Origin: Lysinibacillus xylanilyticus
GTDB lineage: Bacteria; Bacillota; Bacilli; Bacillales_A; Planococcaceae
Direction of reading: 5' to 3'
Assembly: GCF_001708185.1 (NCBI RefSeq)
Contig: NZ_MDDN01000001.1
Coordinates: forward strand, 186,001-250,000
Length of the DNA stretch: 64,000 bases
The notes beneath the pieces were generated by a model. That model did no database searches, was not told the origin of the DNA, and saw only the letters and a list, made by a program, of their open reading frames with translations. The position numbers and the translations under genes were made by a program. Shown here piece by piece: positions 1 through 64,000 of the stretch (its first letter is position 1; each line of letters begins with the position of its first letter).

Positions 1-164
1 TAGGCAACGGGGCAAGAACTTTACAGCTAGTTGATCGTGTTGGTAATAATCTTGCGCACGGTGCAGGTATGTGTGGATCTATTAGTGGTAGTCTTCCTGT
101 CAATGTTGGCCAGCCAATGATTCGCGTAAGTGAAATAACAGTTGGAGGAACGAAGGGGGAATAA
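1..164 (+). CDS. tldD: TldD metalloprotease, C-terminal end (partial)
   Basis: The open frame enters from the left edge (first full codon at base 3) and stops with TAA at 162-164. The translated tail contains GMCGSISGSLPVNVGQP followed by IRVSEITVGG, the conserved C-terminus of the TldD half of the TldD/TldE zinc metalloprotease. It lies 3 bases before tldE in the same direction, the usual operon partner. Only about 54 residues are visible, so the HExxxH active site lies outside the window. Confidence 0.85.
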   Translation, partial: GNGARTLQLVDRVGNNLAHGAGMCGSISGSLPVNVGQPMIRVSEITVGGTKGE

Positions 165-167
165 TTT

Positions 168-1511
168 ATGAACATTGTAGAATATCAAGAAAAACTTCTA
201 GATAAGGCGATAAAGGCCGGTTTTAAAGAAGCTGAAGTATATTTTGAACGAAAAAACTCTTTTCAGTGTATGCTTTATGAAGGACAAATTGATAGCTATG
301 AAACGTCTGAGGATGGGGGTCTATGTCTACGTGGGCTGTATAACGGAAAATTGGGTTACGCCTATACGGAAAAATTAGACGATGATTCGATGTCCTTTTT
401 AATCGATAGTGCAAAAGCAAATGCAGATGTTCTAGATGAAGATGAGTGCATAGATATTTTTGAAGGCAGTAATGAATACACGTCCTATGAATTTTACAAT
501 GAGGAATTAGAGACTATTGGAATTCCTGAAAAAATAGAACTCCTTCGTTTAATTGAACAAAAAATTCGTGCGTATGATTCTCGTATTGTAACGCTAGATT
601 ATTGTTTCCTTCAAGAATATAGCACTGAACGTTCATTAGCGAATAGTAAAAACCTATCCTTATCGCATAAGGAGAACGGCTTAGTAATCTTCCTGTCTAC
701 AGTTGTCAGAGAAGGCGAGGAACTGAAAACGGGTAGTTATTTAAAAATGACACGTGATTTTCATTCTCTCAATGCAGATGAAATTGCAAAAGCAGCCGCT
801 GAGGAAGCACTTGCGAATCTAGGCGAAAAGTCGATTCCATCTGGAAAATATCCAATCATCCTACGCTCTGATGCGACAGCCTCTTTACTAAGTATTTTTA
901 TGCCTATTCTGTCAGCTGAAAATGCACAAAAGGACCAATCTTTATTAAAAGGGAAAGTCGGACAAAAAGTGGCGTCAGATACTTTTACATTGCTTAATGC
1001 CCCATTCCACCCTGAAGCTTTGTCTGGAGCAAGCTTTGATGGTGAAGGTGTTGCAACAAAAGAGCAGGCGATCATTTTAGATGGAATACTGCAAACACTA
1101 TTGCATAATAGAAAAACGGCAAAGAAGGAAGGCTGCGAAACGAGTGGGCATGCGCATAAAGATTCTTACAAGGGCACTTTATCAATCGCACCCCAAAATT
1201 TATATATTTCACCAGGTAAGCGATCACAAGAGGCGTTAATTGCCTCGGTATCTGAAGGAGTACTTATTACTAAATTATCTGGACTTCACTCTGGTACGAA
1301 TACAATTTCTGGCGATTTTTCTGTCGCGGCACAAGGATTCCATATTCAAGATGGTAAAATTGCTTCGCCTGTGAAACAAATGACAATTGCCGGAAACTTC
1401 TTTGATTTCTTAAACAATATCGAAGAAACTAGCTCAGAGCTTTACTTCCTGCCAAATGGGTATGGCTCCTCATCCCTCCTTGTGAAGGAACTATCTGTAA
1501 CAGTTGAATAA
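168..1511 (+). CDS. tldE: TldE/PmbA family metalloprotease subunit
   Basis: This 447-residue protein matches the PmbA/TldE family in length and content. Family members pair with TldD to form a heterodimeric zinc protease that degrades unfolded peptides and, in some bacteria, matures or exports small peptides such as microcins. TldE itself lacks the zinc site. The C-terminal half carries the family's GxxSGTNTISGDFSV-like stretch (about residues 370-385). The start is the ATG at 168, with a GGGGGAA ribosome site about 7 bases upstream. It directly follows tldD, so the two are probably co-transcribed, and a strong hairpin terminator ends the unit. Its substrate in this organism is unknown. Confidence 0.88.
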   Translation: MNIVEYQEKLLDKAIKAGFKEAEVYFERKNSFQCMLYEGQIDSYETSEDGGLCLRGLYNGKLGYAYTEKLDDDSMSFLIDSAKANADVLDEDECIDIFEGSNEYTSYEFYNEELETIGIPEKIELLRLIEQKIRAYDSRIVTLDYCFLQEYSTERSLANSKNLSLSHKENGLVIFLSTVVREGEELKTGSYLKMTRDFHSLNADEIAKAAAEEALANLGEKSIPSGKYPIILRSDATASLLSIFMPILSAENAQKDQSLLKGKVGQKVASDTFTLLNAPFHPEALSGASFDGEGVATKEQAIILDGILQTLLHNRKTAKKEGCETSGHAHKDSYKGTLSIAPQNLYISPGKRSQEALIASVSEGVLITKLSGLHSGTNTISGDFSVAAQGFHIQDGKIASPVKQMTIAGNFFDFLNNIEETSSELYFLPNGYGSSSLLVKELSVTVE

Positions 1512-1514
1512 TGT

Positions 1515-1559
1515 AAAAAAGCAAGTCCCCTTTTATTACAAGGTGACTTGCTTTTTTTG
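1515..1559. terminator. Bidirectional terminator between tldE and queT
   Basis: The hairpin pairs AAGCAAGTC with GACTTGCTT and has an A-run on the left and a T-run on the right. It can therefore end both tldE (plus) and the converging queT transcript (minus). Confidence 0.85.
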
Positions 1560-1567
1560 TGTTTAAA

Positions 1568-2077
1568 TTATTTCGATAAATCGATTTTTTTATTTAATAA
1601 ATAAATAGTCACACCACCAACAGTCATTGACAGCAATTCCCCAACCCCAACCGTAAACCAAGTTGCCCAAAACGGAAGATCATAGAGGATTGTTAATTGT
1701 CCTGCAACGGTGAACATTGATACAGCAAAAATCAATGCAGTTATAACCATTTTCACAATATCATTTGTTATATTTTTCGTTACTCTTCGGCAAAGAATTA
1801 ATACAAGAAATGTCCCAATACCACCAATAGGTACATCTAACATCCATGTTGGTGACATGAAATTTGCAAGTACTACTCCTAATGTCACGGCTACTACATA
1901 TCGCTTGTTGTACAATGCCAAATAGTTGAACATCTCTGACAAACGTAGCTGTACTGCCCCAAAACTAATAACTGACAATAAAACAGTTACAGCCACATAT
2001 AAAGCTGCAACAAGTGCCGTCTTTGTAAGTTCACTTACAGAAGTACGGCTTGAATCTTTTACAATAGATGTATTCAA
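1568..2077 (-). CDS. queT: QueT family queuosine-precursor transporter (ECF S component)
   Basis: This 169-residue hydrophobic protein has about five membrane segments. It resembles QueT (COG4708), the substrate-binding S component thought to import queuosine precursors such as preQ1 with a shared ECF energy module. The motif LRLSEMFNYLALYNKRY near residues 45-60 fits the family. The start is a TTG at 2077, 7-8 bases from an AAAGGAG ribosome site at 2085-2091. That site is the pairing partner in the upstream leader structure, which suggests translational control by the ligand. The gene is monocistronic, with its own promoter and terminator. The substrate is inferred from family knowledge. Confidence 0.8.
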   Translation of the reverse strand: MNTSIVKDSSRTSVSELTKTALVAALYVAVTVLLSVISFGAVQLRLSEMFNYLALYNKRYVVAVTLGVVLANFMSPTWMLDVPIGGIGTFLVLILCRRVTKNITNDIVKMVITALIFAVSMFTVAGQLTILYDLPFWATWFTVGVGELLSMTVGGVTIYLLNKKIDLSK

Positions 2078-2084
2078 TTTTATT

Positions 2085-2190
2085 CTCCTTTGTAAAATAG
2101 CACATCCGCTATTTTAGTCATAACTACGACCAAAGGAAGAGAGCATTTCGCCCTATCTGAAGTGCCGTAGTGCAAGCTAATTTTTGCTTA
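2085..2190 (-). ncRNA. Candidate preQ1-II-like riboswitch in the queT leader
   Basis: On the minus strand an outer stem pairs ACTACG (2166-2171) with CGTAGT (2123-2128). Its loop holds UUCCUUUG (2131-2138), which can pair over 8 bases with CAAAGGAG (2085-2092), the queT ribosome site. Between them a second hairpin pairs AAAAUAGC and GCUAUUUU (2094-2115). A hairpin, a loop-to-Shine-Dalgarno pseudoknot and a short hairpin just before the ribosome site is the layout of preQ1-II (COG4708) riboswitches. A small extra hairpin (AGGGC/GCUCU) sits in the loop. The class assignment is inference; the base pairing is read directly. Confidence 0.55.
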
Positions 2191-2197
2191 CTTGCGT

Positions 2198-2227
2198 ATT
2201 ATAGCAGAAGAATTTAATAATGAACAA
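2198..2227 (-). promoter_or_regulatory. SigA-type promoter of queT
   Basis: On the minus strand a perfect -10 TATAAT (2198-2203) lies 18 bases from a -35-like TTGTTC (2222-2227). Transcription would start near 2190 and give a leader of about 110 bases containing the candidate riboswitch. Confidence 0.6.
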
Positions 2228-2229
2228 TC

Positions 2230-2985
2230 TTATTTTGTAAGCCAGCCACCATCAATCGGTATAATTGCACCATGTATATAATCAGCCGATTGACTAGCTA
2301 AATAAAGTGTGAGATTCGCCACTTCACTTGGTTGGGCCCAGCGACCTGCAGGCGTTTCATTCGCTACCCATTTCGCCATTTCTCCGTCCCCTTCAAAGTC
2401 AGCCTTGTTCATTGGTGTTTGAATGGCTCCAGGTGCGATGGCATTGGCACGAATTCCCTCACGACAGTAATCTAAATCTAACTGCTTCGTATAACCAACA
2501 ATCGCATGTTTAGACGCTGTGTAAGCAGCTCCACCACCACCAGCCACAAGCCCTGCAATAGATGCCATATTGACGATTATGCCTGATTTTCGTTTTACCA
2601 TATGAGGTAATACCGTATTCGTCACAAAAAAAGTGCCCTTTACATTCGTATTCATGATTTTATCCCAAAGCGCTTCATCTGTATCAAGCGTCTTTGCAAA
2701 GCCATCTAAAATGCCTGCAGTATTTAATAAAATATCTACTTGTTTAAATATTGAAACTACGGCTTCAAATGCTTGCTCAACATCGTTCATATTACATACA
2801 CTACCTACTCTATATGCAAAATGATGAGGATATTGCTGATGTAGTGTTATTAACCCTTGCTCATCCAAATCAAAACCGAATACGTTTGCTCCATTCTCTA
2901 AAAATGCACTAGCTTGAGCCTGTCCAATACCTGAAGCAGCCCCCGTTACAAATACCGTCTTACCCTTATATTCTTCAAACTTCAT
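2230..2985 (-). CDS. Short-chain dehydrogenase/reductase (SDR), FabG-like
   Basis: This is a classical SDR of 251 residues with a Rossmann fold. It has the glycine-rich VTGAASGIGQ nucleotide motif near residue 12, the structural motif around NTAG, the catalytic Ser in VNMASIAG, and YTASK at the YxxxK catalytic site. The C-terminal PIDGGW is typical of 3-oxoacyl-ACP reductase-like and sugar/alcohol dehydrogenases. Nothing in the sequence fixes the substrate. I chose the ATG at 2985, preceded by AGGAGAG at 2991-2997; the open frame runs 13 codons further upstream without a ribosome site. The gene stands alone after the terminator of the small DUF2829 gene. Confidence 0.82.
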   Translation of the reverse strand: MKFEEYKGKTVFVTGAASGIGQAQASAFLENGANVFGFDLDEQGLITLHQQYPHHFAYRVGSVCNMNDVEQAFEAVVSIFKQVDILLNTAGILDGFAKTLDTDEALWDKIMNTNVKGTFFVTNTVLPHMVKRKSGIIVNMASIAGLVAGGGGAAYTASKHAIVGYTKQLDLDYCREGIRANAIAPGAIQTPMNKADFEGDGEMAKWVANETPAGRWAQPSEVANLTLYLASQSADYIHGAIIPIDGGWLTK

Positions 2986-3010
2986 AACATCTCTCCTCAA
3001 AAAATAAACA

Positions 3011-3037
3011 AGAAGCCACCTCATTTGAGATGGCTTC
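3011..3037 (-). terminator. Terminator downstream of the DUF2829 gene
   Basis: AGAAGCCA and TGGCTTCT form a hairpin that is followed on the minus strand by a T-rich stretch. It lies between the DUF2829 stop codon and the SDR start. Confidence 0.65.
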
Positions 3038-3045
3038 TCTTTGGA

Positions 3046-3267
3046 TTAATTGACAATGATCCAATCTTCCGCTAACAAATCACAGACTGTCGGTGTAAAC
3101 ATTGTGTAGCCCTCACCACGTACATTAATTAAAAAATACGGATTTAAAGTTTCACCATCATGCTCGCTTTGCCCAACAAGCTTGACATATAATTCTGCGC
3201 CGCCCCAACCTTCACGAATTACTTTTTCTCCTGCTTTTAAGCGTGGTAATATCTCTTCAAACGTCAT
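3046..3267 (-). CDS. DUF2829 / Thoeris anti-defence Tad2-like domain protein
   Basis: This small 73-residue protein begins MTFEEILPRLKAGEKVIREGW and ends LLAEDWIIVN. Both signatures match DUF2829, now also described as the Tad2-like fold. Phage Tad2 proteins bind cyclic ADP-ribose-type signal molecules and so block Thoeris defence. Chromosomal relatives are common in Firmicutes, and their role is mostly unknown. The ATG at 3267 has a GGATGAG ribosome site. The frame stays open upstream to 3516, but that extension is unlike the family, so I exclude it. No phage or defence gene is adjacent. Domain call is firm; function is not. Confidence 0.75.
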   Translation of the reverse strand: MTFEEILPRLKAGEKVIREGWGGAELYVKLVGQSEHDGETLNPYFLINVRGEGYTMFTPTVCDLLAEDWIIVN

Positions 3268-3702
3268 ATAACACTCATCCTTTTTTATCAAATACTTAGC
3301 AACTATCCATAATAATTTTACTATAAAAAAAATAATTATATAGCTTAAATTTCTTTTTGCATGTAGGAATCTATTTTTTTCTTCATCTGCAGCTGCTCCA
3401 TCGCCACTGTTAGCCTCATTGACCATCAAATTGCTTGGGGCTGAATCGCTTACTAAAAAGTTAACTGTGATGCTTACGATAAAGTGTGGACGATCTTCTA
3501 CGTTGTCATTCTCCAATCATTTCATTTTTCTCGTTTTAACAAATTTTAGCTTCTCCTTGTTTATTACTTTGCCAGTAGCATTGCCATTGAACATTTAGGA
3601 CAGGTACTAATTTAACAGAACAAATCACAGTTAGCTGTTTTTCGTATGTACTTTTACCTCTATATTACCTAAAATGGAAATATATACAGGGAGAATTATA
3701 AA

Positions 3703-4318
3703 ATGAAAAAATTAATTTTTAGTGCAGCATTCGTATTAAGTTTAGGATTGGCTGGTTGTGGAGATGATGCCGCCAAAGAAGAAAAGTCAAAAGAGGAAAC
3801 ACAAAAATCTGTGTCAACAGATAAAACTAATGATTCATCGGAAAAAGATGACGTACAAGAAAATGCAAATTTAAAAGCCATTAATACTTATACTAACAAA
3901 GAATTAGGCATCCGTGGGCAATCTGGGCCAATACTGTACAATATCGAAGCTATTAATTAAACCCAAAACTGAAGAAGCAGCTAATTTATTTGATGTAGCT
4001 GTAGGAGAAGAAGTAGATGCTTTAACTATTTCTATGAGTGGTGAAAATACATCTACTGAAGATATGAATTTTTATCTTGGGCAAGCCGTAATCATTACAA
4101 ATACAAAAGAACAATTAGAGCCTGATATGGTTTTATCTGAACATATAGAGGGTAACTATCTTGGGAAAGTAAAACATGAAGGCTATAATGTATATGTTTT
4201 AAAAAATTCCAAGGTTGAGGATTTGAAAAATATCGAAATTCGTGTGAGTGCTCCTACAAATTCTAATTTTGATGAGCAAGGTGAAGATGTTACTCATACT
4301 ATTGAAGTAAATAAATAA
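3703..4318 (+). pseudogene. Frameshifted DUF4352-like lipoprotein
   Basis: The first part (3703-3960) begins with a lipoprotein signal peptide, MKKLIFSAAFVLSLGLAGC, where LAGC is the lipobox. An acidic, Lys/Ser-rich linker follows. The frame stops at 3958-3960 just as the folded domain begins (ELGIRGQSGPILYNIEAIN). The remaining domain continues in another frame to 4318 (PKTEEAANLF through THTIEVNK), which has the beta-rich pattern of DUF4352-type extracellular domains. One frameshift near 3945-3965 explains both pieces. It could be a real inactivation or a sequencing error. The upstream AGGGAG ribosome site is intact. Confidence 0.6.
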
Positions 4319-4364
4319 TAAAATGAAGTCACATTAGTGGCTTGTGAAAACTTTTAGCCAAAAA

Positions 4365-4470
4365 ACAAAATCGAGTAGAAGACTTTCCCACCACCGTACG
4401 CACAGTTCAGTATTGGGCGATTCAACCTCCTAGTGATAACACTCCTCCAGCTTCGTTACATCTTCCCCGC
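4365..4470 (-). mobile_element. Probable remnant of a group II intron 3' end
   Basis: On the minus strand CGTACGGTGGTGGGAAAG is followed by CTTCTACTCGATTTTG. This resembles the region between the maturase ORF and domain VI of bacterial group II introns, which often read CGTACGGTGGTGTGAGAGG with an end near CTCCTACTCGAT. No maturase ORF remains. The match is from memory, so it is a moderate-confidence call. The surrounding gap (4319-4612) holds nothing else I can support. Confidence 0.4.
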
Positions 4471-4612
4471 TTTTCATTTGTGAAAGCTCGATGTAATATC
4501 TCGCTTTTCGATAGTCGCCAATATCATAATGAACAAATTTCCTCCAAGCTTTCAAAGTTTCCTCTATCTATACACTGTAAGACTGTGTTAATTTTTTTCA
4601 CCTCATTCAGCT

Positions 4613-5176
4613 TTAACTTGACTCACGATCTAAATGCGCTAAATCTTCTAAACTTAATTTTTTTACTATTTCATAGCCCTTTCCAGGACCTTTTGGCTTA
4701 ACAATCACCATTCCCATGTTTGAAATTTTCCCTAATCCAACACCTTCAGGAAAGCTATGGGCAATAATTACTTGATTCATTCCTTGCGGCGGCTTTCTTT
4801 CTAACACGGATTGCAAATTTGATAATATATTCGTTTGTTCATTGATAGGGATTTTACTACCCAATTTATAGATCTCATACCAAAAGGGATCCATTCTTAC
4901 ATACGCATAAGGAAATGCGAGCTGTGCCGTTTCAAGTGTGCGACAAAAAGGACTTACGACAATTGTTGAACTAATCGGTATTTGTAAATAGCGTAGCATT
5001 TGTCCAAAGTAGATTGCCCCCCTTCGCCCGACTTCAGACAAATTTCTTTGAGTAAAACAATCTTGAAAACTTAAATATGGCTGATCTACACCGACCGTTG
5101 CTTCTCCATGCCTTGCATACAAAATGTATCCACCTTTTTTCAATAAATCAAGGATTGTTTCATCCAAATCCTTCAT
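4613..5176 (-). CDS. Histidine phosphatase family protein
   Basis: This 187-residue protein has the phosphoglycerate-mutase-type signature YARHGE near residue 22, in which the His is transiently phosphorylated. A conserved Arg follows in FCRTLETAQ (about residue 79) and a second catalytic His in IIAHSFPEG (about residue 140). The family removes phosphate from sugars, nucleotides or proteins, and the substrate cannot be read here. The SD-like GGGGGGAG lies directly against the ATG at 5176, so a TTG at 5167 is a possible alternative start. It is not in an obvious operon and lies beside an intron remnant and a repeat element. Confidence 0.72.
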   Translation of the reverse strand: MKDLDETILDLLKKGGYILYARHGEATVGVDQPYLSFQDCFTQRNLSEVGRRGAIYFGQMLRYLQIPISSTIVVSPFCRTLETAQLAFPYAYVRMDPFWYEIYKLGSKIPINEQTNILSNLQSVLERKPPQGMNQVIIAHSFPEGVGLGKISNMGMVIVKPKGPGKGYEIVKKLSLEDLAHLDRESS

Positions 5177-5356
5177 CTCCCCCCAATAATCCCATTCTGA
5201 TTATTAGTACTATATGAAATGAATTGCTCAAAAAATGTAAAAGTGAAAGTCGCAACAGCTTTTCGTATTGTGAACCAGTACTCCACAGGTAGAACAGCTA
5301 AATTAGCCAATAAATCCTTACTTCGCCGGTAGCGGACTTCGATCGATAAAGATAAA

Positions 5357-5512
5357 AAGAGGCTTGGACAGAACTCGATTATTTTGAAAAATAGCGAAAA
5401 CAGGTAATAACTTTTTCCCTTCAATGAGTAGAGTGTTCCTTCCTAAATCAAAAAAAATGTTAGACCGAATGCATTCGGTCTAACATTTTTTTTCTTTTTG
5501 TCCCAGCCTCTT
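5357..5512. repeat. Inverted-repeat element with GAGGCTGGGACA-type ends
   Basis: The left end AAGAGGCTTGGACAGAA and the right end TTTGTCCCAGCCTCTT are near-perfect inverted repeats about 155 bases apart. GAGGCTGGGACA ends are familiar from small intergenic repeats in Bacillales and related Firmicutes (recalled). No coding sequence lies inside; it contains the palindrome-terminator described separately. An 83-codon frame running across it has no family features. Confidence 0.6.
5456..5493. terminator. Palindromic terminator downstream of the sensor kinase
   Basis: AATGTTAGACCGAATG (5456-5471) is followed at once by its exact reverse complement (5472-5487). A-runs and T-runs flank it, so it can work in both directions. 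It lies inside the inverted-repeat element and just past the stop codon of the minus-strand kinase gene. Confidence 0.8.
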
Positions 5513-5518
5513 AGAAAT

Positions 5519-6823
5519 TTACTTTATCGGAATTTTTACGATTACTGTTGTCTCTAAATGTTTTGATGAGTCGATAGAAATTTGTCCGTTGTATTTATTG
5601 ACAATTTCATTCACAATAAATAAGCCTTGCCCTCTAATTTTTTCATTTTCTGGTTTCTTTGTAGAAAATCCTTGCTTAAATATTTGTGAGACATTTTCAA
5701 TATTAGGACCAGTATTTGTAATTTTGAACTCATACTGTGTTTCATCTGCATTACAGTAAATTGTTATTTTTCGTTGACCCTCTGGTAATTCTATTGCCGC
5801 GTCAATGGCATTATCAATTAAATTCGACAAAATTTTAATTAAATCTGTTGTTTTAATTTTATTAAATTCATCGTCCGAAATTGTAAAATCCATATCGATA
5901 GTATGATTTTGTGCTGTTAGTTTTTTCGTTTGCAACAATATTGATAAGCCTGGATGATCAATATTTAATTTAAGTGACTCAATAGCTTGAACCTCTTTAG
6001 AAAGAGAAGATACATATTGTTTTGCTTGCTCAGGTTTATCTAATTGAAGAAGTCCATGTAATACTTGTATATGATTTGTGAAATCATGCCTTATAGAAGA
6101 CACCGAAGTAATTAAAGCTTTAATTTCTGCTTGGTATGTATCTTCTGTTGCTCCAACTTCCTTCGCCACTTCTTTTTGATACCATCTTTGTAAAAATAAA
6201 AAAGAACCAATAACGATTAGAATAAAAACACCATTAAAAAACAAGGTAAAAAGATTATCCTCTATCACTTTCCCTTTAATGCCATTCAGTTTATCTGCAC
6301 TTATATCGATACCTAGGTATCCAATAATATTCCCTCCATCATTTATCGGTGCACCAACAGACACATAGGCACCATGAACAGCATCATGTATTACTTCCGT
6401 TACATAGGTTTCTCCCCTATAAGCTTTTTGTACTTCCGACTCAGGAACCGTACAGACTCCTCCAATATCGAAACTGTTCGTCAAATCGGGAGGTAACCCC
6501 ATAATCATTGCTGTAGAAAACTTTGGATTATCAATTTCCACTGTATAAACAAATAATGCACCAATTTTTTCTCTTGCATCATTTAAGTAGTTTCGTATTT
6601 CCCAATAATAATCGTTTTTTTGCGGGTTATTTAAAAATTGTTTGTACACCTCGACATCCATTGAAGAGGCAATAGAAATCGCCGCTTCCAAACTTTGATT
6701 TGCTATCGATTCTTCCACTGTCTTCTTCATTTTTAAATAAGACGTATAGATATTCAAACTAGTAAACAATAATAATAAGATCGTTGATAATATTAAAATT
6801 AATTTTATTTTTCGGTTTTTCAT
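5519..6823 (-). CDS. Sensor histidine kinase with extracellular sensor domain and GHKL ATPase
   Basis: This 434-residue protein has a first membrane segment at about residues 7-28. An extracytoplasmic PAS/Cache-like region follows (about 30-185, with GAPINDGGNIIGYLGIDIS at its end), then a second membrane segment (about 190-212). The dimerisation helix SIRHDFTNHIQVLHGLLQ carries the phospho-His in the RHDxxNH pattern of AgrC, CitA/DcuS and Spo0B-like kinases. The C-terminal ATPase domain has LIDNAIDAA (N box) and GQGLFIVNEI (G box). No response regulator lies next to it, so the partner must be elsewhere. The ligand is unknown. Confidence 0.85.
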   Translation of the reverse strand: MKNRKIKLILILSTILLLLFTSLNIYTSYLKMKKTVEESIANQSLEAAISIASSMDVEVYKQFLNNPQKNDYYWEIRNYLNDAREKIGALFVYTVEIDNPKFSTAMIMGLPPDLTNSFDIGGVCTVPESEVQKAYRGETYVTEVIHDAVHGAYVSVGAPINDGGNIIGYLGIDISADKLNGIKGKVIEDNLFTLFFNGVFILIVIGSFLFLQRWYQKEVAKEVGATEDTYQAEIKALITSVSSIRHDFTNHIQVLHGLLQLDKPEQAKQYVSSLSKEVQAIESLKLNIDHPGLSILLQTKKLTAQNHTIDMDFTISDDEFNKIKTTDLIKILSNLIDNAIDAAIELPEGQRKITIYCNADETQYEFKITNTGPNIENVSQIFKQGFSTKKPENEKIRGQGLFIVNEIVNKYNGQISIDSSKHLETTVIVKIPIK

Positions 6824-7329
6824 ACAAACTGGTACTTCCTCATCTATAGAAATATAATGATGTAATCATTTAGTTTGAGCTGACTTTCGCATTAAACACA
6901 AAAATTGTTAGCTGAAGGTGACATGTTGTCATACTTTTTACTATTGCAACAATTCAAACCAACAATACTATTATACTATAGTAAATTTTATTTTTTATAG
7001 TTGTTTCGATTCGTTTTTTTTAGCCACTTCCTTAGTGGTTCGTACCCATTGAAAAATTTCGCAAGACGTTTCAGAAAGATTTGGACGCATTGTTACCTAC
7101 TTCAATCACTTTCATTCATCGTGCTAATTGAGTGAAACAAGCGGATTTGTACTTCGGCTTATTAGCATCGTTCCAATTACTTAGATAATTACTATTTTAC
7201 ACTTTTTTTACAAACAAGGATTCTTCGGTTCCCGAAAGAGAATATTTGTTCCTAGTTTATCATTACAAGAAGATTTTGGCTACCACCATCTGACATTCAC
7301 CACCCACTTACTTATTGGGAAAATGAAAA
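6824..7329. other. Intergenic gap with no recognised gene
   Basis: About 500 AT-rich bases separate the sensor kinase start from the terminator of the germination gene. I see no ORF with a ribosome site, no RNA family and no repeat shared with the rest of the window. The kinase promoter must lie in its left part. Confidence 0.5.
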
Positions 7330-7355
7330 GACCAGGCATATAATACCTGATCTCT
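7330..7355 (-). terminator. Terminator of the germination gene
   Basis: On the minus strand AGATCAGG pairs with CCTGGTCT (one wobble) and is followed by TTTTC, just past the stop codon of the GerA-family gene. Confidence 0.7.
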
Positions 7356-7369
7356 GTTTAAGTAAGTAT

Positions 7370-8815
7370 TTATTTTTCTTTGCTAGATGTTCTTGACTTA
7401 TCCTGTACTTTTAAAAATGTTGGTCGCTTACCGTATCCGTCTATAGATAAACGAAATAAAGACTTTTTAATATCCTGCCAATCTAAATCTGCTCCCATAC
7501 TTAAGTATGCAACACCTAATACTCGTAAATTTGCCATATAAAGAAGTATGAAGAACATCGAAATAAAGAATCCAAATAACCCTAAAAAAGCAGATGCTAC
7601 AATACTAATTATCCTGAAAATACTCATTGCGGATACAATAGATTGATTGACGAGTGTAAAAGCTGCAATACTTGAAGTAGCAATAACTACAATCATGGAA
7701 GGACTCGTAACACCTGCTTTAATTGCCGCATCTCCAATAATTAATCCCCCAACAACACTTATTGAACCACCGATCACATTGGGTAGATGTATATTTGCTT
7801 CTCGAAATAATTCAAACATAAAAAGCATCATTAATATTTCAAGAATCGTTGGAAATGGGAGCCCCGTTCTTGATTCAACAACCGTCGCTAAAAGAATCAA
7901 TGGCAATTGCTCTTGATGATGAGTCGTTAGCGCAAGCCAAAAACCTGGTAAAAGTACACTTAAAAAGATAGCTATTCTTCGTAATGAACGCTCCATAGAA
8001 CTTACAATAATCGGCTGTTCATTATCCTCAGCTGATTTAAATAGTAACATTGAATTAGCAGGAGTAATAATGACATAGGATACACCATCAACGATAATGA
8101 GAATACGCCCACTACTTAATGCTTGTAAGGCAAAATCAGGCCGTCCAGTGTAATCATGTCTAGGTAGAATTTTCGCACTCCGCTCAATTCTTTCCATCAA
8201 TAAATCTCCACTAAATACAATATCCGTATCCACTTGCTGTAGCTGTAATTTTATTTGCTCGAGCATCTTTTGATTTACAACATCTTCTAAATAAAGCACA
8301 GCTACGGTTGTTTTGGAACGTTTACCAAGTTCATAAGTTTCAACACTTAATGAATTAGTAGGTATTCGTTTTCGTAATAAAGCAATATTAATAAAAACAT
8401 CCTCAATAAAATCATCTCTCGGACCTTTGACAACTAATTCTAGGGTTGTTTCTTTAATGTCCCGATTAGGTTTTTTAGCAATCTTACTTGAATACAACAA
8501 ATTCATATCTTCAAAATACAGTAATACATGTCCTCTATAGACTTTTGTAATGGCATCATCTTTACTTGATATTTTCTGAAGATGAGGAATGTGTAAATTA
8601 TTTTGTATATGTTCTTCTAACATTTCATCCGATGATGCAGTAAATAGTGATTGAACTCGTTGCACAATAACGGTGTGTAGTAACCGCTCATTAATGATCG
8701 CTTCACATTTTATTAAATGTACCTTTTGTTGCTGAAAGATATATTCTTGGAATACCACATCAGCAGAGCGTTGAAATAGTGCCTTCAAAGATTTCAAATT
8801 TAACTCCTGTTTCAT
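7370..8815 (-). CDS. GerA-family spore germination protein, A subunit
   Basis: This protein of about 481 residues has a soluble N-terminal half (to about residue 270) with the family segments LVVKGPRDDFIEDVFINIALLR and a VLYLEDVVN-like strand. A membrane half follows, beginning near SMERSLRRIAIFLSVLLPGFW and containing TGLPFPTILEILMMLFMFELFREA. This is the A subunit of GerA/GerB/GerK-type nutrient germinant receptors in the spore inner membrane. Receptors normally need B and C subunits, but neither is adjacent. I prefer the ATG at 8815, with GAGGAA 9 bases upstream. The ATG at 8833 abuts AGGAG and is less likely. Confidence 0.85.
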   Translation of the reverse strand: MKQELNLKSLKALFQRSADVVFQEYIFQQQKVHLIKCEAIINERLLHTVIVQRVQSLFTASSDEMLEEHIQNNLHIPHLQKISSKDDAITKVYRGHVLLYFEDMNLLYSSKIAKKPNRDIKETTLELVVKGPRDDFIEDVFINIALLRKRIPTNSLSVETYELGKRSKTTVAVLYLEDVVNQKMLEQIKLQLQQVDTDIVFSGDLLMERIERSAKILPRHDYTGRPDFALQALSSGRILIIVDGVSYVIITPANSMLLFKSAEDNEQPIIVSSMERSLRRIAIFLSVLLPGFWLALTTHHQEQLPLILLATVVESRTGLPFPTILEILMMLFMFELFREANIHLPNVIGGSISVVGGLIIGDAAIKAGVTSPSMIVVIATSSIAAFTLVNQSIVSAMSIFRIISIVASAFLGLFGFFISMFFILLYMANLRVLGVAYLSMGADLDWQDIKKSLFRLSIDGYGKRPTFLKVQDKSRTSSKEK

Positions 8816-8940
8816 TGACGAAATATTCCTCATCTCCTACTGAGCCAGCTCCAAATTAGTACATTAATCAATACACTTATGCATATTTTTCCCTTACTAA
8901 TTAAAAATATTCAAGAATACAGGATGTTGAACAAAATGCT

Positions 8941-9408
8941 TTATCTAATCATCTTTTTTAAGTTTGCCATTTCGATAGCTGACATTGCCGCATCATAGCC
9001 TTTATTACCTGATTTAGTGCCCGCACGTTCAATTGCTTGCTCGATATTTTCAGTTGTAACAATGCCAAAAATAACAGGTACATTTGTAGATAATGACACA
9101 CTAGCAATACCTTTTGCCGATTCATTACATACATAGTCATAGTGTGTTGTTGAACCACGAATCACCGTACCTAATCCAATAATTGCGTCATACGTCTTTG
9201 TTTCAGCTAACTGTTTTGCGATGAAAGGAACTTCAAATGCACCAGGAACCCATGCTACATCGATCGAGTTTTCGTCCACACCATGACGCTTTAAACCATC
9301 TAACGCCCCGTCCAATAATTTACTTGTAATAAATTCATTGAAACGTCCTACTACTACTGCTATTTTTAAATCCGTACCAATTAATTGTGCTTCAAATGTT
9401 CTACCCAT
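8941..9408 (-). CDS. ribH: 6,7-dimethyl-8-ribityllumazine synthase
   Basis: This 155-residue protein carries the lumazine synthase signatures: [19 protein letters not shown] near the start, [10 protein letters not shown] (about 53-62) and [19 protein letters not shown] with the catalytic His. It condenses the ribityl-aminopyrimidine with 3,4-dihydroxy-2-butanone 4-phosphate and assembles as a 60-mer in Bacilli. The AGGAGAG ribosome site is 5-6 bases from the ATG. It is the last gene of the ribE-ribB-ribH operon under FMN riboswitch control and lies 17 bases after ribB. Confidence 0.95.
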
Positions 9409-9425
9409 TTTTCTTCTCTCCTCTT

Positions 9426-10055
9426 TTATATTGTCAGTTTGTTTTCTTCAATTATTTGTTGACGTCGATAGGTTGCCAATGCTTCTACTGAAATCATTTT
9501 TAAATGATGTTGAGCTGCATACTTGATGAGGTCATTAAAGCGTAGCATTCTACCATCGTCGCCCATAATTTCACAAATAATGCCCACAGGTATACTATTA
9601 CAAAGTTTGGCTAAATCAATTGTTGCTTCAGTATGACCTCTACGCTCTAAGACACCATTTTCCTTTGCAATTAATGGAAATATATGGCCGGGTCTACGGA
9701 AATCTTCAGCCTTTGCTTGTGGTTCTATCATTTTTTCTATCGTCATCGCTCGTTCAAAGGCGCTGATTCCTGTCGTTGTATTCACATGATCTATGCTAAC
9801 GGTAAATGCTGTTTGATGATTATCTGTGTTATGACGGACCATTGGGTGCAAGCCTAATTTCAGTGCAAGTTGCTGTGAAATCGGTGTACAAATAAGGCCT
9901 CTTCCATAGGTCGCCATAAAGTTAATCGTTTCAGGTGTCATAAACTCTGCAAGCGCCAGTAAGTCTCCTTCATTTTCTCGATCCTCATCATCTACAACAA
10001 CAATCATCTTACCTTGTTTTAAATCCTCTATTGCTTCTTCAATTGAATGTAGCAA
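9426..10055 (-). CDS. ribB: 3,4-dihydroxy-2-butanone 4-phosphate synthase (RibB only)
   Basis: The protein has the full DHBP synthase domain: [13 protein letters not shown] (acidic metal and substrate loop), [20 protein letters not shown] and [14 protein letters not shown]. It makes the four-carbon precursor of riboflavin from ribulose 5-phosphate. In most Bacilli this domain is fused to GTP cyclohydrolase II (RibBA, about 400 residues). Here the protein ends after about 209 residues, and no cyclohydrolase domain follows. The open frame begins at a GTG at 10064, but the AGGAGG site abuts it. The TTG at 10055 has an 8-base spacing and matches the family N-terminus, so I use it. Confidence 0.9.
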
Positions 10056-10081
10056 TATCGCCACCTCCTGTTCAGTGTTAG

Positions 10082-10720
10082 TTAAAACCCGTTTTGTGCT
10101 AAAAAGTCTCTCGTAATGGTCGGCATTTCCTGTCCACGCTTCAGTTGATGCAAAATATATTTCCCAACTAAATCGGTTTCTATATTGACGAGATCCCCAA
10201 TTTTCTTCATACCTAAAATTGTTTCCTTGTAAGTGTGCGGTATCAGTGCTATTGTGACACTATTCTTCTCGACTTGAAAAAGTGTTAAGCTCGTACCGTC
10301 AATCGTGATGGAACCCTTTGGAATACAATAGCCCGTTAACTCCTCTGACAACTCAAAATCAATATAGACTGCATTTGCTAATGCTCGCTTACGCAATATT
10401 TTCCCTACTCCATCTACATGTCCTGATACAAAATGTCCACCGAAACGTCCATTAGCAGACATGGCGCGCTCTAAATTTACCGGATCTCCTACAGCGAGCT
10501 GCTGTAAATTTGTTGCTTTCACCGATTCAGGCATCACATCCATCGTTAGCTCCTGTTCATTAAAATGTATCACCGTTAAACAAACACCATTAACTGCTAT
10601 ACTGTCCCCGAGCTTTACATCCTCCACCATTTTCGATGAAATAACGGTAATTTTCATACTTTGTCGATTGCTTTGCAAAGTTTTTACTGTACCAATATCT
10701 TCAACAATCCCTGTAAACAA
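10082..10720 (-). CDS. ribE: Riboflavin synthase alpha chain
   Basis: This 212-residue protein starts [12 protein letters not shown], the hallmark of riboflavin synthase. It shows the internal duplication of two lumazine-binding barrels: [14 protein letters not shown] in the first half and [13 protein letters not shown] in the second. It dismutates two 6,7-dimethyl-8-ribityllumazine molecules into riboflavin and the pyrimidine precursor. The start is a TTG at 10720 behind GTAGGTGG. It is the first gene of the operon, where most Bacilli have ribD. The FMN-riboswitch leader precedes it directly. Confidence 0.93.
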
Positions 10721-10804
10721 TTTTCCACCTACTTCCTATGCTTTCAGCGTTCCAATCTTTAGCGGTTGTCCCTTCTCTCAGCAATAAAAAATTTTCATTC
10801 AAAC

Positions 10805-10831
10805 AAAAAACCCCTTTCATTAAAGGGGTTT
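10805..10831 (-). terminator. Riboswitch terminator 1 (proximal to ribE)
   Basis: On the minus strand AAACCCCTTT pairs with AAAGGGGTTT around a 4-base loop, and a T-rich tract follows. It lies about 80 bases after the proximal FMN aptamer and about 85 bases before ribE, as expected of an FMN-controlled expression platform. Confidence 0.8.
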
Positions 10832-10910
10832 GGGAGTTCATATTAATAAGACGTCAACAAACAAACCTAATGGATACAAAATTTTTCCATAGGCTATCAT
10901 CTCATCTGTT

Positions 10911-11024
10911 CTTCTCCCATCCAGACTATCACTGTCGGTTTTGGATTTGCACCAAATCAGCTTGCGCTCACGGACTTTGAATTACTTCATCACCGCCGAT
11001 TGGGAATTTCACCCTACCCCGAAG
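10911..11024 (-). ncRNA. FMN riboswitch (RFN element), proximal copy
   Basis: Read on the minus strand it starts CTTCGGGGTAGGGTGAAATT and ends CTGGATGGGAGAAG, the outer P1 ends of the RFN aptamer. The internal GGCGGTGATGAAGTAATTC, GTGAGCGCAAGCTGATTTGG and CCAAAACCGACAGT blocks are all present. FMN binding would favour terminator 1 and reduce ribE-ribB-ribH expression. It differs from the distal copy at one base in 114 (position 10930). Confidence 0.93.
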
Positions 11025-11063
11025 AACATACTACTATTCAATTCGTTAGCTAAATAATAAATC

Positions 11064-11135
11064 AATTTGCCTTGGCGTAATTGCGTCCGGAGGTTTTATC
11101 TTCATTCGTGTTCTAAACACCTACTGAATGAAGAT
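11064..11135. repeat. Family B intergenic repeat, copy 1
   Basis: It begins with the palindrome AATTTGCCTTGGCGTAATT, then GCGTCCGGAGG, and ends in a hairpin pairing TTTTATCTTCATTC with GAATGAAGATAAAA. Similar modules occur at 22337-22450 and 57754-57880. This copy sits between the two FMN riboswitches. Confidence 0.55.
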
Positions 11136-11168
11136 AAAAAAAACTTCCCAACTTAAATGATGGGAAGT
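11136..11168 (-). terminator. Riboswitch terminator 2 (distal)
   Basis: On the minus strand ACTTCCCA pairs with TGGGAAGT, followed by an uninterrupted run of eight T. It lies about 70 bases after the distal FMN aptamer. Its sequence is unlike terminator 1. Confidence 0.82.
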
Positions 11169-11236
11169 AGTTAACAAAAGCATACTCAAATAAACCTTGT
11201 AAATTCAAATGAATTTAAAAAGCTCATACTTTTACC

Positions 11237-11350
11237 CTTCTCCCATCCAGACTATAACTGTCGGTTTTGGATTTGCACCAAATCAGCTTGCGCTCACGGA
11301 CTTTGAATTACTTCATCACCGCCGATTGGGAATTTCACCCTACCCCGAAG
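11237..11350 (-). ncRNA. FMN riboswitch (RFN element), distal copy
   Basis: This is a second complete RFN aptamer on the minus strand, 113 of 114 bases identical to the proximal copy. The expected order of transcription is aptamer (11350 to 11237), terminator 2, the family B repeat, the proximal aptamer, terminator 1 and ribE. A TATAAT (minus strand, 11390-11395) just upstream is the likely -10 of the operon promoter; no clear -35 is seen. Confidence 0.93.
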
Positions 11351-11520
11351 GATTTTTTATTTAGCTATTTCTTACGATAACACTATTTTATTATATTATC
11401 CAGATAATTCTTTAAAAAATACTGGCTGCACCTCTTGATGCTTTGGCGAGAAAGGGATGGGTATTTGTTTGTACCTGTCTCAATACTAACGGATGACAGG
11501 TATTTTCCTATTAGCATACG

Positions 11521-11750
11521 TTATCAGGTGTGTTGATTAATCATTTTATCCATTCAAATTAATACAAAGAGGCAGATTTCCGCTCCAGGCTGAAGCTAAG
11601 CTCTGCGACGAAAGCAAAGGCTGCAAAAGCACTCGAGTAGCCCAGAGTACAATCTAGTTTAAATGAGAATATATTAGCAAAATAGCTACAAAAAGATCCT
11701 TTAATCACTCAATAATAAACCTATTTTTTCCTAATCAACACGCCTGATAA
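11521..11750. repeat. MITE-like element with 20-bp terminal inverted repeats
   Basis: The left end TTATCAGGTGTGTTGATTA (11521-11539) is matched at the right by TAATCAACACGCCTGATAA (11732-11750), with one mismatch. The 230-base interior is non-coding and contains a GC-richer stretch (11570-11650). No transposase is encoded. The rest of the 11351-12042 gap contains nothing I can name. Confidence 0.6.
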
Positions 11751-12042
11751 ATTATATTAAAAAATTCGTGGCGTTTTACATAATATAATTATCAGAAAAT
11801 TCCGCAATCAGATGCTAACCCCCTTAGCTTTAAGATGCATGCAAAGAAAATGCTTTGTTCTCCTTTACCTGAAAAAATTTTTAAGTATTAGTGAAAAAAA
11901 TGCTTATCAAGGGTTATTTACAATACGTTGTTTCATATCCTGTATAATCATGTCATTATATTAAGAATAGGCTTTCCTATTCCTAGTAACATTTTTAAGA
12001 AAAAAGCGTCTATACAACTAGATTATAAAGGAGAAAGTTTAC

Positions 12043-12660
12043 ATGAAATATATTATCTTTGATTTTGATGGAACATTGGCTGATTCTACAGCAGTGTTTG
12101 CATCAGCATGGAATACGCTTGCACTAAAATATAAATTTAAAGGAATAGAGTTAAAGGAAATCGAAGCACTGAAAAAATTGTCAATAGCGGAACGTAGTAA
12201 ATTATTTGACTTCCCCATGTATAAATTGCCCATGATTTTACCACAATTTTATCGATTGTATCGTCAATCATTAAATGATGTCCACCTTTATGATGGTATT
12301 AAAGACGTTCTTATGGAAATTGATCAAAGGGGCTATAAAATCCTTATCATTTCCTCCAATTCACAGGAGAACATTTTAGAATTCCTAAAAATGAACGGCA
12401 TTCATTGTGTATCAAATGTTCTTTGTTCAAACCGTATTTTTGGAAAGGATAAAGTGATAAAGAAATTTTTAAAGGATTCAAGCATTACACCATCTGAAGT
12501 TATCTATATTGGTGATGAACAAAGAGACATTGTAGCTTGCAAAAAAGTGGGAGTGCCTATTATTTGGGTTGGTTGGGGATATGACGCTATTGAAGTTGTT
12601 CAACAAGAGGAACCCGAGTACAAAGTGGCGACACCACAGGAAATTTTAAACATCATATAA
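12043..12660 (+). CDS. HAD-superfamily hydrolase (phosphatase-like)
   Basis: This 205-residue protein shows all four HAD motifs. Motif I is FDFDGTLADS (residues 5-14, nucleophile and acid Asp), motif II is the Ser in LIISSNS, motif III is the Lys in GKDKVI, and motif IV is IGDEQRDIVAC. The helical cap between motifs I and II resembles phosphoglycolate phosphatase or PpaX-type enzymes. The substrate is unknown. The ATG is preceded by AAAGGAGAAAG with good spacing. It stands alone with a long non-coding region upstream and a hairpin downstream. Confidence 0.82.
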   Translation: MKYIIFDFDGTLADSTAVFASAWNTLALKYKFKGIELKEIEALKKLSIAERSKLFDFPMYKLPMILPQFYRLYRQSLNDVHLYDGIKDVLMEIDQRGYKILIISSNSQENILEFLKMNGIHCVSNVLCSNRIFGKDKVIKKFLKDSSITPSEVIYIGDEQRDIVACKKVGVPIIWVGWGYDAIEVVQQEEPEYKVATPQEILNII

Positions 12661-12667
12661 ACTAAAA

Positions 12668-12698
12668 GGATCATAGCGACTAAAGAATCGCTATGATC
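12668..12698 (+). terminator. Hairpin after the HAD gene
   Basis: GATCATAGCGA pairs with TCGCTATGATC around a short loop. The following T content is modest, so this may be a weak terminator or an mRNA-stabilising hairpin. Confidence 0.6.
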
Positions 12699-12807
12699 AT
12701 CTTGTTGTTGAAAGAATTAAAGTGGCAATGAAATTAAGGTGTCCTAAAATACCGCTGTCACTTCATTTTCTTCGCGCAAACCTTGATAAGTTTCTTTGAA
12801 AAAAACA

Positions 12808-13800
12808 CTATGGCTTTTTCAAGATTTCTACATATTTTTCTGCTGTTCTTATCTCAACAGTAAGGGAATTTTTACTATAGTTAGCTTTTATTAAAAATGG
12901 AACGTCACTTGTATTTTGGAATCTAAAATCTAATCCACCATAGGAAACCGTAGCATCTCTTCCTTTTGGAACATACCCAACATCTAAGGAATGGTGATGA
13001 CGTTCTACAAATTTTACTAGTATTTGATCAACCGCGTTAAACAGGGTTGAAGACGTTTGACAAATGCCTCCCCCAATACCCATCACAACCTTTTTGTTGA
13101 TGATTTCTGGTGCGGGCTGATAACCATTCGCTTCGTCCCTCGGTCCAACGACTGTATTAAAGGAGAAATTATCTCCACTCCCAACGATAACATTATTGAT
13201 GGCCTCCGCAGAAAGTTCAATATTTTTATTTCTTCCTATATCAGTGGTACCGAAGTAAGTTGTATAAGATGCGACAACTACTTCTTCTAAATAAGGAATA
13301 TCTTCAAAAGAATAACCGCTTTCGGTAATATAAAGAGGCAACTCCACTTTACCACCGGTCGCTGATGCTTCTAATATTCTCTCTACTAATTCACTTTCTT
13401 TTAAAACAATTAATGGACTCCCTTCCATTACTTTTCCTTGATCATCCAGTTTATCGAGGATCATACGCTTATCATAGCCGGCTGTTTGTTCATTTCCTCT
13501 CGCTAACTCTTTTGCTAATTGCTCAATTTGTTTTGTATACGATTGTACATCACGCTCATAGTCCATTTCATTCGGTGATATTGTGTGTATGATCGCTTTG
13601 GTAGAAGGGTCCACAATTTCAACAACTACTGGCTCTGTTTGTTGTTCAAAGTTAACAGGCTTTTTTAATTCCCCAACTTCTCGCTCTGACTCTTGAATTT
13701 GTTGTTCGAGTTTTTTCTCATCATCCGTTTTCCCCTGACAGCCAACTAGTGCAATTGTGCCGATCATACACAATATGGCCATCCACTTTTTCTTCAACAT
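12808..13800 (-). CDS. VanW family lipoprotein
   Basis: The protein (about 330 residues) starts with a lipoprotein signal peptide ending LVGC, so it is probably anchored to the outer face of the membrane. A coiled, charged region follows (about 25-60). The C-terminal half is a VanW domain with GDNFSFNTVVGPRDEANGY, GGGICQTSSTLFNA and RHHHSLDVGYVPKGRDATV, all typical of the family. VanW was named from vancomycin-resistance clusters, but its biochemical role is unknown and most chromosomal copies are unrelated to resistance. The ATG at 13800 follows AGGTAGGTG; the open frame itself begins with TTG one codon earlier. Confidence 0.87.
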   Translation of the reverse strand: MLKKKWMAILCMIGTIALVGCQGKTDDEKKLEQQIQESEREVGELKKPVNFEQQTEPVVVEIVDPSTKAIIHTISPNEMDYERDVQSYTKQIEQLAKELARGNEQTAGYDKRMILDKLDDQGKVMEGSPLIVLKESELVERILEASATGGKVELPLYITESGYSFEDIPYLEEVVVASYTTYFGTTDIGRNKNIELSAEAINNVIVGSGDNFSFNTVVGPRDEANGYQPAPEIINKKVVMGIGGGICQTSSTLFNAVDQILVKFVERHHHSLDVGYVPKGRDATVSYGGLDFRFQNTSDVPFLIKANYSKNSLTVEIRTAEKYVEILKKP

Positions 13801-14036
13801 CAAACACCTACCTCTATCGTAATACTACAGAGACATCTTATTCGTGTATTGTTGATAGTGTGTTTCTTTTTATCATTTTTATTTGTTTATTAAATGAAAA
13901 CACTTTACAAAATTGAGTGACGGAGTTTGTATTGAACAGCTATCATGTCATATCTTACCTATAAAGGAAATGTAATAATTATCGGTAGCTCACTTGCTCA
14001 TAAAATTTCGATTCCTCACTAGAATTTTTAGCATAA

Positions 14037-14080
14037 AAAAAGAACTGCCCCATCAGTTTCAACTGATTTTGGAACAGTTC
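14037..14080 (-). terminator. Terminator of the LysM-CAP gene
   Basis: On the minus strand GAACTGTTCC pairs with GGGGCAGTTC and TCAGTTGAAACTGA forms the inner stem. The hairpin is followed by TTTTTTT. Confidence 0.8.
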
Positions 14081-14087
14081 ATTGCTC

Positions 14088-14696
14088 TTATTTTTGAATA
14101 AACATTTGTGTCCAGTAATTGCCATCCTTCACATATCCTACACCGATATGTGTATAGCTTTCGTTCAGAATATTCGCTCTGTGACCTGAACTGTTCATCC
14201 ATGCTTTCACTACTTCTTCTGCTGAAGGTTGACCCATTGCAATATTTTCGCCGGCTGATTTATAAGAAATACCGAAGTTTTTCATCATCGTAAATGGTGT
14301 ACCGTAAGTTGGGCTTGTGTGATCAAAGTATTTTTTATCATGCATGTCTTGAGATTTATATTTTGCTACTCGTGAAAGCTCCCAATCTTCTTTTAATGCC
14401 GGAAGACCTGCCTTCGCTCGTTCAGCATTGACAAGTTTCACAACCTCTTGCTCTACGCTTACTTGTTCGTTTGAAGGAATATTAATTTTTTCTCCTGGAT
14501 TAATTTGATTTGGATTGGCAAGTTGCGGATTCGCATCAATTAGCTCTTGTACACCTGTTTGTGTTTTTGAGGCTATTTTCCAAAGAGTATCCCCAGTTTC
14601 TACTGTATATGAATCGGCTGCCATCGCCGCTACTGGCACTAATAATGATGCTGATAATACTGAAGCTAATGCTACTTTTTTTACTTTATTAAACAT
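14088..14696 (-). CDS. Secreted LysM-CAP domain protein (YkwD/SafA-like)
   Basis: The protein has a Sec signal peptide (MFNKVKK, then a hydrophobic stretch ending AAMAA). A LysM peptidoglycan-binding domain follows, YTVETGDTLWKIASKTQT to GEKINIPS (about residues 30-75). The C-terminal CAP/SCP domain carries LVNAERAKAGL, FDHTSPTYGTPF, GENIAMG and WMNSSGHRANIL, including the conserved His and Glu. Relatives are secreted cell-wall or spore-coat proteins of unknown activity. The ATG at 14696 lies 9 bases from AGGAAGGA; the ATG at 14705 touches that site and is less likely. Confidence 0.87.
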   Translation of the reverse strand: MFNKVKKVALASVLSASLLVPVAAMAADSYTVETGDTLWKIASKTQTGVQELIDANPQLANPNQINPGEKINIPSNEQVSVEQEVVKLVNAERAKAGLPALKEDWELSRVAKYKSQDMHDKKYFDHTSPTYGTPFTMMKNFGISYKSAGENIAMGQPSAEEVVKAWMNSSGHRANILNESYTHIGVGYVKDGNYWTQMFIQK

Positions 14697-14946
14697 ATAA
14701 TTCATTCCTTCCTGATTCGCTCTATAAACATCGTAAATAGTTTTAGAGCAATATTCATCACTAAATATTTGGAAGGATTTTTACAGTTGTATGACAAGAG
14801 ATATAGTAGACTAAACAATTACCAATATAGCGCTATTCTTAAGTTCTAATCTTGTAATATAGTTGCAACACTATTGTAACTGGGATATATTACTATAGTT
14901 TTCACTAGCAGAATGATAGTTATTATTACCAATACATGTTTTTAAT

Positions 14947-15283
14947 GGTTCATCACCAAAACGTGTGGTTGATTTCCGTTCCGACTGGGCGCTTTGTTGC
15001 TGTCGCTTCGCTTTCGCACAGATAAAACATTTGCCGCTGACGCTTCGCTTTCGCGCAGAGCAGAGCTTCCTGGGGGCGTCCGATGAGCCGCTTCACTCGC
15101 TAAAGGAACGAAGGCTAAGTTCGTCACGTCCTGTGACAATGCCTTCGTGACCAACATCGTGTTGGCCTCAGGGTCTCATCTGTGACGCTGATCCCCAAGG
15201 AGTCACCCAGCCTCCACTCCAATCAACTTATTTACATAGTATATGTTTTAACAAATGTCATCCACAACTTTTGGTGATGAGCC
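14947..15283. repeat. Family A MITE-like repeat, long copy
   Basis: The left end GGTTCATCACCAAAACGTGT and the reverse complement of the right end, GGCTCATCACCAAAAGTTGT, are imperfect terminal inverted repeats about 335 bases apart. The interior is non-coding and GC-richer than the flanks. It shares its ends and the GGGTCTCATCTGTGACGCTG block with the copy at 54727-54933. It also carries two inserts that copy lacks: one at about 14995-15070 with two GCTTCGCTTTCGC motifs, and one at about 15101-15165 with small palindromes. Confidence 0.75.
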
Positions 15284-15323
15284 TTTTTAATGCTAATAAA
15301 ATCATAAAGTAAAAAGAAAAATC

Positions 15324-15947
15324 TTATTTAGCATATTTCACATAGAACCTATAGATTAATACGATATAAATCCAATCATATATAAGGGTGGCAAGCGAAA
15401 TAATAGTGATCAATGGTGTTCTAAAGTACATATAGAAGCCTACTGCTGCAAACATAGTACCAATCATTTTACATATTGCTATACCCATTGATTGGCCACT
15501 CAAATTCCCTCTTTGGATAAATAATGCGATAAACAGCCCTGACATCATCAGATTTTGTGAAAATGCAGCATATTTGCCTGTTATATCATTGAATTCATGG
15601 ATCATCGCTAAAATAATGAAAAAACTTACCGCGAGCGTAATGAAAAAGGATGAGTAAAATAACTTTCTTGGAATTATTTTTTTATATTCTTTATAACCAT
15701 AAAGCAAAAATTGCATCATAATAACGACGTCTAACATAAACCATAGGAAAGTAAAGATCCTTTGCAGGTCATTTTGTGGATACATAAAGGCAAAGATAAA
15801 CTCCCAAGAAATATTGGCACAAATTGCGGCCATTGGCATGCCATATTTCTTATCCTGAAATCCTCGTTTGATAATTAGTATGTAAGTAATAATCCAAAAT
15901 AGCCCCATGCCTAATTGACAGATCAGTAGGAATTTCTCTTGAGTCAT
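15324..15947 (-). CDS. Putative transmembrane terpene cyclase (PaxB/Pyr4-like)
   Basis: This 207-residue integral membrane protein has about seven hydrophobic segments. The stretch YGMPMAAICANISWEF (about residues 35-50) closely resembles the MP-AxCNNxAWE signature of fungal Pyr4/PaxB/AusL meroterpenoid cyclases, where the Glu is catalytic. A second acidic site may be Asp73 (WFMLDVV) or the Asp in LIYDWIYIV near the C-terminus. Length and topology fit the family. If so, it would protonate and cyclise an isoprenoid or isoprenylated substrate in the membrane. No prenyltransferase is adjacent, and the family call is from motif memory only. Confidence 0.55.
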   Translation of the reverse strand: MTQEKFLLICQLGMGLFWIITYILIIKRGFQDKKYGMPMAAICANISWEFIFAFMYPQNDLQRIFTFLWFMLDVVIMMQFLLYGYKEYKKIIPRKLFYSSFFITLAVSFFIILAMIHEFNDITGKYAAFSQNLMMSGLFIALFIQRGNLSGQSMGIAICKMIGTMFAAVGFYMYFRTPLITIISLATLIYDWIYIVLIYRFYVKYAK

Positions 15948-16117
15948 CTATACATACTCCTTCCCTCTATTAATGATTCTTCGATACTATATGTGAAGAA
16001 TTCTATTTTTTATGTCTAAAAGATCTAAAGAAGGGTATGTAAATATTCAAGGCTCTAAAAAGAGTAAGCGCCTATACTTTCATTAATCAATCATATATAG
16101 TAAAAAGAGGTGATGAT

Positions 16118-16882
16118 ATGAAAACAAAGATTTATTTTGATAACGACCGATTGATCGCGGGTACTACCTTAAAGGATAACATCGAGCTAGAACAAAACAA
16201 TATGGCTCTGCATACATGTGTGAATGAAACGGATGTACTAGAAAATCGAAAAAAATTGGCAGCTACTTTGCATTGTGACTTGAATCGTTTTATTTGTACT
16301 CAACAAACACATAGTGCTAATTTCCATAAAGTCACGATGTCTGATAAAGGACGTGGCGCTGAGCAAATGGACACTGCCATTGCTAATACCGATGCCCTTT
16401 ACACATTAGAGCCGAATTTATTTTTATGTAGTTTTACAGCAGATTGCGTACCTGTTATTTTTTATAACGAAGTGAAGGGTCTTATTGGCGTGGTTCATTC
16501 AGGCTGGCAAGGGACTGTCAAAGAAGTAACCTTAAAGCTTTTCCAACATTTAATGGAGCATGAGCATTGTAACCCACAAGATTTTCATGTACAAATCGGT
16601 ATGGCACTCAGTCAGCAGAAATTTGAAGTGGATGCTGATGTTTATGAAAAATTCAACAACCTAGGCTACGCTGAGGACTTTATGTATTTCAATGCACAAA
16701 CGAATAAATATCATATCGATAATCAGCAAACTGTCAAAAAACAATGTGAGCTTGCAGGTATTCCTTCTAAGCAGATTTTGATTGATTCAACGTGCACATT
16801 CCTTAGCCCAGATGGTTTTTCCTACCGTCAAGATAAACAGGCTGGTAGACATTTAAGCTTTATTATGCGAAAAGAACAGTAA
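16118..16882 (+). CDS. YfiH/PgeF-type laccase-domain protein
   Basis: This 254-residue protein belongs to the multicopper-oxidase-like YfiH (DUF152) family. Key blocks are TQQTHSANFHKV (first His), ADCVPVIFY with the conserved Cys, GVVHSGWQGTVKEV with the second His, and the C-terminal FLSPDGFSYRQDKQAGRHLSFI. Members have been reported to act as purine nucleoside phosphorylase/adenosine deaminase and, in some bacteria, to edit peptidoglycan precursors. In many Bacilli yfiH sits by the division cluster, but here it is isolated, so this may be a paralogue. AAAGAGGTGATGAT precedes the ATG at good spacing. Confidence 0.85.
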   Translation: MKTKIYFDNDRLIAGTTLKDNIELEQNNMALHTCVNETDVLENRKKLAATLHCDLNRFICTQQTHSANFHKVTMSDKGRGAEQMDTAIANTDALYTLEPNLFLCSFTADCVPVIFYNEVKGLIGVVHSGWQGTVKEVTLKLFQHLMEHEHCNPQDFHVQIGMALSQQKFEVDADVYEKFNNLGYAEDFMYFNAQTNKYHIDNQQTVKKQCELAGIPSKQILIDSTCTFLSPDGFSYRQDKQAGRHLSFIMRKEQ

Positions 16883-16885
16883 AAG

Positions 16886-16923
16886 AAAGGGACAATCCAG
16901 TTCTCAATGGATTGTCCCTTTTC
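16886..16923 (+). terminator. Terminator of the YfiH gene
   Basis: AAAGGGACAATCCA pairs with TGGATTGTCCCTTT around a short loop and ends in TTTT. Confidence 0.85.
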
Positions 16924-16989
16924 GATGTATCTTTTCCACGGATATTCTCTTACATCGCGCTCGTATTTGCTCCTCTTATTAAACCGCTA

Positions 16990-18360
16990 TTAGTTTTTAT
17001 TATTTTCATACCGATTTTTTCCAATACCAAAAACAAAGTAGCTCATTGTAACGATCGCTAAGAAAATAATTCCTACAATAAGAGAAACTCTTGTATCCTC
17101 ATTAAACCACATACCAATAAGCACCATTACTAAAAAAGCAATTGTTATATAGTTTGTAAGTGGCGAAAGTGGCATTTTGAATGGATGTTTCGACAGTTGT
17201 TCACCTTTTATTTTTCTAAATCGTATTTGACTTATTAAAATAATAAACCACGGAATCATCCCTGGTAACACACTAGCACTGTATACATAGACAAATAAAT
17301 TTTCTGGTGCAATATAGCTTAAAATAACCCCAATGACCAAACCAACTAGCACACCTACAGTACCAAATATCGGAATCCCATTACTAGAAAGCTTCGCAAA
17401 AAATTGAGGTGCTTGTCCATTCATCGCAAGCGTATATAGCATACGTCCCGCACTATAAATACCACTATTACAACCTGACATTGCAGCTGTAATGACAACA
17501 AAATTAATAATCCCTGCCGCAGCAGTAATTCCAACCTTTGCAAACGTTGCAACAAATGGGCTACCAATCGTACCTAATTCATCCCACGGATAAACTGTCA
17601 CAATGACAAAGATTGCACCAATATAAAATATTAAAATACGCCAAATAATACTTTGAATCGCGTTAGTAATCGTTTTTTGAGGATTTTTCGCTTCCCCTGC
17701 TGTAATCCCAATAAGTTCAACACCTTGATAAGCAGCAACGACTAAAGATAAAGCGAAGAAGAAGCCCGACCAACCGCCTGTAAAGAAGCCTCCATGATTC
17801 CATAGATTCGATAATCCGATTGCAATGCCATCATTACCAATCCCAAAGAAAATGAGACCAAAACCAGCAACAATCATTAATATAATCGTGACAATCTTAA
17901 TCATGGCAAACCAAAATTCAAATTCTCCAAAAGATTTAACAGAAATAAAGTTGGCAACACCTAAAATTACCATTGCAATTAAACCCGGAATCCATGCCGG
18001 TAAATCTGGATACCAATATTGCATATATGTTCCTACTGCAATAATTTCTGACATCCCAACAATAACCCACTGGAACCAATTACTCCACGCCGTTAAATAA
18101 CCAGCTAATGGATGAATATATTTATAGCCAAATGTTGCAAAGGAACCTGTACTAGGCTCCATATAGAGCATCTCTCCCATAGCTCGCATAATGAAAAAAA
18201 TAAAAATACCTGCAATTGCATATGCAAGGAGCACAGAAGGCCCTGTCCACTGAATGGCACTTGCTGAACCCATAAATAGACCCACGCCAATTGTACCTCC
18301 AAGAGCAATCATCTGGATATGACGTGCCTCTAAACCTCTTTTTAATTCTTTATTTGCCAT
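16990..18360 (-). CDS. Amino acid permease (APC family, AapA/GabP-like)
   Basis: This 456-residue protein has 12 predicted membrane helices. Its N-terminus [28 protein letters not shown] is the signature of amino acid:proton symporters of the AAT subgroup (AapA, GabP, RocC, ProY relatives). [14 protein letters not shown] in the middle loop and the [18 protein letters not shown] helix also fit. Substrate specificity cannot be read from the sequence. Upstream on its own strand lies the 21-bp tandem array, so its promoter must sit between 18361 and about 18480 or within the array. Confidence 0.87.
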
Positions 18361-18474
18361 TCAAATAACGCCTCTTTCTCTGAAGTTCTTTCTACGATGA
18401 ATTATTTTTTAATAATAATAAATTATTTTGAAAAATACAATTGTATTTTTAGGAAAAACACATTTGAAGGCAAT

Positions 18475-19110
18475 GTTCTATCCATTTTGGCGAGGCTATC
18501 CATCGCTTTGACGCTTCTTTCCGTCGCTCTCGCATTTCTATCCGTCACTTCAGCTTTTCTTTCCGTCGCTTCGGCATTTCTATCCGTCGCTTCAGCATTT
18601 CTATCCGTCGCTTCAGCACTTCTATCCGTCACTTTGACTGTTCTATCCACCATTTTGACGGTTCTATCCACGACTTTGGCGGTTCTATCCACGACTTTGG
18701 CAGGGCTATCCGTCACTTTGAAGGGTCTATCCACCATTTTGGCGAGGCTATCCATCGCTTTGACGCTTCTTTCCGTCGCTCTCGCATTTCTATCCGTCAC
18801 TTCAGCTTTTCTTTCCGTCGCTCTGGTTTCCATCCGTCGCTTCAGCTTTTCTTTCCGTCGCTTCGGCACTTCTATCCGTCACTTCAGCTTTTCTTTCCGT
18901 CGCTCTGGTTTCCATCCGTCACTTCAGCTCTTCTTTCCGTCGCTTCGGCACTTCTATCCGTCACTTCAGCTTTTCTTTCCGTCGCTTCGGCACTTCCATC
19001 CGTCGCTTCAGCTTTTCTTTCCGTCGCTTCGGCACTTCTATCCACCACTTTGACGGTTCTATCCTTCACTTTGACGGTTCTATCCACCACTTTGAAGGGT
19101 CTAACGGCTC
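18475..19110. repeat. Tandem array of 21-bp units (about 30 copies)
   Basis: The period is 21 bases, with a core close to CTATCCGTCGCTTCAGCATTT and variants ending TTTGACGGTT or TTTGGCGAGG. A higher-order repeat is also present: the block starting at 18487 recurs at 18739, an offset of 252 bases or exactly 12 units. Because 21 is a multiple of three, long frames stay open on both strands, giving repeats such as ATDRNAE. They lack ribosome sites, so I do not call them genes. The array is clearly richer in G+C than its flanks. Confidence 0.9.
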
Positions 19111-19127
19111 TCTATTTTCATTACGTT

Positions 19128-19172
19128 AAAAAAACTCTATCTCATCATCTAAGGATGAATGGGATAGAGTTT
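19128..19172 (-). terminator. Terminator of the pyrimidine catabolism operon
   Basis: On the minus strand AAACTCTATCCCAT pairs with ATGAGATAGAGTTT, and seven T follow. It lies just past the small 69-residue gene, which marks the end of the operon. Confidence 0.8.
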
Positions 19173-19178
19173 ACTATG

Positions 19179-19388
19179 TTACTGCAATAACGTCTGTTCT
19201 TGGAGCTTTGCAGAGAAGTATTTGCGTGCATCTGCTGTTAAAATTTGCAACAGCATAACCTCTTCTTGACGCGCAAATTCTACAAACATTCCACTTAAAT
19301 TTTCATAAACATATTGGATTTTAAAGCCGCTATCCAAATGATGATCTATCTTTTTTATTTCTTCTGCGCTTTGTTGGTATTCTGACAT
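19179..19388 (-). CDS. Small hypothetical protein at the end of the pyrimidine operon
   Basis: This 69-residue, mostly helical and soluble protein has no recognised domain. It looks real: AGGTGAGGTG lies 6 bases before the ATG, the gene begins 35 bases after the permease gene, and a strong terminator follows its stop. It contains no cysteine and no membrane segment. Its position suggests an accessory role in pyrimidine uptake or breakdown, but that is only inference from location. Confidence 0.6.
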   Translation of the reverse strand: MSEYQQSAEEIKKIDHHLDSGFKIQYVYENLSGMFVEFARQEEVMLLQILTADARKYFSAKLQEQTLLQ

Positions 19389-19423
19389 GCCATCACCTCA
19401 CCTTTCGATTTAGGGTGTCTACA

Positions 19424-20932
19424 TTAATCGGCACCTTTTACTTCTAATAGCGGATCTGGTTGCTCAATGATATCATTCTCAGTTGGCACGGGCACTTGTT
19501 GCTGCCCAAATAATTCGTCTAAATTATGACCAGCTGTAATACCTAAATACTTTGCATCACTTGGATCTTCTAGCTCAGCTTGAGGGTACTTTTTAAACCA
19601 CCAATACTTCGCTAATACATAATATACAAATGCTCCTACAAAGAACCCTACTAAGGAAGAATAAGTGGAGAAAACATTGGCAACTGCCCCACCAATAATC
19701 CAAGCGATTAAACCAGCTAAGTTAAAGCCATTCCAATACTTAAATTGACCTTCTAATTCATACAATTCTCTTACATGCACACGACGTTTACGGATTAAAT
19801 AATAATCAGCAAATAAAATACCGACAATCGCTGTTAAAATACCTCCGATAATTAATAGTGCATTTACTAATACACCAAATAAACTCCATGGCTGTGCAAG
19901 AATACCAATTATCCCCGCAATAACAACCCCAACCCAAAACGGTACTTTGGGGCCGCCGATATTTGAGAAAATTGTTGCCGCTGGGATAACATTTGCAGAA
20001 GTATTAGTGGACCATTGGGCTAACACAATCATTAACAGTAAGATTCCTAAAATAAAGCCACTAGCACTTTGCTGTAATGCATTTATCGGATCCGCAGAGG
20101 CAACTGCCATATAGCACACGGCACCAATCGTCACAATAAAGGTATTTGTGATCGGCATGACGATTAATGAACCAACTAACTGTGTTTTATTGCGTTTAAA
20201 CCAATTACGTTCATTTTTTGGTGCTTTAAAGTAGCGTGAAAGTGAAGGCATATCCGCTGCTAACGTGGACCAAAAGCCCATGTTTGCCATGATTACTACC
20301 ATAAATGCGGTAAAAGCAGCGAAACCAGTTGTCGGCGTCTCTACCCACGTCCAAATATTCTTTCCTTGAGCTACAGCATTATCTGCCAATGTATAATACA
20401 TCCAGCAAGAAATTAAGATAATAATTGGCGCTGCTAAATCCGCAAATCGCTCAATCGATTTAATTCCTAGTGACGTATTAAAGAGTTGGAGTGCTGCAAA
20501 GACAATGAAACAGATAAACCAATTATCATAATCAAAAAGTAAATTTAAAATGCCGTTTATTGCAAGTGCTCCAAAATAAGTGTTCAGACCGAACCAACAT
20601 GCAGCCGTTACTCCTCGGACAAGTGACGGTATATGTGTACCAAACGTACCAAATGGAGCACGCATATATACTGGGAATGATAAACCATGTTCGACCCCTA
20701 TATCACCAATTAACGTCATAAATACACCAATTAAACAAGAGCCAATCAATGTTGCTAAAATCACCATTGGTAATGGTAAGCTCATGATTGCTGAACCACC
20801 AATTGCAAAAGCTGCTAAAACAATGGCCATTCCTATCCAAATTACTGCAAAACCAAATGTTCCAATGTTTCTTTGTTGATGTGTCACTGGAAGTAAATCT
20901 GGGGATTTTAAATAATTCCCTTCACGTTCCAT
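19424..20932 (-). CDS. NCS1-family nucleobase permease (uracil/cytosine/allantoin type)
   Basis: This 502-residue protein has about 12 membrane helices and family features: GISFPVYMR-like sequence (here GLSFPVYMRAPFGTFG), the ANMGFWSTLAADMPSLSRYF segment that resembles the NCS1 substrate and sodium site, and SVFADYYLIRK-like sequence near residue 370. The NCS1 family imports uracil, cytosine, hydantoin or allantoin. Its place downstream of preA and preT makes uracil or dihydrouracil the most likely substrate here. The ATG at 20932 follows AAAAGGAGAGAG. It is co-directional with the catabolic genes. Confidence 0.85.
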   Translation of the reverse strand: MEREGNYLKSPDLLPVTHQQRNIGTFGFAVIWIGMAIVLAAFAIGGSAIMSLPLPMVILATLIGSCLIGVFMTLIGDIGVEHGLSFPVYMRAPFGTFGTHIPSLVRGVTAACWFGLNTYFGALAINGILNLLFDYDNWFICFIVFAALQLFNTSLGIKSIERFADLAAPIIILISCWMYYTLADNAVAQGKNIWTWVETPTTGFAAFTAFMVVIMANMGFWSTLAADMPSLSRYFKAPKNERNWFKRNKTQLVGSLIVMPITNTFIVTIGAVCYMAVASADPINALQQSASGFILGILLLMIVLAQWSTNTSANVIPAATIFSNIGGPKVPFWVGVVIAGIIGILAQPWSLFGVLVNALLIIGGILTAIVGILFADYYLIRKRRVHVRELYELEGQFKYWNGFNLAGLIAWIIGGAVANVFSTYSSLVGFFVGAFVYYVLAKYWWFKKYPQAELEDPSDAKYLGITAGHNLDELFGQQQVPVPTENDIIEQPDPLLEVKGAD

Positions 20933-21034
20933 ATACTCTCTCCTTTTTTGTTCAATTTCCGTGACAACTACATGAGGCTCCTTCCTTCAACATTTCAACA
21001 GGAAGGTGGAATTTCAGTTTATTTGAAAGCTTAT

Positions 21035-22297
21035 TTACTTAGCTAGACTGCTAATTAGAGCTTGACGTTCATTCCAAGTCATTGGTGGAACAGAAGATTT
21101 ACGTTCAACCATTGTTATAGCACCATCTACAGGACAGACGATTGAGCATAAATTACAGCCTACACAATCTTCCTCTCGAACTTTCAGCATTGGTCGACCA
21201 TCTTCTGTAAATAAATCAATACATTGATGCGATGTATCCTCACATGCAATATGACACTTATTACAGTTAATACAAACATCGTTATTAATTTCAGCCACGA
21301 TTTTATAATTTAAGTCTAAATCACCCCAATTGGAATATCTAGAAACGGAGCGTCCTACTAAATCCATAACAGAGGCGATTCCTTTATCGTCTAAATAATT
21401 ATTGAGTCCATCAATCATATCCTCAACAATACTAAAGCCATGATGCATTGCTGCTGTACAAACTTGCACGCCAGTAGCTCCCATTAAGATAAACTCAGCG
21501 GCATCTTGCCAATTAGAAATACCACCAATGCCCGAAATCGGAACATTGATTAATGGATTCCGAGCACACTCTGCAACCATATTGAGTGCAATTGGTTTAA
21601 CGGCAGGACCACAATAGCCACCATGTGCACCCTTTCCTGCTACATGAGGCACTGTATTCCAAGTATCTAAATCGACACCAGCTAAGCTGTTAATTGTATT
21701 AATCATACTAACGGCATCTGCTCCACCTCTTGTGGCCGCTTCTGCTGTTACCGTAATGTCGGTAATATTTGGCGTTAACTTCACAATGACTGGCGTTTTC
21801 GCTGCCTCTTTCACCCAGTACGTTTGCTTTTCCACCAACTCAGGCACTTGACCAGAGGCAGAGCCCATTCCTCGTTCTGCCATCCCATGTGGACAACCAA
21901 AGTTAAGCTCAAGACCATCAACCCCCACATCTTCTACTCGTTTAACAATCTCATGCCATTTTTCTTGTTTTGGCTCCACCATTAAAGAAGCGATGATTGC
22001 GTGATGTGGAAACCTTTTTTTAGTTTCATAGATTTCTTGTAAATTTACCTCTAACGGACGGTCCGTTATTAGTTCAATATTATTAAAGCCAGCTACTCTT
22101 TGTCCGTTAAAGCTAACAGCTGCAAAGCGTGAAGAAACATTTAAAATCGGATCCCCTAATGTTTTCCATACAGCTCCACCCCACCCCGCTTCAAATGCGC
22201 GTTGTACTTGATAACCTGAATTCGTTGGTGGTGCTGAGGCAAGCCAAAATGGATTCGGCGATTTGATGCCCGCTAAGTCAATGCGTAAGTCTGCCAT
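21035..22297 (-). CDS. preA: NAD-dependent dihydropyrimidine dehydrogenase, PreA subunit
   Basis: The protein (about 420 residues) has an FMN-binding TIM barrel related to dihydroorotate dehydrogenase, beginning DLRIDLAGIKSPNPFWLASAPPTNS. It includes LNFGCPHGMAERGMGSA, where the active-site loop cysteine lies. The C-terminus has two ferredoxin-type 4Fe-4S clusters, CINCNKCHIAC and CVGCNLCSIVCP. With PreT it reduces uracil and thymine to dihydropyrimidines, or the reverse. The chosen ATG at 22297 follows GGGAGGAAC; the open frame begins at a GTG 9 codons earlier with no ribosome site. Confidence 0.93.
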   Translation of the reverse strand: MADLRIDLAGIKSPNPFWLASAPPTNSGYQVQRAFEAGWGGAVWKTLGDPILNVSSRFAAVSFNGQRVAGFNNIELITDRPLEVNLQEIYETKKRFPHHAIIASLMVEPKQEKWHEIVKRVEDVGVDGLELNFGCPHGMAERGMGSASGQVPELVEKQTYWVKEAAKTPVIVKLTPNITDITVTAEAATRGGADAVSMINTINSLAGVDLDTWNTVPHVAGKGAHGGYCGPAVKPIALNMVAECARNPLINVPISGIGGISNWQDAAEFILMGATGVQVCTAAMHHGFSIVEDMIDGLNNYLDDKGIASVMDLVGRSVSRYSNWGDLDLNYKIVAEINNDVCINCNKCHIACEDTSHQCIDLFTEDGRPMLKVREEDCVGCNLCSIVCPVDGAITMVERKSSVPPMTWNERQALISSLAK

Positions 22298-22336
22298 ATT
22301 AGTTCCTCCCTTATGCAATCTCACTTGGTTTCATCA

Positions 22337-22450
22337 ATTATGCCTCGGCATAATTGCGTTCAGAATCGGCTTTGTGCTTGCACAAAGAACTCCACTCCGA
22401 TTCTGTGACATCCGCTGGAGGCTTTAACTTCTTTCAGCGGATGTTTGGAC
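22337..22450. repeat. Family B intergenic repeat, copy 2
   Basis: It begins with the palindrome AATTATGCCTCGGCATAATT, then GCGTTC, and ends in a hairpin pairing CATCCGCTG with CAGCGGATG. It sits inside the operon between preT and preA and resembles copies at 11064 and 57754. Confidence 0.6.
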
Positions 22451-22533
22451 AACTGCTGAAAAGTAACTTAAACTTGCATTCACCTCACCACCTATAGAGA
22501 TGGGAGATTTCTGCAACTCATCTGTACCTGTCG

Positions 22534-23916
22534 CTACACTTTCGGTACAATAGACACTTTGCTGAAAGAAGTTAAACGTTCATGGATCTTATAGGCTGCA
22601 TCTTTTCCTTGCTGTACAGCTGTAACTACCATCGCCTCGCCCTGTCCATTTCCGAAGACGACATCTCCACATGCAAATACTTTGTCATTCGAAGTTTGCA
22701 TTGTCGTTTCATCAATATCCACAACACCATTTGTATGCTGTAAGCCAAAAGCTTCGATCAATGACACAAAACGTGTTTGACCAATTGCCTTAATGACAGT
22801 GTCCACTTCAATAATAAAGTTGGAGCCTTCAACTTCCTTAGGTCTTTGACGACCATCTGCCCCCGCTTCACCAAGCTTCATTTTTACACATTCAATGCCT
22901 ACTACCTTGCCTAGCTCGTTACCAATTATTTTTTTCGGTGCTGTTAACCACTTAAATTCAACACCATCCTGCTTGGCAAATTCATATTCGAATTTGTAAG
23001 CAGTCATTTCTTTTTGTGTTCTTCTATAAAGAATTTGAACATTGTCAGCACCTAAACGTACAGCACATGTAGCACCATCAATCGCGGTGTTTCCGGCTCC
23101 AATAACAGCTACTCGCTTCCCAACTATTTCTTTTGTAAGCGGTCCCATTTTTGTATTCCTAACAAACTCGATGGCATCATGTACGCCATCTAGCTCTTCC
23201 CCTTCAATGCCCAAATTCGGTACAGCTCCCATACCAACCGCCAAAATAATACTATTATATTGCTCTAAAATCTCATCAGTAGAAATATCAACACCGACAG
23301 TTGTGTTTGTTTTGATTTCCACACCAAGCTTTTCAATTTGCTCGACTTCCCAATCAACGACTTCGTTAGGTAGGCGGAACGACACAATACCATAGCTACC
23401 TAAACCACCAGCTTTCGATTCAGCTTCATAAATTGTTACAGTATAGCCTAAACGACTAAGTTCACGAGCTGCAGATAAGCCAGCAGGTCCTGCACCAATA
23501 ATCGCTACCTTCTGACCATTACTTTGCCCTTGCTTAAATAGCTGAGCATTTGTCTCCATTGCCCAATCTGTAGCATAGCGCTGTAACTCTCCGATTTTAA
23601 TTGGCTTTGTTGAGGAATTTAGTACACACGCCCCTTCACATAGTTCCTCCGTTGGACAAACTCTTGCACAGCTTGCACCAATTGGATTTGCTTCTAATAT
23701 AGTCGTAGCAGAGCCCTTCATATTACCAGAAGCAATTTTTTTTATGAAATTTGGGATTTGAATACTCGTTGGGCAAGCTTTAATACATGGTGCATCATAG
23801 CAATACAGGCAACGATTAGCTTCCTCCATTGCCTCATTCTTTGTCATCTTGCTTGTCAATTCCACAAAATTACGTCTTAGCTGTAAGGCCATTGGATTTT
23901 CTTGAATCGGAACCAT
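22534..23916 (-). CDS. preT: NAD-dependent dihydropyrimidine dehydrogenase, PreT subunit
   Basis: The protein (about 460 residues) resembles the small subunit of glutamate synthase. The N-terminal region carries cysteines for two 4Fe-4S clusters (CLYCYDAPCIKACP and CARVCPTEELCEGAC). Two Rossmann motifs follow, VAIIGAGPAGLSAA for FAD (about residue 140) and RVAVIGAGNTAID for NAD(P)H (about 268). PreT feeds electrons from NADH to PreA. The frame opens at GTG 23922, but the ATG at 23916 has proper spacing from AGGGGG. It lies between the hydantoinase gene and preA in one operon. Confidence 0.92.
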   Translation of the reverse strand: MVPIQENPMALQLRRNFVELTSKMTKNEAMEEANRCLYCYDAPCIKACPTSIQIPNFIKKIASGNMKGSATTILEANPIGASCARVCPTEELCEGACVLNSSTKPIKIGELQRYATDWAMETNAQLFKQGQSNGQKVAIIGAGPAGLSAARELSRLGYTVTIYEAESKAGGLGSYGIVSFRLPNEVVDWEVEQIEKLGVEIKTNTTVGVDISTDEILEQYNSIILAVGMGAVPNLGIEGEELDGVHDAIEFVRNTKMGPLTKEIVGKRVAVIGAGNTAIDGATCAVRLGADNVQILYRRTQKEMTAYKFEYEFAKQDGVEFKWLTAPKKIIGNELGKVVGIECVKMKLGEAGADGRQRPKEVEGSNFIIEVDTVIKAIGQTRFVSLIEAFGLQHTNGVVDIDETTMQTSNDKVFACGDVVFGNGQGEAMVVTAVQQGKDAAYKIHERLTSFSKVSIVPKV

Positions 23917-23947
23917 TTCCACATCCCCCTCATGTGTTCATTTTTTC

Positions 23948-23999
23948 CGTAAAGTAATTTACGAAACCGATTGCTTTGTTCTCCATCCAAAGCAATCGG
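23948..23999 (-). other. Intercistronic hairpins between the dihydropyrimidinase gene and preT
   Basis: CCGATTGCTTTG (23967-23978) pairs with CAAAGCAATCGG (23988-23999) over 12 bases. Next to it CGTAAAGTAATTTACG forms a smaller palindrome. There is no T-run, so RNA processing or stabilisation inside the operon is more likely than full termination. Confidence 0.6.
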
Positions 24000-24027
24000 C
24001 CATTCGGTCATAAACTGAAAGAAGAAG

Positions 24028-25431
24028 CTACATGTTTAGTGCTTCTGCAGCTGCTGTTTTTAATGGACGTTTTATATATTGCCCACTACCTAGTACACCA
24101 ACAAATTCTTTATTTTTAATGACATACTCTCCACGCACTAGAACACTTACTGGCTCACCGGTTACTTCCCAACCTTCATATGGGCTATAATCCACGTTCA
24201 TATGATGTGTTTTCGCTGAAATTTCTCGTTTTACCTCTGGATCAAAAATAACGATATCGGCATCAGAACCAATTGCAATCGTCCCTTTTTGTGGGAATAA
24301 ACCAAATATTTTTGCCGCACTTGTGGAAATCATATCGACAAACTCATTGATAGAAATTTTCCCTTTTGCTACACCTTCTGAGTATAAAATACTGAAGCGA
24401 TCTTCAATAAATGGCCCACCGTTAGGAATTTTAGAAAAATCATTTATTCCTAACTGTTTTTTACCCTTAAAACTAAACGAGCACTGATCAGAGCCGATTG
24501 TTTGAAGTTGTTTTGCTTTTAGCGCATTCCATAAATGATCCTGATGGTATTTCGGGCGAAGTGGTGGGGACCAAACATATTTTGCACCCTCAAAACCTGG
24601 TTGTGCTAAAGCAGATTGATCCAAAGTTAAATATGGTGGACATGTTTCACCATAGACGTTATAGCCTTTTTCACGTGCAGCAATGATCTCATCTACAGCC
24701 TCTTTACAAGTTACATGCACAACATAAAGGGTAGCGCCCGCAATATGGGCTAACTCAATCGCACGTTTTGTTGCTTCTCCTTCTAATTCAGCCGGACGAG
24801 TAAGCGCATGATAAATTGGCTCCTTATGACCTGCACGTCGCGCCTCTTCTACAAGCTCATCAATAACAGAACCATTTTCACAGTGCACCATCACAACAGC
24901 ACCGAGGTCTTTTGCTATTTTAAAAGCTTTAAAAAGGGTGCGATCTGTTGCTTGAAATTCTTTCGCATAAGCCATAAATACTTTTACAGAAGTAATGCCC
25001 TCCTGCTCTAGGATTTGCGGCAATTCGGCTTCTGTTTCAGGGGTTAAATCACCAATCATTAAGTGGAATCCATAATCTATAGCTGATTTCCCTTTCGCCT
25101 TGTCATGCCACTTTTCAACTGCAGTCGAAAGTTTTTCTTCTCCAGCAGTTAAGCAGAAATCTAAAATTGTGGTTGTCCCCCCGAAAGCTGCTGCAATGGT
25201 ACCAGATTTCCAATCATCATCAGTCACAGTATTGTTAAATGGCATATCTAAATGTGTGTGCGGATCAATTCCTCCTGGCATCACATATTTACCTGTTGCA
25301 TCAATTACTTCTGCCCCAATGTCGGGTAGATTTTTGCCAATTTGAACAACTTTTCCGTTTTCAATTAAAATATCTGCCTCAAAAATATCTGCAGCTGTCG
25401 CAACTCGTCCGCCTTTAATAATTTTTTTCAT
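24028..25431 (-). CDS. Dihydropyrimidinase (D-hydantoinase family)
   Basis: The protein (about 467 residues) is a cyclic amidohydrolase with the metal-binding GGIDPHTHLDMPF (about residues 52-64), VKVFMAYAK with the carboxylated bridging Lys (about 150), VVMVHCENG, and later metal His and Asp in VVHVTCKEA and GSDQCSFSF. It opens the ring of dihydrouracil to give N-carbamoyl-beta-alanine. The ATG at 25431 follows GGGTGAGGGG; the frame is open 4 codons further upstream. It lies between the carbamoylase and preT genes, which supports the dihydropyrimidine substrate over a general hydantoinase role. Confidence 0.92.
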   Translation of the reverse strand: MKKIIKGGRVATAADIFEADILIENGKVVQIGKNLPDIGAEVIDATGKYVMPGGIDPHTHLDMPFNNTVTDDDWKSGTIAAAFGGTTTILDFCLTAGEEKLSTAVEKWHDKAKGKSAIDYGFHLMIGDLTPETEAELPQILEQEGITSVKVFMAYAKEFQATDRTLFKAFKIAKDLGAVVMVHCENGSVIDELVEEARRAGHKEPIYHALTRPAELEGEATKRAIELAHIAGATLYVVHVTCKEAVDEIIAAREKGYNVYGETCPPYLTLDQSALAQPGFEGAKYVWSPPLRPKYHQDHLWNALKAKQLQTIGSDQCSFSFKGKKQLGINDFSKIPNGGPFIEDRFSILYSEGVAKGKISINEFVDMISTSAAKIFGLFPQKGTIAIGSDADIVIFDPEVKREISAKTHHMNVDYSPYEGWEVTGEPVSVLVRGEYVIKNKEFVGVLGSGQYIKRPLKTAAAEALNM

Positions 25432-25494
25432 TCTGCCCCTCACCCTTCGTAAAATAATGGAGAATGCTCAATCATAATAATGTTAGGAACTACC

Positions 25495-26739
25495 TTAATG
25501 TAGTGTGTAGGTCTCCCCCATACTGAACTTTGTTTGCAGCGTCAATACTGTTTCAAGTAATACATCTGCTCCTTTCGCACAATCTTCAAATGTTGTTTCC
25601 TCTTCCTCACAATGACTCTTACCATTAATACTTGGTACGAAAATCATCGCTGATGGAACAATACTTGCAATATATTGCGCATCATGCCCTGCCCCGCTAA
25701 ACATTCGATGGGCAGTATAGCCGAAGCTCTGACAAGCCCTTTCCACTTCATTACAAATATGAGTATCAAAATAGACAGTATCTCTACCCCATAGCTTAAC
25801 TGGCTTTATACTACAGCCCTTATCCTCTGTAGGAAGATTATTCAGTATATCTTCAACCTTTTGCATGATCTCTGGTTTTTGATGACGTGAATCTATCGTA
25901 AATGTCACGTTGTTCGGTATCACTGTATGAATATTTGGAGAAACATTCATTCGACCAAAGGTAAACACTAACTGTTCATCAATTTTTCCGAGCTCTTCAT
26001 GTAAATACGAAATGATTTTCGAAGTTATGATCATCGGATCTTGACGCATTGTCATCGGTGTCGTTCCAGCATGATTGGATTGCCCTGTCACCGTAATTTC
26101 ATAGCAAACCATGCCTAATACACCTTCAACAACGCCTATTTCCAATTGCTTCGCCTCTAAAACAGGCCCTTGCTCGATATGCAATTCAATATAAGCAAGT
26201 GCTTCTTTTAAGCGATTTTCTTGATCTCCCTCATAGCCGCTTGCTTGCAGTGCTTCTTCGAAACTAGTGCCCTTTTTGTCGACAGATTGCAGCATCTTTT
26301 CTTTTTCAAATTTGGATGAGATGACGCCAGAGCTCATCATTGCTGGATCAAAACGAGCACCTTCTTCATTCGTAAAATTAACAATCATTAACGGTATATC
26401 TAGCTCAATCTCGTTTTCCTTTAACGTTCTAATGGCCTCTATGGCTGTTAAAATGCCCAACACACCATCAAATTTCCCACCCTTTTCAACGGAATCTAAA
26501 TGCGAGCCCATGACAATTGGCGGGACATCCTTTTTCCCAGGTAGAATGGCATAAATATTGCCCATATCATCAACTTTAATATCCATCCCTAATTCTTCAC
26601 AACACTCACAAAAATAGTTTCTTGCTAATACATCCTCATTCGAAAGAGACAAACGGGTTACGCCACCATTTTCAATAGCTCCAAATTGACTAAATTGTTC
26701 AATTAACTCTTGCAATCGTCTACTATTACACTTATACAT
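25495..26739 (-). CDS. N-carbamoyl amino acid hydrolase (beta-ureidopropionase type, M20 family)
   Basis: The protein (about 414 residues) is a binuclear metal hydrolase of the HyuC/AllC group. GSHLDSVEKGGKFDGVLG holds the first metal His and Asp, NFTNEEGARF the Glu pair, IELHIEQGPVLE another metal His, and SGAGHDAQ the last motif. In this operon it should cleave N-carbamoyl-beta-alanine to beta-alanine, CO2 and ammonia. The open frame continues upstream for 52 more codons across the promoter region, but the ATG at 26739 with AGAGAGGAC is the real start. It is first in the minus-strand operon and divergent from pucR. Confidence 0.9.
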   Translation of the reverse strand: MYKCNSRRLQELIEQFSQFGAIENGGVTRLSLSNEDVLARNYFCECCEELGMDIKVDDMGNIYAILPGKKDVPPIVMGSHLDSVEKGGKFDGVLGILTAIEAIRTLKENEIELDIPLMIVNFTNEEGARFDPAMMSSGVISSKFEKEKMLQSVDKKGTSFEEALQASGYEGDQENRLKEALAYIELHIEQGPVLEAKQLEIGVVEGVLGMVCYEITVTGQSNHAGTTPMTMRQDPMIITSKIISYLHEELGKIDEQLVFTFGRMNVSPNIHTVIPNNVTFTIDSRHQKPEIMQKVEDILNNLPTEDKGCSIKPVKLWGRDTVYFDTHICNEVERACQSFGYTAHRMFSGAGHDAQYIASIVPSAMIFVPSINGKSHCEEEETTFEDCAKGADVLLETVLTLQTKFSMGETYTLH

Positions 26740-26823
26740 ATGCAAGTCCTCTCTTTCACAGTAGTTAATACACATTCTATAAGAGATAAAAATTATGAGA
26801 TATGGATAGCAAACTAAAAAAAT

Positions 26824-26839
26824 ATGTGCATCCGCACAT
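26824..26839. promoter_or_regulatory. Candidate operator between carbamoylase and PucR genes
   Basis: ATGTGC-ATCC-GCACAT is a perfect 6+4+6 inverted repeat in the 139-base divergent intergenic region. A TTATGTTCATAA palindrome lies at about 26852-26863. Either could bind the adjacent PucR-type regulator; this is inference from position. Confidence 0.5.
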
Positions 26840-26878
26840 AATATATGGTAAGTTATGTTCATAATAAGGGGGGAAAAA

Positions 26879-28045
26879 ATGGGGACGATTCGCAAAATTG
26901 TAGAGGGAGTTCAATTCCCGATGCTAACATTAGTAGCTGGACAAAGCGGAACATATCGAAGAGTTACAGGGATTAACGTAATAGAGAGCATCGATTTAAT
27001 TATGTTTTGTAGACCCAATGAATTAGTCGTGACTACAGGTATTAATTTATCTTCACAAGGAGACTTAGAGCAGCTTGTTAAACTAGCTTTCTCTAAAAAA
27101 GTAGCAGGTTTTATTATTAATACTGGTCCATATATTCCGGAAATACCAGAATCAGTCATCACATTTGCCAACAAACATGATTTCCCTATTTTTCAAATGC
27201 CATGGAGTTATCGAATAGCAGATCTATTAAAAACAACATTTCAATTTATTTCCAACCACCATCAAGAGCTTTCCATCGAAGAAAAGATTCTCTACAACTT
27301 ACTTTTTCACTACAAACAAAACGCCCACTATATTAAAGATCAATTAACACTGTTAGGTTTTCCACAAGGTAGTGAGTTTGCCATCATTTCATGCACAACA
27401 AACGGTGCACAAGCTAGTATTGACCGTTATGAGGTCATGATTCAATTTGCATTTCAAAATAGATATAAACGCTTCTTAAAACTAAAGCATAAAAATCACC
27501 TCATCTTTTTAATCGACAGAGCACAAATCAGTACACCAAATACTCCCTTCTCAAAAATCGTTGAAGAAATATACGACAAAATAACGCAAAAAAATGGTTA
27601 CTTGGATATTATCATTGGTAAAGGGAATTATCATAAAGAACTTGAAAATGTTCGCAAAAGTTATGATGAATCATTAACAGTAATCCAATTAGCAAAACTT
27701 CATAACAACCGTTTCCTATACAAATATAAAGAAATTGGTGCCTATAAAATAATAATGGCCGTGCAAAATCAAACATTAATCAAATCCTATAATCAAGACA
27801 TCTTAGGTCAGCTTTACCGCTATGATGAATTGCATAACACAGACTATGTACAATTTTTACGCATTTTTCTCGAGGAAAATGGTAGTACTAGCAGGATTAG
27901 CGAACGCCAATTTATTCATCGCAACACAGTCCTTTATAAACTTAAAAAAATAGAAACGCTATTAGATATGGACTTAAGTAACCCATTTACAAAAACAAAT
28001 CTCTATATCGCATTTTTGATTGAAGACGTATTGACGCATCAATAG
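26879..28045 (+). CDS. PucR family transcriptional regulator
   Basis: The protein (about 388 residues) has an N-terminal PucR domain (MGTIRKIVEGVQFPMLTLVAG, and ELVVTTGINL near residue 50). The C-terminal helix-turn-helix is SRISERQFIHRNTVLYKLKKIETLL. Family members activate purine, allantoin or other nitrogen-source catabolic genes when an intermediate is present. It is divergent from the pyrimidine operon and upstream of the aminotransferase gene, so it probably controls both. The ATG at 26879 has AAGGGGGG just upstream; the open frame starts 8 codons earlier. Confidence 0.87.
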   Translation: MGTIRKIVEGVQFPMLTLVAGQSGTYRRVTGINVIESIDLIMFCRPNELVVTTGINLSSQGDLEQLVKLAFSKKVAGFIINTGPYIPEIPESVITFANKHDFPIFQMPWSYRIADLLKTTFQFISNHHQELSIEEKILYNLLFHYKQNAHYIKDQLTLLGFPQGSEFAIISCTTNGAQASIDRYEVMIQFAFQNRYKRFLKLKHKNHLIFLIDRAQISTPNTPFSKIVEEIYDKITQKNGYLDIIIGKGNYHKELENVRKSYDESLTVIQLAKLHNNRFLYKYKEIGAYKIIMAVQNQTLIKSYNQDILGQLYRYDELHNTDYVQFLRIFLEENGSTSRISERQFIHRNTVLYKLKKIETLLDMDLSNPFTKTNLYIAFLIEDVLTHQ

Positions 28046-28200
28046 ACGGAATTATATCTATCTGAATTTTCGATTAATATATTCACCTTCTAAATCACTT
28101 TAGGCATTCATATAAAGTACAAATGGGGTCGACTTTGCATTTTGTTGCCTCATATAGATGAATGTTTGCAAAACTAATTGTTTAGGAGGATTGAATCTTA

Positions 28201-29568
28201 GTGGCAAATTTAACAGGTCAAAACTGGCAAGTCAAAGATGAGCAATATGTTTGGCACGCTATGAAGCCCTATAATCCGAATGCAACGATGATTGTTGAAA
28301 AGTCAAAAGGAGCTTGGATTACAGACATTGGTGGGAAACGATACCTCGATGCAATGTCTGGTTTATGGTGCGTAAATGTTGGCTATGGACGTGAGGAAAT
28401 TGCAAAAGTGGCTTATGAGCAATTACTAGAAAATACGTATACACCTTTATCGGTAGGTCATATACCTGCCATCCAATTGAGTGAAAAAATTAGTGAGCTT
28501 CTAGGCGATGAGTATGTCGTATTTTTCTCAAATAGTGGCTCTGAAGCAAATGAAGTTGCATTTAAAATTGCACGACAATATCATCAGCAAAAGGGCAATG
28601 CTAGCCGCACAAAAATTATCTCTCGTTACCGTGCGTATCATGGTAGCTCTATGGGCGCATTAGCTGCGACGGGACAAGCTCAGCGCAAATATAAATATGA
28701 ACCATTTGCTCCAGGATTTATTCATGTTTCGCCACCTGACGCTTATCGTGCTAATGAAGATCATATCAAAAGTAACGATCCTACTTCATTACCATCTGTG
28801 CAGGCCATCGACAATGTGATGACTTGGGAGATGGCAGATACTATTGCCGCTGTTATTATGGAGCCTATTATTACAGGCGGTGGTGTCATTATGCCACATG
28901 AAAACTATTTACGAGGAGTAAAAGCTGTCTGTGAAAAACAGGGTGCCTTGCTAATTGTCGATGAGGTAATTTGTGGTTTTGGACGTACTGGAAAGGCATT
29001 TGGCTTCCAAAACTACGGGATTCAACCAGATATTGTGACAATGGCAAAAGGCTTAACGAGCGCTTATATGCCTCTATCTGCCACAGCTGTACGACGTGAA
29101 GTTTATGAGGCGTTTGCAGGTAGCGAGGAGTATGACTTTTTCCGTCATGTCAACACGTTTGGTGGCTCTCCAGCAGCCTGTGCGGTTGCATTGAAAAACA
29201 TTGAAATTATGGAACAGGAAAATCTATTTACACGCTCTGCGGAAGTGGGATCTCTTCTTCTATCTGAATTACAAGAGCAGTTAAAAGATCACCCATATGT
29301 AGGTAACATTCGTGGCAAGGGCTTATTAATAGGTGTTGAGCTTGTAAGCGATAAAAATAGTAAGACACCACTTGATATAGCTGATGTCAACAATGTGATT
29401 AGCTTATGTAAAGATCAGGGATTAATTATTGGCAAAAATGGAGTCACTGTTGCGGGCTTTAACAATATCCTAACACTGTCTCCTCCACTGATTATCTCTT
29501 CGGATGAAAAAGATTTTATTGTGGAGAAATTTACGACTGCGTTAAACACACTTCTACAACAGCCATAA
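28201..29568 (+). CDS. Class III aminotransferase, probable beta-alanine/omega-amino acid:pyruvate type
   Basis: This 455-residue PLP enzyme has YLDAMSGLWCVNVGYGR, NSGSEANEVAFKIARQYH, RYRAYHGSSMGALAATG, IVDEVICGFGRTG and the PLP-lysine segment DIVTMAKGLTSAY. These features fit omega-amino acid:pyruvate aminotransferases. Downstream of a pyrimidine catabolism regulator it should convert beta-alanine to malonate semialdehyde. The start is a GTG with TAGGAGGATTG upstream. It has the same direction as pucR, 155 bases later, and ends at a strong terminator. Confidence 0.87.
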   Translation: MANLTGQNWQVKDEQYVWHAMKPYNPNATMIVEKSKGAWITDIGGKRYLDAMSGLWCVNVGYGREEIAKVAYEQLLENTYTPLSVGHIPAIQLSEKISELLGDEYVVFFSNSGSEANEVAFKIARQYHQQKGNASRTKIISRYRAYHGSSMGALAATGQAQRKYKYEPFAPGFIHVSPPDAYRANEDHIKSNDPTSLPSVQAIDNVMTWEMADTIAAVIMEPIITGGGVIMPHENYLRGVKAVCEKQGALLIVDEVICGFGRTGKAFGFQNYGIQPDIVTMAKGLTSAYMPLSATAVRREVYEAFAGSEEYDFFRHVNTFGGSPAACAVALKNIEIMEQENLFTRSAEVGSLLLSELQEQLKDHPYVGNIRGKGLLIGVELVSDKNSKTPLDIADVNNVISLCKDQGLIIGKNGVTVAGFNNILTLSPPLIISSDEKDFIVEKFTTALNTLLQQP

Positions 29569-29576
29569 AGTGAACT

Positions 29577-29613
29577 AATAATCAGTGGGGTTTTTTCTTC
29601 CCCACTGATTATT
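29577..29613 (+). terminator. Terminator of the aminotransferase gene
   Basis: TAATCAGTGGGG pairs with CCCCACTGATTA around a T-rich loop. The remaining gap to 29820 holds no supported gene; a 14-codon frame with a poorly spaced AGGAG near 29674 is not convincing. Confidence 0.8.
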
Positions 29614-29820
29614 AGTCTTCACCAATCGGCAGTTCTTTTAGGAGAAATCACTTTAATGGTAACAAATACGGAAGTTGTTTTAATTGCTGCAAGGAAATGA
29701 AATTTATTCTAAACGACAATCCGCTTCGTTATCTGGATTTCTGGATGTATAACACACACTGTTCCCCAATCCTTGATTTCTATGCGGATTTTAGCCTTAT
29801 ACTATACTCCTAGCCATAAC

Positions 29821-29860
29821 AAAAAACTGACGATCCACCAAATGGTCATCAGTTTTCTTG
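29821..29860 (-). terminator. Terminator of the DUF378 gene
   Basis: AAAACTGA pairs with TCAGTTTT, and an inner GATC/GGTC stem is present. Flanking A and T runs allow action in either direction. Confidence 0.7.
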
Positions 29861-29882
29861 AGGTATATCGGTAAAATGGAGG

Positions 29883-30239
29883 TTATTTGTACTTGTTTTG
29901 TGAATCCTTTTTTTCTACTTTTTTCACTTCAGTTGTTTTTACTTCAATAAAATCCGCTTCTTCCCCAGCCTCCATACCATAGCTAGGATTTCGGTCTATA
30001 CGAGAATAAGGATCCAGGTCAGTTGTATCAAGATCTTCATCCTCATCAAATCGCATAACAAGAATCGGTAACGATATTAGTCCGGCTAACCCAATGAATG
30101 CATAAATCCATCGTGACAATACCGCAGTTTGTCCACCAAACAAATAGGCAACTAAATCAAATCTAAAGAATCCAATGAATCCCCAGTTGATTGCTCCAAT
30201 GATGACTAATACTAAAGCGATTCTATAAACTACGCTCAT
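29883..30239 (-). CDS. DUF378 membrane protein with acidic tail
   Basis: The protein (about 118 residues) has two membrane helices. YRIALVLVIIGAINWGFIGFFRFDLVAYLFGG is the DUF378 signature, and SRWIYAFIGLAGLISL forms the second helix. A strongly acidic and then lysine-rich C-terminal tail of about 55 residues follows, which is longer than usual for the family. Its function is unknown. The ATG at 30239 follows GGAGGTGTAAAC; the frame extends 16 codons upstream without a ribosome site. Confidence 0.8.
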   Translation of the reverse strand: MSVVYRIALVLVIIGAINWGFIGFFRFDLVAYLFGGQTAVLSRWIYAFIGLAGLISLPILVMRFDEDEDLDTTDLDPYSRIDRNPSYGMEAGEEADFIEVKTTEVKKVEKKDSQNKYK

Positions 30240-30830
30240 GTTTACACCTCCTTCATTTGTAAATACGAAGCCAGTATACACGTCCATTTTTCACATGTAT
30301 AAAGCGTTCGATTTGCAGAAAAATCTGTCATAACAAGTGATAAAATTACAAACACTTATTGTAATTAAATTGCCCATTTTGACGATCTTATTTTTTGCAA
30401 TAACCGCTTATTTATACAAAAGGCTAACTAAGCTAAGTCTTTACTTCAAACAAAGGAAATGTCAGTGAATCACAGATATTGAGCTGCTCTTTAATTAAAT
30501 GATTGCCGTTCCGACAAGCATATTTCCTATAAATAATCGCTTTTCCACTAATTATAGTTCATTAAATTCCTTGATTTTTGGCATGATGATGCCTGTATAT
30601 TGTTGATGAGCCATCCTCATTCTTACTCTTATGGTCTTTGTGAATTTTTTTGTTAACAATTAACGTAACTTATTTAAATATTTTATTTAGTATTCAGGAA
30701 AATATCCTAATTATAGAATAAAGTGTGATATATTTACATAATACTCTATTTTTAGAGTACCTTATAAAACCTTTCATCAATACGCTTACTAAAAACTGAA
30801 GGAGAGGGATTAAGATAGGAGAAAGAATGA
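30240..30830. other. Intergenic gap upstream of the diguanylate cyclase gene
   Basis: This is about 590 bases of AT-rich divergent spacer. It must hold promoters for the DUF378 gene (left) and the GGDEF gene (right). I found no ORF, RNA family or repeat that I could support. Confidence 0.5.
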
Positions 30831-32633
30831 ATGATGAAAAATAAAATTAAAAAAATCAACCTGTTATTTTATTTTTTTATCGTACTTATATTTACTTTTA
30901 CACAATTCAACTTAACATGTCATGCGGCAGAACAATCAGAACCTATAATATTGGGTAAGTATTATGATATTTTTCGTGACCCGTCAAAAAAAATTACGAT
31001 AGAAGATATATTAAGTGGTGCATATGACAATTCCTTTGTCGCTAGTAAAGAAAATTATTTATCTTTTGGGCATACGAATGATACGATTTGGCTACGGTTA
31101 GATGCCGATGAAATATTAAAGGATAAACAGGAGTCTTACTGGTTAGAGGTAACAGACAAATTAAATAGCATTGACATGTTTTTAGTGAAAGAAGATGGCT
31201 CCTATCGTGTTCAAAAAAGAGGCATAGCAAATATTGATGAACAAAAAATTCATTTTCGTTCTCATTTATTTGAAATTGAAGATCCAACCATCAAAGAAAT
31301 TTATATAAAATTAGATGGACAATTACCATTAAATACAATTTCTTATCTTTTCACAACGGATAGCTTTGCCAATAAGATTATTGACTATAAATATTTAACA
31401 GGGATTTTTTATGGATTCTTAACCGCATTATTAATCTACAATTTATTTCTATTTTTTTCGTTAAAAGAAAAAGCTTACTTTTACTACGTTTTGTATATGT
31501 TTAGTTTTATTCTCTATCAAGCTACTTTGAATTCTTTAGATATTGAACTAGTAGGACAACTTTTGCCTAAATGGTTGTTTATAAAATCCGCAGCCATAAG
31601 TGGCAATATCTTATTTTTATTTATGATTCTATTTAGTAAAGAGTTTCTAGAACTAAAAAAATACTTACCTCGATTCAACAAAATAGGAAATATACTATTA
31701 GGGATCACGATATTTTCTTTAATAACTTCATTTATTATCCCTGATGTTGCGATTGCAAATAATTTCACAAGTATTTTTGCTGTAGTTGTCTTTAGTTTTC
31801 TTTGGTTATCAGGAATATTTGTGTGGTTAAAAGGCCACAAAATGGCTAGATTTTATATAGTCGGTTGGACTGTTCTGCTTGGTTCCATCATTGTACAAGC
31901 ATTAGCTTTTTTAAGTATTATTCCTTTCCATCCAATTATATTTGAGGCTGTTCCTGCAGTCGGTGCTATTTTCGAAGCTATATTTTTGTCATTAGCTTTA
32001 GGCGATAAAATTAATATAATAAAAAAAGAGCATCAGGCAATGCAACAATCGCTCACTGAAACGCTCGAACATAAAGTAAAAGAACGAACACAAGAACTAG
32101 AAAGTGCAAAACTTGACCTTGAAAAATTAGCAAATACAGATCGTCTTACTCAAATCCCTAATCGTGTAAGGTTAGACTATGTGTTAGCGGAAGCTATAGA
32201 ACATGCACAACATCATGACGCTCCGTTCTCGATAATTCTACTAGATATTGATTATTTTAAAGAAGTAAATGATGAGTTCGGCCATCAAGTAGGCGACTTA
32301 GTTTTAATGAACGTAGCAGAGATCCTGCAAAATACGATTCGACCGCAAGATACAATTGGAAGATGGGGTGGTGAGGAATTTTTAGTTATTTGCCCTCAAA
32401 CTACACTAGATGATGCTGTTAAGCTTTCTGAAAAGCTTCGTCAACAATTTGAAAATCATCAATTCCCTGTCGTGCACCGAAAAACTAGTAGCTTTGGTGT
32501 AACTAGCTATGTAGATGGTGATACACTAAATACTTTATTATTTAGATGTGATAAGGCTTTATATCAAGCAAAAGAACAAGGCAGAAATTATGTTGAATTT
32601 TTAATAGATGATGTCCCTGTCTCTATTAAATAA
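30831..32633 (+). CDS. 7TMR-DISM receptor diguanylate cyclase (GGDEF)
   Basis: This 600-residue protein has a signal peptide, an extracellular 7TMR-DISM extracellular (DISMED2-like) region (about 45-180) and seven membrane helices (about 190-390). A short coiled coil follows (QSLTETLEHKVKERTQELESA), then a GGDEF domain (about 430-595). The catalytic loop reads GRWGGEEF, an active form. RPQD lies five residues before it, matching the inhibitory I-site that binds c-di-GMP. It should sense an extracellular ligand and make c-di-GMP. It is monocistronic with AGGAG upstream and a terminator downstream. Confidence 0.9.
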   Translation: MMKNKIKKINLLFYFFIVLIFTFTQFNLTCHAAEQSEPIILGKYYDIFRDPSKKITIEDILSGAYDNSFVASKENYLSFGHTNDTIWLRLDADEILKDKQESYWLEVTDKLNSIDMFLVKEDGSYRVQKRGIANIDEQKIHFRSHLFEIEDPTIKEIYIKLDGQLPLNTISYLFTTDSFANKIIDYKYLTGIFYGFLTALLIYNLFLFFSLKEKAYFYYVLYMFSFILYQATLNSLDIELVGQLLPKWLFIKSAAISGNILFLFMILFSKEFLELKKYLPRFNKIGNILLGITIFSLITSFIIPDVAIANNFTSIFAVVVFSFLWLSGIFVWLKGHKMARFYIVGWTVLLGSIIVQALAFLSIIPFHPIIFEAVPAVGAIFEAIFLSLALGDKINIIKKEHQAMQQSLTETLEHKVKERTQELESAKLDLEKLANTDRLTQIPNRVRLDYVLAEAIEHAQHHDAPFSIILLDIDYFKEVNDEFGHQVGDLVLMNVAEILQNTIRPQDTIGRWGGEEFLVICPQTTLDDAVKLSEKLRQQFENHQFPVVHRKTSSFGVTSYVDGDTLNTLLFRCDKALYQAKEQGRNYVEFLIDDVPVSIK

Positions 32634-32636
32634 AGA

Positions 32637-32674
32637 TGCGTCAAAGACAGTCATTTTGTCTTGACGCTTTTTTG
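32637..32674 (+). terminator. Terminator of the GGDEF gene
   Basis: GCGTCAAAGACA pairs imperfectly with TGTCTTGACGC and six T follow. Confidence 0.85.
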
Positions 32675-32759
32675 GTCGATTACATCAGATAAGTAACTAT
32701 TCGCTCCGCTCCCTGCACTCTTTGACCAACCGTTACTTTTTAGCTAGATTCTATTCTAC

Positions 32760-32795
32760 GAAAAACCCCTTTTAGTTTTGCCAAAAGGGGTTTCA
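32760..32795 (-). terminator. Terminator of dinG
   Basis: On the minus strand AAACCCCTTTT pairs with AAAAGGGGTTT and TTTTTC follows, directly past the dinG stop. Confidence 0.85.
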
Positions 32796-32796
32796 T

Positions 32797-35568
32797 CTAT
32801 TTCTGCCAATTATTAAGTTCCTTTAACAACTCAGGTAGCTGCAATTTCTTTACAGTAATCGGTGGTAATGCCTTGATAAACTCCTTACCGTAGGACTTTG
32901 TTGAAATGCGGCGGTCTAAAACTATAAAGGCTCCTTTATCTTGTGATGAACGGATCAAACGACCAAAGCCTTGTTTAAAGCGCATGATGGCTTCCGGTAA
33001 TGATAACTCATTGAAGGAATTACGACCTTGAGCAGTAAGATGTTTTGCTCGCGCCTTAAATACAGGCTCTTCTGGCGAAGAAAACGGTAAACGAACAACA
33101 ATAACCGATGCCAGTGCGTCACCTGGAACGTCCACACCTTCCCAAAAGCTATTTGTACCAAAGAGTACCGAATGGCTAAACTTTTGGAATGATTTCAGAA
33201 TTCGCATACGGCTACCACCCGTAACACCTTGTGCAAAAAGCATATAATCATCAAGGAGTTCACTATCTTGAATAAGCTCTACAGTTTTGCGAAGCATGTC
33301 CTGCGCCGTAAATAAAACGAAACAACGTCCCTCAGTCATCCGCACCGTACGGGTAATAGCTTGGGCCACCGCTTCAATATATTCATCCTGTGACACATGT
33401 TGAATATCAGGCATGTCCGTAACAATAAATGCTTTCGCTCCTGCATAATAGGCTGGTGGTGCTTGAAGCTTTATTACTTGTACACGATCAGAAATACCAA
33501 GCTGACGGGTCACAAAACGTTCATTGCCCGGCACAGTTAAAGTCCCTGAAGTCCAAACAATACTTGCCTGCTTACGAAGTGGTGCAAGTACTTTTTCGAT
33601 AATAGGCGTGACATTGACAGGCTTTTTAAAGACATGCAAGCTTCCAGGAACGCTCCGTAAATCAAATTCTAGCCACACTGAATTATCATCCTGTGGCGAT
33701 AGGAAAATTTCCTCCCACTCGGCGATTTTCACCTTCAATTCACGGATCCAATAATGCCACTCTGATAATATATAGAGCTCGTTTTTATCTAATTGCTCAA
33801 TATTATTTTCAAAGGTATGACCTACCTCTGTCGCAAGATCAAGCCACTGCTGTGTGAGCTTACTCACTTGCAAAAGCGGTTCTTTTGCTAACGATACATC
33901 CTCTAAAAACAAAGTCCATTTGCTACTAGCTTGTTTCCCTTTTATTTGTTGCTGCATTTTTTGCACAGCTCGCTGAATTGTTTCATCGAATGTCCGTTGT
34001 AGGCGTATCAGTTGTGCATCTAGTCGTTGTAAACTTTGCATAGGAACACGTTGTTTTTTCTTAGCTGCCTGACTAAATTGTTGGAATAAAGCCGTTTCCT
34101 CCATCGTTCCGATTTGGCCGAAAATATACTTCCACTGCGTATAAGAGAATACAATTTCGTCTTGTTGCATGGCGGATTGTACAAATTGATGTGCTTCATC
34201 AATAATCCATCCATCGATTTGTGTAAAAATCGGAGTTTGGCGGACTAAATCACTGAGTACCATAGAATGATTGGTCACAATACAATCGGCAAATTCACTA
34301 TTTTTTAACGCTTGCTCATAGAAATCAAAGCCCCTAGAAGGTTTTTCATCAGGCATTTTGCGGATTTTCTCTAAAAATAACTGTCCGCCACCAGAAACAT
34401 TGAGCTCACTTAACACACCTGTTTCTGTTTTAGTAAGCCAAACGAGAATCTGTAAAATCGTAAAGGTATCGTCATAGGATTCATCTGCATATGCCATACA
34501 TTGCTCAAAACGTGTAAGGTCAATATAGTGCTGCATGCCCTTTAGAACAGCAATATTTACTTTAGTGCCAAGGATTTTTTCAATCTTGGGTAGCTCTTCT
34601 TCAACAAGCTGCTCTTGCAAGTGTGACGTATATGTGCTAATCGCAATTTTTTTATCGACTGCTCGAGCATACAAAATCGCAGGAAGTAAATATCCTGCTG
34701 TTTTACCAATACCAGTTGAAGCCTCAATAACGCACTCCCTTTTGTCATTTAACGCCTGCCAAATAGTGTCCATCATCTCGAATTGGGCGGGTCGTTGCTC
34801 AAAATTCGGCATCGCCTTTGTCATTAATGATACTTTGTCAGCTGCCGTTTGTGGATACGCTACAATCTCTGCATTATTTGTATACTTTTTTCGTCCATCA
34901 CAAACAGCCAAATTGCGATAATAGGAGACATTTTCATTAGTAGTGACATGCTGTCGTTTAATTTGAAGCGCCTCGAAGAACAGCTGGGATAAATTTGATT
35001 TTAATCTGAATGAACGTTTATGCATTTGTTCAAGCGTTAGCTGTGGGAGACTGAGTAGCTCCTTCCAGCAATGTATAAAGAGCTCAGCAGTTGCACGGGC
35101 ATCATCGTCTGCTCGGTGTGCATTTGTTAGCTCTATATTTAAATCAGCCGCTAAATCACCTAGCTTAAAGCTGAGTGACATCGGGAATAATATTTTGGCA
35201 AGCTCAACCGTGTCCATCTTTTTACCCTGCCATTTCGGTAAACTAGCACGCTTGAATTCCGCCTGTAAAAAGGATAAGTCAAAATCCGCATTATGCGCGA
35301 CAAATACACAGTCAGCCAGTAATTCATATATGTAGTCGGCATGTGCCTCAAACGGCAAGGCATCCTTTACATCCTCATCCGTAATATGCGTTAAATCCTG
35401 AATGAAAGTTGGAATGGATTTACCTGGATAAATAAACTTCGTAAAGGTGCGCTCAATTTTCCAATCTTTCATAATAACAATGGCTATTTGAATCATTCGG
35501 TCCCCATTTGCCGGTGAATGACCAGTCGTCTCCAAATCTACAATTGCATACTTTTGACTTTCCATCAT
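32797..35568 (-). CDS. dinG: DinG-type helicase with N-terminal DnaQ-like exonuclease
   Basis: The protein (about 923 residues) is a fusion. Residues about 5-170 form a DEDD exonuclease (AIVDLETTG and later HNADFDLSFL and HRADDDARATAEL). The remainder is an XPD/DinG superfamily 2 helicase with IEASTGIGKTAGYL (Walker A), IIDEAHQF (DEAH box) and GRLIRSSQDKG near the end. The length matches the B. subtilis homologue. In Bacillus dinG follows panD directly, whereas here the peptide cassette lies between them. The frame opens at a GTG at 35589; I chose the ATG at 35568, though the ribosome site is weak. Confidence 0.9.
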   Translation of the reverse strand: MMESQKYAIVDLETTGHSPANGDRMIQIAIVIMKDWKIERTFTKFIYPGKSIPTFIQDLTHITDEDVKDALPFEAHADYIYELLADCVFVAHNADFDLSFLQAEFKRASLPKWQGKKMDTVELAKILFPMSLSFKLGDLAADLNIELTNAHRADDDARATAELFIHCWKELLSLPQLTLEQMHKRSFRLKSNLSQLFFEALQIKRQHVTTNENVSYYRNLAVCDGRKKYTNNAEIVAYPQTAADKVSLMTKAMPNFEQRPAQFEMMDTIWQALNDKRECVIEASTGIGKTAGYLLPAILYARAVDKKIAISTYTSHLQEQLVEEELPKIEKILGTKVNIAVLKGMQHYIDLTRFEQCMAYADESYDDTFTILQILVWLTKTETGVLSELNVSGGGQLFLEKIRKMPDEKPSRGFDFYEQALKNSEFADCIVTNHSMVLSDLVRQTPIFTQIDGWIIDEAHQFVQSAMQQDEIVFSYTQWKYIFGQIGTMEETALFQQFSQAAKKKQRVPMQSLQRLDAQLIRLQRTFDETIQRAVQKMQQQIKGKQASSKWTLFLEDVSLAKEPLLQVSKLTQQWLDLATEVGHTFENNIEQLDKNELYILSEWHYWIRELKVKIAEWEEIFLSPQDDNSVWLEFDLRSVPGSLHVFKKPVNVTPIIEKVLAPLRKQASIVWTSGTLTVPGNERFVTRQLGISDRVQVIKLQAPPAYYAGAKAFIVTDMPDIQHVSQDEYIEAVAQAITRTVRMTEGRCFVLFTAQDMLRKTVELIQDSELLDDYMLFAQGVTGGSRMRILKSFQKFSHSVLFGTNSFWEGVDVPGDALASVIVVRLPFSSPEEPVFKARAKHLTAQGRNSFNELSLPEAIMRFKQGFGRLIRSSQDKGAFIVLDRRISTKSYGKEFIKALPPITVKKLQLPELLKELNNWQK

Positions 35569-35805
35569 ACATCTCAACTCACAGTTCACATTAGATAGAT
35601 GAATTTTAACATAAAATCATATGTTTGGTCATGTATGGGTTACCTACGTAGTGTTCTTTTATACTAAAACTTATTCTAATGCTTTAAATTTTCAATTCTA
35701 CATTAGGCTAAGTTACAAACTATTGTAAAACTATAAAAGATGTTTTAGAATGATTTTGTTTCAATTTTTCACTTAAATAAGTGCATAGGAATATAGTATT
35801 TAAAA

Positions 35806-35866
35806 AGAAAAAACGAAACCGGTGAAAAGGAATTAAGCTGTTAATTCGTCACCTGTTTCATTTTTT
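35806..35866. terminator. Terminator at the end of the peptide cassette
   Basis: GAAAC..GGTGA..AATTAA pairs with TTAATT..TCACC..GTTTC to form a long hairpin with A and T runs on both sides. It closes the minus-strand cassette. Confidence 0.8.
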
Positions 35867-35883
35867 AAAAGAGATATTATAAA

Positions 35884-36420
35884 TTAAGAAGCATCTTCTA
35901 ATAATAATAACTTCTTAAGATGCTTAGGATTTGATATTTCTGTAGAAAAATTCACTAGACCGTTCTTATCTACAAAATAAAGGTAGGGTGTTTTTGTTAC
36001 TTTATAATTTTTAAATAAATCTGGTGCAACTATCAAACTGATTTTTTCATTATTTAAGAACATTTCTTCTTTTAATTGGTCTTGCATAATAATAATGGTA
36101 TATCTTGTAGAATCATTAAAGATTTCATTACTATTCTTCAAAACTTCTTGACATTGAGAACAAGTATTACTTAAAAATAATAAAGTCACTTCATTATCTC
36201 TTAAAATATCTTTTAAAACTATTCTAGACTTATTTTGATTTTCTGCTCTAAATAATGGCGCTAAGTCTCCCTGTGCAATGGTACCAAATTGAATACCTTT
36301 TATGGAATGAATTTCCGTTAAGAAATTCTTTATAAGTTTAATTAAACTATAAATTACATATGTTTCTACAAGTAAAACTACAGCAATTATTCCAATAATA
36401 AAATTAATAAACATTTTCAT
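35884..36420 (-). CDS. Membrane-anchored thioredoxin-like protein (MauD/TlpA-like, CSQC)
   Basis: This 178-residue protein has an N-terminal membrane segment (about residues 5-27) and a redoxin fold outside. The active site is CSQC (Cys87 and Cys90) in LLFLSNTCSQCQEV, with a cis-proline loop TKTPYLYFVD near residue 145. The arrangement resembles MauD, which works with MauE in methylamine dehydrogenase disulfide formation, and other TlpA-like proteins. It is last in the five-gene cassette, 43 bases after the MauE-like gene. Probable role: disulfide formation or isomerisation of the exported peptide. It is very AT-rich, like its neighbours. Confidence 0.78.
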   Translation of the reverse strand: MKMFINFIIGIIAVVLLVETYVIYSLIKLIKNFLTEIHSIKGIQFGTIAQGDLAPLFRAENQNKSRIVLKDILRDNEVTLLFLSNTCSQCQEVLKNSNEIFNDSTRYTIIIMQDQLKEEMFLNNEKISLIVAPDLFKNYKVTKTPYLYFVDKNGLVNFSTEISNPKHLKKLLLLEDAS

Positions 36421-36463
36421 CTTCCTCTCTTTTTAATATTGGTTTATATTTCGAATCTTGATT

Positions 36464-37000
36464 TTATTGTAATTTTTCAATAACGTTAATCATATTCTTT
36501 TTGAAATTTTCAAGATTTTTTATTGATAAGTTAATAAACCCTATTGAAGCTATGACAATAAAAATAATAATTAAATGAGCATTAGAAATATCTAATTTTT
36601 TATCATATAAACATAAGCTTATTAAAATAAAAATTACATTCCTAATGATGATCGAATATGATAGATTATCATTTTCTAAAATCCCACCACATCCACATGA
36701 AATATTTTTTCTCCCTTTCTTGATATTTATAAATATTACTACTGATACAGTGCTAAAAAAAATAGTGATTAAAAGTAAATTAATTAATGTAACACCCATT
36801 AATTTCAAAGATATAGCAATATAAAATTCTACGACTAATAAAAATACTAAAGCAATTTGAGCAAAATTTTTCTTAATACCAAAACTAGAAAAAGTTACAA
36901 TACTTTTCTTAAAATTAATTGCTTTATCCAAAGCAGAAGTACTAAAAATGAATATTAAAAAAATTAAAAGAAAATTACTTATCCAATATATAGAATACAA
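36464..37000 (-). CDS. MauE/DoxX-like redox membrane protein
   Basis: This 178-residue protein has about four to five membrane helices and the MauE features STSALDKAINF near residue 22 and a cytoplasm-side CGCGG motif (Cys102 and Cys104). MauE proteins are thought to shuttle electrons across the membrane for partner thioredoxin-like proteins, in a DsbB-like or DsbD-like way. Here the partner is the MauD-like protein just downstream. It is third from the end of the cassette and starts 33 bases after the ABC transporter gene. The family call is from motif and topology. Confidence 0.72.
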   Translation of the reverse strand: MYSIYWISNFLLIFLIFIFSTSALDKAINFKKSIVTFSSFGIKKNFAQIALVFLLVVEFYIAISLKLMGVTLINLLLITIFFSTVSVVIFINIKKGRKNISCGCGGILENDNLSYSIIIRNVIFILISLCLYDKKLDISNAHLIIIFIVIASIGFINLSIKNLENFKKNMINVIEKLQ

Positions 37001-37033
37001 AATTCTTCCCTCCTAATTATTCTTAAAAAGTTT

Positions 37034-38803
37034 TTAGTGAACTAAAAATTCAATATTATGAATGTTATTTTGGGCATTATACATTTCGTTATAATATCCT
37101 TTTTTATTTATTAACTCTTGATGAGTACCTTCTTCTATAATTACACCATTTTTTAAAACGATAATTCTATCTGCTAAGGCGGCTATTTTTAATCGATGAG
37201 TAACAAATAAAATTGAACCTTCGTAAATATTTAAAAGGTTATTCATAATTTCTTTTTCTGCAATCGGATCAAGCGCAGAAGACGGTTCATCCAACACAAT
37301 TAAATCACTATCACGATATAATGCTCTTGCTAATGCAATTTTTTGCCATTGACCTCCTGATAATTCATTTCCTCCCTCAAACTGTCGTCCCAATACCGAG
37401 TCATACTTATGAGGTAAATTCTCAACAAATTCTGTTAAGCCAACCTTATTGATAGCATTCTTGATGCGAGAATTATCGTAATTCTCATCATTTTCAAATG
37501 AAATATTTTCATTAACTGTGAGTTCATAATGAACAAAGTCTTGAAATAAAACAGAAATTTTTTCTTGATATTTCTTAATGTCCAAATCATTAAATTTGAT
37601 ATTGTTTATTTTTATATTTTCACTTTTGTTAGAATATAGGCCTAAAATGGTTTTCATTAAGGTTGTTTTGCCACTACCGTTCTGACCGACAATAGCAACC
37701 TTCTCGCCATAATTTATTTCCAAATTTATATTTTTTAATATATTTTCACTCATATTTGGATATTTAAAAGAAAGATCTTTAATTTTAATATTTTTTATTC
37801 TTAACTCTTCTTTATTTGAAACTGAATACTCCTTTTCTGATTTTCCTGGAGTTTTTACAAATTCTAGAAAATCTTTAATAAAGTAAGACGAATTTTTATA
37901 ATCTGAAAAATATCTAGTAGAAAGGCTTAAATTGCTTTGTAATAACTGAATTGCTTGTAAAGTTGCTAATACCCCCCCAGCTGTAGTACTTGTTTGTAAA
38001 TTCAAAATTACAATAATTCCAGAAAAAGCATATGTTAGAACTAGAATTATCTCTGATAAAAAAAGATATTTAGTTTTAATTTTAAGGAAATTTATTTCGG
38101 AGTCTGTATATTCATGAAAATAGTTATTCCACCTTTTCACAAAAAAATCAAAGCTATTAAAAATAATGGTTTCCTTTAACATATCTCGTTGGCTAAGTGT
38201 AAATGAGATATACTGTTCCTTCCTGTGTATAGGTATTAAACTTGACAAAAACAGGAAATTTTTTTTAGAGAATTTAAGCTGAATAACGAAATAAGGAATA
38301 ACCCCCAAAATTACTATTATTACAACTAAATTATCAATAATTGTTAGTAAAGCCAGTGAAGATATTAGACTTATTAAAGCACTAACAAGATAAGTCAAAG
38401 CATTAAAAGCATTATTCAAATTTTCTTTATTTGAAATGACTCTTTGGTAAGAATCATAAAATTCCGGGTTTTCAAAATTTAGAAATTCTGTTTGAGAGGT
38501 TTTAAAAAAAATTTCATTTGTAAGGATTTTTGTTACTTTATTTGTAAGTATTTGTTCATTTATTGCAAGCAAATGATTTATAGAATACGGGATAATTAAT
38601 AGTAAAATTTGAATCAAAAAAAGAATTATCAATTTTTTTAGTTCAGATTCCCCATTTATGTAATATAATATTTCGTTAATTAACAATTGGAAAAAGTATA
38701 TAGAAATTACTGGAGAAAAACCATTTATTATTTTTAAACTTATATTAAAAATAGATAATTTTAAACAGTTTTTAATATAAAAATTTATTATATAAAATAA
38801 CAT
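37034..38803 (-). CDS. ABC exporter (fused permease-ATPase) lacking a C39 peptidase
   Basis: This 589-residue protein has six membrane helices in its N-terminal 310 residues. The ATPase domain carries VGQNGSGKTTL (Walker A), a Q-loop in SVLFQDF, the LSGGQWQKIALARAL signature and LIVLDEPSSALDP (Walker B). It resembles exporters of lanthipeptides and other peptides. Unlike SunT or ComA it has no N-terminal C39 cysteine peptidase, so it cannot remove a double-glycine leader itself. The likely cargo is the 66-residue peptide encoded upstream. The start ATG is 219 bases past the peptide stop, after an attenuator hairpin. Confidence 0.87.
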   Translation of the reverse strand: MLFYIINFYIKNCLKLSIFNISLKIINGFSPVISIYFFQLLINEILYYINGESELKKLIILFLIQILLLIIPYSINHLLAINEQILTNKVTKILTNEIFFKTSQTEFLNFENPEFYDSYQRVISNKENLNNAFNALTYLVSALISLISSLALLTIIDNLVVIIVILGVIPYFVIQLKFSKKNFLFLSSLIPIHRKEQYISFTLSQRDMLKETIIFNSFDFFVKRWNNYFHEYTDSEINFLKIKTKYLFLSEIILVLTYAFSGIIVILNLQTSTTAGGVLATLQAIQLLQSNLSLSTRYFSDYKNSSYFIKDFLEFVKTPGKSEKEYSVSNKEELRIKNIKIKDLSFKYPNMSENILKNINLEINYGEKVAIVGQNGSGKTTLMKTILGLYSNKSENIKINNIKFNDLDIKKYQEKISVLFQDFVHYELTVNENISFENDENYDNSRIKNAINKVGLTEFVENLPHKYDSVLGRQFEGGNELSGGQWQKIALARALYRDSDLIVLDEPSSALDPIAEKEIMNNLLNIYEGSILFVTHRLKIAALADRIIVLKNGVIIEEGTHQELINKKGYYNEMYNAQNNIHNIEFLVH

Positions 38804-38880
38804 TTTTAAATTCTCCCTAATTATTATTTATTGTCACTATATTTGAATAAATTTATCCTTACGCTAAAAAATGAATGTTC

Positions 38881-38920
38881 TAAAAAACCGTAGACAAAAG
38901 AAAACTGTCTACGGTTTGTT
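38881..38920 (-). terminator. Attenuator between peptide and exporter genes
   Basis: On the minus strand CCGTAGACA pairs with TGTCTACGG and a run of six T follows. Most transcripts would end after the two upstream genes, with read-through giving the exporter and redox genes. Confidence 0.8.
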
Positions 38921-39022
38921 CGACATTTAAAGTCCAACCTTTATTATAAATTCTAATTCTACAATACTAGACTATTTTTATTTAATTTTTCACTTTATAT
39001 ATTAGACTATTTTTATATAGCT

Positions 39023-39223
39023 TTATTTAGTGCAGCCACAATTGCAAAGCTGTATATTACCATCGCATCCGACTGACGTGTTGTTCGCGTCAACCCATCG
39101 TCCTAAAGTACCTATCATCCCCTCTGTAGCACAACGTGCGTCACCTTGACACCATTTGTAAAATTTTTTGTTTGAACAATCATATCCTGCTGGTTGAATT
39201 AAATTATTTAGAAAATTACTCAT
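39023..39223 (-). CDS. Seven-cysteine peptide, candidate bacteriocin precursor
   Basis: The peptide is 66 residues long with Cys at 16, 25, 31, 53, 60, 62 and 64. The N-terminal 13 residues are Cys-free and hydrophobic/Asn-rich (MSNFLNNLIQPAG), perhaps a short leader. There is no Sec signal and no double-glycine site. The C-terminus is CNCGCTK. A very strong ribosome site (AAAAAGGAGGAAG) precedes the ATG, which overlaps the stop of the upstream CPYC gene (ATGA). An ABC exporter and two redox proteins follow. I do not recognise the family. It looks like a secreted disulfide-rich peptide, and antimicrobial function is inference. Confidence 0.72.
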   Translation of the reverse strand: MSNFLNNLIQPAGYDCSNKKFYKWCQGDARCATEGMIGTLGRWVDANNTSVGCDGNIQLCNCGCTK

Positions 39224-39792
39224 AATAATACTTCCTCCTTTTTTTTGATTGTAGAATTAGATTCATAAACTAAATTAAAAAAGCGATAAACCTCTGGTGT
39301 TTTTAATATTATTTCATTTATTTCATTTAAATAAATAAATGAAGGGGCAGTATCAATTGAATTTTCAGCAAGAAATTGCCTATCATATTTAAGAATATTG
39401 AAATTAAAATCATATAGTTTTAAAAAAGATTCTGAATTTTTATCAATATCTTCTACTAATACAAAAATATCTATATAGTTATTAACTTTACTATGGAATT
39501 CATTCCAATATATCTCAAAAATCTCTTTGCAGTACGGGCAATCTTTACTAATTAACAATAAAATCTTCGGTTTATACATATCTAATGTTTTTTCAAATTG
39601 ACTACTCATTATAAGCTTTTCAAATTGTACTGGTGTCATTAATTCATCATTTTTTACATTAACGTAATCAACTATTTTGTTTGTATTATTATTATTATTT
39701 ATTAATAAAAATATTTTTATTAATAATATTGTTAAACAACCTAACAATAAAATAATAGAAAGTTTTTCCGAGTATTCCAAATCAATGAACAC
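39220..39792 (-). CDS. Membrane-anchored CPYC thioredoxin-like protein
   Basis: This 190-residue protein has an N-terminal membrane helix (about residues 11-31), an Asn-rich spacer and a thioredoxin-like domain. Its CPYC active site is Cys85-Cys88 in LLISKDCPYCKEIF and a cis-proline follows in DTAPSFIYL (Pro151). CPYC is also the glutaredoxin motif. It starts with GTG at 39792 behind AAAGGTAGG and is the first gene of the cassette. Its last codons encode the peptide's ribosome site, so the two are translationally coupled. Probable role: thiol-disulfide exchange on the peptide during or after export. Confidence 0.77.
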   Translation of the reverse strand: MFIDLEYSEKLSIILLLGCLTILLIKIFLLINNNNNTNKIVDYVNVKNDELMTPVQFEKLIMSSQFEKTLDMYKPKILLLISKDCPYCKEIFEIYWNEFHSKVNNYIDIFVLVEDIDKNSESFLKLYDFNFNILKYDRQFLAENSIDTAPSFIYLNEINEIILKTPEVYRFFNLVYESNSTIKKKEEVLL

Positions 39793-39802
39793 CTACCTTT
39801 TT

Positions 39803-39851
39803 TTGTTAAAACTTATATTTACATTTAAATACAAGTTTTAACAAATGTCAA
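39803..39851 (-). promoter_or_regulatory. Cassette promoter overlapped by a 12+12 bp inverted repeat
   Basis: On the minus strand TTGACA (39846-39851) lies 17 bases from TTAAAT (39823-39828). The inverted repeat TTGTTAAAACTT / AAGTTTTAACAA (39803-39814 and 39833-39844) covers the spacer and the region downstream of the -10, a classical operator position. No regulator gene lies in the cassette. Confidence 0.6.
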
Positions 39852-39971
39852 CAATAAATATAAAAAAATTCCATTTTGATCTATAGATTGTGAATTTTAT
39901 AGAAATATCAGTACAAACTATGTAAGTGAAAGTGAAGAATTGTGTGATTTATCTGAATATTTAAAATGACA

Positions 39972-40008
39972 ATAAAAAAGATGCTGCTTATAAAATACAA
40001 ACAGCATC
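39972..40008 (-). terminator. Terminator of panBCD
   Basis: On the minus strand AAGATGCTG pairs with CAGCATCTT and TTTTT follows. Confidence 0.8.
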
Positions 40009-40132
40009 TTCTTCAAAATTGTCTATTAAAAAATTATATATTTCAAAAAAAAACACTATAAATCTTTAGATAATTAATGGAAATACACCTTGCTAATTAA
40101 TCTCTACATCCTCCTGTATAACTAATCTAAAA

Positions 40133-40516
40133 TTACATCACCGTTGCTTCTGGCTCATAGGATATCATTTCTTTAATCGTATTACCTTCTCCCATAATGG
40201 CAACCGTAGGCTTATGATCTTTTGCCTCTTCGTTGTCTACATACACATAAGAAATAATAATCACAATATCTCCACATTGTACTAGACGTGCTGCTGCACC
40301 GTTCACACAAATAACGCCTGATCCGCGCTCCCCTGCAATAATGTAGGTTTCAAAGCGTGCCCCATTGTTGTTATTGACGATATGCACCTTTTCATTCGGG
40401 AGCATACCTACTGCATCTAAAATATCCTCATCTATCGTTATCGATCCAACGTAATTTAAATCTGCTTGTGTCACTGTAGCACGGTGGATTTTACTATTCA
40501 TCATCATTCGCAACAT
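40133..40516 (-). CDS. panD: Aspartate 1-decarboxylase
   Basis: This 127-residue pyruvoyl enzyme begins [26 protein letters not shown]. The Gly-Ser bond in YVGS is the self-cleavage site that makes the pyruvoyl cofactor, and [17 protein letters not shown] and GDIVIIISY also fit. It makes beta-alanine from aspartate for pantothenate. It is last in panBCD, one base after panC. The uracil pathway elsewhere in this window is a second possible source of beta-alanine. Confidence 0.95.
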
Positions 40517-40517
40517 C

Positions 40518-41372
40518 TTATAATCCTTCTTTCACATTAAAGATACAATTATCAATTAAACGAGTTTTACCCATATATACAGCCGCTGCTAACAGTACTT
40601 GCTCCGTATCAGCCGTTATTGGTGTTAAGTCTGGATACGCTAATAGCTCAAAATAGTCTATTTCTCCGTGTGTACGTGCTGCAATGTGATTCTTTGCTTT
40701 AGCAAGTGCATTCACTGCATCACCATTCGCTAAAAAGCTGTGACGAGCAAGCTGTAGTGCTTCATTAATTGCTGGTGCTTCTTTACGCTCTACTTCACTT
40801 AAATAAATATTACGAGAAGATTTGGCTAAGCCGTCCTCTTCACGCACAATTGGCACTACTCGCATGTCCAAAGGGAAATTAAAATCGCGTACCATCGTAG
40901 CAATAATCGCAACTTGTTGTGCATCCTTTTGGCCGAAATAAGCTCGTGTCGGCTGTGTTAGATGAAATAATTTTGATACAACCTGTAAAACGCCATCAAA
41001 ATGGCCTGGACGGCTCGCCCCGCAAAGAATTGTTGCTTGTTCACCCGCATGAATACGAATACCGCCATCGTGAGGATACATTTCTTCAACACTTGGTGCG
41101 AAAACAATATCTACACCAACAGTCTCTGCCAAAGCAGTATCTCGTGGCAGATCACGCGGATAGCTTTCAAAGTCTTCATTTGGCCCAAATTGTGTTGGGT
41201 TTACAAAGATACTCATAACGACTAAGTCATTTTCTTCACGAGCTGTTTTTGCTAGCGTTAAATGGCCCTCATGTAAATACCCCATCGTCGGAACAAGTCC
41301 AATTGTTTTTTGAGCTTGTTTGGCTGCTTGGATTTCTACGGTTAGTGCTTGGATTGTAGTTACGACTTTCAT
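40518..41372 (-). CDS. panC: Pantothenate synthetase
   Basis: This 284-residue protein is an adenylate-forming ligase of pantoate and beta-alanine. [12 protein letters not shown] carries the HxGH nucleotide motif, [19 protein letters not shown] the pantoate site, FGQKDAQQ is conserved, and KSSRNIYL is the KMSKS-like motif. The start ATG overlaps the panB stop by one base, so the two are translationally coupled. Confidence 0.95.
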
Positions 41373-42208
41373 TACTTTACGCCCCCATATAGCTGATCCA
41401 ATGCTTCCTCTTTCATTGTGAAGGAATGCTTGGGTGCTGGGAATGTGCCTGCTTTTACCGCTTCTACGTAACTAGCAATTCCACTGCTTGCTTCTCGGCC
41501 CATATTAGCAAACTGTTCCACAAATTTCGGTACATGATGTGAACCGTAGCTTAGCATGTCATGATAAACCAATACTTGTCCATCAGCCTCTACACCAGCA
41601 CCAATACCAATCGTTGGAATAATAAGATTAGCAGATACCATTTCTGTTAACTGATGTGGAATACATTCTAAAACAACTGCACAAGCACCAGCCTCTTGGC
41701 ATTGTTTCGCATCTTCGATAAGTTTCGTTGCCTGCTCAGCTGTTTTGCCCTGTACTTTATAACCACCAAGCACCCCTGCCGATTGTGGTAATAAACCTAA
41801 ATGTGCTACCACCGGAATGCCCGCCGACGTTAATTTACGAATTACCGGAATAACATCTCCAGCACCCTCTACCTTAAGTGCATCAGCTCTCGTCTCCTGC
41901 ATCATGAATACAGCCGTTTTCAACGTTTCGTTTACATCACCGTGATACGAACCAAATGGCATATCAACAACAACAAATGTGTCCTTTGCCCCACGACGCA
42001 CCGCTTTTGCATGATGAACCATATCTGCTACTGTTACTGGTATTGTAGAGTCATAACCTAGTACGACCATGCCTAGTGAATCTCCCACTAGAATCATATC
42101 GACACCTGCATCCTCGGCAAATTTTGCAGCAGGGTAATCATAGGCAGTGAGCATAACGATTTTCTCACCTGCTGCCTTCATCTTTAAAAAAACTGAAGTT
42201 GTTTTCAT
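41372..42208 (-). CDS. panB: 3-methyl-2-oxobutanoate hydroxymethyltransferase
   Basis: This 278-residue TIM-barrel enzyme shows [35 protein letters not shown] with the metal Asp, DMPFGSY, VKVEG-like LKVEGAGD, and [17 protein letters not shown]. It adds a hydroxymethyl group from methylene-tetrahydrofolate to ketoisovalerate, the first step to pantoate. AAAGGAGGACTACAC precedes the ATG. It is first in the operon, behind a leader of about 240 bases with an attenuator. Confidence 0.95.
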
Positions 42209-42239
42209 TGTGTAGTCCTCCTTTTTAAGGGAAGAAAAC

Positions 42240-42455
42240 AGAAAAACCCCTCTGCACCTAAAATGGACAGAAGGGTAGTGTTTCGTTCGTCATCAAAAAT
42301 ACCTCTTGTCTTGAATTTTGATAAGAGGCCGTATCTTGATTTTTCATAGGCATACACAATCCAATATCTTTGAGAGAATAGCCTATTCCATTGAATCAAG
42401 TACTATTTTGAACGCTTGTTTTCTTCCGTCCCTGTCATTAAAAGATCAAGGCAGA
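42240..42455 (-). promoter_or_regulatory. Structured 5' leader and attenuator of panBCD
   Basis: Read on the minus strand, a TATAAT (42461-42466) is followed by a leader that ends in a terminator hairpin. That hairpin (about 42242-42275) pairs CCCTTCTG with CAGAGGGG and has TTTTT after it. Upstream CCTCTT/AAGAGG forms a hairpin, and ATCAAAAT can pair with ATTTTTGAT nearby, giving alternative folds. panB leaders in some Firmicutes carry the 'Pan motif' RNA; I cannot confirm that class here. There is no T-box GGTGG core. The adjoining stretch to 42609 holds no gene. Confidence 0.5.
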
Positions 42456-42609
42456 TATTTATTATAATAGGTCTTACGCTTTTGAAGGTGCCGTTCACAA
42501 AAGGATACTGCCCTTCGCACATACTATAACAGATTCCTCTAGTAATCTTCAAATATTATTTTCTAATAATTACGATCCATAACGAATACCAATTTCAAAC
42601 CATTCGTTT

Positions 42610-43357
42610 TTAAAAGTTTGATTTTCGATAAACTTCAAACAATGTAAATAGTAACAGAGCAAATAATAATGTGAAAAAACCAGACGATACATTTGTAATT
42701 GGTACAAAAACATCCCAAAATGAATTGGTTAAAGCGTGGAAAATAATACAGAGAAAAATACTTTTAGTGGATTGGTAAATGATCGTCAATAAAAAGGATA
42801 ACGCTAAAGTTATTAGAGAAAACCATAGAAAGTTCATGTTCATTTGATTTGATCCCACGACAAACCATAATGGCAGATGCCAGACTGCCCAAATAACGCC
42901 CACAATCATTATGCTCGTGAAGGGAGACCATCTTTTTTGTAATGAAGGCTGCAAAAAACCACGCCAGCCGATTTCTTCCACTCCTCCTCCAATAATCATG
43001 ATTGGCAATTCAAGTAACGCCAGATACATTGGATTCTTTATAGTTGCTCCACCCCATAGCGTTGGTAAAAAAAAAAGCCGCAAATGCCAATCCGATTACA
43101 CATATGTACCAAGATACAGGATGCTTAGGATTTTTTACATTATGGATAAATGATTTGAACTCTTCTTTAGTCGAATATTTCTTTTTCAACCAAATCTCAC
43201 AAATTGCAGGAGTAATTCCGCCGAGAACAAACAATAGCATATATATTGCATTGCCAAACTTCAGTAAATTCAGCTGTGTTAATAAGGCTAAACTGCCCCA
43301 TATTATCCAAGACGTTGCAAAGGTATAAAATAGAAATCTTCTTACCTCTATTCCCAA
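42610..43357 (-). pseudogene. CPBP-family intramembrane protease, frameshifted at a 10-A tract
   Basis: The N-terminal part reads from a TTG at 43357 (GIEVRRFLFYTFATSWIIWG) to the poly-A tract at 43067-43076. It then runs into a wrong frame and stops near 43010. The rest continues in another frame from there: YLALLELPIMIIGGGVEEIGWRGFLQPSLQ contains the EExxxR motif, and later FHALTN holds the metal His. One base gained or lost in the homopolymer joins them into a normal CPBP (Abi/CAAX-like) protease. It starts right at the end of the TetR gene, so the two form an operon. It may be inactive, phase-variable or a sequencing artefact. Confidence 0.7.
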
Positions 43358-43359
43358 TT

Positions 43360-44031
43360 TTAATCCTCTCCTTCTTTCGTACCCAATAGTAATAATACGG
43401 ATTTGCAAAGTGTATTCATCAAACGAATCTCATCAAATTGCACTTGATCATTTGAGAACACCCCGTAACATTTTTGCAAGACAACGTCTCTCACAATGCC
43501 ATCAATGGACGTCATAATAAAAGTAGATAGATCCTCTATCGATATCTTAAGCTGAAAACATCCTGAAGAAATACCCTTATGGATGGAATGAAAAATTTGT
43601 TGCATAAAATATTGCCCACTTTCATTCTCATAAATGTTCGATAAAAAATTTTTTTCTCTTTCTGGATTGTTAGCAAATAAAATCGTAAGCTCAAATTGGA
43701 TTTTGCCAACTGTCGATACGTTCTCCTTCATGTACTCTCCAAGAAAATTAAATAATTTAATGATTGTCTTTGTGGGGGAATTACCCGTATCCGTAATGCC
43801 ATCGATAATATGTTTATAGTCTGCATTAACATTTACTTGATTAATAACTTCAATAAGTATTTCATCCAAGTCTGAATAATAACGATAAATCCCACCTTGA
43901 CTTACTCCTGATGCTTTAATAATATCCCTCATCGACATGTCATAGAGTGGCTTAACTTTACATACTGCTATGGCTGCTTCTAAAATACTTTTTTTCTTTT
44001 CCTTTACATACTCATGACTTACCTTTGGCAT
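43360..44031 (-). CDS. TetR/AcrR family transcriptional regulator
   Basis: The protein (about 223 residues) has an N-terminal helix-turn-helix, ILEAAIAVC...MSMRDIIKASGVSQGGIYRYYSDLDEIL, typical of TetR. The C-terminal ligand domain is helical and unassigned. The ATG at 44031 follows GGAGGTAGAGG; the frame opens 5 codons earlier. It overlaps the TTG of the protease gene and is divergent from a PadR operon. A palindrome just upstream is its likely operator, suggesting autoregulation. Confidence 0.85.
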   Translation of the reverse strand: MPKVSHEYVKEKKKSILEAAIAVCKVKPLYDMSMRDIIKASGVSQGGIYRYYSDLDEILIEVINQVNVNADYKHIIDGITDTGNSPTKTIIKLFNFLGEYMKENVSTVGKIQFELTILFANNPEREKNFLSNIYENESGQYFMQQIFHSIHKGISSGCFQLKISIEDLSTFIMTSIDGIVRDVVLQKCYGVFSNDQVQFDEIRLMNTLCKSVLLLLGTKEGED

Positions 44032-44052
44032 TACCTCTACCTCCAAGCATAA

Positions 44053-44076
44053 AAAAATGACACTATTATCATTTTT
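44053..44076. promoter_or_regulatory. Candidate TetR operator
   Basis: AAAAATGA and TCATTTTT form an 8+8 inverted repeat around 8 bases, directly upstream of the TetR gene. Confidence 0.5.
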
Positions 44077-44104
44077 ATTTTCCTCTTGAACTTTTTAATA
44101 AAAT

Positions 44105-44134
44105 TTGACAATCCAATGCAATATGTAATATACT
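44105..44134 (+). promoter_or_regulatory. Promoter of the PadR operon
   Basis: TTGACA (44105-44110), an 18-base spacer and TATACT (44129-44134) form a good SigA promoter. Just downstream ACCTGTATAGGT (44166-44177) is an inverted repeat that could bind the PadR regulator itself. Confidence 0.65.
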
Positions 44135-44199
44135 TCCACCATACTATACGACATATAATATAAGAACCTGTATAGGTATTACATTGTGAGGTGAGGAAA

Positions 44200-44520
44200 A
44201 TGACATTTCAACTTGGCTCAGCTTTACTTGACGCTTGTGTACTTGCCATCGTCGATAAAGAGGATGCTTATGGTTACTCATTAACACAGCAAATCCAATC
44301 CGTGATGGATATATCAGAATCTACGCTGTACCCAGTATTACGTCGTTTACAAAAAGCAAACTACTTAACAACTTACGATCAGCCCTATCAAGGCAGAAAT
44401 AGACGCTATTACCAAATTACCGAGCAAGGTCGAATTCGATTACTGGAGCTATTAAAAGAGTGGCAACTGTATAAAGAAAATATTGATTGTGTACTTTTAG
44501 GAGGGAAATATAATGAATAG
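44200..44520 (+). CDS. PadR family transcriptional regulator
   Basis: The protein (about 106 residues) is a winged-helix regulator of the PadR group: LDACVLAIVDKEDAYGYSLTQQI, then SESTLYPVLRRLQKANYLTTY and GRNRRYYQITEQG. The ATG at 44200 follows GTGAGGTGAGG; the frame opens at a GTG 3 codons earlier. It overlaps the next gene by 8 bases. PadR-DUF1700-DUF4097 operons are widespread in Bacilli and have been linked to envelope stress; the signal here is unknown. Confidence 0.88.
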   Translation: MTFQLGSALLDACVLAIVDKEDAYGYSLTQQIQSVMDISESTLYPVLRRLQKANYLTTYDQPYQGRNRRYYQITEQGRIRLLELLKEWQLYKENIDCVLLGGKYNE

Positions 44521-45112
44521 AGCAAGCTATTTGAAAAAGCTACGGGGGAAATTACAACGTCTTCCAGCGCATGAGATTGATGCTGCGCTTGCCTATTATG
44601 AGGAATATTTCGATGAAGCAGGAGAGGAAAACGAGCAGCGAGTCATTCAACAACTAGGCTCTCCGTCTCATGTTGCATCGCAAATAATGGCGGACTCTGC
44701 ATTAAGGGATTTAGATGAAACCTCGACTTCGACTAAGAAGAATGTAACTGCTATTTGGCTCATCATTCTAGCAATATTATCTGCCCCACTTTCAATACCG
44801 TTATTGGCAGTTGCTATAGCACTTATTTTTTCATTTGGTGTAGTCATTTTCAGCGTTGTCTTTGCTATTATTGCAACTGTACTTAGTATCATTTTCGGTG
44901 GAATCGTTGCACTTATTTCAGGCTTCTTCATTTTAACGGAGGACTGGCCGACAGCATTACTCTTTATGGGTATTGGCTTTATTGTTACAGGTTTAGGCAT
45001 CTTGCTTTTCCCAGTCGTTGCTCGTTTTATTAAAAAAATAGTCGTTATTTGTGTTGAAGCACTAGCTAGACTATTCCATAAAATAACGAAAAAGCGGAAG
45101 GAGGGTTACTAA
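44513..45112 (+). CDS. DUF1700 membrane protein
   Basis: This 199-residue protein has a cytoplasmic N-terminal helical domain, YLKKLRGKLQRLPAHEIDAALAYYEEYFDEA, the DUF1700 signature. At least four membrane helices follow (about 78-175), and the C-terminus is basic. AGGAGGGAAATATA precedes its ATG within the padR coding end. It overlaps its downstream neighbour by one base (TAATG type), so the three genes are one translational unit. Biochemical role unknown. Confidence 0.85.
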   Translation: MNRASYLKKLRGKLQRLPAHEIDAALAYYEEYFDEAGEENEQRVIQQLGSPSHVASQIMADSALRDLDETSTSTKKNVTAIWLIILAILSAPLSIPLLAVAIALIFSFGVVIFSVVFAIIATVLSIIFGGIVALISGFFILTEDWPTALLFMGIGFIVTGLGILLFPVVARFIKKIVVICVEALARLFHKITKKRKEGY

Positions 45113-45945
45113 TGATGTCTCGACATACACATATCGCTATGACTATGATTGCTTTTGGCATACTGTTGGCGCTAGTTGGTTATTTCTCTGGTGGAAAATG
45201 GAGTTTTATGTTAACTGATGAAGGCATCCAGGTACCCAAGAACAATAATCTAGTAAACCATTCTTTTGAACTAGATGATTTTACTAGCATCAATATTGTC
45301 AATGACTATGGAAATGTTGAAATTGTTACTAGCGATCGTTATGCATTAGAAACGAATGTTGTGGAAGATGATGATATTACGTACAGCATTAAAGATAAAG
45401 CATTAACTATCGAAACGAAGGGTAAGAAAAAAAATGAACTACAACTCGGATTTGGTAGCTTTAATACTCCTTCCATCACAATCTACGTTCCTAAAGATGT
45501 GGAATTGAAAACCGTTGACATCGATAGCAATTTTGGAGATATGACCATTCGTGATCTAAACTATCAGCAGTTAAATCTGATTAAAAATTATGGAGATATA
45601 CTATTTAAAAACACTACTGGTGATAAAACAGAGATTACTCAATCGTTTGGTGATATGAAGCTACAGCAATTTTCAAGCAATGGCTTCGTTGTCGAAAGTG
45701 AGAATGGTGATATTAACATCGATGGTACATTAAATGGTCAATCCACTATTACGTCTAACTTTGGAGATACTACACTTGACTTGCAAAACAAAAAAAGTGA
45801 AATTGGCTTTGAATTAAACACGGACTTTGGGGATCTTTCGGTTGATAAGAAGGAACAAAACGGCAAAGCATCACAATCATATAAAGGGGATAACCAACTA
45901 AAAGCAACAATTTCACACGGTGACTTGGTGTTAACGTTGAAATAA
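45112..45945 (+). CDS. DUF4097 family beta-helix protein
   Basis: This 277-residue protein has one N-terminal membrane segment (about residues 8-26). A right-handed beta-helix-like repeat region follows, with recurring short motifs such as DYGNVEIVTS, NFGDMTIRDL, NYGDILFKN, SFGDMKLQQ, ENGDINIDG, NFGDTTLDL and DFGDLSVDK. These spaced G-D turns are the DUF4097/DUF4098 pattern. It is anchored in the membrane and projects outside. It is last in the PadR operon and ends just before a GC-rich repeat array. Confidence 0.85.
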   Translation: MMSRHTHIAMTMIAFGILLALVGYFSGGKWSFMLTDEGIQVPKNNNLVNHSFELDDFTSINIVNDYGNVEIVTSDRYALETNVVEDDDITYSIKDKALTIETKGKKKNELQLGFGSFNTPSITIYVPKDVELKTVDIDSNFGDMTIRDLNYQQLNLIKNYGDILFKNTTGDKTEITQSFGDMKLQQFSSNGFVVESENGDINIDGTLNGQSTITSNFGDTTLDLQNKKSEIGFELNTDFGDLSVDKKEQNGKASQSYKGDNQLKATISHGDLVLTLK

Positions 45946-45989
45946 AATGAGCATCGGCAATTTAGATGATAGAAGTGGTTGTTCGTCGG

Positions 45990-46292
45990 TTGGACTCTTA
46001 TTTGCGCTGCTAAAGTTTGTTGTTCCGCCGGTTGCACTCCCTTTTGCGCCGCTAAAGTCGGGTTTTGCGCCGCTAAAGTCGGGTTTTCCGCCGGTTGCAC
46101 TCCCTTTTGCGCCGCTAAAGTCGGAGGTTCCGCCGGTTGCACTCCCTTTTGCGCCGCTAAAGTCGGGTTTTCCGCCGCTTGTTCTCCCTTTTGCGCCGCT
46201 AAAAGCCGCTACTCCGCCGCTTGTTCTCCCTTTTGCGCCGCTTAAAGCCGCTACTCCGCCGGTTGCACTCCCTTTTGCGCCGCTAAAAGCTC
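45990..46292. repeat. Tandem array of 21/42-bp units
   Basis: Units such as TTTTGCGCCGCTAAAGTCGG alternate with TTTTCCGCCGGTTGCACTCC, giving a 21-base basic and 42-base compound period. The array is far richer in G+C than its surroundings. Three frames stay open through it because of the period, but none has a ribosome site or family features. It lies between the convergent DUF4097 and birA genes. Confidence 0.88.
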
Positions 46293-46318
46293 TAACTATA
46301 AATTGCATCGTACACAAA

Positions 46319-46357
46319 AGAAAGCTGCAAGATTCATAATGATTCTTGCAGCTTTTA
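46319..46357. terminator. Terminator of birA
   Basis: AAAGCTGCAAGA pairs with TCTTGCAGCTTT and both sides have A or T runs. Confidence 0.8.
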
Positions 46358-46359
46358 GT

Positions 46360-47343
46360 TTATAAAATTTTTATATCTCCAGCATAAATTGTTCGGACTG
46401 TACCATCATCCTGTGTTAGCTGTAGTACACCTTCATCCGTAACTCCACTGGCAATGCCTTCAAAGCGTCCACGTAAAGTTGTCACTTCAACACGTTGCCC
46501 AATGGTACATGACATTTGTTCCCATAGCTTCTTAATGCTAGCAAAGCCCTCTTTCACGTATAATTCCGTAAATTGTTCTAAGTATTGTAAAATAGATGCA
46601 ACAAGGGCTGCGCGATTAATTTCTTCACCCGCTTCTAAGCGTAAAGATGTTGCAATATTCGCAATCTCAGGTGAGAAATCTGATTCGACTTGGTTTGCAT
46701 TAATACCAATGCCTACTAGTAGTGCTTGAACAAGATCTGCCTCAGCCTGCATCTCTGTTAAAATACCTGTGCATTTCTTGCCTTTAATGAGTAAATCATT
46801 GGGCCATTTAATGGCTGGCTCAACATGTTTATATAATGTTTTAATAGCCATTGTAACCGCAACTGCTACGACAAGCGTATATGATGAAGCTTGCTGAGGA
46901 GTCACGTCAGGTCTCACGATTATGGTCATCCAAATACCTGTACCTTTTGCAGACTCCCAAGGACGCGCCATACGACCACGACCAGCAGTTTGCTCCTCAC
47001 CGATGATGATCGTGCCATGTGGTGCACCTTCCTGTGCAAGCTTATGGGCAATTGTTTGTGTTGACTCAACAACATCAAAATAGTGAATTTCACGCCCAAA
47101 TCGTTCTGTATTTAAAAAGAGCTCAATTTGTGTTGGACTTAAGCTATTTGGCACACCCGTAAGTACATAGCCTTTTTTCTTTACGGTTTCAAATGTATAG
47201 CCTTCCTCCTGTAGCGTCTGCATATGTTTCCATACAGCTGTTCGTGATACGCCAAGAGAATTTGCTAGCTCCTGACCTGAAACTGCTTCACCATTAGCAG
47301 CTAATATTCTTTTTAAAATTTCATCTTTCATGGAAATATTCAT
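46360..47343 (-). CDS. birA: Bifunctional biotin-protein ligase / biotin operon repressor
   Basis: The protein (about 327 residues) has an N-terminal winged helix (GEAVSGQELANSLGVSRTAVWKHMQTLQEEGY) and a ligase domain. The latter includes GRGRMARPWESAKGTGIWM (biotinyl-AMP loop), KWPNDLLIKGKKCTGIL and a C-terminal SH3-like part. It biotinylates carboxylases and represses biotin genes. AAAGGA lies 11 bases before the ATG at 47343; a TTG at 47349 has closer spacing and is an alternative start, as is a later ATG at 47331. In B. subtilis it lies directly after cca; here a short insert separates them. Confidence 0.92.
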   Translation of the reverse strand: MNISMKDEILKRILAANGEAVSGQELANSLGVSRTAVWKHMQTLQEEGYTFETVKKKGYVLTGVPNSLSPTQIELFLNTERFGREIHYFDVVESTQTIAHKLAQEGAPHGTIIIGEEQTAGRGRMARPWESAKGTGIWMTIIVRPDVTPQQASSYTLVVAVAVTMAIKTLYKHVEPAIKWPNDLLIKGKKCTGILTEMQAEADLVQALLVGIGINANQVESDFSPEIANIATSLRLEAGEEINRAALVASILQYLEQFTELYVKEGFASIKKLWEQMSCTIGQRVEVTTLRGRFEGIASGVTDEGVLQLTQDDGTVRTIYAGDIKIL

Positions 47344-47547
47344 GCTCAAATCAATCCTTTAGTAAGTTCTACTATTCTCATCCTCTTATTAGTAATAATC
47401 ATACTGTAAATTATGGCAATTGACTACAAGCTATCATCAAATATCTTTTAGCTACCAATTATCCACTTTTTCACCTATATTGTGTCGGATCATTTTCTCT
47501 TTTATTAGGTCCTATATGCGTAAAAGTCCATTCAATAATATGGTCAA

Positions 47548-47679
47548 TTATTCTGTCAAATCAATTTCGCACTGAAGTCTTTCAATCGCTCTTATTAGTT
47601 CACCTTCAACTGTATCTGCCTGCTCACTATTTGGAACATAATTTTCCCAAATATATTTAGCTTCTTCAAAGTACTTCAT
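47548..47679 (-). CDS. Small acidic protein, possibly truncated partner of the CPCC protein
   Basis: This 43-residue frame reads MKYFEEAKYIWENYVPNSEQ, then ADTVEGELIRAIERLQCE, and stops. From memory, longer proteins with YVPxSGQAxTVxGELLRAIEKL continue well past this point, so this copy may be truncated. It begins 20 bases after the CPCC gene stop, in the same direction, with GGGGTTGTT as a weak ribosome site. Function unknown. Small acidic proteins of this type are often found with CPCC proteins in variable regions. Confidence 0.5.
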   Translation of the reverse strand: MKYFEEAKYIWENYVPNSEQADTVEGELIRAIERLQCEIDLTE

Positions 47680-47699
47680 AACAACCCCCATAAAGATTC

Positions 47700-47954
47700 T
47701 TAAATCGGTTTCCAATCAGGATTTCTTTGATCTCCCATTCTAGGCTTTCTAACATGATGACTAAATTGCTCTTCTGAGACACCCAAACGAAAATAATTTG
47801 CTTGTGCCTCTATCAAAGAGATTTTATTAGCCCCTTCTTCATCTATATTTACTTTCTGAAAAGGATCATCCTCCCAAAAACAAATTGGACAGATGTCGTA
47901 ATGGCCATCACTATCAATTGTTTTATATCCACAACACGGACAAGGATATTTCAT
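47700..47954 (-). CDS. CPCC-type cysteine-rich protein
   Basis: This 84-residue protein begins MKYPCPCCGYKTID and continues CPICFWEDDPFQ, the signature of the cysteine-rich CPCC family, with four cysteines that probably bind zinc. NEAQANYF-like sequence (here IEAQANYFRLG) and a PDWKPI end also fit. The family is often seen near polymorphic toxin or immunity genes, and no function is established. The ribosome site is weak. It sits between birA and cca, which are adjacent in B. subtilis, so this is an accessory insert. Confidence 0.78.
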   Translation of the reverse strand: MKYPCPCCGYKTIDSDGHYDICPICFWEDDPFQKVNIDEEGANKISLIEAQANYFRLGVSEEQFSHHVRKPRMGDQRNPDWKPI

Positions 47955-48178
47955 AAATCACCAGGCTTTCAACTCTATTTTAACATTACATCGAAAGATA
48001 AAGTTCCGTTAAAGATTTGCTGAGTAGAACCCATTTTGTTACTAAGGTCAAATGCACAGAGACAAGTTAACCAAAACATTAGACGTAGCGAAGTTTCTTT
48101 GTTTTTACTCTTAGTTCGTTTTGTCCATCTGCTAACATGTTGTTTATATTTGGCGAAAAAATAGAGCATCCATTAATA

Positions 48179-48215
48179 AGGAGCCGTCTCATGCATTTTT
48201 TGAGACGGCTCCTTG
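48179..48215. terminator. Hairpin downstream of cca
   Basis: AAGGAGCCGTCTCA pairs with TGAGACGGCTCCTT. T-runs are weak on both sides, but the stem is 14 bp and lies just past the cca stop. Confidence 0.65.
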
Positions 48216-48229
48216 TCATACAGAAATTT

Positions 48230-49408
48230 TCATTCTTTGTTGAAATAATCATGTGCGATCCAATTCTTTATCGCTTGTCGGTCATTTTGAAGCTCGCCAT
48301 TCACAACCGCTTCAAGCATTGCCTGCAACGCTTCTTTTATCCAAGGTCCACCCTTTTTTCCAGACCATTTTAACAAGTCCGTACCGTTTACAAGTAACGC
48401 CTGCTTATGCCTAATTGGAAGCTTTGTCTGTATTTCCTGAATACTTTGCTGTGGCATTTGAACATCTAACTGTCTAAGCTCCGCAAAATAACAAGCCACC
48501 TCTAGTTCCTGTTGTGCATACAAAAAGTAATCCATATTCGTCCAGCCATTTTTTAAAGCTTCTAAAGCAGCTAAAACAGCTTTTACAAACGCCATCTCCT
48601 TATTCGATAAACGATAGCTGCCTAGCACCTCTCGCCATTGCTCACCCTGTAACAATGCAAAATATGCCCAGCCTACTAGCTTGTCCTGAACGTTAAACTC
48701 ACACCAGTGATTCGCTTGAAAATGACCATTCAAATGGGCTGCTAAGCCACTTTCCTCTAACTTTTGAATGCCATTAAAAACATCTTTCCCTATCCATAGT
48801 TTATCGAGCTCTGCCTTTATGCGCTCTTTCGCAATCCAAGAAATATCCGCAGCCTTGATCTGCATGGCTGCCAACGTTTCTGATTCAATCACAAAGCCAA
48901 GTTGTGCTGAAAAACGCACAGCTCGTAGCATTCGTAAAGCATCTTCTGTAAAGCGTCTCTGTGCATTTCCAACAGCACGGATGACACCAGCCTCAATATC
49001 TTGGCGCCCTCCGTAATAATCAATAAAAGTACCATCACGGCGCATCGCTATGGCATTCATCGTAAAATCACGGCGCTGTAAATCTTCTTTCAGCGAACGT
49101 ACAAATTGCACTTCCTCTGGTCTACGATGATCAATATAATCTCCATCTGTACGATATGTCGTGACCTCCACAGGTCCAGCTGGCACGATTACAAGTACCG
49201 TTCCATGCTGAATTCCTACATCAACCGTATGATTAAAAACAGACTTTACCTCTTCTGGCATGGCATTTGTTGCAACATCTACATCGTGGGCAGGACGACC
49301 GAGTATCGCATCTCGTACCGCACCACCAACGACCACGGCTTCAAAGCCTGCGTTTTCAAGTTGTTCAATAACTGAATAGGCTGCTTGCCATTCTTTATTG
49401 TTTTGCAT
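48230..49408 (-). CDS. cca: CCA tRNA nucleotidyltransferase
   Basis: The protein (about 392 residues) has the class II head domain: VVVGGAVRDAILGRPAHDVDVAT with the two catalytic Asp, then RRPEEVQFVRSLKEDLQRRDFTMNAIA and the RMLRAVRFSAQLGF neck. It adds CCA to tRNA 3' ends. The ATG at 49408 overlaps the end of bshA by 14 bases; the open frame goes 12 codons further upstream inside bshA. Order bshA-cca matches B. subtilis. Confidence 0.93.
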   Translation of the reverse strand: MQNNKEWQAAYSVIEQLENAGFEAVVVGGAVRDAILGRPAHDVDVATNAMPEEVKSVFNHTVDVGIQHGTVLVIVPAGPVEVTTYRTDGDYIDHRRPEEVQFVRSLKEDLQRRDFTMNAIAMRRDGTFIDYYGGRQDIEAGVIRAVGNAQRRFTEDALRMLRAVRFSAQLGFVIESETLAAMQIKAADISWIAKERIKAELDKLWIGKDVFNGIQKLEESGLAAHLNGHFQANHWCEFNVQDKLVGWAYFALLQGEQWREVLGSYRLSNKEMAFVKAVLAALEALKNGWTNMDYFLYAQQELEVACYFAELRQLDVQMPQQSIQEIQTKLPIRHKQALLVNGTDLLKWSGKKGGPWIKEALQAMLEAVVNGELQNDRQAIKNWIAHDYFNKE

Positions 49409-50540
49409 GATTTCTTTCAGCAACCTTTTCGTACAATTTTTCATATTGTTCTACAATTTTAGATGAGTGGAATTTTTCATCAACAGCACGGATAGCTGCT
49501 TCTCGGAACCGTTGCAATTTCTCTTCATCATTCAATAGATTCACTGCATATTCTGCCACTGCATCTGTATCTCCTAATTCCACAATAAAGCCGTCTACTT
49601 CGTGATCAATGACTTCTGGAATACCGCCAACAGCTGATCCAATACAAGGTACACCACAAGCCATTGCTTCAAGCAAGACTAGCCCGAATGATTCCTGCTG
49701 TGAGAGTAATAATTTTAGGTCACTTATAGCATACAATTCAGCCAAGTTTTCTTGTTTACCTAAAAATAGAACATCCTTCATGTAGGGACTTTCCTTTACT
49801 TGATCCATGACACGATGCTTTTCTGGACCATCACCTACAAGCAATAGCTTTACCTTCATGTTTGCACGAATTTTCATAAATGCGTCAATAATATGCGGAA
49901 GATTCTTAATTTTACGGAAGTTAGATACATGAATAATCACTTTTTCATCTTCCTCAATTCCAAATTGTTCCTTTAAGGTTCCTGGATTGCGTGGGAAGTA
50001 TTCACGTTCATCAACAAAGTTGTAAATCGTAGTAATTGGTTTTACTGTATCAATAAGCTCGTAGGTTTGTTGCTTTAATGCCTCTGACACTGTCGTAACC
50101 ATATCAGATTTGTTAATGCCATACTTAATCGCCTGTGAAAGGGTCGAATCCTGCCCAAGCACCGAAATATCTGTACCATGTAACGTTGTGACAATACCAA
50201 TGTCACGACCACTCATTTCTCGTGCTAAAACCGCACAAACAGCATGTGGTATTGCATAATGTACATGAAGCACATCTAGTTCTTCATCCTTAATCACGTC
50301 CGCCATTTTACTCGCTAATGCTATATCATATGGCGAATATTGAAATACTGAATAATTATTAACTTCTACTTCATGGAAAAAGACGGTTGGATAAATTTTG
50401 TTCAATCGAAATGGTACGCTTGAGGTGATGAAATGAATCTCGTGTCCTCTCTCTGCAAGCATTTTTCCTAATTCTGTTGCAATTACACCAGAGCCTCCAA
50501 CTGTTGGATAACAGGTAATGCCGATTTTTAGCTTTCTCAT
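49395..50540 (-). CDS. bshA: N-acetyl-alpha-D-glucosaminyl L-malate synthase
   Basis: This 381-residue GT4-family glycosyltransferase has KIGITCYPTVGGSGVIATELG at the start and HVSNFRKIKNLPHIIDAF plus QQESFGLVLLEAMACGVPCIGS in the donor-binding half. It starts bacillithiol synthesis by joining GlcNAc to malate. In B. subtilis bshB1, the deacetylase for the next step, lies between mgsA and bshA. Here only 33 bases separate them, so that step must be encoded elsewhere. Confidence 0.93.
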   Translation of the reverse strand: MRKLKIGITCYPTVGGSGVIATELGKMLAERGHEIHFITSSVPFRLNKIYPTVFFHEVEVNNYSVFQYSPYDIALASKMADVIKDEELDVLHVHYAIPHAVCAVLAREMSGRDIGIVTTLHGTDISVLGQDSTLSQAIKYGINKSDMVTTVSEALKQQTYELIDTVKPITTIYNFVDEREYFPRNPGTLKEQFGIEEDEKVIIHVSNFRKIKNLPHIIDAFMKIRANMKVKLLLVGDGPEKHRVMDQVKESPYMKDVLFLGKQENLAELYAISDLKLLLSQQESFGLVLLEAMACGVPCIGSAVGGIPEVIDHEVDGFIVELGDTDAVAEYAVNLLNDEEKLQRFREAAIRAVDEKFHSSKIVEQYEKLYEKVAERNHAKQ

Positions 50541-50573
50541 TCGATTATCATCCTTTCTAAATCACGTCTTTTG

Positions 50574-50978
50574 TTAATTTCTTCTTTCTTGAATCAATCT
50601 CCAATCCACAAAGCCTTCCTGTAGGCCCTTAAGTAAGATTTCAGCCGTTCCCATATTTGTTGCCAGTGGCACTTGGTAAACATCACAAAGACGAATAAGT
50701 GCAGAAACATCTGGCTCATGTGGTTGTGCTGTTAAAGGATCACGGAAAAAAATAACCATGTCCATATCATTATTGGCAATCATTGCGCCAATTTGTTGGT
50801 CGCCACCAAGTGGACCTGAGCAAAAACGTGTTACTGCTAAACCTGTAGCTTCAATCACACGCTGCCCCGTTGTTCCTGTAGCAAACAGCGTATGCTCATT
50901 TAATATATCTCGGTAAGCAATAGCAAACTGTACTAAATTATCTTTTTTGCGATCATGTGCAATTAATGCGATTTTCAT
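50574..50978 (-). CDS. mgsA: Methylglyoxal synthase
   Basis: This 134-residue protein starts [18 protein letters not shown] and has [26 protein letters not shown] and [16 protein letters not shown] with the catalytic Asp residues. It converts dihydroxyacetone phosphate to methylglyoxal and phosphate, a bypass when sugar phosphates build up. It lies 19 bases after dapB in the same operon. Confidence 0.95.
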
Positions 50979-50997
50979 AATGCTTCCATCCCAATCT

Positions 50998-51795
50998 TTA
51001 GATGATGTTTTCTAAACCATATACTAGTTGATCCATTTTCATGACCTCTTCTACACAAAAAGCAACACCGGACATAAAAGAATTACGATTTAATGAATCA
51101 TGGCGAATTGTTAATAGTTGCCCGTCTCCACCAAATAGCACTTGCTGGTGTGCTACTAAACCAGGTAAGCGAACAGAGTGAATGCGCATGCCATCAAATT
51201 CTGCCCCTCTTGCACCTTCAATTGTTTCTTTTTCTTCTGGATGTCCTTGCATTTTTGTTGCTCGCACCTCTTGAATCAATTGTGCTGTTTTAACAGCTGT
51301 TCCAGATGGTGCATCTAACTTTTGATCATGGTGCAATTCAATAATTTCAACATCAGGTAAATATTTTGCTGCTTCCTTGGCAAATTTCATCATTAGAATT
51401 GCTCCGATTGCAAAGTTTGGTGCAATAATGCAGCCTAGCTCTTTTTCTTTAGCAATTGCTGATAATTCTTCTAGTTGTGCATCTGTAAAGCCTGTTGTAC
51501 CAATTACAGGTCGTACATTTAAATTCAAGGCCTCTTTAGTATGCTTATAAACTGCATGCGGGTTCGTTAAATCCACTAATACGTCTGGTGCAGTGGCCTC
51601 TACAAGATCATGCATATCTGTAAAAATTGGTGCTGTATAACTTGCTGGAAACATTTCTAAATCAGCTAATGTTTTTCCTACTTCCTTATAATCAAGTACA
51701 GCTACTAATTCCATTTTGTCATGTTTCATGATCGTATGTACAGCTTCAGCTCCCATTTTACCTCTAGGTCCTGCAATTGCTACACGAATCGACAT
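50998..51795 (-). CDS. dapB: 4-hydroxy-tetrahydrodipicolinate reductase
   Basis: This 265-residue protein has [15 protein letters not shown] (dinucleotide motif), [16 protein letters not shown], and [19 protein letters not shown] with the catalytic His pair and Lys. It is a lysine and diaminopimelate (also dipicolinate) pathway enzyme. Its ATG overlaps the stop of the upstream MazG-like gene by one base. Confidence 0.95.
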
Positions 51796-52130
51796 TATTC
51801 CTCATCCTTTCTAGTCCAGCGACCTTTATCCCTTGTTTCGAATTTATGTATGACACGTAAAAGTGCTTCATCTAATTTAATCCCCTGTGCATTTGCAAAG
51901 CAAATTAAAACAAAGAAAAAATCACCCAATTCTTCTTCGATACTATTCGCTTCCTCTGTGCTCTTTTTCTTCTTTTGCCCGTAAACGTCCTGCACTTCGC
52001 GAGACAATTCACCAAGCTCTTCAGTTAAACGTGCCAGTAACTCGAATGGCGGGAAATAGCCTTCCTTAAATTGTCCAATATAATCATCAACACGCTGTTG
52101 TAAAGCTTGCATTGTCACTTGTTCAGTCAT
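51795..52130 (-). CDS. MazG-like nucleotide pyrophosphohydrolase (YpjD)
   Basis: The protein (about 111 residues) is an all-helical MazG fold: [21 protein letters not shown] and [20 protein letters not shown] contain the ExxE...ExxD metal-binding pattern. It hydrolyses NTPs or dNTPs to monophosphates; the preferred substrate is unknown. The ATG at 52130 follows GGAGTGTG; the open frame starts 8 codons earlier. It is the first gene of the dapB-mgsA-bshA-cca unit, as in B. subtilis. Confidence 0.88.
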
Positions 52131-52245
52131 CAAAATCACACTCCTACATACCATCGTATAAAATTTACACCATTGTTGTCAAAAACAATAAAATGTCAGA
52201 TAATAGATATCACTACTTCATTTGTTTAGAACTTCAGGAGGTCAT

Positions 52246-53115
52246 ATGCTAAAACAGATTAAAATCCGCAATATCATCGCAATAATGCTCGGCGCTGCCA
52301 TTTTTAGCTTTGGATTTGTCCACTTCAACATGCAAAATCAACTTGGTGAAGGTGGCTTAAGTGGGATTACACTCATACTTTACTTTACAGTAGGCTGGGA
52401 CCCTGCCGTAATGAATTTACTATTAAATATTCCAATGTTTATTATTGGGTATCGCTTACTTGGGAAAAAATCATTTATTTATACGCTTGTCGGAACTTTA
52501 TCTGTTTCAGTTTTCCTTAAAATTTTTCAAAAATATCAATTTACTATTCATTTAGAGGACGATTTGTTACTCGTTGCTCTTTTTGCTGGGGTATTTGTAG
52601 GACTTGGGCTAGGTATCGTCTTTCGCTTCGGAGGTACAACTGGTGGTGTAGATATTTTGGCTCGTCTTGGGCATAAATATTTTGGTTGGAGTATGGGTAA
52701 AACGATGTTCATCTTTGACGCTGTTGTCATTATCTTATCATGGCTAACGTTTTTAGATGCACGCTCGATGATGTATACCCTTGTTGCGGTCTTTGTGGGC
52801 GCGCGTGTCATTGATTTAGTTCAAGAAGGAGCATATGCAGCACGTGGAGCACTTATAATTTCTGAAAAGTCTGGCACCATTGCTGAGATGATTGCATTAC
52901 GAATGGAACGTGGTATCACTATACTAGAAGGTCATGGTCATTTTACAAAGCAACAAAAAGAAGTTATTTATTGTGTTATTGGTCACAATGAAGTTGTACG
53001 CTTAAAATCTATTGTTCATGAGGTTGATCCACATGCTTTCGTATCTATAATAGAAGTACGAGATGTTGCAGGAGAAGGCTTTACCCTCGACGACCAAAAA
53101 CAACCGCTCCATTAA
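52246..53115 (+). CDS. YitT family membrane protein (YpjC)
   Basis: The protein (about 289 residues) has five to six N-terminal helices with GAAIFSFGFVHFN and FRFGGTTGGVDILARL. A soluble C-terminal DUF2179 domain follows (EKSGTIAEMI...RGITILEGHGHFTKQQKEVIYCVI). The function is unknown. The ATG at 52246 follows CAGGAGG; the frame opens 8 codons earlier. Position beside ypjD matches ypjC of B. subtilis, and it is divergent from it here. Confidence 0.88.
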   Translation: MLKQIKIRNIIAIMLGAAIFSFGFVHFNMQNQLGEGGLSGITLILYFTVGWDPAVMNLLLNIPMFIIGYRLLGKKSFIYTLVGTLSVSVFLKIFQKYQFTIHLEDDLLLVALFAGVFVGLGLGIVFRFGGTTGGVDILARLGHKYFGWSMGKTMFIFDAVVIILSWLTFLDARSMMYTLVAVFVGARVIDLVQEGAYAARGALIISEKSGTIAEMIALRMERGITILEGHGHFTKQQKEVIYCVIGHNEVVRLKSIVHEVDPHAFVSIIEVRDVAGEGFTLDDQKQPLH

Positions 53116-53118
53116 TAT

Positions 53119-53218
53119 GCCTCATCACCAAAAGTTGTGAATGACATTTGTTAAAACGTATGCCTTATATATAAGTTAAGCGGAGACTAGGCGACCCCTT
53201 GGGGATCAGCGTCACAGA
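53119..53218. repeat. Family A repeat, truncated copy
   Basis: It starts GCCTCATCACCAAAAGTTGT and contains CCTTGGGGATCAGCGTCACAGA, matching the reversed right third of the copy at 14947-15283. The other end is missing. Confidence 0.7.
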
Positions 53219-53248
53219 GCATTTCAGTAAAACCATAGTTTAACCGAT

Positions 53249-53293
53249 GAAAAAACTTGCTATAGTGACATACCACTACAACAAGTTTTTTCA
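53249..53293. terminator. Terminator downstream of the YugP-like gene
   Basis: AAAAAACTTG pairs with CAAGTTTTTT and an inner AGTG/CACT stem extends it. It can serve the minus-strand peptidase gene and the converging YitT gene. Confidence 0.8.
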
Positions 53294-53980
53294 TTAGTCG
53301 TCATTTCGCATATTTGTAAAGATTAATACTAGACGTAATAATTCTAATACAGCTACTGCTGCTGCGGCAACATATGTTAATGCTGCGGCACTTAACACTT
53401 TACGTGCTGGACGCTCTTCTTCATTTGTAATAATCCCCAAAGAATTCATTTGTACTAACGCACGCTTTGAAGCATCAAACTCAACTGGTAACGTTACTAA
53501 TTGGAAAAGCACACCTGCTGCTAACAATATGATACCTAAAAGCAACATATTCGTACTACTTGCAAAAATACCAATCATAACAAAGATCCATGACATATTT
53601 GATGAAATATTTGCGGCAGGAACTAACTTACTACGTAATGTAAGCATTGAATAAGCTTCTTTATGTTGGATGGCATGGCCAACCTCGTGGGCAGCTACTG
53701 CAGCACCTGCAATACTAGCCTCATAGAAGTTACTTTCCGATAGAGCAACTGTTTTTGTCGCCGGATTATAGTGATCAGACAACACACCTTGCGTTGGAAC
53801 AACTCGTACATCATATAAACCGTTCGCATCTAAGATCGCACGCGCTACCTCTGCACCTGTTTGTCCCTTCATTGTACGTTCTTTTGCAAACTTATTATAC
53901 GTGCCCTTTACTTTCATCTGTGCATAAAGTGGCAGTAGCATAATAATTGCAAAGTAAACAATATACATGCTTGTTGACAA
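53294..53980 (-). CDS. YugP-like zinc metallopeptidase
   Basis: This 228-residue membrane protein has a HEVGHAIQH zinc motif (about residue 97) preceded by a conserved GVLSDHYNP-type segment, and about four membrane helices. It belongs to the neutral zinc metallopeptidase family (PF04298, YugP); substrates are unknown. The start is a TTG at 53980 behind AAAGGGG. In B. subtilis yugP lies elsewhere, so its place between ypjA and ypjC is a local rearrangement. Confidence 0.87.
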   Translation of the reverse strand: MSTSMYIVYFAIIMLLPLYAQMKVKGTYNKFAKERTMKGQTGAEVARAILDANGLYDVRVVPTQGVLSDHYNPATKTVALSESNFYEASIAGAAVAAHEVGHAIQHKEAYSMLTLRSKLVPAANISSNMSWIFVMIGIFASSTNMLLLGIILLAAGVLFQLVTLPVEFDASKRALVQMNSLGIITNEEERPARKVLSAAALTYVAAAAVAVLELLRLVLIFTNMRNDD

Positions 53981-54028
53981 TTTTCTAACCCCTTTCTACT
54001 TCTATGCTATAATTCTATAATCAATTAC

Positions 54029-54625
54029 TTAATTCGGCAAATATTTACGCCACCTAATTGAGCAGATGGCTAGAAAAATGCATGCAATTGATAACCAAAA
54101 AGTAAAATAGCCAATATAATTTGTATACTCTGCTAGATCACGATACATTGGCATTTGTCCAAATACATAATCAATCACATCATTATGTAATGTCCACACC
54201 GCTGCCACGGCAACATGCCAATATGAAAAGACATATTTACCGATATAAAGGATTGCTTGGACAGCCATCGCAAAATGCGAGCCTACCAGCATCCAGCCCT
54301 GCCAACCAATCGATCCAGTTTCAATCAGTGTCCAAATATTCATGACATCAGCCCAGATTCCATACTTCACTAGTGTAACAAGTGCTAGCACTTCCATCAG
54401 CGGCCAACTTTTGCCCAAAATCCACGCTAACAATACAAAGCAAAAGAATAAACTGGCTGTCGGACTATCTGGAACAAAAATGTAAAAAATCGGCTCCGTG
54501 TTGGCAAGCTGCCCTCCATACCAATAATAACCGTAAATAGTTCCTAATAGATTGATAATGAGTAATAATATTAAGAATGACTTGTGCGTAAGGAGATACC
54601 AAATGTTTTCACGAGTAATTTGCAT
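54029..54625 (-). CDS. DUF1405 membrane protein (YpjA)
   Basis: The protein (about 198 residues) has six membrane helices, with INLLGTIYGYYWYGGQL and FVPDSPTASLFF as family features. Function is unknown. The ATG at 54625 follows AAAGGAG; 38 more open codons upstream have no ribosome site. It lies downstream of qcrABC, as ypjA does in B. subtilis, but a repeat element now separates them. Confidence 0.87.
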   Translation of the reverse strand: MQITRENIWYLLTHKSFLILLLIINLLGTIYGYYWYGGQLANTEPIFYIFVPDSPTASLFFCFVLLAWILGKSWPLMEVLALVTLVKYGIWADVMNIWTLIETGSIGWQGWMLVGSHFAMAVQAILYIGKYVFSYWHVAVAAVWTLHNDVIDYVFGQMPMYRDLAEYTNYIGYFTFWLSIACIFLAICSIRWRKYLPN

Positions 54626-54726
54626 GATTAAAACTCCTTTATTTTCCGTCTTTACTAAGATGTCTTTTTTTATTTTTATTATGTATATATAGTCTTTATT
54701 TATTGTTTTATTAATGCCAAAAAACT

Positions 54727-54933
54727 GGCTCATCACCATAACGTGTGGTTGATTTCCGTTCCGACTGGGCGCTTTCCTGGGGGCGTCCGATGAGCCGCTT
54801 CACTCGCGTTGCTCGCTCCAGGGTCTCATCTGTGACGCTGATCCCCAAGGAGTCGCCCAGTCTCCACTCCAATCAACTAATATACAGCGCATAAATTAAA
54901 AAAAATGTCATCCACAACTTTTGGTAATGAACC
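54727..54933. repeat. Family A MITE-like repeat, short copy
   Basis: The ends GGCTCATCACCATAACGTGT and (reversed) GGTTCATTACCAAAAGTTGT are terminal inverted repeats. It is the compact 207-base form of the element at 14947-15283, without that copy's two inserts. It lies between ypjA and qcrC; the rest of that 469-base gap holds the qcr terminator and nothing else seen. Confidence 0.75.
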
Positions 54934-55056
54934 AAAAAGCTACATGCTAGATAATTTCTAGTTCATCCGACCGTCTTTTTCGACATTTTCCCCAAAAAAA
55001 TATTATTTTTCGGGAACCATTTTGATTCAGGAACAGTCACATTATTATAGAAGTAG

Positions 55057-55086
55057 AAAAAAAGAGCCAGTTTCCTGACTCTTTTA
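55057..55086 (-). terminator. Terminator of qcrABC
   Basis: On the minus strand AAAAGAGTCAG pairs with CTGGCTCTTTT and a T-run follows. Confidence 0.8.
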
Positions 55087-55094
55087 AACTAAGC

Positions 55095-55883
55095 TTATTC
55101 TTTAGCCTTTAAGCTCGCAATAAATTCAGCTAATTGCTTCGCTTCTTCGTCTGTACCGTGGAATTGACCAGGTGGCATTCCGCCGCGACCATTATGGATA
55201 ATATCTTCAACTTCTTCAGCCGTTAGTGTATTACCAACTAATTTTGGAGCAGCTGGGCCACCTTTTAAGTCAGCCGCATGACAGCCAATACAAGATTTAG
55301 CTTGTTCACCAGTGTCACCATTCCAAATTTTAAATCCTGGAAGTGATTCATCAACTTCAACTTCAGCTACAATTGCGCCCATAGCTTTTTGAGCTTCCCA
55401 GTCATGGTTAACAACTGACTCCCATGTTAAGTAGAACATAGCAGCCAAAGCTAATAACATAAACGCTGTAGGTAACGGACGTTTAGATGGACGGCGTTCT
55501 GGGCCTTTATCTAAAAATGGCATTAATAATAGCGCACCAAATGCAAGACCTGGTATTACAATAGTCCCAATAACATTATATGGACCAGAAGCAAATGAGT
55601 ACTTTAATAATTGATACAAGAATAAGAAGTACCAGTCCGGTAATGGCGTGTATGCTCTTGTAGGATCAGCTGGCCCTTCAAGTGGTGATGGATGAGCAAC
55701 TGTTAATAATAAATAACCAATTAAAAATACCGCACCAACCATCCATTCTTTTAGTAAGAAGTTCGGCCAGAAAGCTTCCGTCTTACCTGGATATTCGGAA
55801 TAATCCTTTGGAACGTTCGGCATTCTGTGACTCGCTTTAATACGTGAATCACCAACAAATTTCATTCCTTTTCCGCGATGCAT
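55095..55883 (-). CDS. qcrC: Menaquinol:cytochrome c reductase, cytochrome c / subunit IV protein
   Basis: This 262-residue protein has a subunit-IV-like N-terminal half with three membrane helices (FLIGYLLLTVAHPSP; PDWYFLFLYQLLKYSF) and a C-terminal cytochrome c domain. The heme site is SCIGCHAADLKG (CxxCH, about residue 196), with a later Met in GGMPPGQF. This fusion is typical of Bacillus bc complexes. It is third gene of qcrABC. Confidence 0.94.
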   Translation of the reverse strand: MHRGKGMKFVGDSRIKASHRMPNVPKDYSEYPGKTEAFWPNFLLKEWMVGAVFLIGYLLLTVAHPSPLEGPADPTRAYTPLPDWYFLFLYQLLKYSFASGPYNVIGTIVIPGLAFGALLLMPFLDKGPERRPSKRPLPTAFMLLALAAMFYLTWESVVNHDWEAQKAMGAIVAEVEVDESLPGFKIWNGDTGEQAKSCIGCHAADLKGGPAAPKLVGNTLTAEEVEDIIHNGRGGMPPGQFHGTDEEAKQLAEFIASLKAKE

Positions 55884-55925
55884 TATGTCCCCTCCTTTAA
55901 AAAATCATCGAACCGTCAAGAACTA

Positions 55926-56600
55926 TTACAACGGCCCTGAAATTCCTTGACGACGAATCATGATAAAGTGTGCTGCAAGTAACCCAAACAATACTGCAGG
56001 TAAGAAGAATACATGAATCGCAAAGAATCGTGTTAACGTTTGAGCTCCAAGAATAGTTGAGTCACCCGCTAATAAGATTTTAATATACTCACCGATAAAC
56101 GGTACAGATGCAGCAATTTGGATACCTACTTTTGTTGCGAATAATGCTTTCATATCCCATGGTAATAAGTATCCTGTAAAACCAAGACCCATCATTACAC
56201 CAAAAATACCTACACCAACCATCCAGTTTAATTCACGAGGTTTCTTATAAGAACCTGTAAAGAATACACGAAGAGTATGTAAGAACATCATTACGATTAC
56301 TAATGAAGCTCCCCAGTGGTGCATACCGCGTACGATTTCACCAAATGCTACTTCGTTTTGTAAATAATAAACTGATTTCCAAGCATTCACTACGTCTGGC
56401 ACATAGTACATTGTTAAGAACATACCAGATAGTATTTGAATTACTGTGATAAAGAACGTTAATCCTCCGAAACAGTAAACGAATGCTGAAAAATGATGTG
56501 CAGGGTTTACGTGCTCTGGCACTTCGTGGTCGGCTATATCACGCCAAATAGGTGTAATATCTAAGCGTTCATCGACCCAATCATAAATTTTATTTAGCAC
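55926..56600 (-). CDS. qcrB: Menaquinol:cytochrome c reductase, cytochrome b6 subunit
   Basis: This 224-residue membrane protein has four helices with the heme His pairs in RGMHHWGASLVIVMMFLHTLRVF and RFFAIHVFFLPAVLFGLLAAHFIMIRRQG. GYLLPWDMKA marks the quinol site. It transfers electrons from menaquinol to the Rieske and c-type centres. Spacing of 14 bases from qcrA supports one operon. Confidence 0.95.
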   Translation of the reverse strand: MLNKIYDWVDERLDITPIWRDIADHEVPEHVNPAHHFSAFVYCFGGLTFFITVIQILSGMFLTMYYVPDVVNAWKSVYYLQNEVAFGEIVRGMHHWGASLVIVMMFLHTLRVFFTGSYKKPRELNWMVGVGIFGVMMGLGFTGYLLPWDMKALFATKVGIQIAASVPFIGEYIKILLAGDSTILGAQTLTRFFAIHVFFLPAVLFGLLAAHFIMIRRQGISGPL

Positions 56601-56614
56601 TGTTTTGTACCCCC

Positions 56615-57121
56615 TTACTTAACTAGAGTATTTGCTTTAGTTGGACCAAGCGATAAGTAACCGTCTTCTTCTTTAACTTCATATTCATCCAATGGACCTA
56701 AAGGCGGTGTTCCCGGTACGTTTTTACCATTTTTCTCGTAACGTCCAGCGTGACAACCACAGAAGAATTGATCTGGGTGTGCTGAATCTTCTCCAAAGTT
56801 CACCATACATCCTAAATGTTTACAAACAGGTGATAATGCAACGATTTGATCGCCATCTTTGTAAACCCAAGCTACGTTTGTTACTTCTGATTTGTACCAT
56901 GCGTCAACTTGTTCAAATTTTAAGTCAACTTTAACAGGTTTGTCAGTAATATCAGCGATTTTGTGCTCTGTCTTTACAAAATTCCCACCATCATGCTTTT
57001 GTAATACTGGGTCAATTGCAAAGCGAACCATCGGCATCAGCATACCTGCCGCCATAAAGCCACCTACACCAGTTAGTGTATAGCTTAGGAATTGACGACG
57101 TGAAACTCGATTATTACTCAT
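56615..57121 (-). CDS. qcrA: Menaquinol:cytochrome c reductase, Rieske iron-sulfur subunit
   Basis: This 168-residue protein has a twin-arginine-like N-terminus (SRRQFLSYTLTGVGGF). The 2Fe-2S domain carries CKHLGC and CGCHAGRYE, which supply the two Cys and two His ligands plus the structural disulfide. It is first of qcrABC; the promoter should lie in 57122-57275. Confidence 0.95.
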   Translation of the reverse strand: MSNNRVSRRQFLSYTLTGVGGFMAAGMLMPMVRFAIDPVLQKHDGGNFVKTEHKIADITDKPVKVDLKFEQVDAWYKSEVTNVAWVYKDGDQIVALSPVCKHLGCMVNFGEDSAHPDQFFCGCHAGRYEKNGKNVPGTPPLGPLDEYEVKEEDGYLSLGPTKANTLVK

Positions 57122-57275
57122 TTTTTTCCCCCCTCTAACTTAAAGGTCAGTCCAACGGACATACTTTTACAAATAGTAATACTAGGACATATCTATGATA
57201 TATCAAGTCCATAGCTTGGTCAATATAGCATTCTGTGGAAAGCTGGAGAATGTGAACATTTATTGAAACAAATTG

Positions 57276-57725
57276 TTAAATCTGTGCCCATTTGGTCGAA
57301 AGTATCGGAATCACTTGTCGCAATTGATCTTCGAGAATAGAGTTTTTCACACCTTTATCCATACTTTCTAACGGAATCGCTGGTAACCAAATAACATTAA
57401 CTTCATCTCCAATATTTGTCCAAAAATGGTCACAAGTAATGAAGAACACATGCTTAAAACCAGCATTATGTAATTGTGCCTCTAATTGCTTTGGCATTTC
57501 TTTGTCTTTTAAGATTACACTGTACGAAAATGGTGGCATCAGTAGTAGACGACCTTTAAATTGTTGTTCGACAAAAGATGTGAGCGATAACAAAAAATTT
57601 GCTTCTGAACCACTCTGTTTCATTTTTTCAGAAGTTAAATCGACGGATACGAGTGGAACAATTGCTGTATCAATAAATTCCTTCTGTGCCATAAACGATG
57701 TCACATCGTTTGCATTAAAATACAT
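57276..57725 (-). CDS. DUF2487 family protein (YpiF)
   Basis: The protein (about 149 residues) is soluble and begins MYFNANDVTSFMAQKEFIDT, matching the YpiF/DUF2487 family. Function unknown. The ATG at 57725 follows GGGAGG; the open frame runs 25 codons upstream into a repeat without a ribosome site. Its position before qcrA matches B. subtilis. Confidence 0.85.
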   Translation of the reverse strand: MYFNANDVTSFMAQKEFIDTAIVPLVSVDLTSEKMKQSGSEANFLLSLTSFVEQQFKGRLLLMPPFSYSVILKDKEMPKQLEAQLHNAGFKHVFFITCDHFWTNIGDEVNVIWLPAIPLESMDKGVKNSILEDQLRQVIPILSTKWAQI

Positions 57726-57753
57726 CCAACAAACCTCCCAATATACATAAATT

Positions 57754-57880
57754 AATTTCGCCTTGGCGAAATTATTGTTGCTGTCGCTTCGCTTTCGCAC
57801 AGATAAATTGCCACAGGACGTGTTGTTCTTAGACTGTGTCCTCTATCTTCAGTAGGTGTTTGTCACATCCACTGAATGCA
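57754..57880. repeat. Family B intergenic repeat, copy 3
   Basis: It opens with the palindrome AATTTCGCCTTGGCGAAATT and later has CTTCAGT/ACTGAAT arms. In its middle, 57776-57807 matches 14995-15026 of the family A element over 32 bases, so modules are shared between the two families. Confidence 0.6.
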
Positions 57881-57997
57881 GAAAAAAATGCCCTTCTCCA
57901 CTCTTCAAAAGGATAACCAATAAAAAGCGAAAACAATCATTCACTAGTTATGTTACCATATCGAGGTGGATAAAGGACATTCAATTTTTAACTCTGT

Positions 57998-58555
57998 CTA
58001 ACGTAAATTAGCTGTTTCCTTTAATGCTTGTAACAAATTAGACAATTCATAAAAGCGCTCTTCATCTCCTTGATCGAGAGCCTCATCAATCTGTGCGAGT
58101 AATTTTTCTTCTTGGAATACGAGTAAGCTGTTGGAAAGCAGCTCTTCTGCCAGTAAACGATCTTTTTCACTGACAATCAGTGCTTCCGGCATATAAGGGT
58201 TTTCTTCAAGAACTGCTAAGTATTGTGCACTTGGTGGTACATTTGGAAAATTCAATTGTATATACATATCTTCTTGTTCATGTAAGCGTAAATCATGGAA
58301 AGATTTCTCAGCATCTGCTGTCATTACATTGCCTTTGTAAAAACGAAATGGCACACCCGTTGAGTCAACGGTTGACATTACCATCGCTCTAGGACAATAG
58401 TGAGCTTCTTCAACAAATCGAATTCGTTTTAATAACTCATCATTACTTAATAAGTAATTCAAAATCCATACACATTCACGACGTTTCAATTGATAATTTT
58501 TTAAGAACCATCTAACAAATGCTTTTTTATCGACAACTGATACAGAAGCAGTCAT
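57998..58555 (-). CDS. UPF0302 family protein (YpiB)
   Basis: The protein (about 185 residues) is soluble: KKAFVRWFLKNYQLKRRECVWILNYLLSND near the start and HYCPRAMVMST identify the YpiB/UPF0302 family, with an IDEAL-like C-terminal segment (LLAQIDEALDQGDEERFYELS). Function is unknown. AAAGGAGGGAGTGGGT precedes the ATG at 58555, 14 bases after the TPR gene. Confidence 0.87.
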   Translation of the reverse strand: MTASVSVVDKKAFVRWFLKNYQLKRRECVWILNYLLSNDELLKRIRFVEEAHYCPRAMVMSTVDSTGVPFRFYKGNVMTADAEKSFHDLRLHEQEDMYIQLNFPNVPPSAQYLAVLEENPYMPEALIVSEKDRLLAEELLSNSLLVFQEEKLLAQIDEALDQGDEERFYELSNLLQALKETANLR

Positions 58556-58569
58556 ACCCACTCCCTCCT

Positions 58570-59841
58570 TTACTCTAATTCTAAGGTTTCTAACTTCTCT
58601 TGCCACTCGAGTTCACCCGGTTGAATAGTTATTAATTGACCGAGTACTTCTTTAGCTTCTGAACGTTTCCCTTCCTCTAATAAGAAGTAAACGTATTTTT
58701 CTAAAAATGCTGCGTCTTCCTTAAAATCATTATATGCCAAATGGTAAAATTCGTATGCACGGTCGTACAATTCTAAATTTTCATATGCATCCGCAGCAAA
58801 TGGGTATAATGTGCTCCATTCAAAATCATTTTGTTGCAACGTTTCAAATAATTCTATTACATCCTCATAACGCTCTTGTTGTGCCAACACAGAGGTTAAT
58901 GCTAATACTGCCTCCATGTATTCAGGATCTAACGCAATGGCTTCACGTAGATGCTGTTCGCCCTCAGCTGGCAAACCAGTTTTTAAAGCCATTTTACCAG
59001 CGAATAAATATAAGGATTTATCGTATTCGTCACGTGTTAATCCTTCCATAATGGCAGCGTATGCTTTTTTATTGTCCTCAATCATAGCATAGCTTTCGGC
59101 TAGCAATAAATAGGCAGAAAAATAATCCGGATCCAATTCTTTTAATTCCTCTAATTGTTTAATGGCCATTTCAAATTTTTGTGATTGGAAAGCAGAATAT
59201 GCTGCACCAAATAAAATATCTGGCTTTATTTCACCCTCAAGTGCCATTAAATAGTAATCTAAAGCTGTTTCATAGGCAGCCCCTGCACGATACACCTCAG
59301 CAAGTCGTTCAACAAGACTTACTCCTGCAAAATCAACTTGTTGTTCATTCAATTCCTCATACAGTCTCGCAGCCTCTAAAAAACGACCAGTTTCAAACAA
59401 TAGTTCTGCTTTAGCAAATTGTAATAATGGTTCCTCCGGTAATATAGCTAGCGCCTCATTGATGCGCATTTCTGCTACTTCAAATAATCCTTGCATTTGA
59501 TAATAATCCGCTAATACTAATAATGCCTGAGGATATTCTGGAGTGGTCTCCTCTATTTCTAATAAAAAATCTAACGCTTCATCTTCATCGCCAAGTTCCA
59601 TTAAAACATTTGCACGATCAATTTTTAACTGTGCCTCTTCTGGGAATAAAAATTGTAAATGCTCCAGTACACGGTCTGCTTCCTTCATATACCCATACTG
59701 CATAAAAATTTCAGCCAGCTCATAAATTTCCTCAGGTAACTCCTTCATTAAAAATGATTCAAGTAGCTGTTCTATTAATGCTAAGTCCCCTTGTTCAAGT
59801 GCTTGCATCATTTCAGTCATCGCATTGTTCACAGTCTTCAC
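58570..59841 (-). CDS. Tetratricopeptide repeat protein (YpiA)
   Basis: This 423-residue soluble, strongly acidic protein is built almost wholly of TPR helices (about ten to eleven units, for example PEYPQALLVLADYYQMQGLF and PDYFSAYLLLAESYAMIEDN). It matches YpiA of B. subtilis in place and size. TPR arrays bind partner proteins; the partner is unknown. It forms an operon with ypiB. Confidence 0.88.
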   Translation of the reverse strand: MKTVNNAMTEMMQALEQGDLALIEQLLESFLMKELPEEIYELAEIFMQYGYMKEADRVLEHLQFLFPEEAQLKIDRANVLMELGDEDEALDFLLEIEETTPEYPQALLVLADYYQMQGLFEVAEMRINEALAILPEEPLLQFAKAELLFETGRFLEAARLYEELNEQQVDFAGVSLVERLAEVYRAGAAYETALDYYLMALEGEIKPDILFGAAYSAFQSQKFEMAIKQLEELKELDPDYFSAYLLLAESYAMIEDNKKAYAAIMEGLTRDEYDKSLYLFAGKMALKTGLPAEGEQHLREAIALDPEYMEAVLALTSVLAQQERYEDVIELFETLQQNDFEWSTLYPFAADAYENLELYDRAYEFYHLAYNDFKEDAAFLEKYVYFLLEEGKRSEAKEVLGQLITIQPGELEWQEKLETLELE

Positions 59842-59893
59842 CTATTCTTTCATTGATACCTTTATGCTACAAGACATTTTCTACCGAAACAAG

Positions 59894-59926
59894 TAAAAAA
59901 ACTCCCCAAAAGGCTTGGAGAGTCTA
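59894..59926 (-). terminator. Terminator of aroA
   Basis: On the minus strand ACTCTCCAA pairs with TTGGGGAGT, followed by seven T. It separates the aromatic operon from the TPR gene. Confidence 0.85.
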
Positions 59927-59941
59927 GCATTAGCTTTTACT

Positions 59942-61228
59942 TTACTTTACTACCTCTATATGCTCGAAAAATGGTGGATAAGAAACTGCAATACATTCGG
60001 CATCATCTAAAGTTACTGCCCCATCTGTTATAAGTGCTGCAACGGCGCCCATCATTCCTATACGATGATCACCATAGGTTTTAAGACTAGCGCCTTGTAA
60101 TGGCGTTGGCCCTTCAATAATCATTCCATCTTCGGTTGCTTCAATATTAGCACCTAGTTTTTTCAATTCATCCACTACAGCCGTTATCCGATCAGTTTCC
60201 TTCACTTTTAACTCCTCGGCATCCTTAATAATAGTTTTTCCATGTGCCTGCGTTGCTAATAAAGCAAGGATCGGGATTTCATCGATAAGTCGAGGAATAA
60301 TATCTCCCTCAATTGTAGTTCCTTTTAATGCTGACGTTTCAATTGTAATTGTTGCTGTCGGCTCTGATTGGCTATCTTCGTTCGGCATAAGTGTCATAGC
60401 TGCTCCCATATTTTGAAGCACTTCAATGATACCATCTCTTGTTGGGTTCATTCCGACATTTTTTAGCATTATTTTACTACCTTCACAAATAGCTCCTGCA
60501 ACTAAGAAAAAGGCAGCAGATGAAATATCACCCGGAACAGAAACATGCGTCCCTGTTAGAGTTTGCCCTCCTTGTATTGAAATAACACCATCCACCTCAT
60601 CAACTTTTGCTCCAAATTGACGAAGCATTCTCTCCGTATGATCTCTAGATATTTCAGTTTCTCGAACAATTGTAGTACCTTCTGCACGTAAGCCTGCAAG
60701 TAAAATAGCAGACTTCACCTGTGCACTCGCAACAGGCATGTGATAATCTATAGCCCGTAATGTTGTACCTTGAATGGCTAGTGGCGTATATTGTCCATTT
60801 GCTCTTCCAGTAATATGGGCTCCCATTTGACGTAATGGATCAATAACACGGCGCATTGGTCGTTTTCCAATAGACGCATCCCCTGTCATCACTGTGTGCA
60901 CATTAGAACCAGCTAAAATCCCAAGCATTAAACGCGTTGTCGTACCAGAGTTTCCTGTGTATAGTACCTCTGAGGGCTCTTGCCACCCGTCTATACCTGG
61001 ACTGTCGATGGATACATTTGTTCCTTCCACGTCAATTTTTACACCGAGCTTTCGGAAGCAGTCGATTGTACTTAAACAATCCTCACCTAATAAAAAGCCG
61101 TCAACTGTCGTTTTCCCCTTGGCAATAGCCCCAAACATAACAGAACGGTGAGAAACAGATTTGTCACCAGGAATCGTTAAAGTCCCTTGTAAGGAAGGTT
61201 TATCATATTGTAATACTTTTTCACTCAT
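59942..61228 (-). CDS. aroA: 3-phosphoshikimate 1-carboxyvinyltransferase (EPSP synthase)
   Basis: This 428-residue protein has [16 protein letters not shown] (PEP and shikimate Lys), [39 protein letters not shown] and [11 protein letters not shown]. The sequence around GNSGTT has Gly then Asn/Ser, and '[13 protein letters not shown]' fits class II-like EPSP synthases. It joins PEP to shikimate 3-phosphate. It is last of the aromatic operon (called aroE in older B. subtilis nomenclature). Confidence 0.95.
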
Positions 61229-61311
61229 CTTTTCTTCCCTCCAATATGAAGATAGAAAGCGCCGTAATTTCCGACGCTTTCTTTTAAACAGACATTTCCA
61301 ATATAGATCGT

Positions 61312-62409
61312 CTATGAAATATAAGTTTCATAGTTAGCACGCTTTTGTATACATGCCGCTGCACGTTCACGGTCACTTTCGCTTTGCAAGCTAATAACAA
61401 GGATCCCGAAAACATCTTCACGTGACTCTACGATACGTAAATTGGTAATACTAATCGCTTCGTCTGCAAGCAATCCTGTCACCTCGGAAATAACCCCCGG
61501 ATAGTCAGGAACATCAACATATAAGTCAAATGATGTAAACATAGCTCCTGCACTTATCGGTAATTCATCCCTTAGCTCCTTGGCAACCGCAAAATAGCTT
61601 TCAATGTCAGCTGAACCACCATTTAATAGCAGCTCCTTAACACGAGTCATTTCCTTTTCCCAGCATTCTAGTTGCGCAATAAGCTCATCACGATTTTGCA
61701 ATGTAATATCTCGCCATAAAATTGGATTGGACGAGGCAATACGCGTTACATCGCGGAAGCCACCTGCAGCAAGTGAACGTGTCATCGGATATTCCCCATT
61801 TTCTCCGCCCAACTGATGTACAAGAGAAGCAGCAACGACATGTGGAAAATGACTAACTACAGCTGTCATATGATCATGCTCACGAGCAGATACACTTACA
61901 ACTTTTGCATGTGTAAATTTTAAAAGACTTTCAAGCTGTGCCATATTGACAATTTCTTCACCAGCGAGTGGCGTTAGCATATAATACGCATTTTCAAAAA
62001 GGTGGGCCTTCGCAGCTAATACACCACTTTTATGAGAGCCTGCCATTGGATGCCCACCAATAAAAGTAATACCTAACTCACGTAATTCCCCGGCCTTTTG
62101 CATAATCGTTTTTTTTGTACTACCTGTATCTGTTACGATTACTTTATTTTTTAACGGCCATGTTTTTAATTGTTCCATCCATTCAAGTGTTGCGTTGACA
62201 GGAGTTCCAAAAATAATGACATCTATGTCGGCTGCAACTTTTTTCGGATCTGTCACAATATCATGAACAATATTTAACGTTTTCGCATGTTCACGTGTTT
62301 TTGCATCCATATCATAGCCTATTATTTTTGTTTCAGGTGCCTTTTGTAATGCCAAGGCAATTGAGCCTCCAATTAGACCAAGCCCGATAACGAGCACATT
62401 CCGTGTCAT
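61312..62409 (-). CDS. tyrA: Prephenate dehydrogenase
   Basis: This 365-residue protein starts with the NAD motif [17 protein letters not shown], then [43 protein letters not shown] and [13 protein letters not shown]-terminal ACT domain (about residues 292-365; [18 protein letters not shown]) suggests feedback control by tyrosine. The start overlaps the end of hisC by 4 bases. Confidence 0.94.
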
Positions 62410-63515
62410 GCAAAAACCCCTTGCTCTTTTAGGACGTTTTCAAGGTGACCTAACAACGCTTCATTTTGAGCCTCTGTTCCGATGGTCACACGGATAAACC
62501 CAGGTAATCCTAACGCTTTTCCACTACGGATTATAAAGCCTCGCTTCATAAGCTCATTGAAAACAACATCACTATCAGTATTCGTATCAAAGAAAATAAA
62601 GTTCGTATCAGAAGGGAAGTATTTTAAATTATATTTTTCACAGAATTCAATATATTGTTTTTTACCTTTTTCATTTGCTTCACGGCAAGCTTTTATAAAT
62701 TCTTGGTCACTTATAGCAATTGTCGCAACTGCTTGACTTAAAATTGTATTATTAAATGGCGATCTTACTGGATCCAGCTTAGCAATTACTCCTGGTTGCC
62801 CTATTGCATAACCAACTCGGAAAGAAGCAAGACCATATGCTTTTGAGAATGTACGCAATAATAGTACATTTGGATACTCGTCGATTAATGGTAGAGTATC
62901 TTTGTGACCAGGATGCGTTACGTATTCGATATACGCTTCATCTAATACGACTAGTACATCACTTGGTACCTTAGCTAAAAATGCACGTAATTCAACATCA
63001 GGAATCACAACGCCCGTTGGATTATTTGGACTACAAACCCAAACAACCGATGTGTTATCATCAATGGCTGCTACCATTGCATCTAAATCATGCGCCCCTT
63101 CGATACAAGGAACTTTGCGTACCTCTGCCCCTTCAATTTCAGCATTATGCCAGTATTGAGAGAATGATGGGTCTGCCATGACTGTGTTCACACCAGGATA
63201 CAACAGTGCACGAGTAATAATTGCAATAATATCGTCAGAGCCGTTACCAAAAAGAAGCTGTGTTTCATTGACACCTAAATGATTTGCAACAGCCGTACGT
63301 AAATTTTGTGCATAGCCATCTGGATAGATCGCATGATTTGCTGAATTATTTTGTAAATAAGCTGTTATCTTAGGTGAGCATCCAAATGGGTTTTCATTAG
63401 ATGCTAATTTTACGACTTCTTGTAAGCCATATTCACGTTGTACTTCTTCAATTGGTTTACCAGGCTTATATGCTTGCATACCGTCCAGTTGTTGTTTCCA
63501 TTTCATCTCAAACAT
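62406..63515 (-). CDS. hisC: Histidinol-phosphate aminotransferase
   Basis: This 369-residue class II PLP enzyme has KLASNENPFGCSP, GNGSDDIIAI, CSPNNPTGVVIP, LDEAYIEYV and RTFSKAYGLASFRVGYAIG with the PLP-lysine. Within aromatic operons HisC also transaminates prephenate-derived keto acids to phenylalanine and tyrosine. In B. subtilis trp genes lie between aroH and hisC; here they are absent. Confidence 0.94.
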   Translation of the reverse strand: MFEMKWKQQLDGMQAYKPGKPIEEVQREYGLQEVVKLASNENPFGCSPKITAYLQNNSANHAIYPDGYAQNLRTAVANHLGVNETQLLFGNGSDDIIAIITRALLYPGVNTVMADPSFSQYWHNAEIEGAEVRKVPCIEGAHDLDAMVAAIDDNTSVVWVCSPNNPTGVVIPDVELRAFLAKVPSDVLVVLDEAYIEYVTHPGHKDTLPLIDEYPNVLLLRTFSKAYGLASFRVGYAIGQPGVIAKLDPVRSPFNNTILSQAVATIAISDQEFIKACREANEKGKKQYIEFCEKYNLKYFPSDTNFIFFDTNTDSDVVFNELMKRGFIIRSGKALGLPGFIRVTIGTEAQNEALLGHLENVLKEQGVFA

Positions 63516-63524
63516 CTCCTCTAA

Positions 63525-63893
63525 TTATTTAGCTTGGGCTAAATCTGGTCTTAATTTCACTGCATCATTAAGATACAAGTGCTTTACATCTTTTTGTGCT
63601 ACTTCCACATTCGCATGTATTAATATACGAATGCAAAGTGGCAATGCGTTTGGCACGTCCATTTCATGCGTACACATAACAGGTACATATTGCCACCCGT
63701 CCATTAATCGAACTGCACGTGCTGGAAATGCTGACGTAATATCAGGTGTTGTGGATATAAGTATGGAAGCAATATCATCTACCTCTACATTATTTGCTGC
63801 TACCACTTCACGCACTAACCTTGCTGTCTCATCCCATACAAGCTCTGCCTTGTCAGATTCAATTGTAATTGCTCCTCTAAGTCCACGAATCAT
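63525..63893 (-). CDS. aroH: Chorismate mutase (AroH type)
   Basis: The protein (about 122 residues) is the trimeric monofunctional chorismate mutase: MIRGLRGAITIESDKAELV carries the catalytic Arg, STTPDITSAFPARAVR and PVMCTHEMDVPNALPLCIR complete the site. The ATG at 63893 overlaps the aroB stop (ATGA) and follows GGAGGTGC; 17 open codons upstream belong to the aroB region. Confidence 0.94.
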   Translation of the reverse strand: MIRGLRGAITIESDKAELVWDETARLVREVVAANNVEVDDIASILISTTPDITSAFPARAVRLMDGWQYVPVMCTHEMDVPNALPLCIRILIHANVEVAQKDVKHLYLNDAVKLRPDLAQAK

Positions 63894-64000
63894 ACAAGCA
63901 CCTCCGCTAATAGCTGTCGGAATTCGGCATCTACTTCTTTGCACTCCGCTAGATCAATTGGTCGCACAAAAGGTTTACCGATTTTTTCCAATAACACAAA
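63890..64000 (-). CDS. aroB: 3-dehydroquinate synthase, C-terminal end (partial)
   Basis: The frame enters from the right edge at a codon boundary and reads FVLLEKIGKPFVRPIDLAEC and on to FRQLLAEVLV, stopping with TGA at 63890-63892. Only 36 residues are visible. The identification rests on its place directly before aroH, as in Bacillus aroF-aroB-aroH operons, plus a plausible AroB tail. Confidence 0.65.
   Translation of the reverse strand, partial: FVLLEKIGKPFVRPIDLAECKEVDAEFRQLLAEVLV

Follow-up and report, generated by a model that had tools for sequence, protein, structure and literature searches.

The 64,000-nucleotide stretch of Lysinibacillus xylanilyticus DNA analysed here (the window) carries, between pantothenate genes and dinG, a small gene for a cysteine-rich peptide surrounded by genes for two thioredoxin-like proteins, a MauE-like protein and an ABC exporter, which raises the question of what such a peptide is made for and why it should keep this company. 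An earlier note had described these as five genes on one strand, forming a redox and export cassette for the peptide, and all five do lie on the minus strand, within 35884-39792 and in the order given there (transcribed as Trx1, peptide, exporter, MauE and Trx2; Table 1). The start of the peptide gene overlaps the Trx1 stop by 4 nt, and Trx1 itself may begin at GTG39792 or at a nearby in-frame TTG. The hairpin that follows the peptide gene is found in both same-genus relatives with the cassette (66 nt folded, MFE -20.7 kcal/mol, z -4.8) and the candidate -35 box is present in all three same-genus copies, while the full form of the palindrome upstream of the operon is not conserved in the two close relatives.

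Table 1. Features of the cassette and its surroundings, in window positions
Feature	Position	Strand	Description
Trx1	39220..39792	-	190 aa, CPYC, one N-terminal hydrophobic helix; membrane-anchored thioredoxin-like protein
Peptide	39023..39223	-	66 aa, 7 Cys; presumed product
ABC exporter	37034..38803	-	589 aa, fused permease-ATPase, without C39 peptidase domain
MauE	36464..37000	-	178 aa, TTG start, membrane protein with CGCGG motif
Trx2	35884..36420	-	178 aa, CSQC, one N-terminal helix; membrane-anchored MauD/ResA-like thioredoxin
AT-rich island holding the cassette	35614..40130		bounded by flank-homology break and G+C; between panD and dinG
Terminator-like hairpin, 13 bp	38885..38917	-	between peptide gene and exporter
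20+4+20 palindrome	39802..39845		covers promoter region; possible operator
TTGACA	39846..39851	-	candidate -35 box of the operon

Family searches bear out a redox and export machine. The MauE protein is a clear member of PF07291 (E 1.2e-14, 55.2 bits against a Pfam cutoff of 27), and its C102 and C104 are invariant among 12 cassette MauE proteins. Trx1 and Trx2 match thioredoxin, AhpC, MauD and ResA models, all below the curated cutoffs; the best Pfam E-value for Trx1 is 0.016, and Trx2 matches the MauD model TIGR02661 at E 1.7e-5 (24.3 bits, NCBIfam cutoff 188.6) and AhpC-TSA of Pfam at E 1.1e-4. Structure prediction for Trx1 without an alignment was poor (pLDDT 46.4). ABC_tran and generic P-loop models account for the matches of the exporter, and a search of genome contigs with this protein gave three distant ABC proteins, one of them on an Okeania contig among whose ORFs no MauE was seen by eye. 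As the earlier note had it, the five scanned proteins include no glycosyltransferase, LanBCM or radical SAM enzyme (Pfam, NCBIfam) and no recognisable immunity gene product, and a PADLOC scan of the four proteins other than the exporter gave zero matches to anti-phage defence models. Neither mark of the class II double-glycine type was found, as the 25 Pfam families listed for the exporter do not include C39 and the peptide sequence has no double-glycine leader.

No significant match to the peptide came from Pfam, NCBIfam, PHROGs, PADLOC, plasmids or PDB (best PDB E 1.3), viral contigs searched with it and with the MauE profile gave no relative, and phages searched with one MauE gave none. By hydropathy the peptide has no transmembrane or Sec-like hydrophobic segment; its single-sequence AlphaFold model was poor (pLDDT 54.6) and a fold search with it matched no solved fold. 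Homologues at 91%, 74% and approximately 50% identity nevertheless occur in three other genomes beside the same partner genes and, in the wider family, seven columns (six Cys and one Asp) stay invariant down to approximately 20% identity; sequence conservation of this kind indicates that the ORF is a real gene rather than a chance one.

To follow the family outwards, a first profile was built from four seven-Cys peptides and run against 6449 ORFs from the cassette loci and the window. The first round brought in peptides of two further loci, L134 (3.9e-6) and L070 (9.3e-4), and iteration raised the set to 19 peptides among the 6449 ORFs, every one with an E-value of at most 2.6e-14 and within approximately 3 kb of a cassette MauE. 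C16, C25, C31, D45, C53, C62 and C64 are invariant in 18 of these 19, with the last two Cys adjacent in L122, L126 and L129 and aligned across a gap. Across cassettes the peptides are 35-90 aa and highly variable, and many loci hold several copies. Their Cys number is even (4, 6, 8 or 10) in 51 of 55 unique peptides, 13 of the 55 having 8 or 10, the exceptions being the four members of the seven-Cys clade, which includes the window peptide. A seventh cysteine, C60, is confined to this clade, all four members of which have it and carry a C-terminal CNCGC (CxCxC), and an odd count fits poorly with a simple monomer held by three disulfides. Nineteen peptides scanned against Pfam and NCBIfam matched no model at cutoff (ten of them against NCBIfam only): those of relatives gave only weak matches, far below cutoff, in NCBIfam (eight, then ten peptides) and none in Pfam (eight). 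Plasmid searches with three relatives' peptides found the Exiguobacterium and Priestia cassette plasmids only, with none for the third (L067), and no annotated gene covers the Exiguobacterium peptides in an annotation table that is itself incomplete. A terminator-like hairpin follows 15 of 44 peptides, the corresponding figures being 14 of 173 for the remaining cassette genes and 0.95 of 44 for mononucleotide shuffles (the 44 were drawn from 57 peptides, mostly one per array).

Two further likenesses were rejected. A loose N-terminal pattern occurred in 13 of 41 segments (shuffle mean 2.3, maximum 8), a count that is descriptive only as the pattern was written after viewing the peptides, and a universal leader was not adopted because the window peptide does not fit the pattern and the first Cys is preceded by fewer than 10 residues in 14 of 56 peptides. 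A CART-like fold (PDB 1hy9, E 0.052) was treated as chance.

The cassette recurs widely in Bacilli. A MauE profile picked out 51 genomes among 398 of Bacilli, and 49 loci were read, a set which leaves out 16 of the 51 MauE-positive genomes as well as L108 (on the same contig as L064), L072 and L147. An exporter is present at 42 of the 49 (counting L034 and L122, with two ORFs, and L118, cut by the contig start), with an adjacent Cys-rich small ORF, picked partly by eye, at 40 of these 42 and at least two thioredoxins, by profile, at 25; this is the conserved co-occurrence that the earlier note had proposed looking for. At four loci MauE and thioredoxin occur with neither exporter nor peptide. 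By a fixed stranded rule alone, a sense-strand candidate peptide was found at 34 of 49 loci and an antisense one at 12, of which 5 hold, by eye, genuine divergently transcribed peptide genes (L070, L110-L112, L134); L120, L127 and L131 were also added by eye. This rule replaced a raw density test (a candidate within 3.5 kb at 41 of 49 loci, 1.27 per 7 kb inside against 0.61 outside) because that test was too loose. Loci are not independent in either count, as L116/L119/L123/L124/L125/L130, L110/L111/L112, L139/L140 and L065/L066 are near-duplicates.

We also looked for the peptide apart from its partners, a finding that the earlier note had named as refuting its reading. Searched with the family profile, 378 genomes gave 14 hits, spread over 8 of them; 12 of these hits are at known cassettes and the other two lie at the opposite end of one contig (G371), where they would adjoin its array if the contig is circular. 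One weak match without a cassette (G182; E 4.6e-4, 12 kb read) is unlike such peptides and I read it as chance; no convincing orphan homologue was found. At locus L070 of one genome (G202), the 14 kb read holds the peptide gene with MauE and a single thioredoxin but not such an exporter. Beside the cassette at six loci lie genes for an ATPase and a large permease, candidates for an immunity or processing transporter; a search of the window genome for the FtsX/M1 protein of L070 gave no match at E 1e-5 or better. The window cassette is one branch of a widespread family rather than a stand-alone system, and what sets its clade apart is the seventh cysteine.

Within its genus the cassette is patchy, being present in 3 of 32 genomes, and homology to ten cassette-free relatives ends at 35611-35632 and restarts at 40131-40143. 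G+C in 1-kb windows is 22-29% in the cassette and 36-44% in the flanks, and dS is 0.04-0.38 for the cassette compared to 0.65-1.71 for the flanks. The low dS, patchy occurrence and AT-richness together show that the cassette was acquired laterally; elsewhere in Bacilli, four plasmids predicted to be mobilizable carry cassettes. The peptide is the most diverged cassette gene, with dN of 0.18 (other genes 0.01-0.08) against one relative, G037, and of 0.056 (other genes up to 0.048) against another, G048.

MauE/MauD-linked candidate RiPP families had already been predicted computationally in Streptomyces by decRiPPter, in genomes described as lacking other mau orthologues, with a precursor-modifying role proposed (PMC7794033). 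There, as here, MauE and in one family MauD adjoin a small Cys-rich precursor; those precursors are described as having at least 8 Cys, compared to 7 here (a likeness by description only), and the passages of that paper on these families describe no linked exporter, which is present here. The nearest functional analogue is laterosporulin. Laterosporulins are class IId, defensin-like bacteriocins of Brevibacillus (PMC3293901, PMC6510442; PDB 4ozk, 6lwy) of approximately 50 aa with six Cys, from which only Met is removed, and their ABC transporter without a protease domain and 4-kb low-G+C region also resemble the cassette; the locus as described in the relevant sections has a regulator, a hypothetical protein, ABC transporter(s) and a dehydrogenase, with no MauE or thioredoxin named (PMC3293901, PMC6510442). 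The window peptide family (profile A5) found no laterosporulin in PDB at E 10 or better. For the eight-Cys peptides of L139/L140, laterosporulin3 was the sole PDB match at E 10 or better, at a weak 0.096; real laterosporulin outranked all but 9 of 4000 shuffles against them, yet with E 0.75 in that set, and in the reverse search L139/L140 peptides were 4 of the top 7 among 6449 ORFs (E 1.5-4), ranking behind a chance hit with E 0.066. This sequence similarity is suggestive and falls short of proof.

MauE presumably stands here in the place of a sublancin-type BdbB. Sublancin and glycocin clusters (BdbA/BdbB; PMC5100339) are described as encoding thiol-disulfide oxidoreductases with a disulfide-bonded bacteriocin, as here, but with an S-linked glucose and a 19-residue leader, whereas the cassette lacks a glycosyltransferase. 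TMcin, in the account given of it (PMC13252029), shares a dedicated DsbA-like protein, membrane-side disulfide formation and ABC secretion; it differs in the transmembrane helix of its precursor and in its S2P-type protease, the window peptide having no hydrophobic helix and the cassette no protease gene. Actifensins (PMC6989792) are likewise six-Cys peptides with several ABC genes and, in some operons, multiple bacteriocin genes, but have a 32-residue leader and a subtilisin-like protease gene, with MauE and thioredoxin not named in the cluster description.

We consider it probable that the product of the cassette is a peptide stapled by disulfides and secreted by way of a redox relay and exporter, most likely one that acts on competing bacteria. 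The peptidase-less exporter would export the peptide, lacking only Met or still bearing a short stretch of approximately 12 N-terminal residues; outside the cell Trx1, with its CPYC motif, would insert or shuffle the disulfides, while Trx2 (MauD-like, CSQC) and MauE would form a membrane electron path keeping the relay running. The six conserved Cys could then form three disulfides, leaving C60 free for an intermolecular bond, giving a dimer, or for a CxCxC metal site. Antagonism toward other bacteria is likely given several traits that we count as bacteriocin-like: multiple peptide copies, plasmids predicted to be mobilizable, lateral acquisition with the peptide most diverged, and the hairpin after peptides. 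Weighing against the proposed reading are the odd Cys number, the failure to recognise an immunity gene, the poor structural model, and the loci that depart from the full gene set (fewer than two thioredoxins by profile, the G202 locus, and the four with MauE and thioredoxin only).

The C-terminal CNCGC and odd Cys number of all four seven-Cys peptides could instead mark the binding site of a secreted copper- or zinc-capturing peptide, whose thiols the relay keeps or sets, and the L126 cassette MauE does weakly match a model for HvfX Cu-binding RiPP maturation (E 2.6e-4, 21.2 bits, cutoff 80). This we find improbable, as every other one of the 55 peptides has an even Cys number, neither a metal transporter or metal regulator nor an enzyme of DUF692 type was found among the five cassette proteins, and rapid divergence with multiple variants is unexpected of a housekeeping chelator. 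The same odd cysteine would also fit a real bacteriocin modified other than by disulfides, by the redox proteins or host enzymes, for example through a thioether or thiol adduct at C60; no modifying enzyme was found in the cassette and Cys numbers are even in the 51 other peptides, which makes this quite unlikely too.

That the peptide might be a secreted signal (a pheromone) and the cassette its export system is hinted at by the HTH-TPR regulators adjoining the cassettes of two relatives (L068, L069), but the window cassette has no regulator or sensor and a peptide with several disulfides would be an unusual pheromone in Bacillota, so we give this little weight. A very unlikely role is maturation of an enzyme subunit, as MauD and MauE serve the methylamine dehydrogenase beta subunit: the cassette does contain a MauE and a thioredoxin resembling MauD, but it has no other mau-type gene, no methylamine dehydrogenase subunit or other mau gene was seen by eye among ORFs of at least 90 aa at 28-48 kb, no large-subunit partner was seen, an exporter is linked, and the products are short, very variable and often in several copies.

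Returning to the secreted disulfide-stapled peptide, we suggest more tentatively that Bacilli may hold a large unrecognised class of disulfide-rich antibacterials of this kind, in which one machine, a peptidase-less exporter with a private thioredoxin/MauE relay, would export unrelated 4-, 6-, 8- and 10-Cys scaffolds intact or almost intact and fold them extracellularly, some perhaps laterosporulin-like, and the seven-Cys branch would form covalent dimers or a metal site. If this is true, the combination of MauE, exporter and thioredoxin would be a genome-mining handle for disulfide-rich bacterial peptides of a kind that gave no Pfam or NCBIfam match at cutoff among the 19 scanned and that can be missed by annotation. 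The odd-Cys branch would be a clean test case for dimerisation or metal binding, and the cassette would represent a Gram-positive route to peptide stapling around export that uses MauE.

The five cassette genes of the window all lie on the minus strand (see the table), and the earlier description of their order and motifs was correct in each particular checked (gene order, CPYC, CSQC, seven Cys and no C39), no C39 peptidase being among the 25 Pfam families listed in the search. The MauE protein matched its Pfam family above the family cutoff (E 1.2e-14), and the MauD/ResA-like matches of Trx2 were all below curated cutoffs. Searches of Pfam, NCBIfam, PHROGs, PADLOC and the PDB gave nothing significant for the peptide, and hydropathy indicated no hydrophobic helix in it. 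The hairpin that follows the peptide gene is retained in both same-genus relatives, and the cassette of G454, whose family differs from that of the window, has a terminator-like hairpin of its own; the palindrome as such is not conserved in the two same-genus relatives. Elsewhere in the window, a short tandem repeat of CCGCCGGTTGCACTCCCTTTTGCGCCGCTAAAG-like units (46010-46290) lies downstream of the gene at 45112-45945.

Positions of the cassette features in the window and of the ATPase and permease genes in four related loci
Feature	Position	Strand	Remarks
Trx1, thioredoxin-like, CPYC, single N-terminal hydrophobic helix	39792-39220	minus	First in transcription order
Peptide, 66 aa, seven Cys	39223-39023	minus	Second; start overlaps Trx1 stop by 4 nt
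ABC exporter, 589 aa	38803-37034	minus	Third
MauE protein, 178 aa	37000-36464	minus	Fourth
Trx2, second thioredoxin, CSQC, single N-terminal helix	36420-35884	minus	Fifth
Terminator-like hairpin, 33 nt	38885-38917	minus	3' of peptide gene; 66-nt MFE -20.7 kcal/mol, z -4.8
Palindrome, 44 nt	39802-39845		Overlaps promoter region
ATPase + permease of ~1370-1395 aa	L122 7246-12077; L126 7646-12500; L070 428-5232; L136 1096-5977		

The window cassette is one branch of a broad family, with MauE and exporter relatives in cassettes of the same type on Exiguobacterium and Priestia plasmids and in other Bacilli. Of 398 Bacilli genomes, 51 gave a match to a MauE profile, and 28 combine MauE with the exporter and a neighbouring Cys-rich peptide, as tallied from loci read in 35 of the 51 MauE-positive genomes. 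Among 49 non-redundant MauE loci, in which remaining near-duplicates mean that the counts are not independent, the exporter was present in 42; a small Cys-rich ORF adjoined the cassette in 40 of these (of the two exceptions, L118 starts at a contig end), and 25 had at least two thioredoxins. A fixed rule, free of selection by eye, gave a sense-strand candidate in 34 of the 49 loci and an antisense candidate in 12, five of which were by eye plain divergent genes. Four of the seven exporter-less loci (L141 and L143-L145) hold MauE and one thioredoxin without a peptide and are probably other MauE systems; L070 and L127 do have a peptide, and L136 starts at a contig end. A MauE match of 32% was also seen on a proteobacterial plasmid, that of Indioceanicola profundi (NZ_CP030128.1, 11748-12062).

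Four Cys were found in 11 of the 55 unique peptides, six in 27, eight in 12 and ten in 1, an odd number occurring only in the four seven-Cys peptides (window, G048, G037 and G454), and Cys was the last residue in 35. A profile of these four immediately matched L134 (3.9e-6) and L070 (9.3e-4), and its iteration over 6449 ORFs from the same loci and the window gathered 19 peptides, none of them more than about 3 kb from the MauE gene of a cassette; the remaining last-round matches had E values of 0.002 or worse, one being the L120 cassette peptide. C16, C25, C31, D45, C53, C62 and C64 are invariant in 18 of the 19, the last two Cys being adjacent and aligned across a gap in L122, L126 and L129, and the seventh Cys of the seven-Cys clade is C60. 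Against 378 Bacilli genomes the 19-peptide profile found 14 places in 8 genomes, 12 of them at cassettes already found; the other two stand on the G371 contig that carries an array, at its opposite end, and would adjoin the array only if the contig is circular. As the profile was built from these same loci, the informative part is the absence of matches elsewhere. An earlier profile gave a single weak match outside cassettes (G182, E 4.6e-4), of unconvincing sequence and with no cassette genes in the surrounding 12 kb. No convincing homologue separated from the cassette, which would have told against the reading of the earlier note, was found in these searches. Several peptide copies per locus are frequent, with three or more in L114, L128, L132, L139 and L140. 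The six-Cys array of G371 contig 25 (L114 44-602 plus two copies at the other end) has five places, two of them identical; its copies stand at both ends of the 135-kb contig, perhaps a circular plasmid.

Many peptides have a short amphipathic-looking N-terminal stretch. Because 14 of 56 have fewer than 10 residues before the first Cys, some from Exiguobacterium beginning MKYIPC or MKYVPC (two such, in L063 and L114, preceded by a perfect AGGAGG), we think that the peptide is exported whole or loses a short segment later. A terminator-like hairpin followed 15 of 44 peptides tested compared to 14 of 173 other cassette genes (mononucleotide shuffles, mean 0.95 per 44), consistent with a product synthesised in larger amounts than its machinery, yet most peptides lack one.

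No immunity-like gene was seen in the window cassette. An ATPase and a large permease adjoin the cassette in six loci (L063, L064, L070, L122, L126 and L136) and could have an immunity or leader-trimming function. Pfam assigns the permeases of L070 and L122 to FtsX, each with a C-terminal M1 peptidase domain, and that of L063 is annotated as FtsX; L064 has an annotated ABC permease, L126 gives weak matches to permease and aminopeptidase models, and L136 has an ORF of similar appearance. A search of the window genome and of G048 with the L070 permease gave nothing at E 1e-5 or better. HTH-TPR regulators, possibly peptide-responsive, face away from two MauE cassettes (L068 9909-11198; L069 9687-10964).

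The window cassette lies between panD and dinG, with a G+C content in 1-kb windows of 22-29% compared to 36-44% in the flanks. The peptide is present in 3 of 32 genomes of the genus, including that of the window. Among 30 panD loci retrieved, 14 have dinG at most 1.5 kb after panD and no cassette; the other 16 comprise the window locus with its cassette and loci, including that of G048, with neither dinG nor cassette within 1.5 kb. Flank homology with ten cassette-free relatives ends at 35611-35632 and restarts at 40131-40143. When the window was compared with each of the other two carriers, dS was 0.04-0.21 for the exporter, MauE and thioredoxin genes and 0.12-0.38 for the peptide gene, far below the 0.65-1.71 of panD, panC and dinG, and from this we infer that the cassette moved between carrier species after their split, into one site. 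The peptide is the most diverged cassette gene against both G037 (dN 0.18; other genes 0.01-0.08) and G048 (dN 0.056; others 0.007-0.048). In G037 a partial second panD (L035 10501-10700; residues 61-127, with a stop) lies beyond the cassette, leaving panD sequence on both sides, possibly a trace of its entry. The G048 copy looks to be decaying, with transposase-like ORFs (by eye) adjoining it (L034 2167-4404 and 5960-7728) and a broken exporter frame. A separate insert of ~180 bp between its peptide and exporter (L034 5565-5745), perhaps a small mobile element, is missing from the window and L035.

In the retrieved portions of the open-licence PMC literature searched, no description of this Bacilli family was found, and decRiPPter was the sole paper there with both MauE and RiPP as whole words; it predicted, in Streptomyces, three candidate families with MauE whose precursors have eight Cys or more (PMC7794033). 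Laterosporulin works alike, being a six-Cys peptide that loses only Met, with an ABC transporter free of a protease domain and a 4-kb region of lowered G+C (PMC3293901, PMC6510442), though a profile search of the PDB gave no sequence match of the window peptide family to it. L139 (4506-5285) and L140 (4443-5217) each encode three eight-Cys leaderless peptides with a common Y/W-R-x-V/I-Y-x-x-C-x-x-G stretch reminiscent of laterosporulin, and their sequence match to it is suggestive of a possible kinship.

MauD and MauE are needed for maturation of methylamine dehydrogenase, a role for MauE in its disulfides being speculated (PMC7794033), and oxidoreductases serve bacteriocins in the cases of BdbA/BdbB of sublancin (PMC5100339) and TmcD of TMcin (PMC13252029). 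On these known roles, the exporter would secrete the peptide, Trx1 would oxidise it (either thioredoxin being a candidate for contact with the peptide) and MauE with Trx2 would provide an electron path; the seventh Cys could remain as a free thiol, form a bond to a second molecule or belong to a CxCxC metal site. The peptide is likely to be antibacterial, and the cassette is a real, laterally mobile unit dedicated to the oxidation and export of a disulfide-rich peptide.
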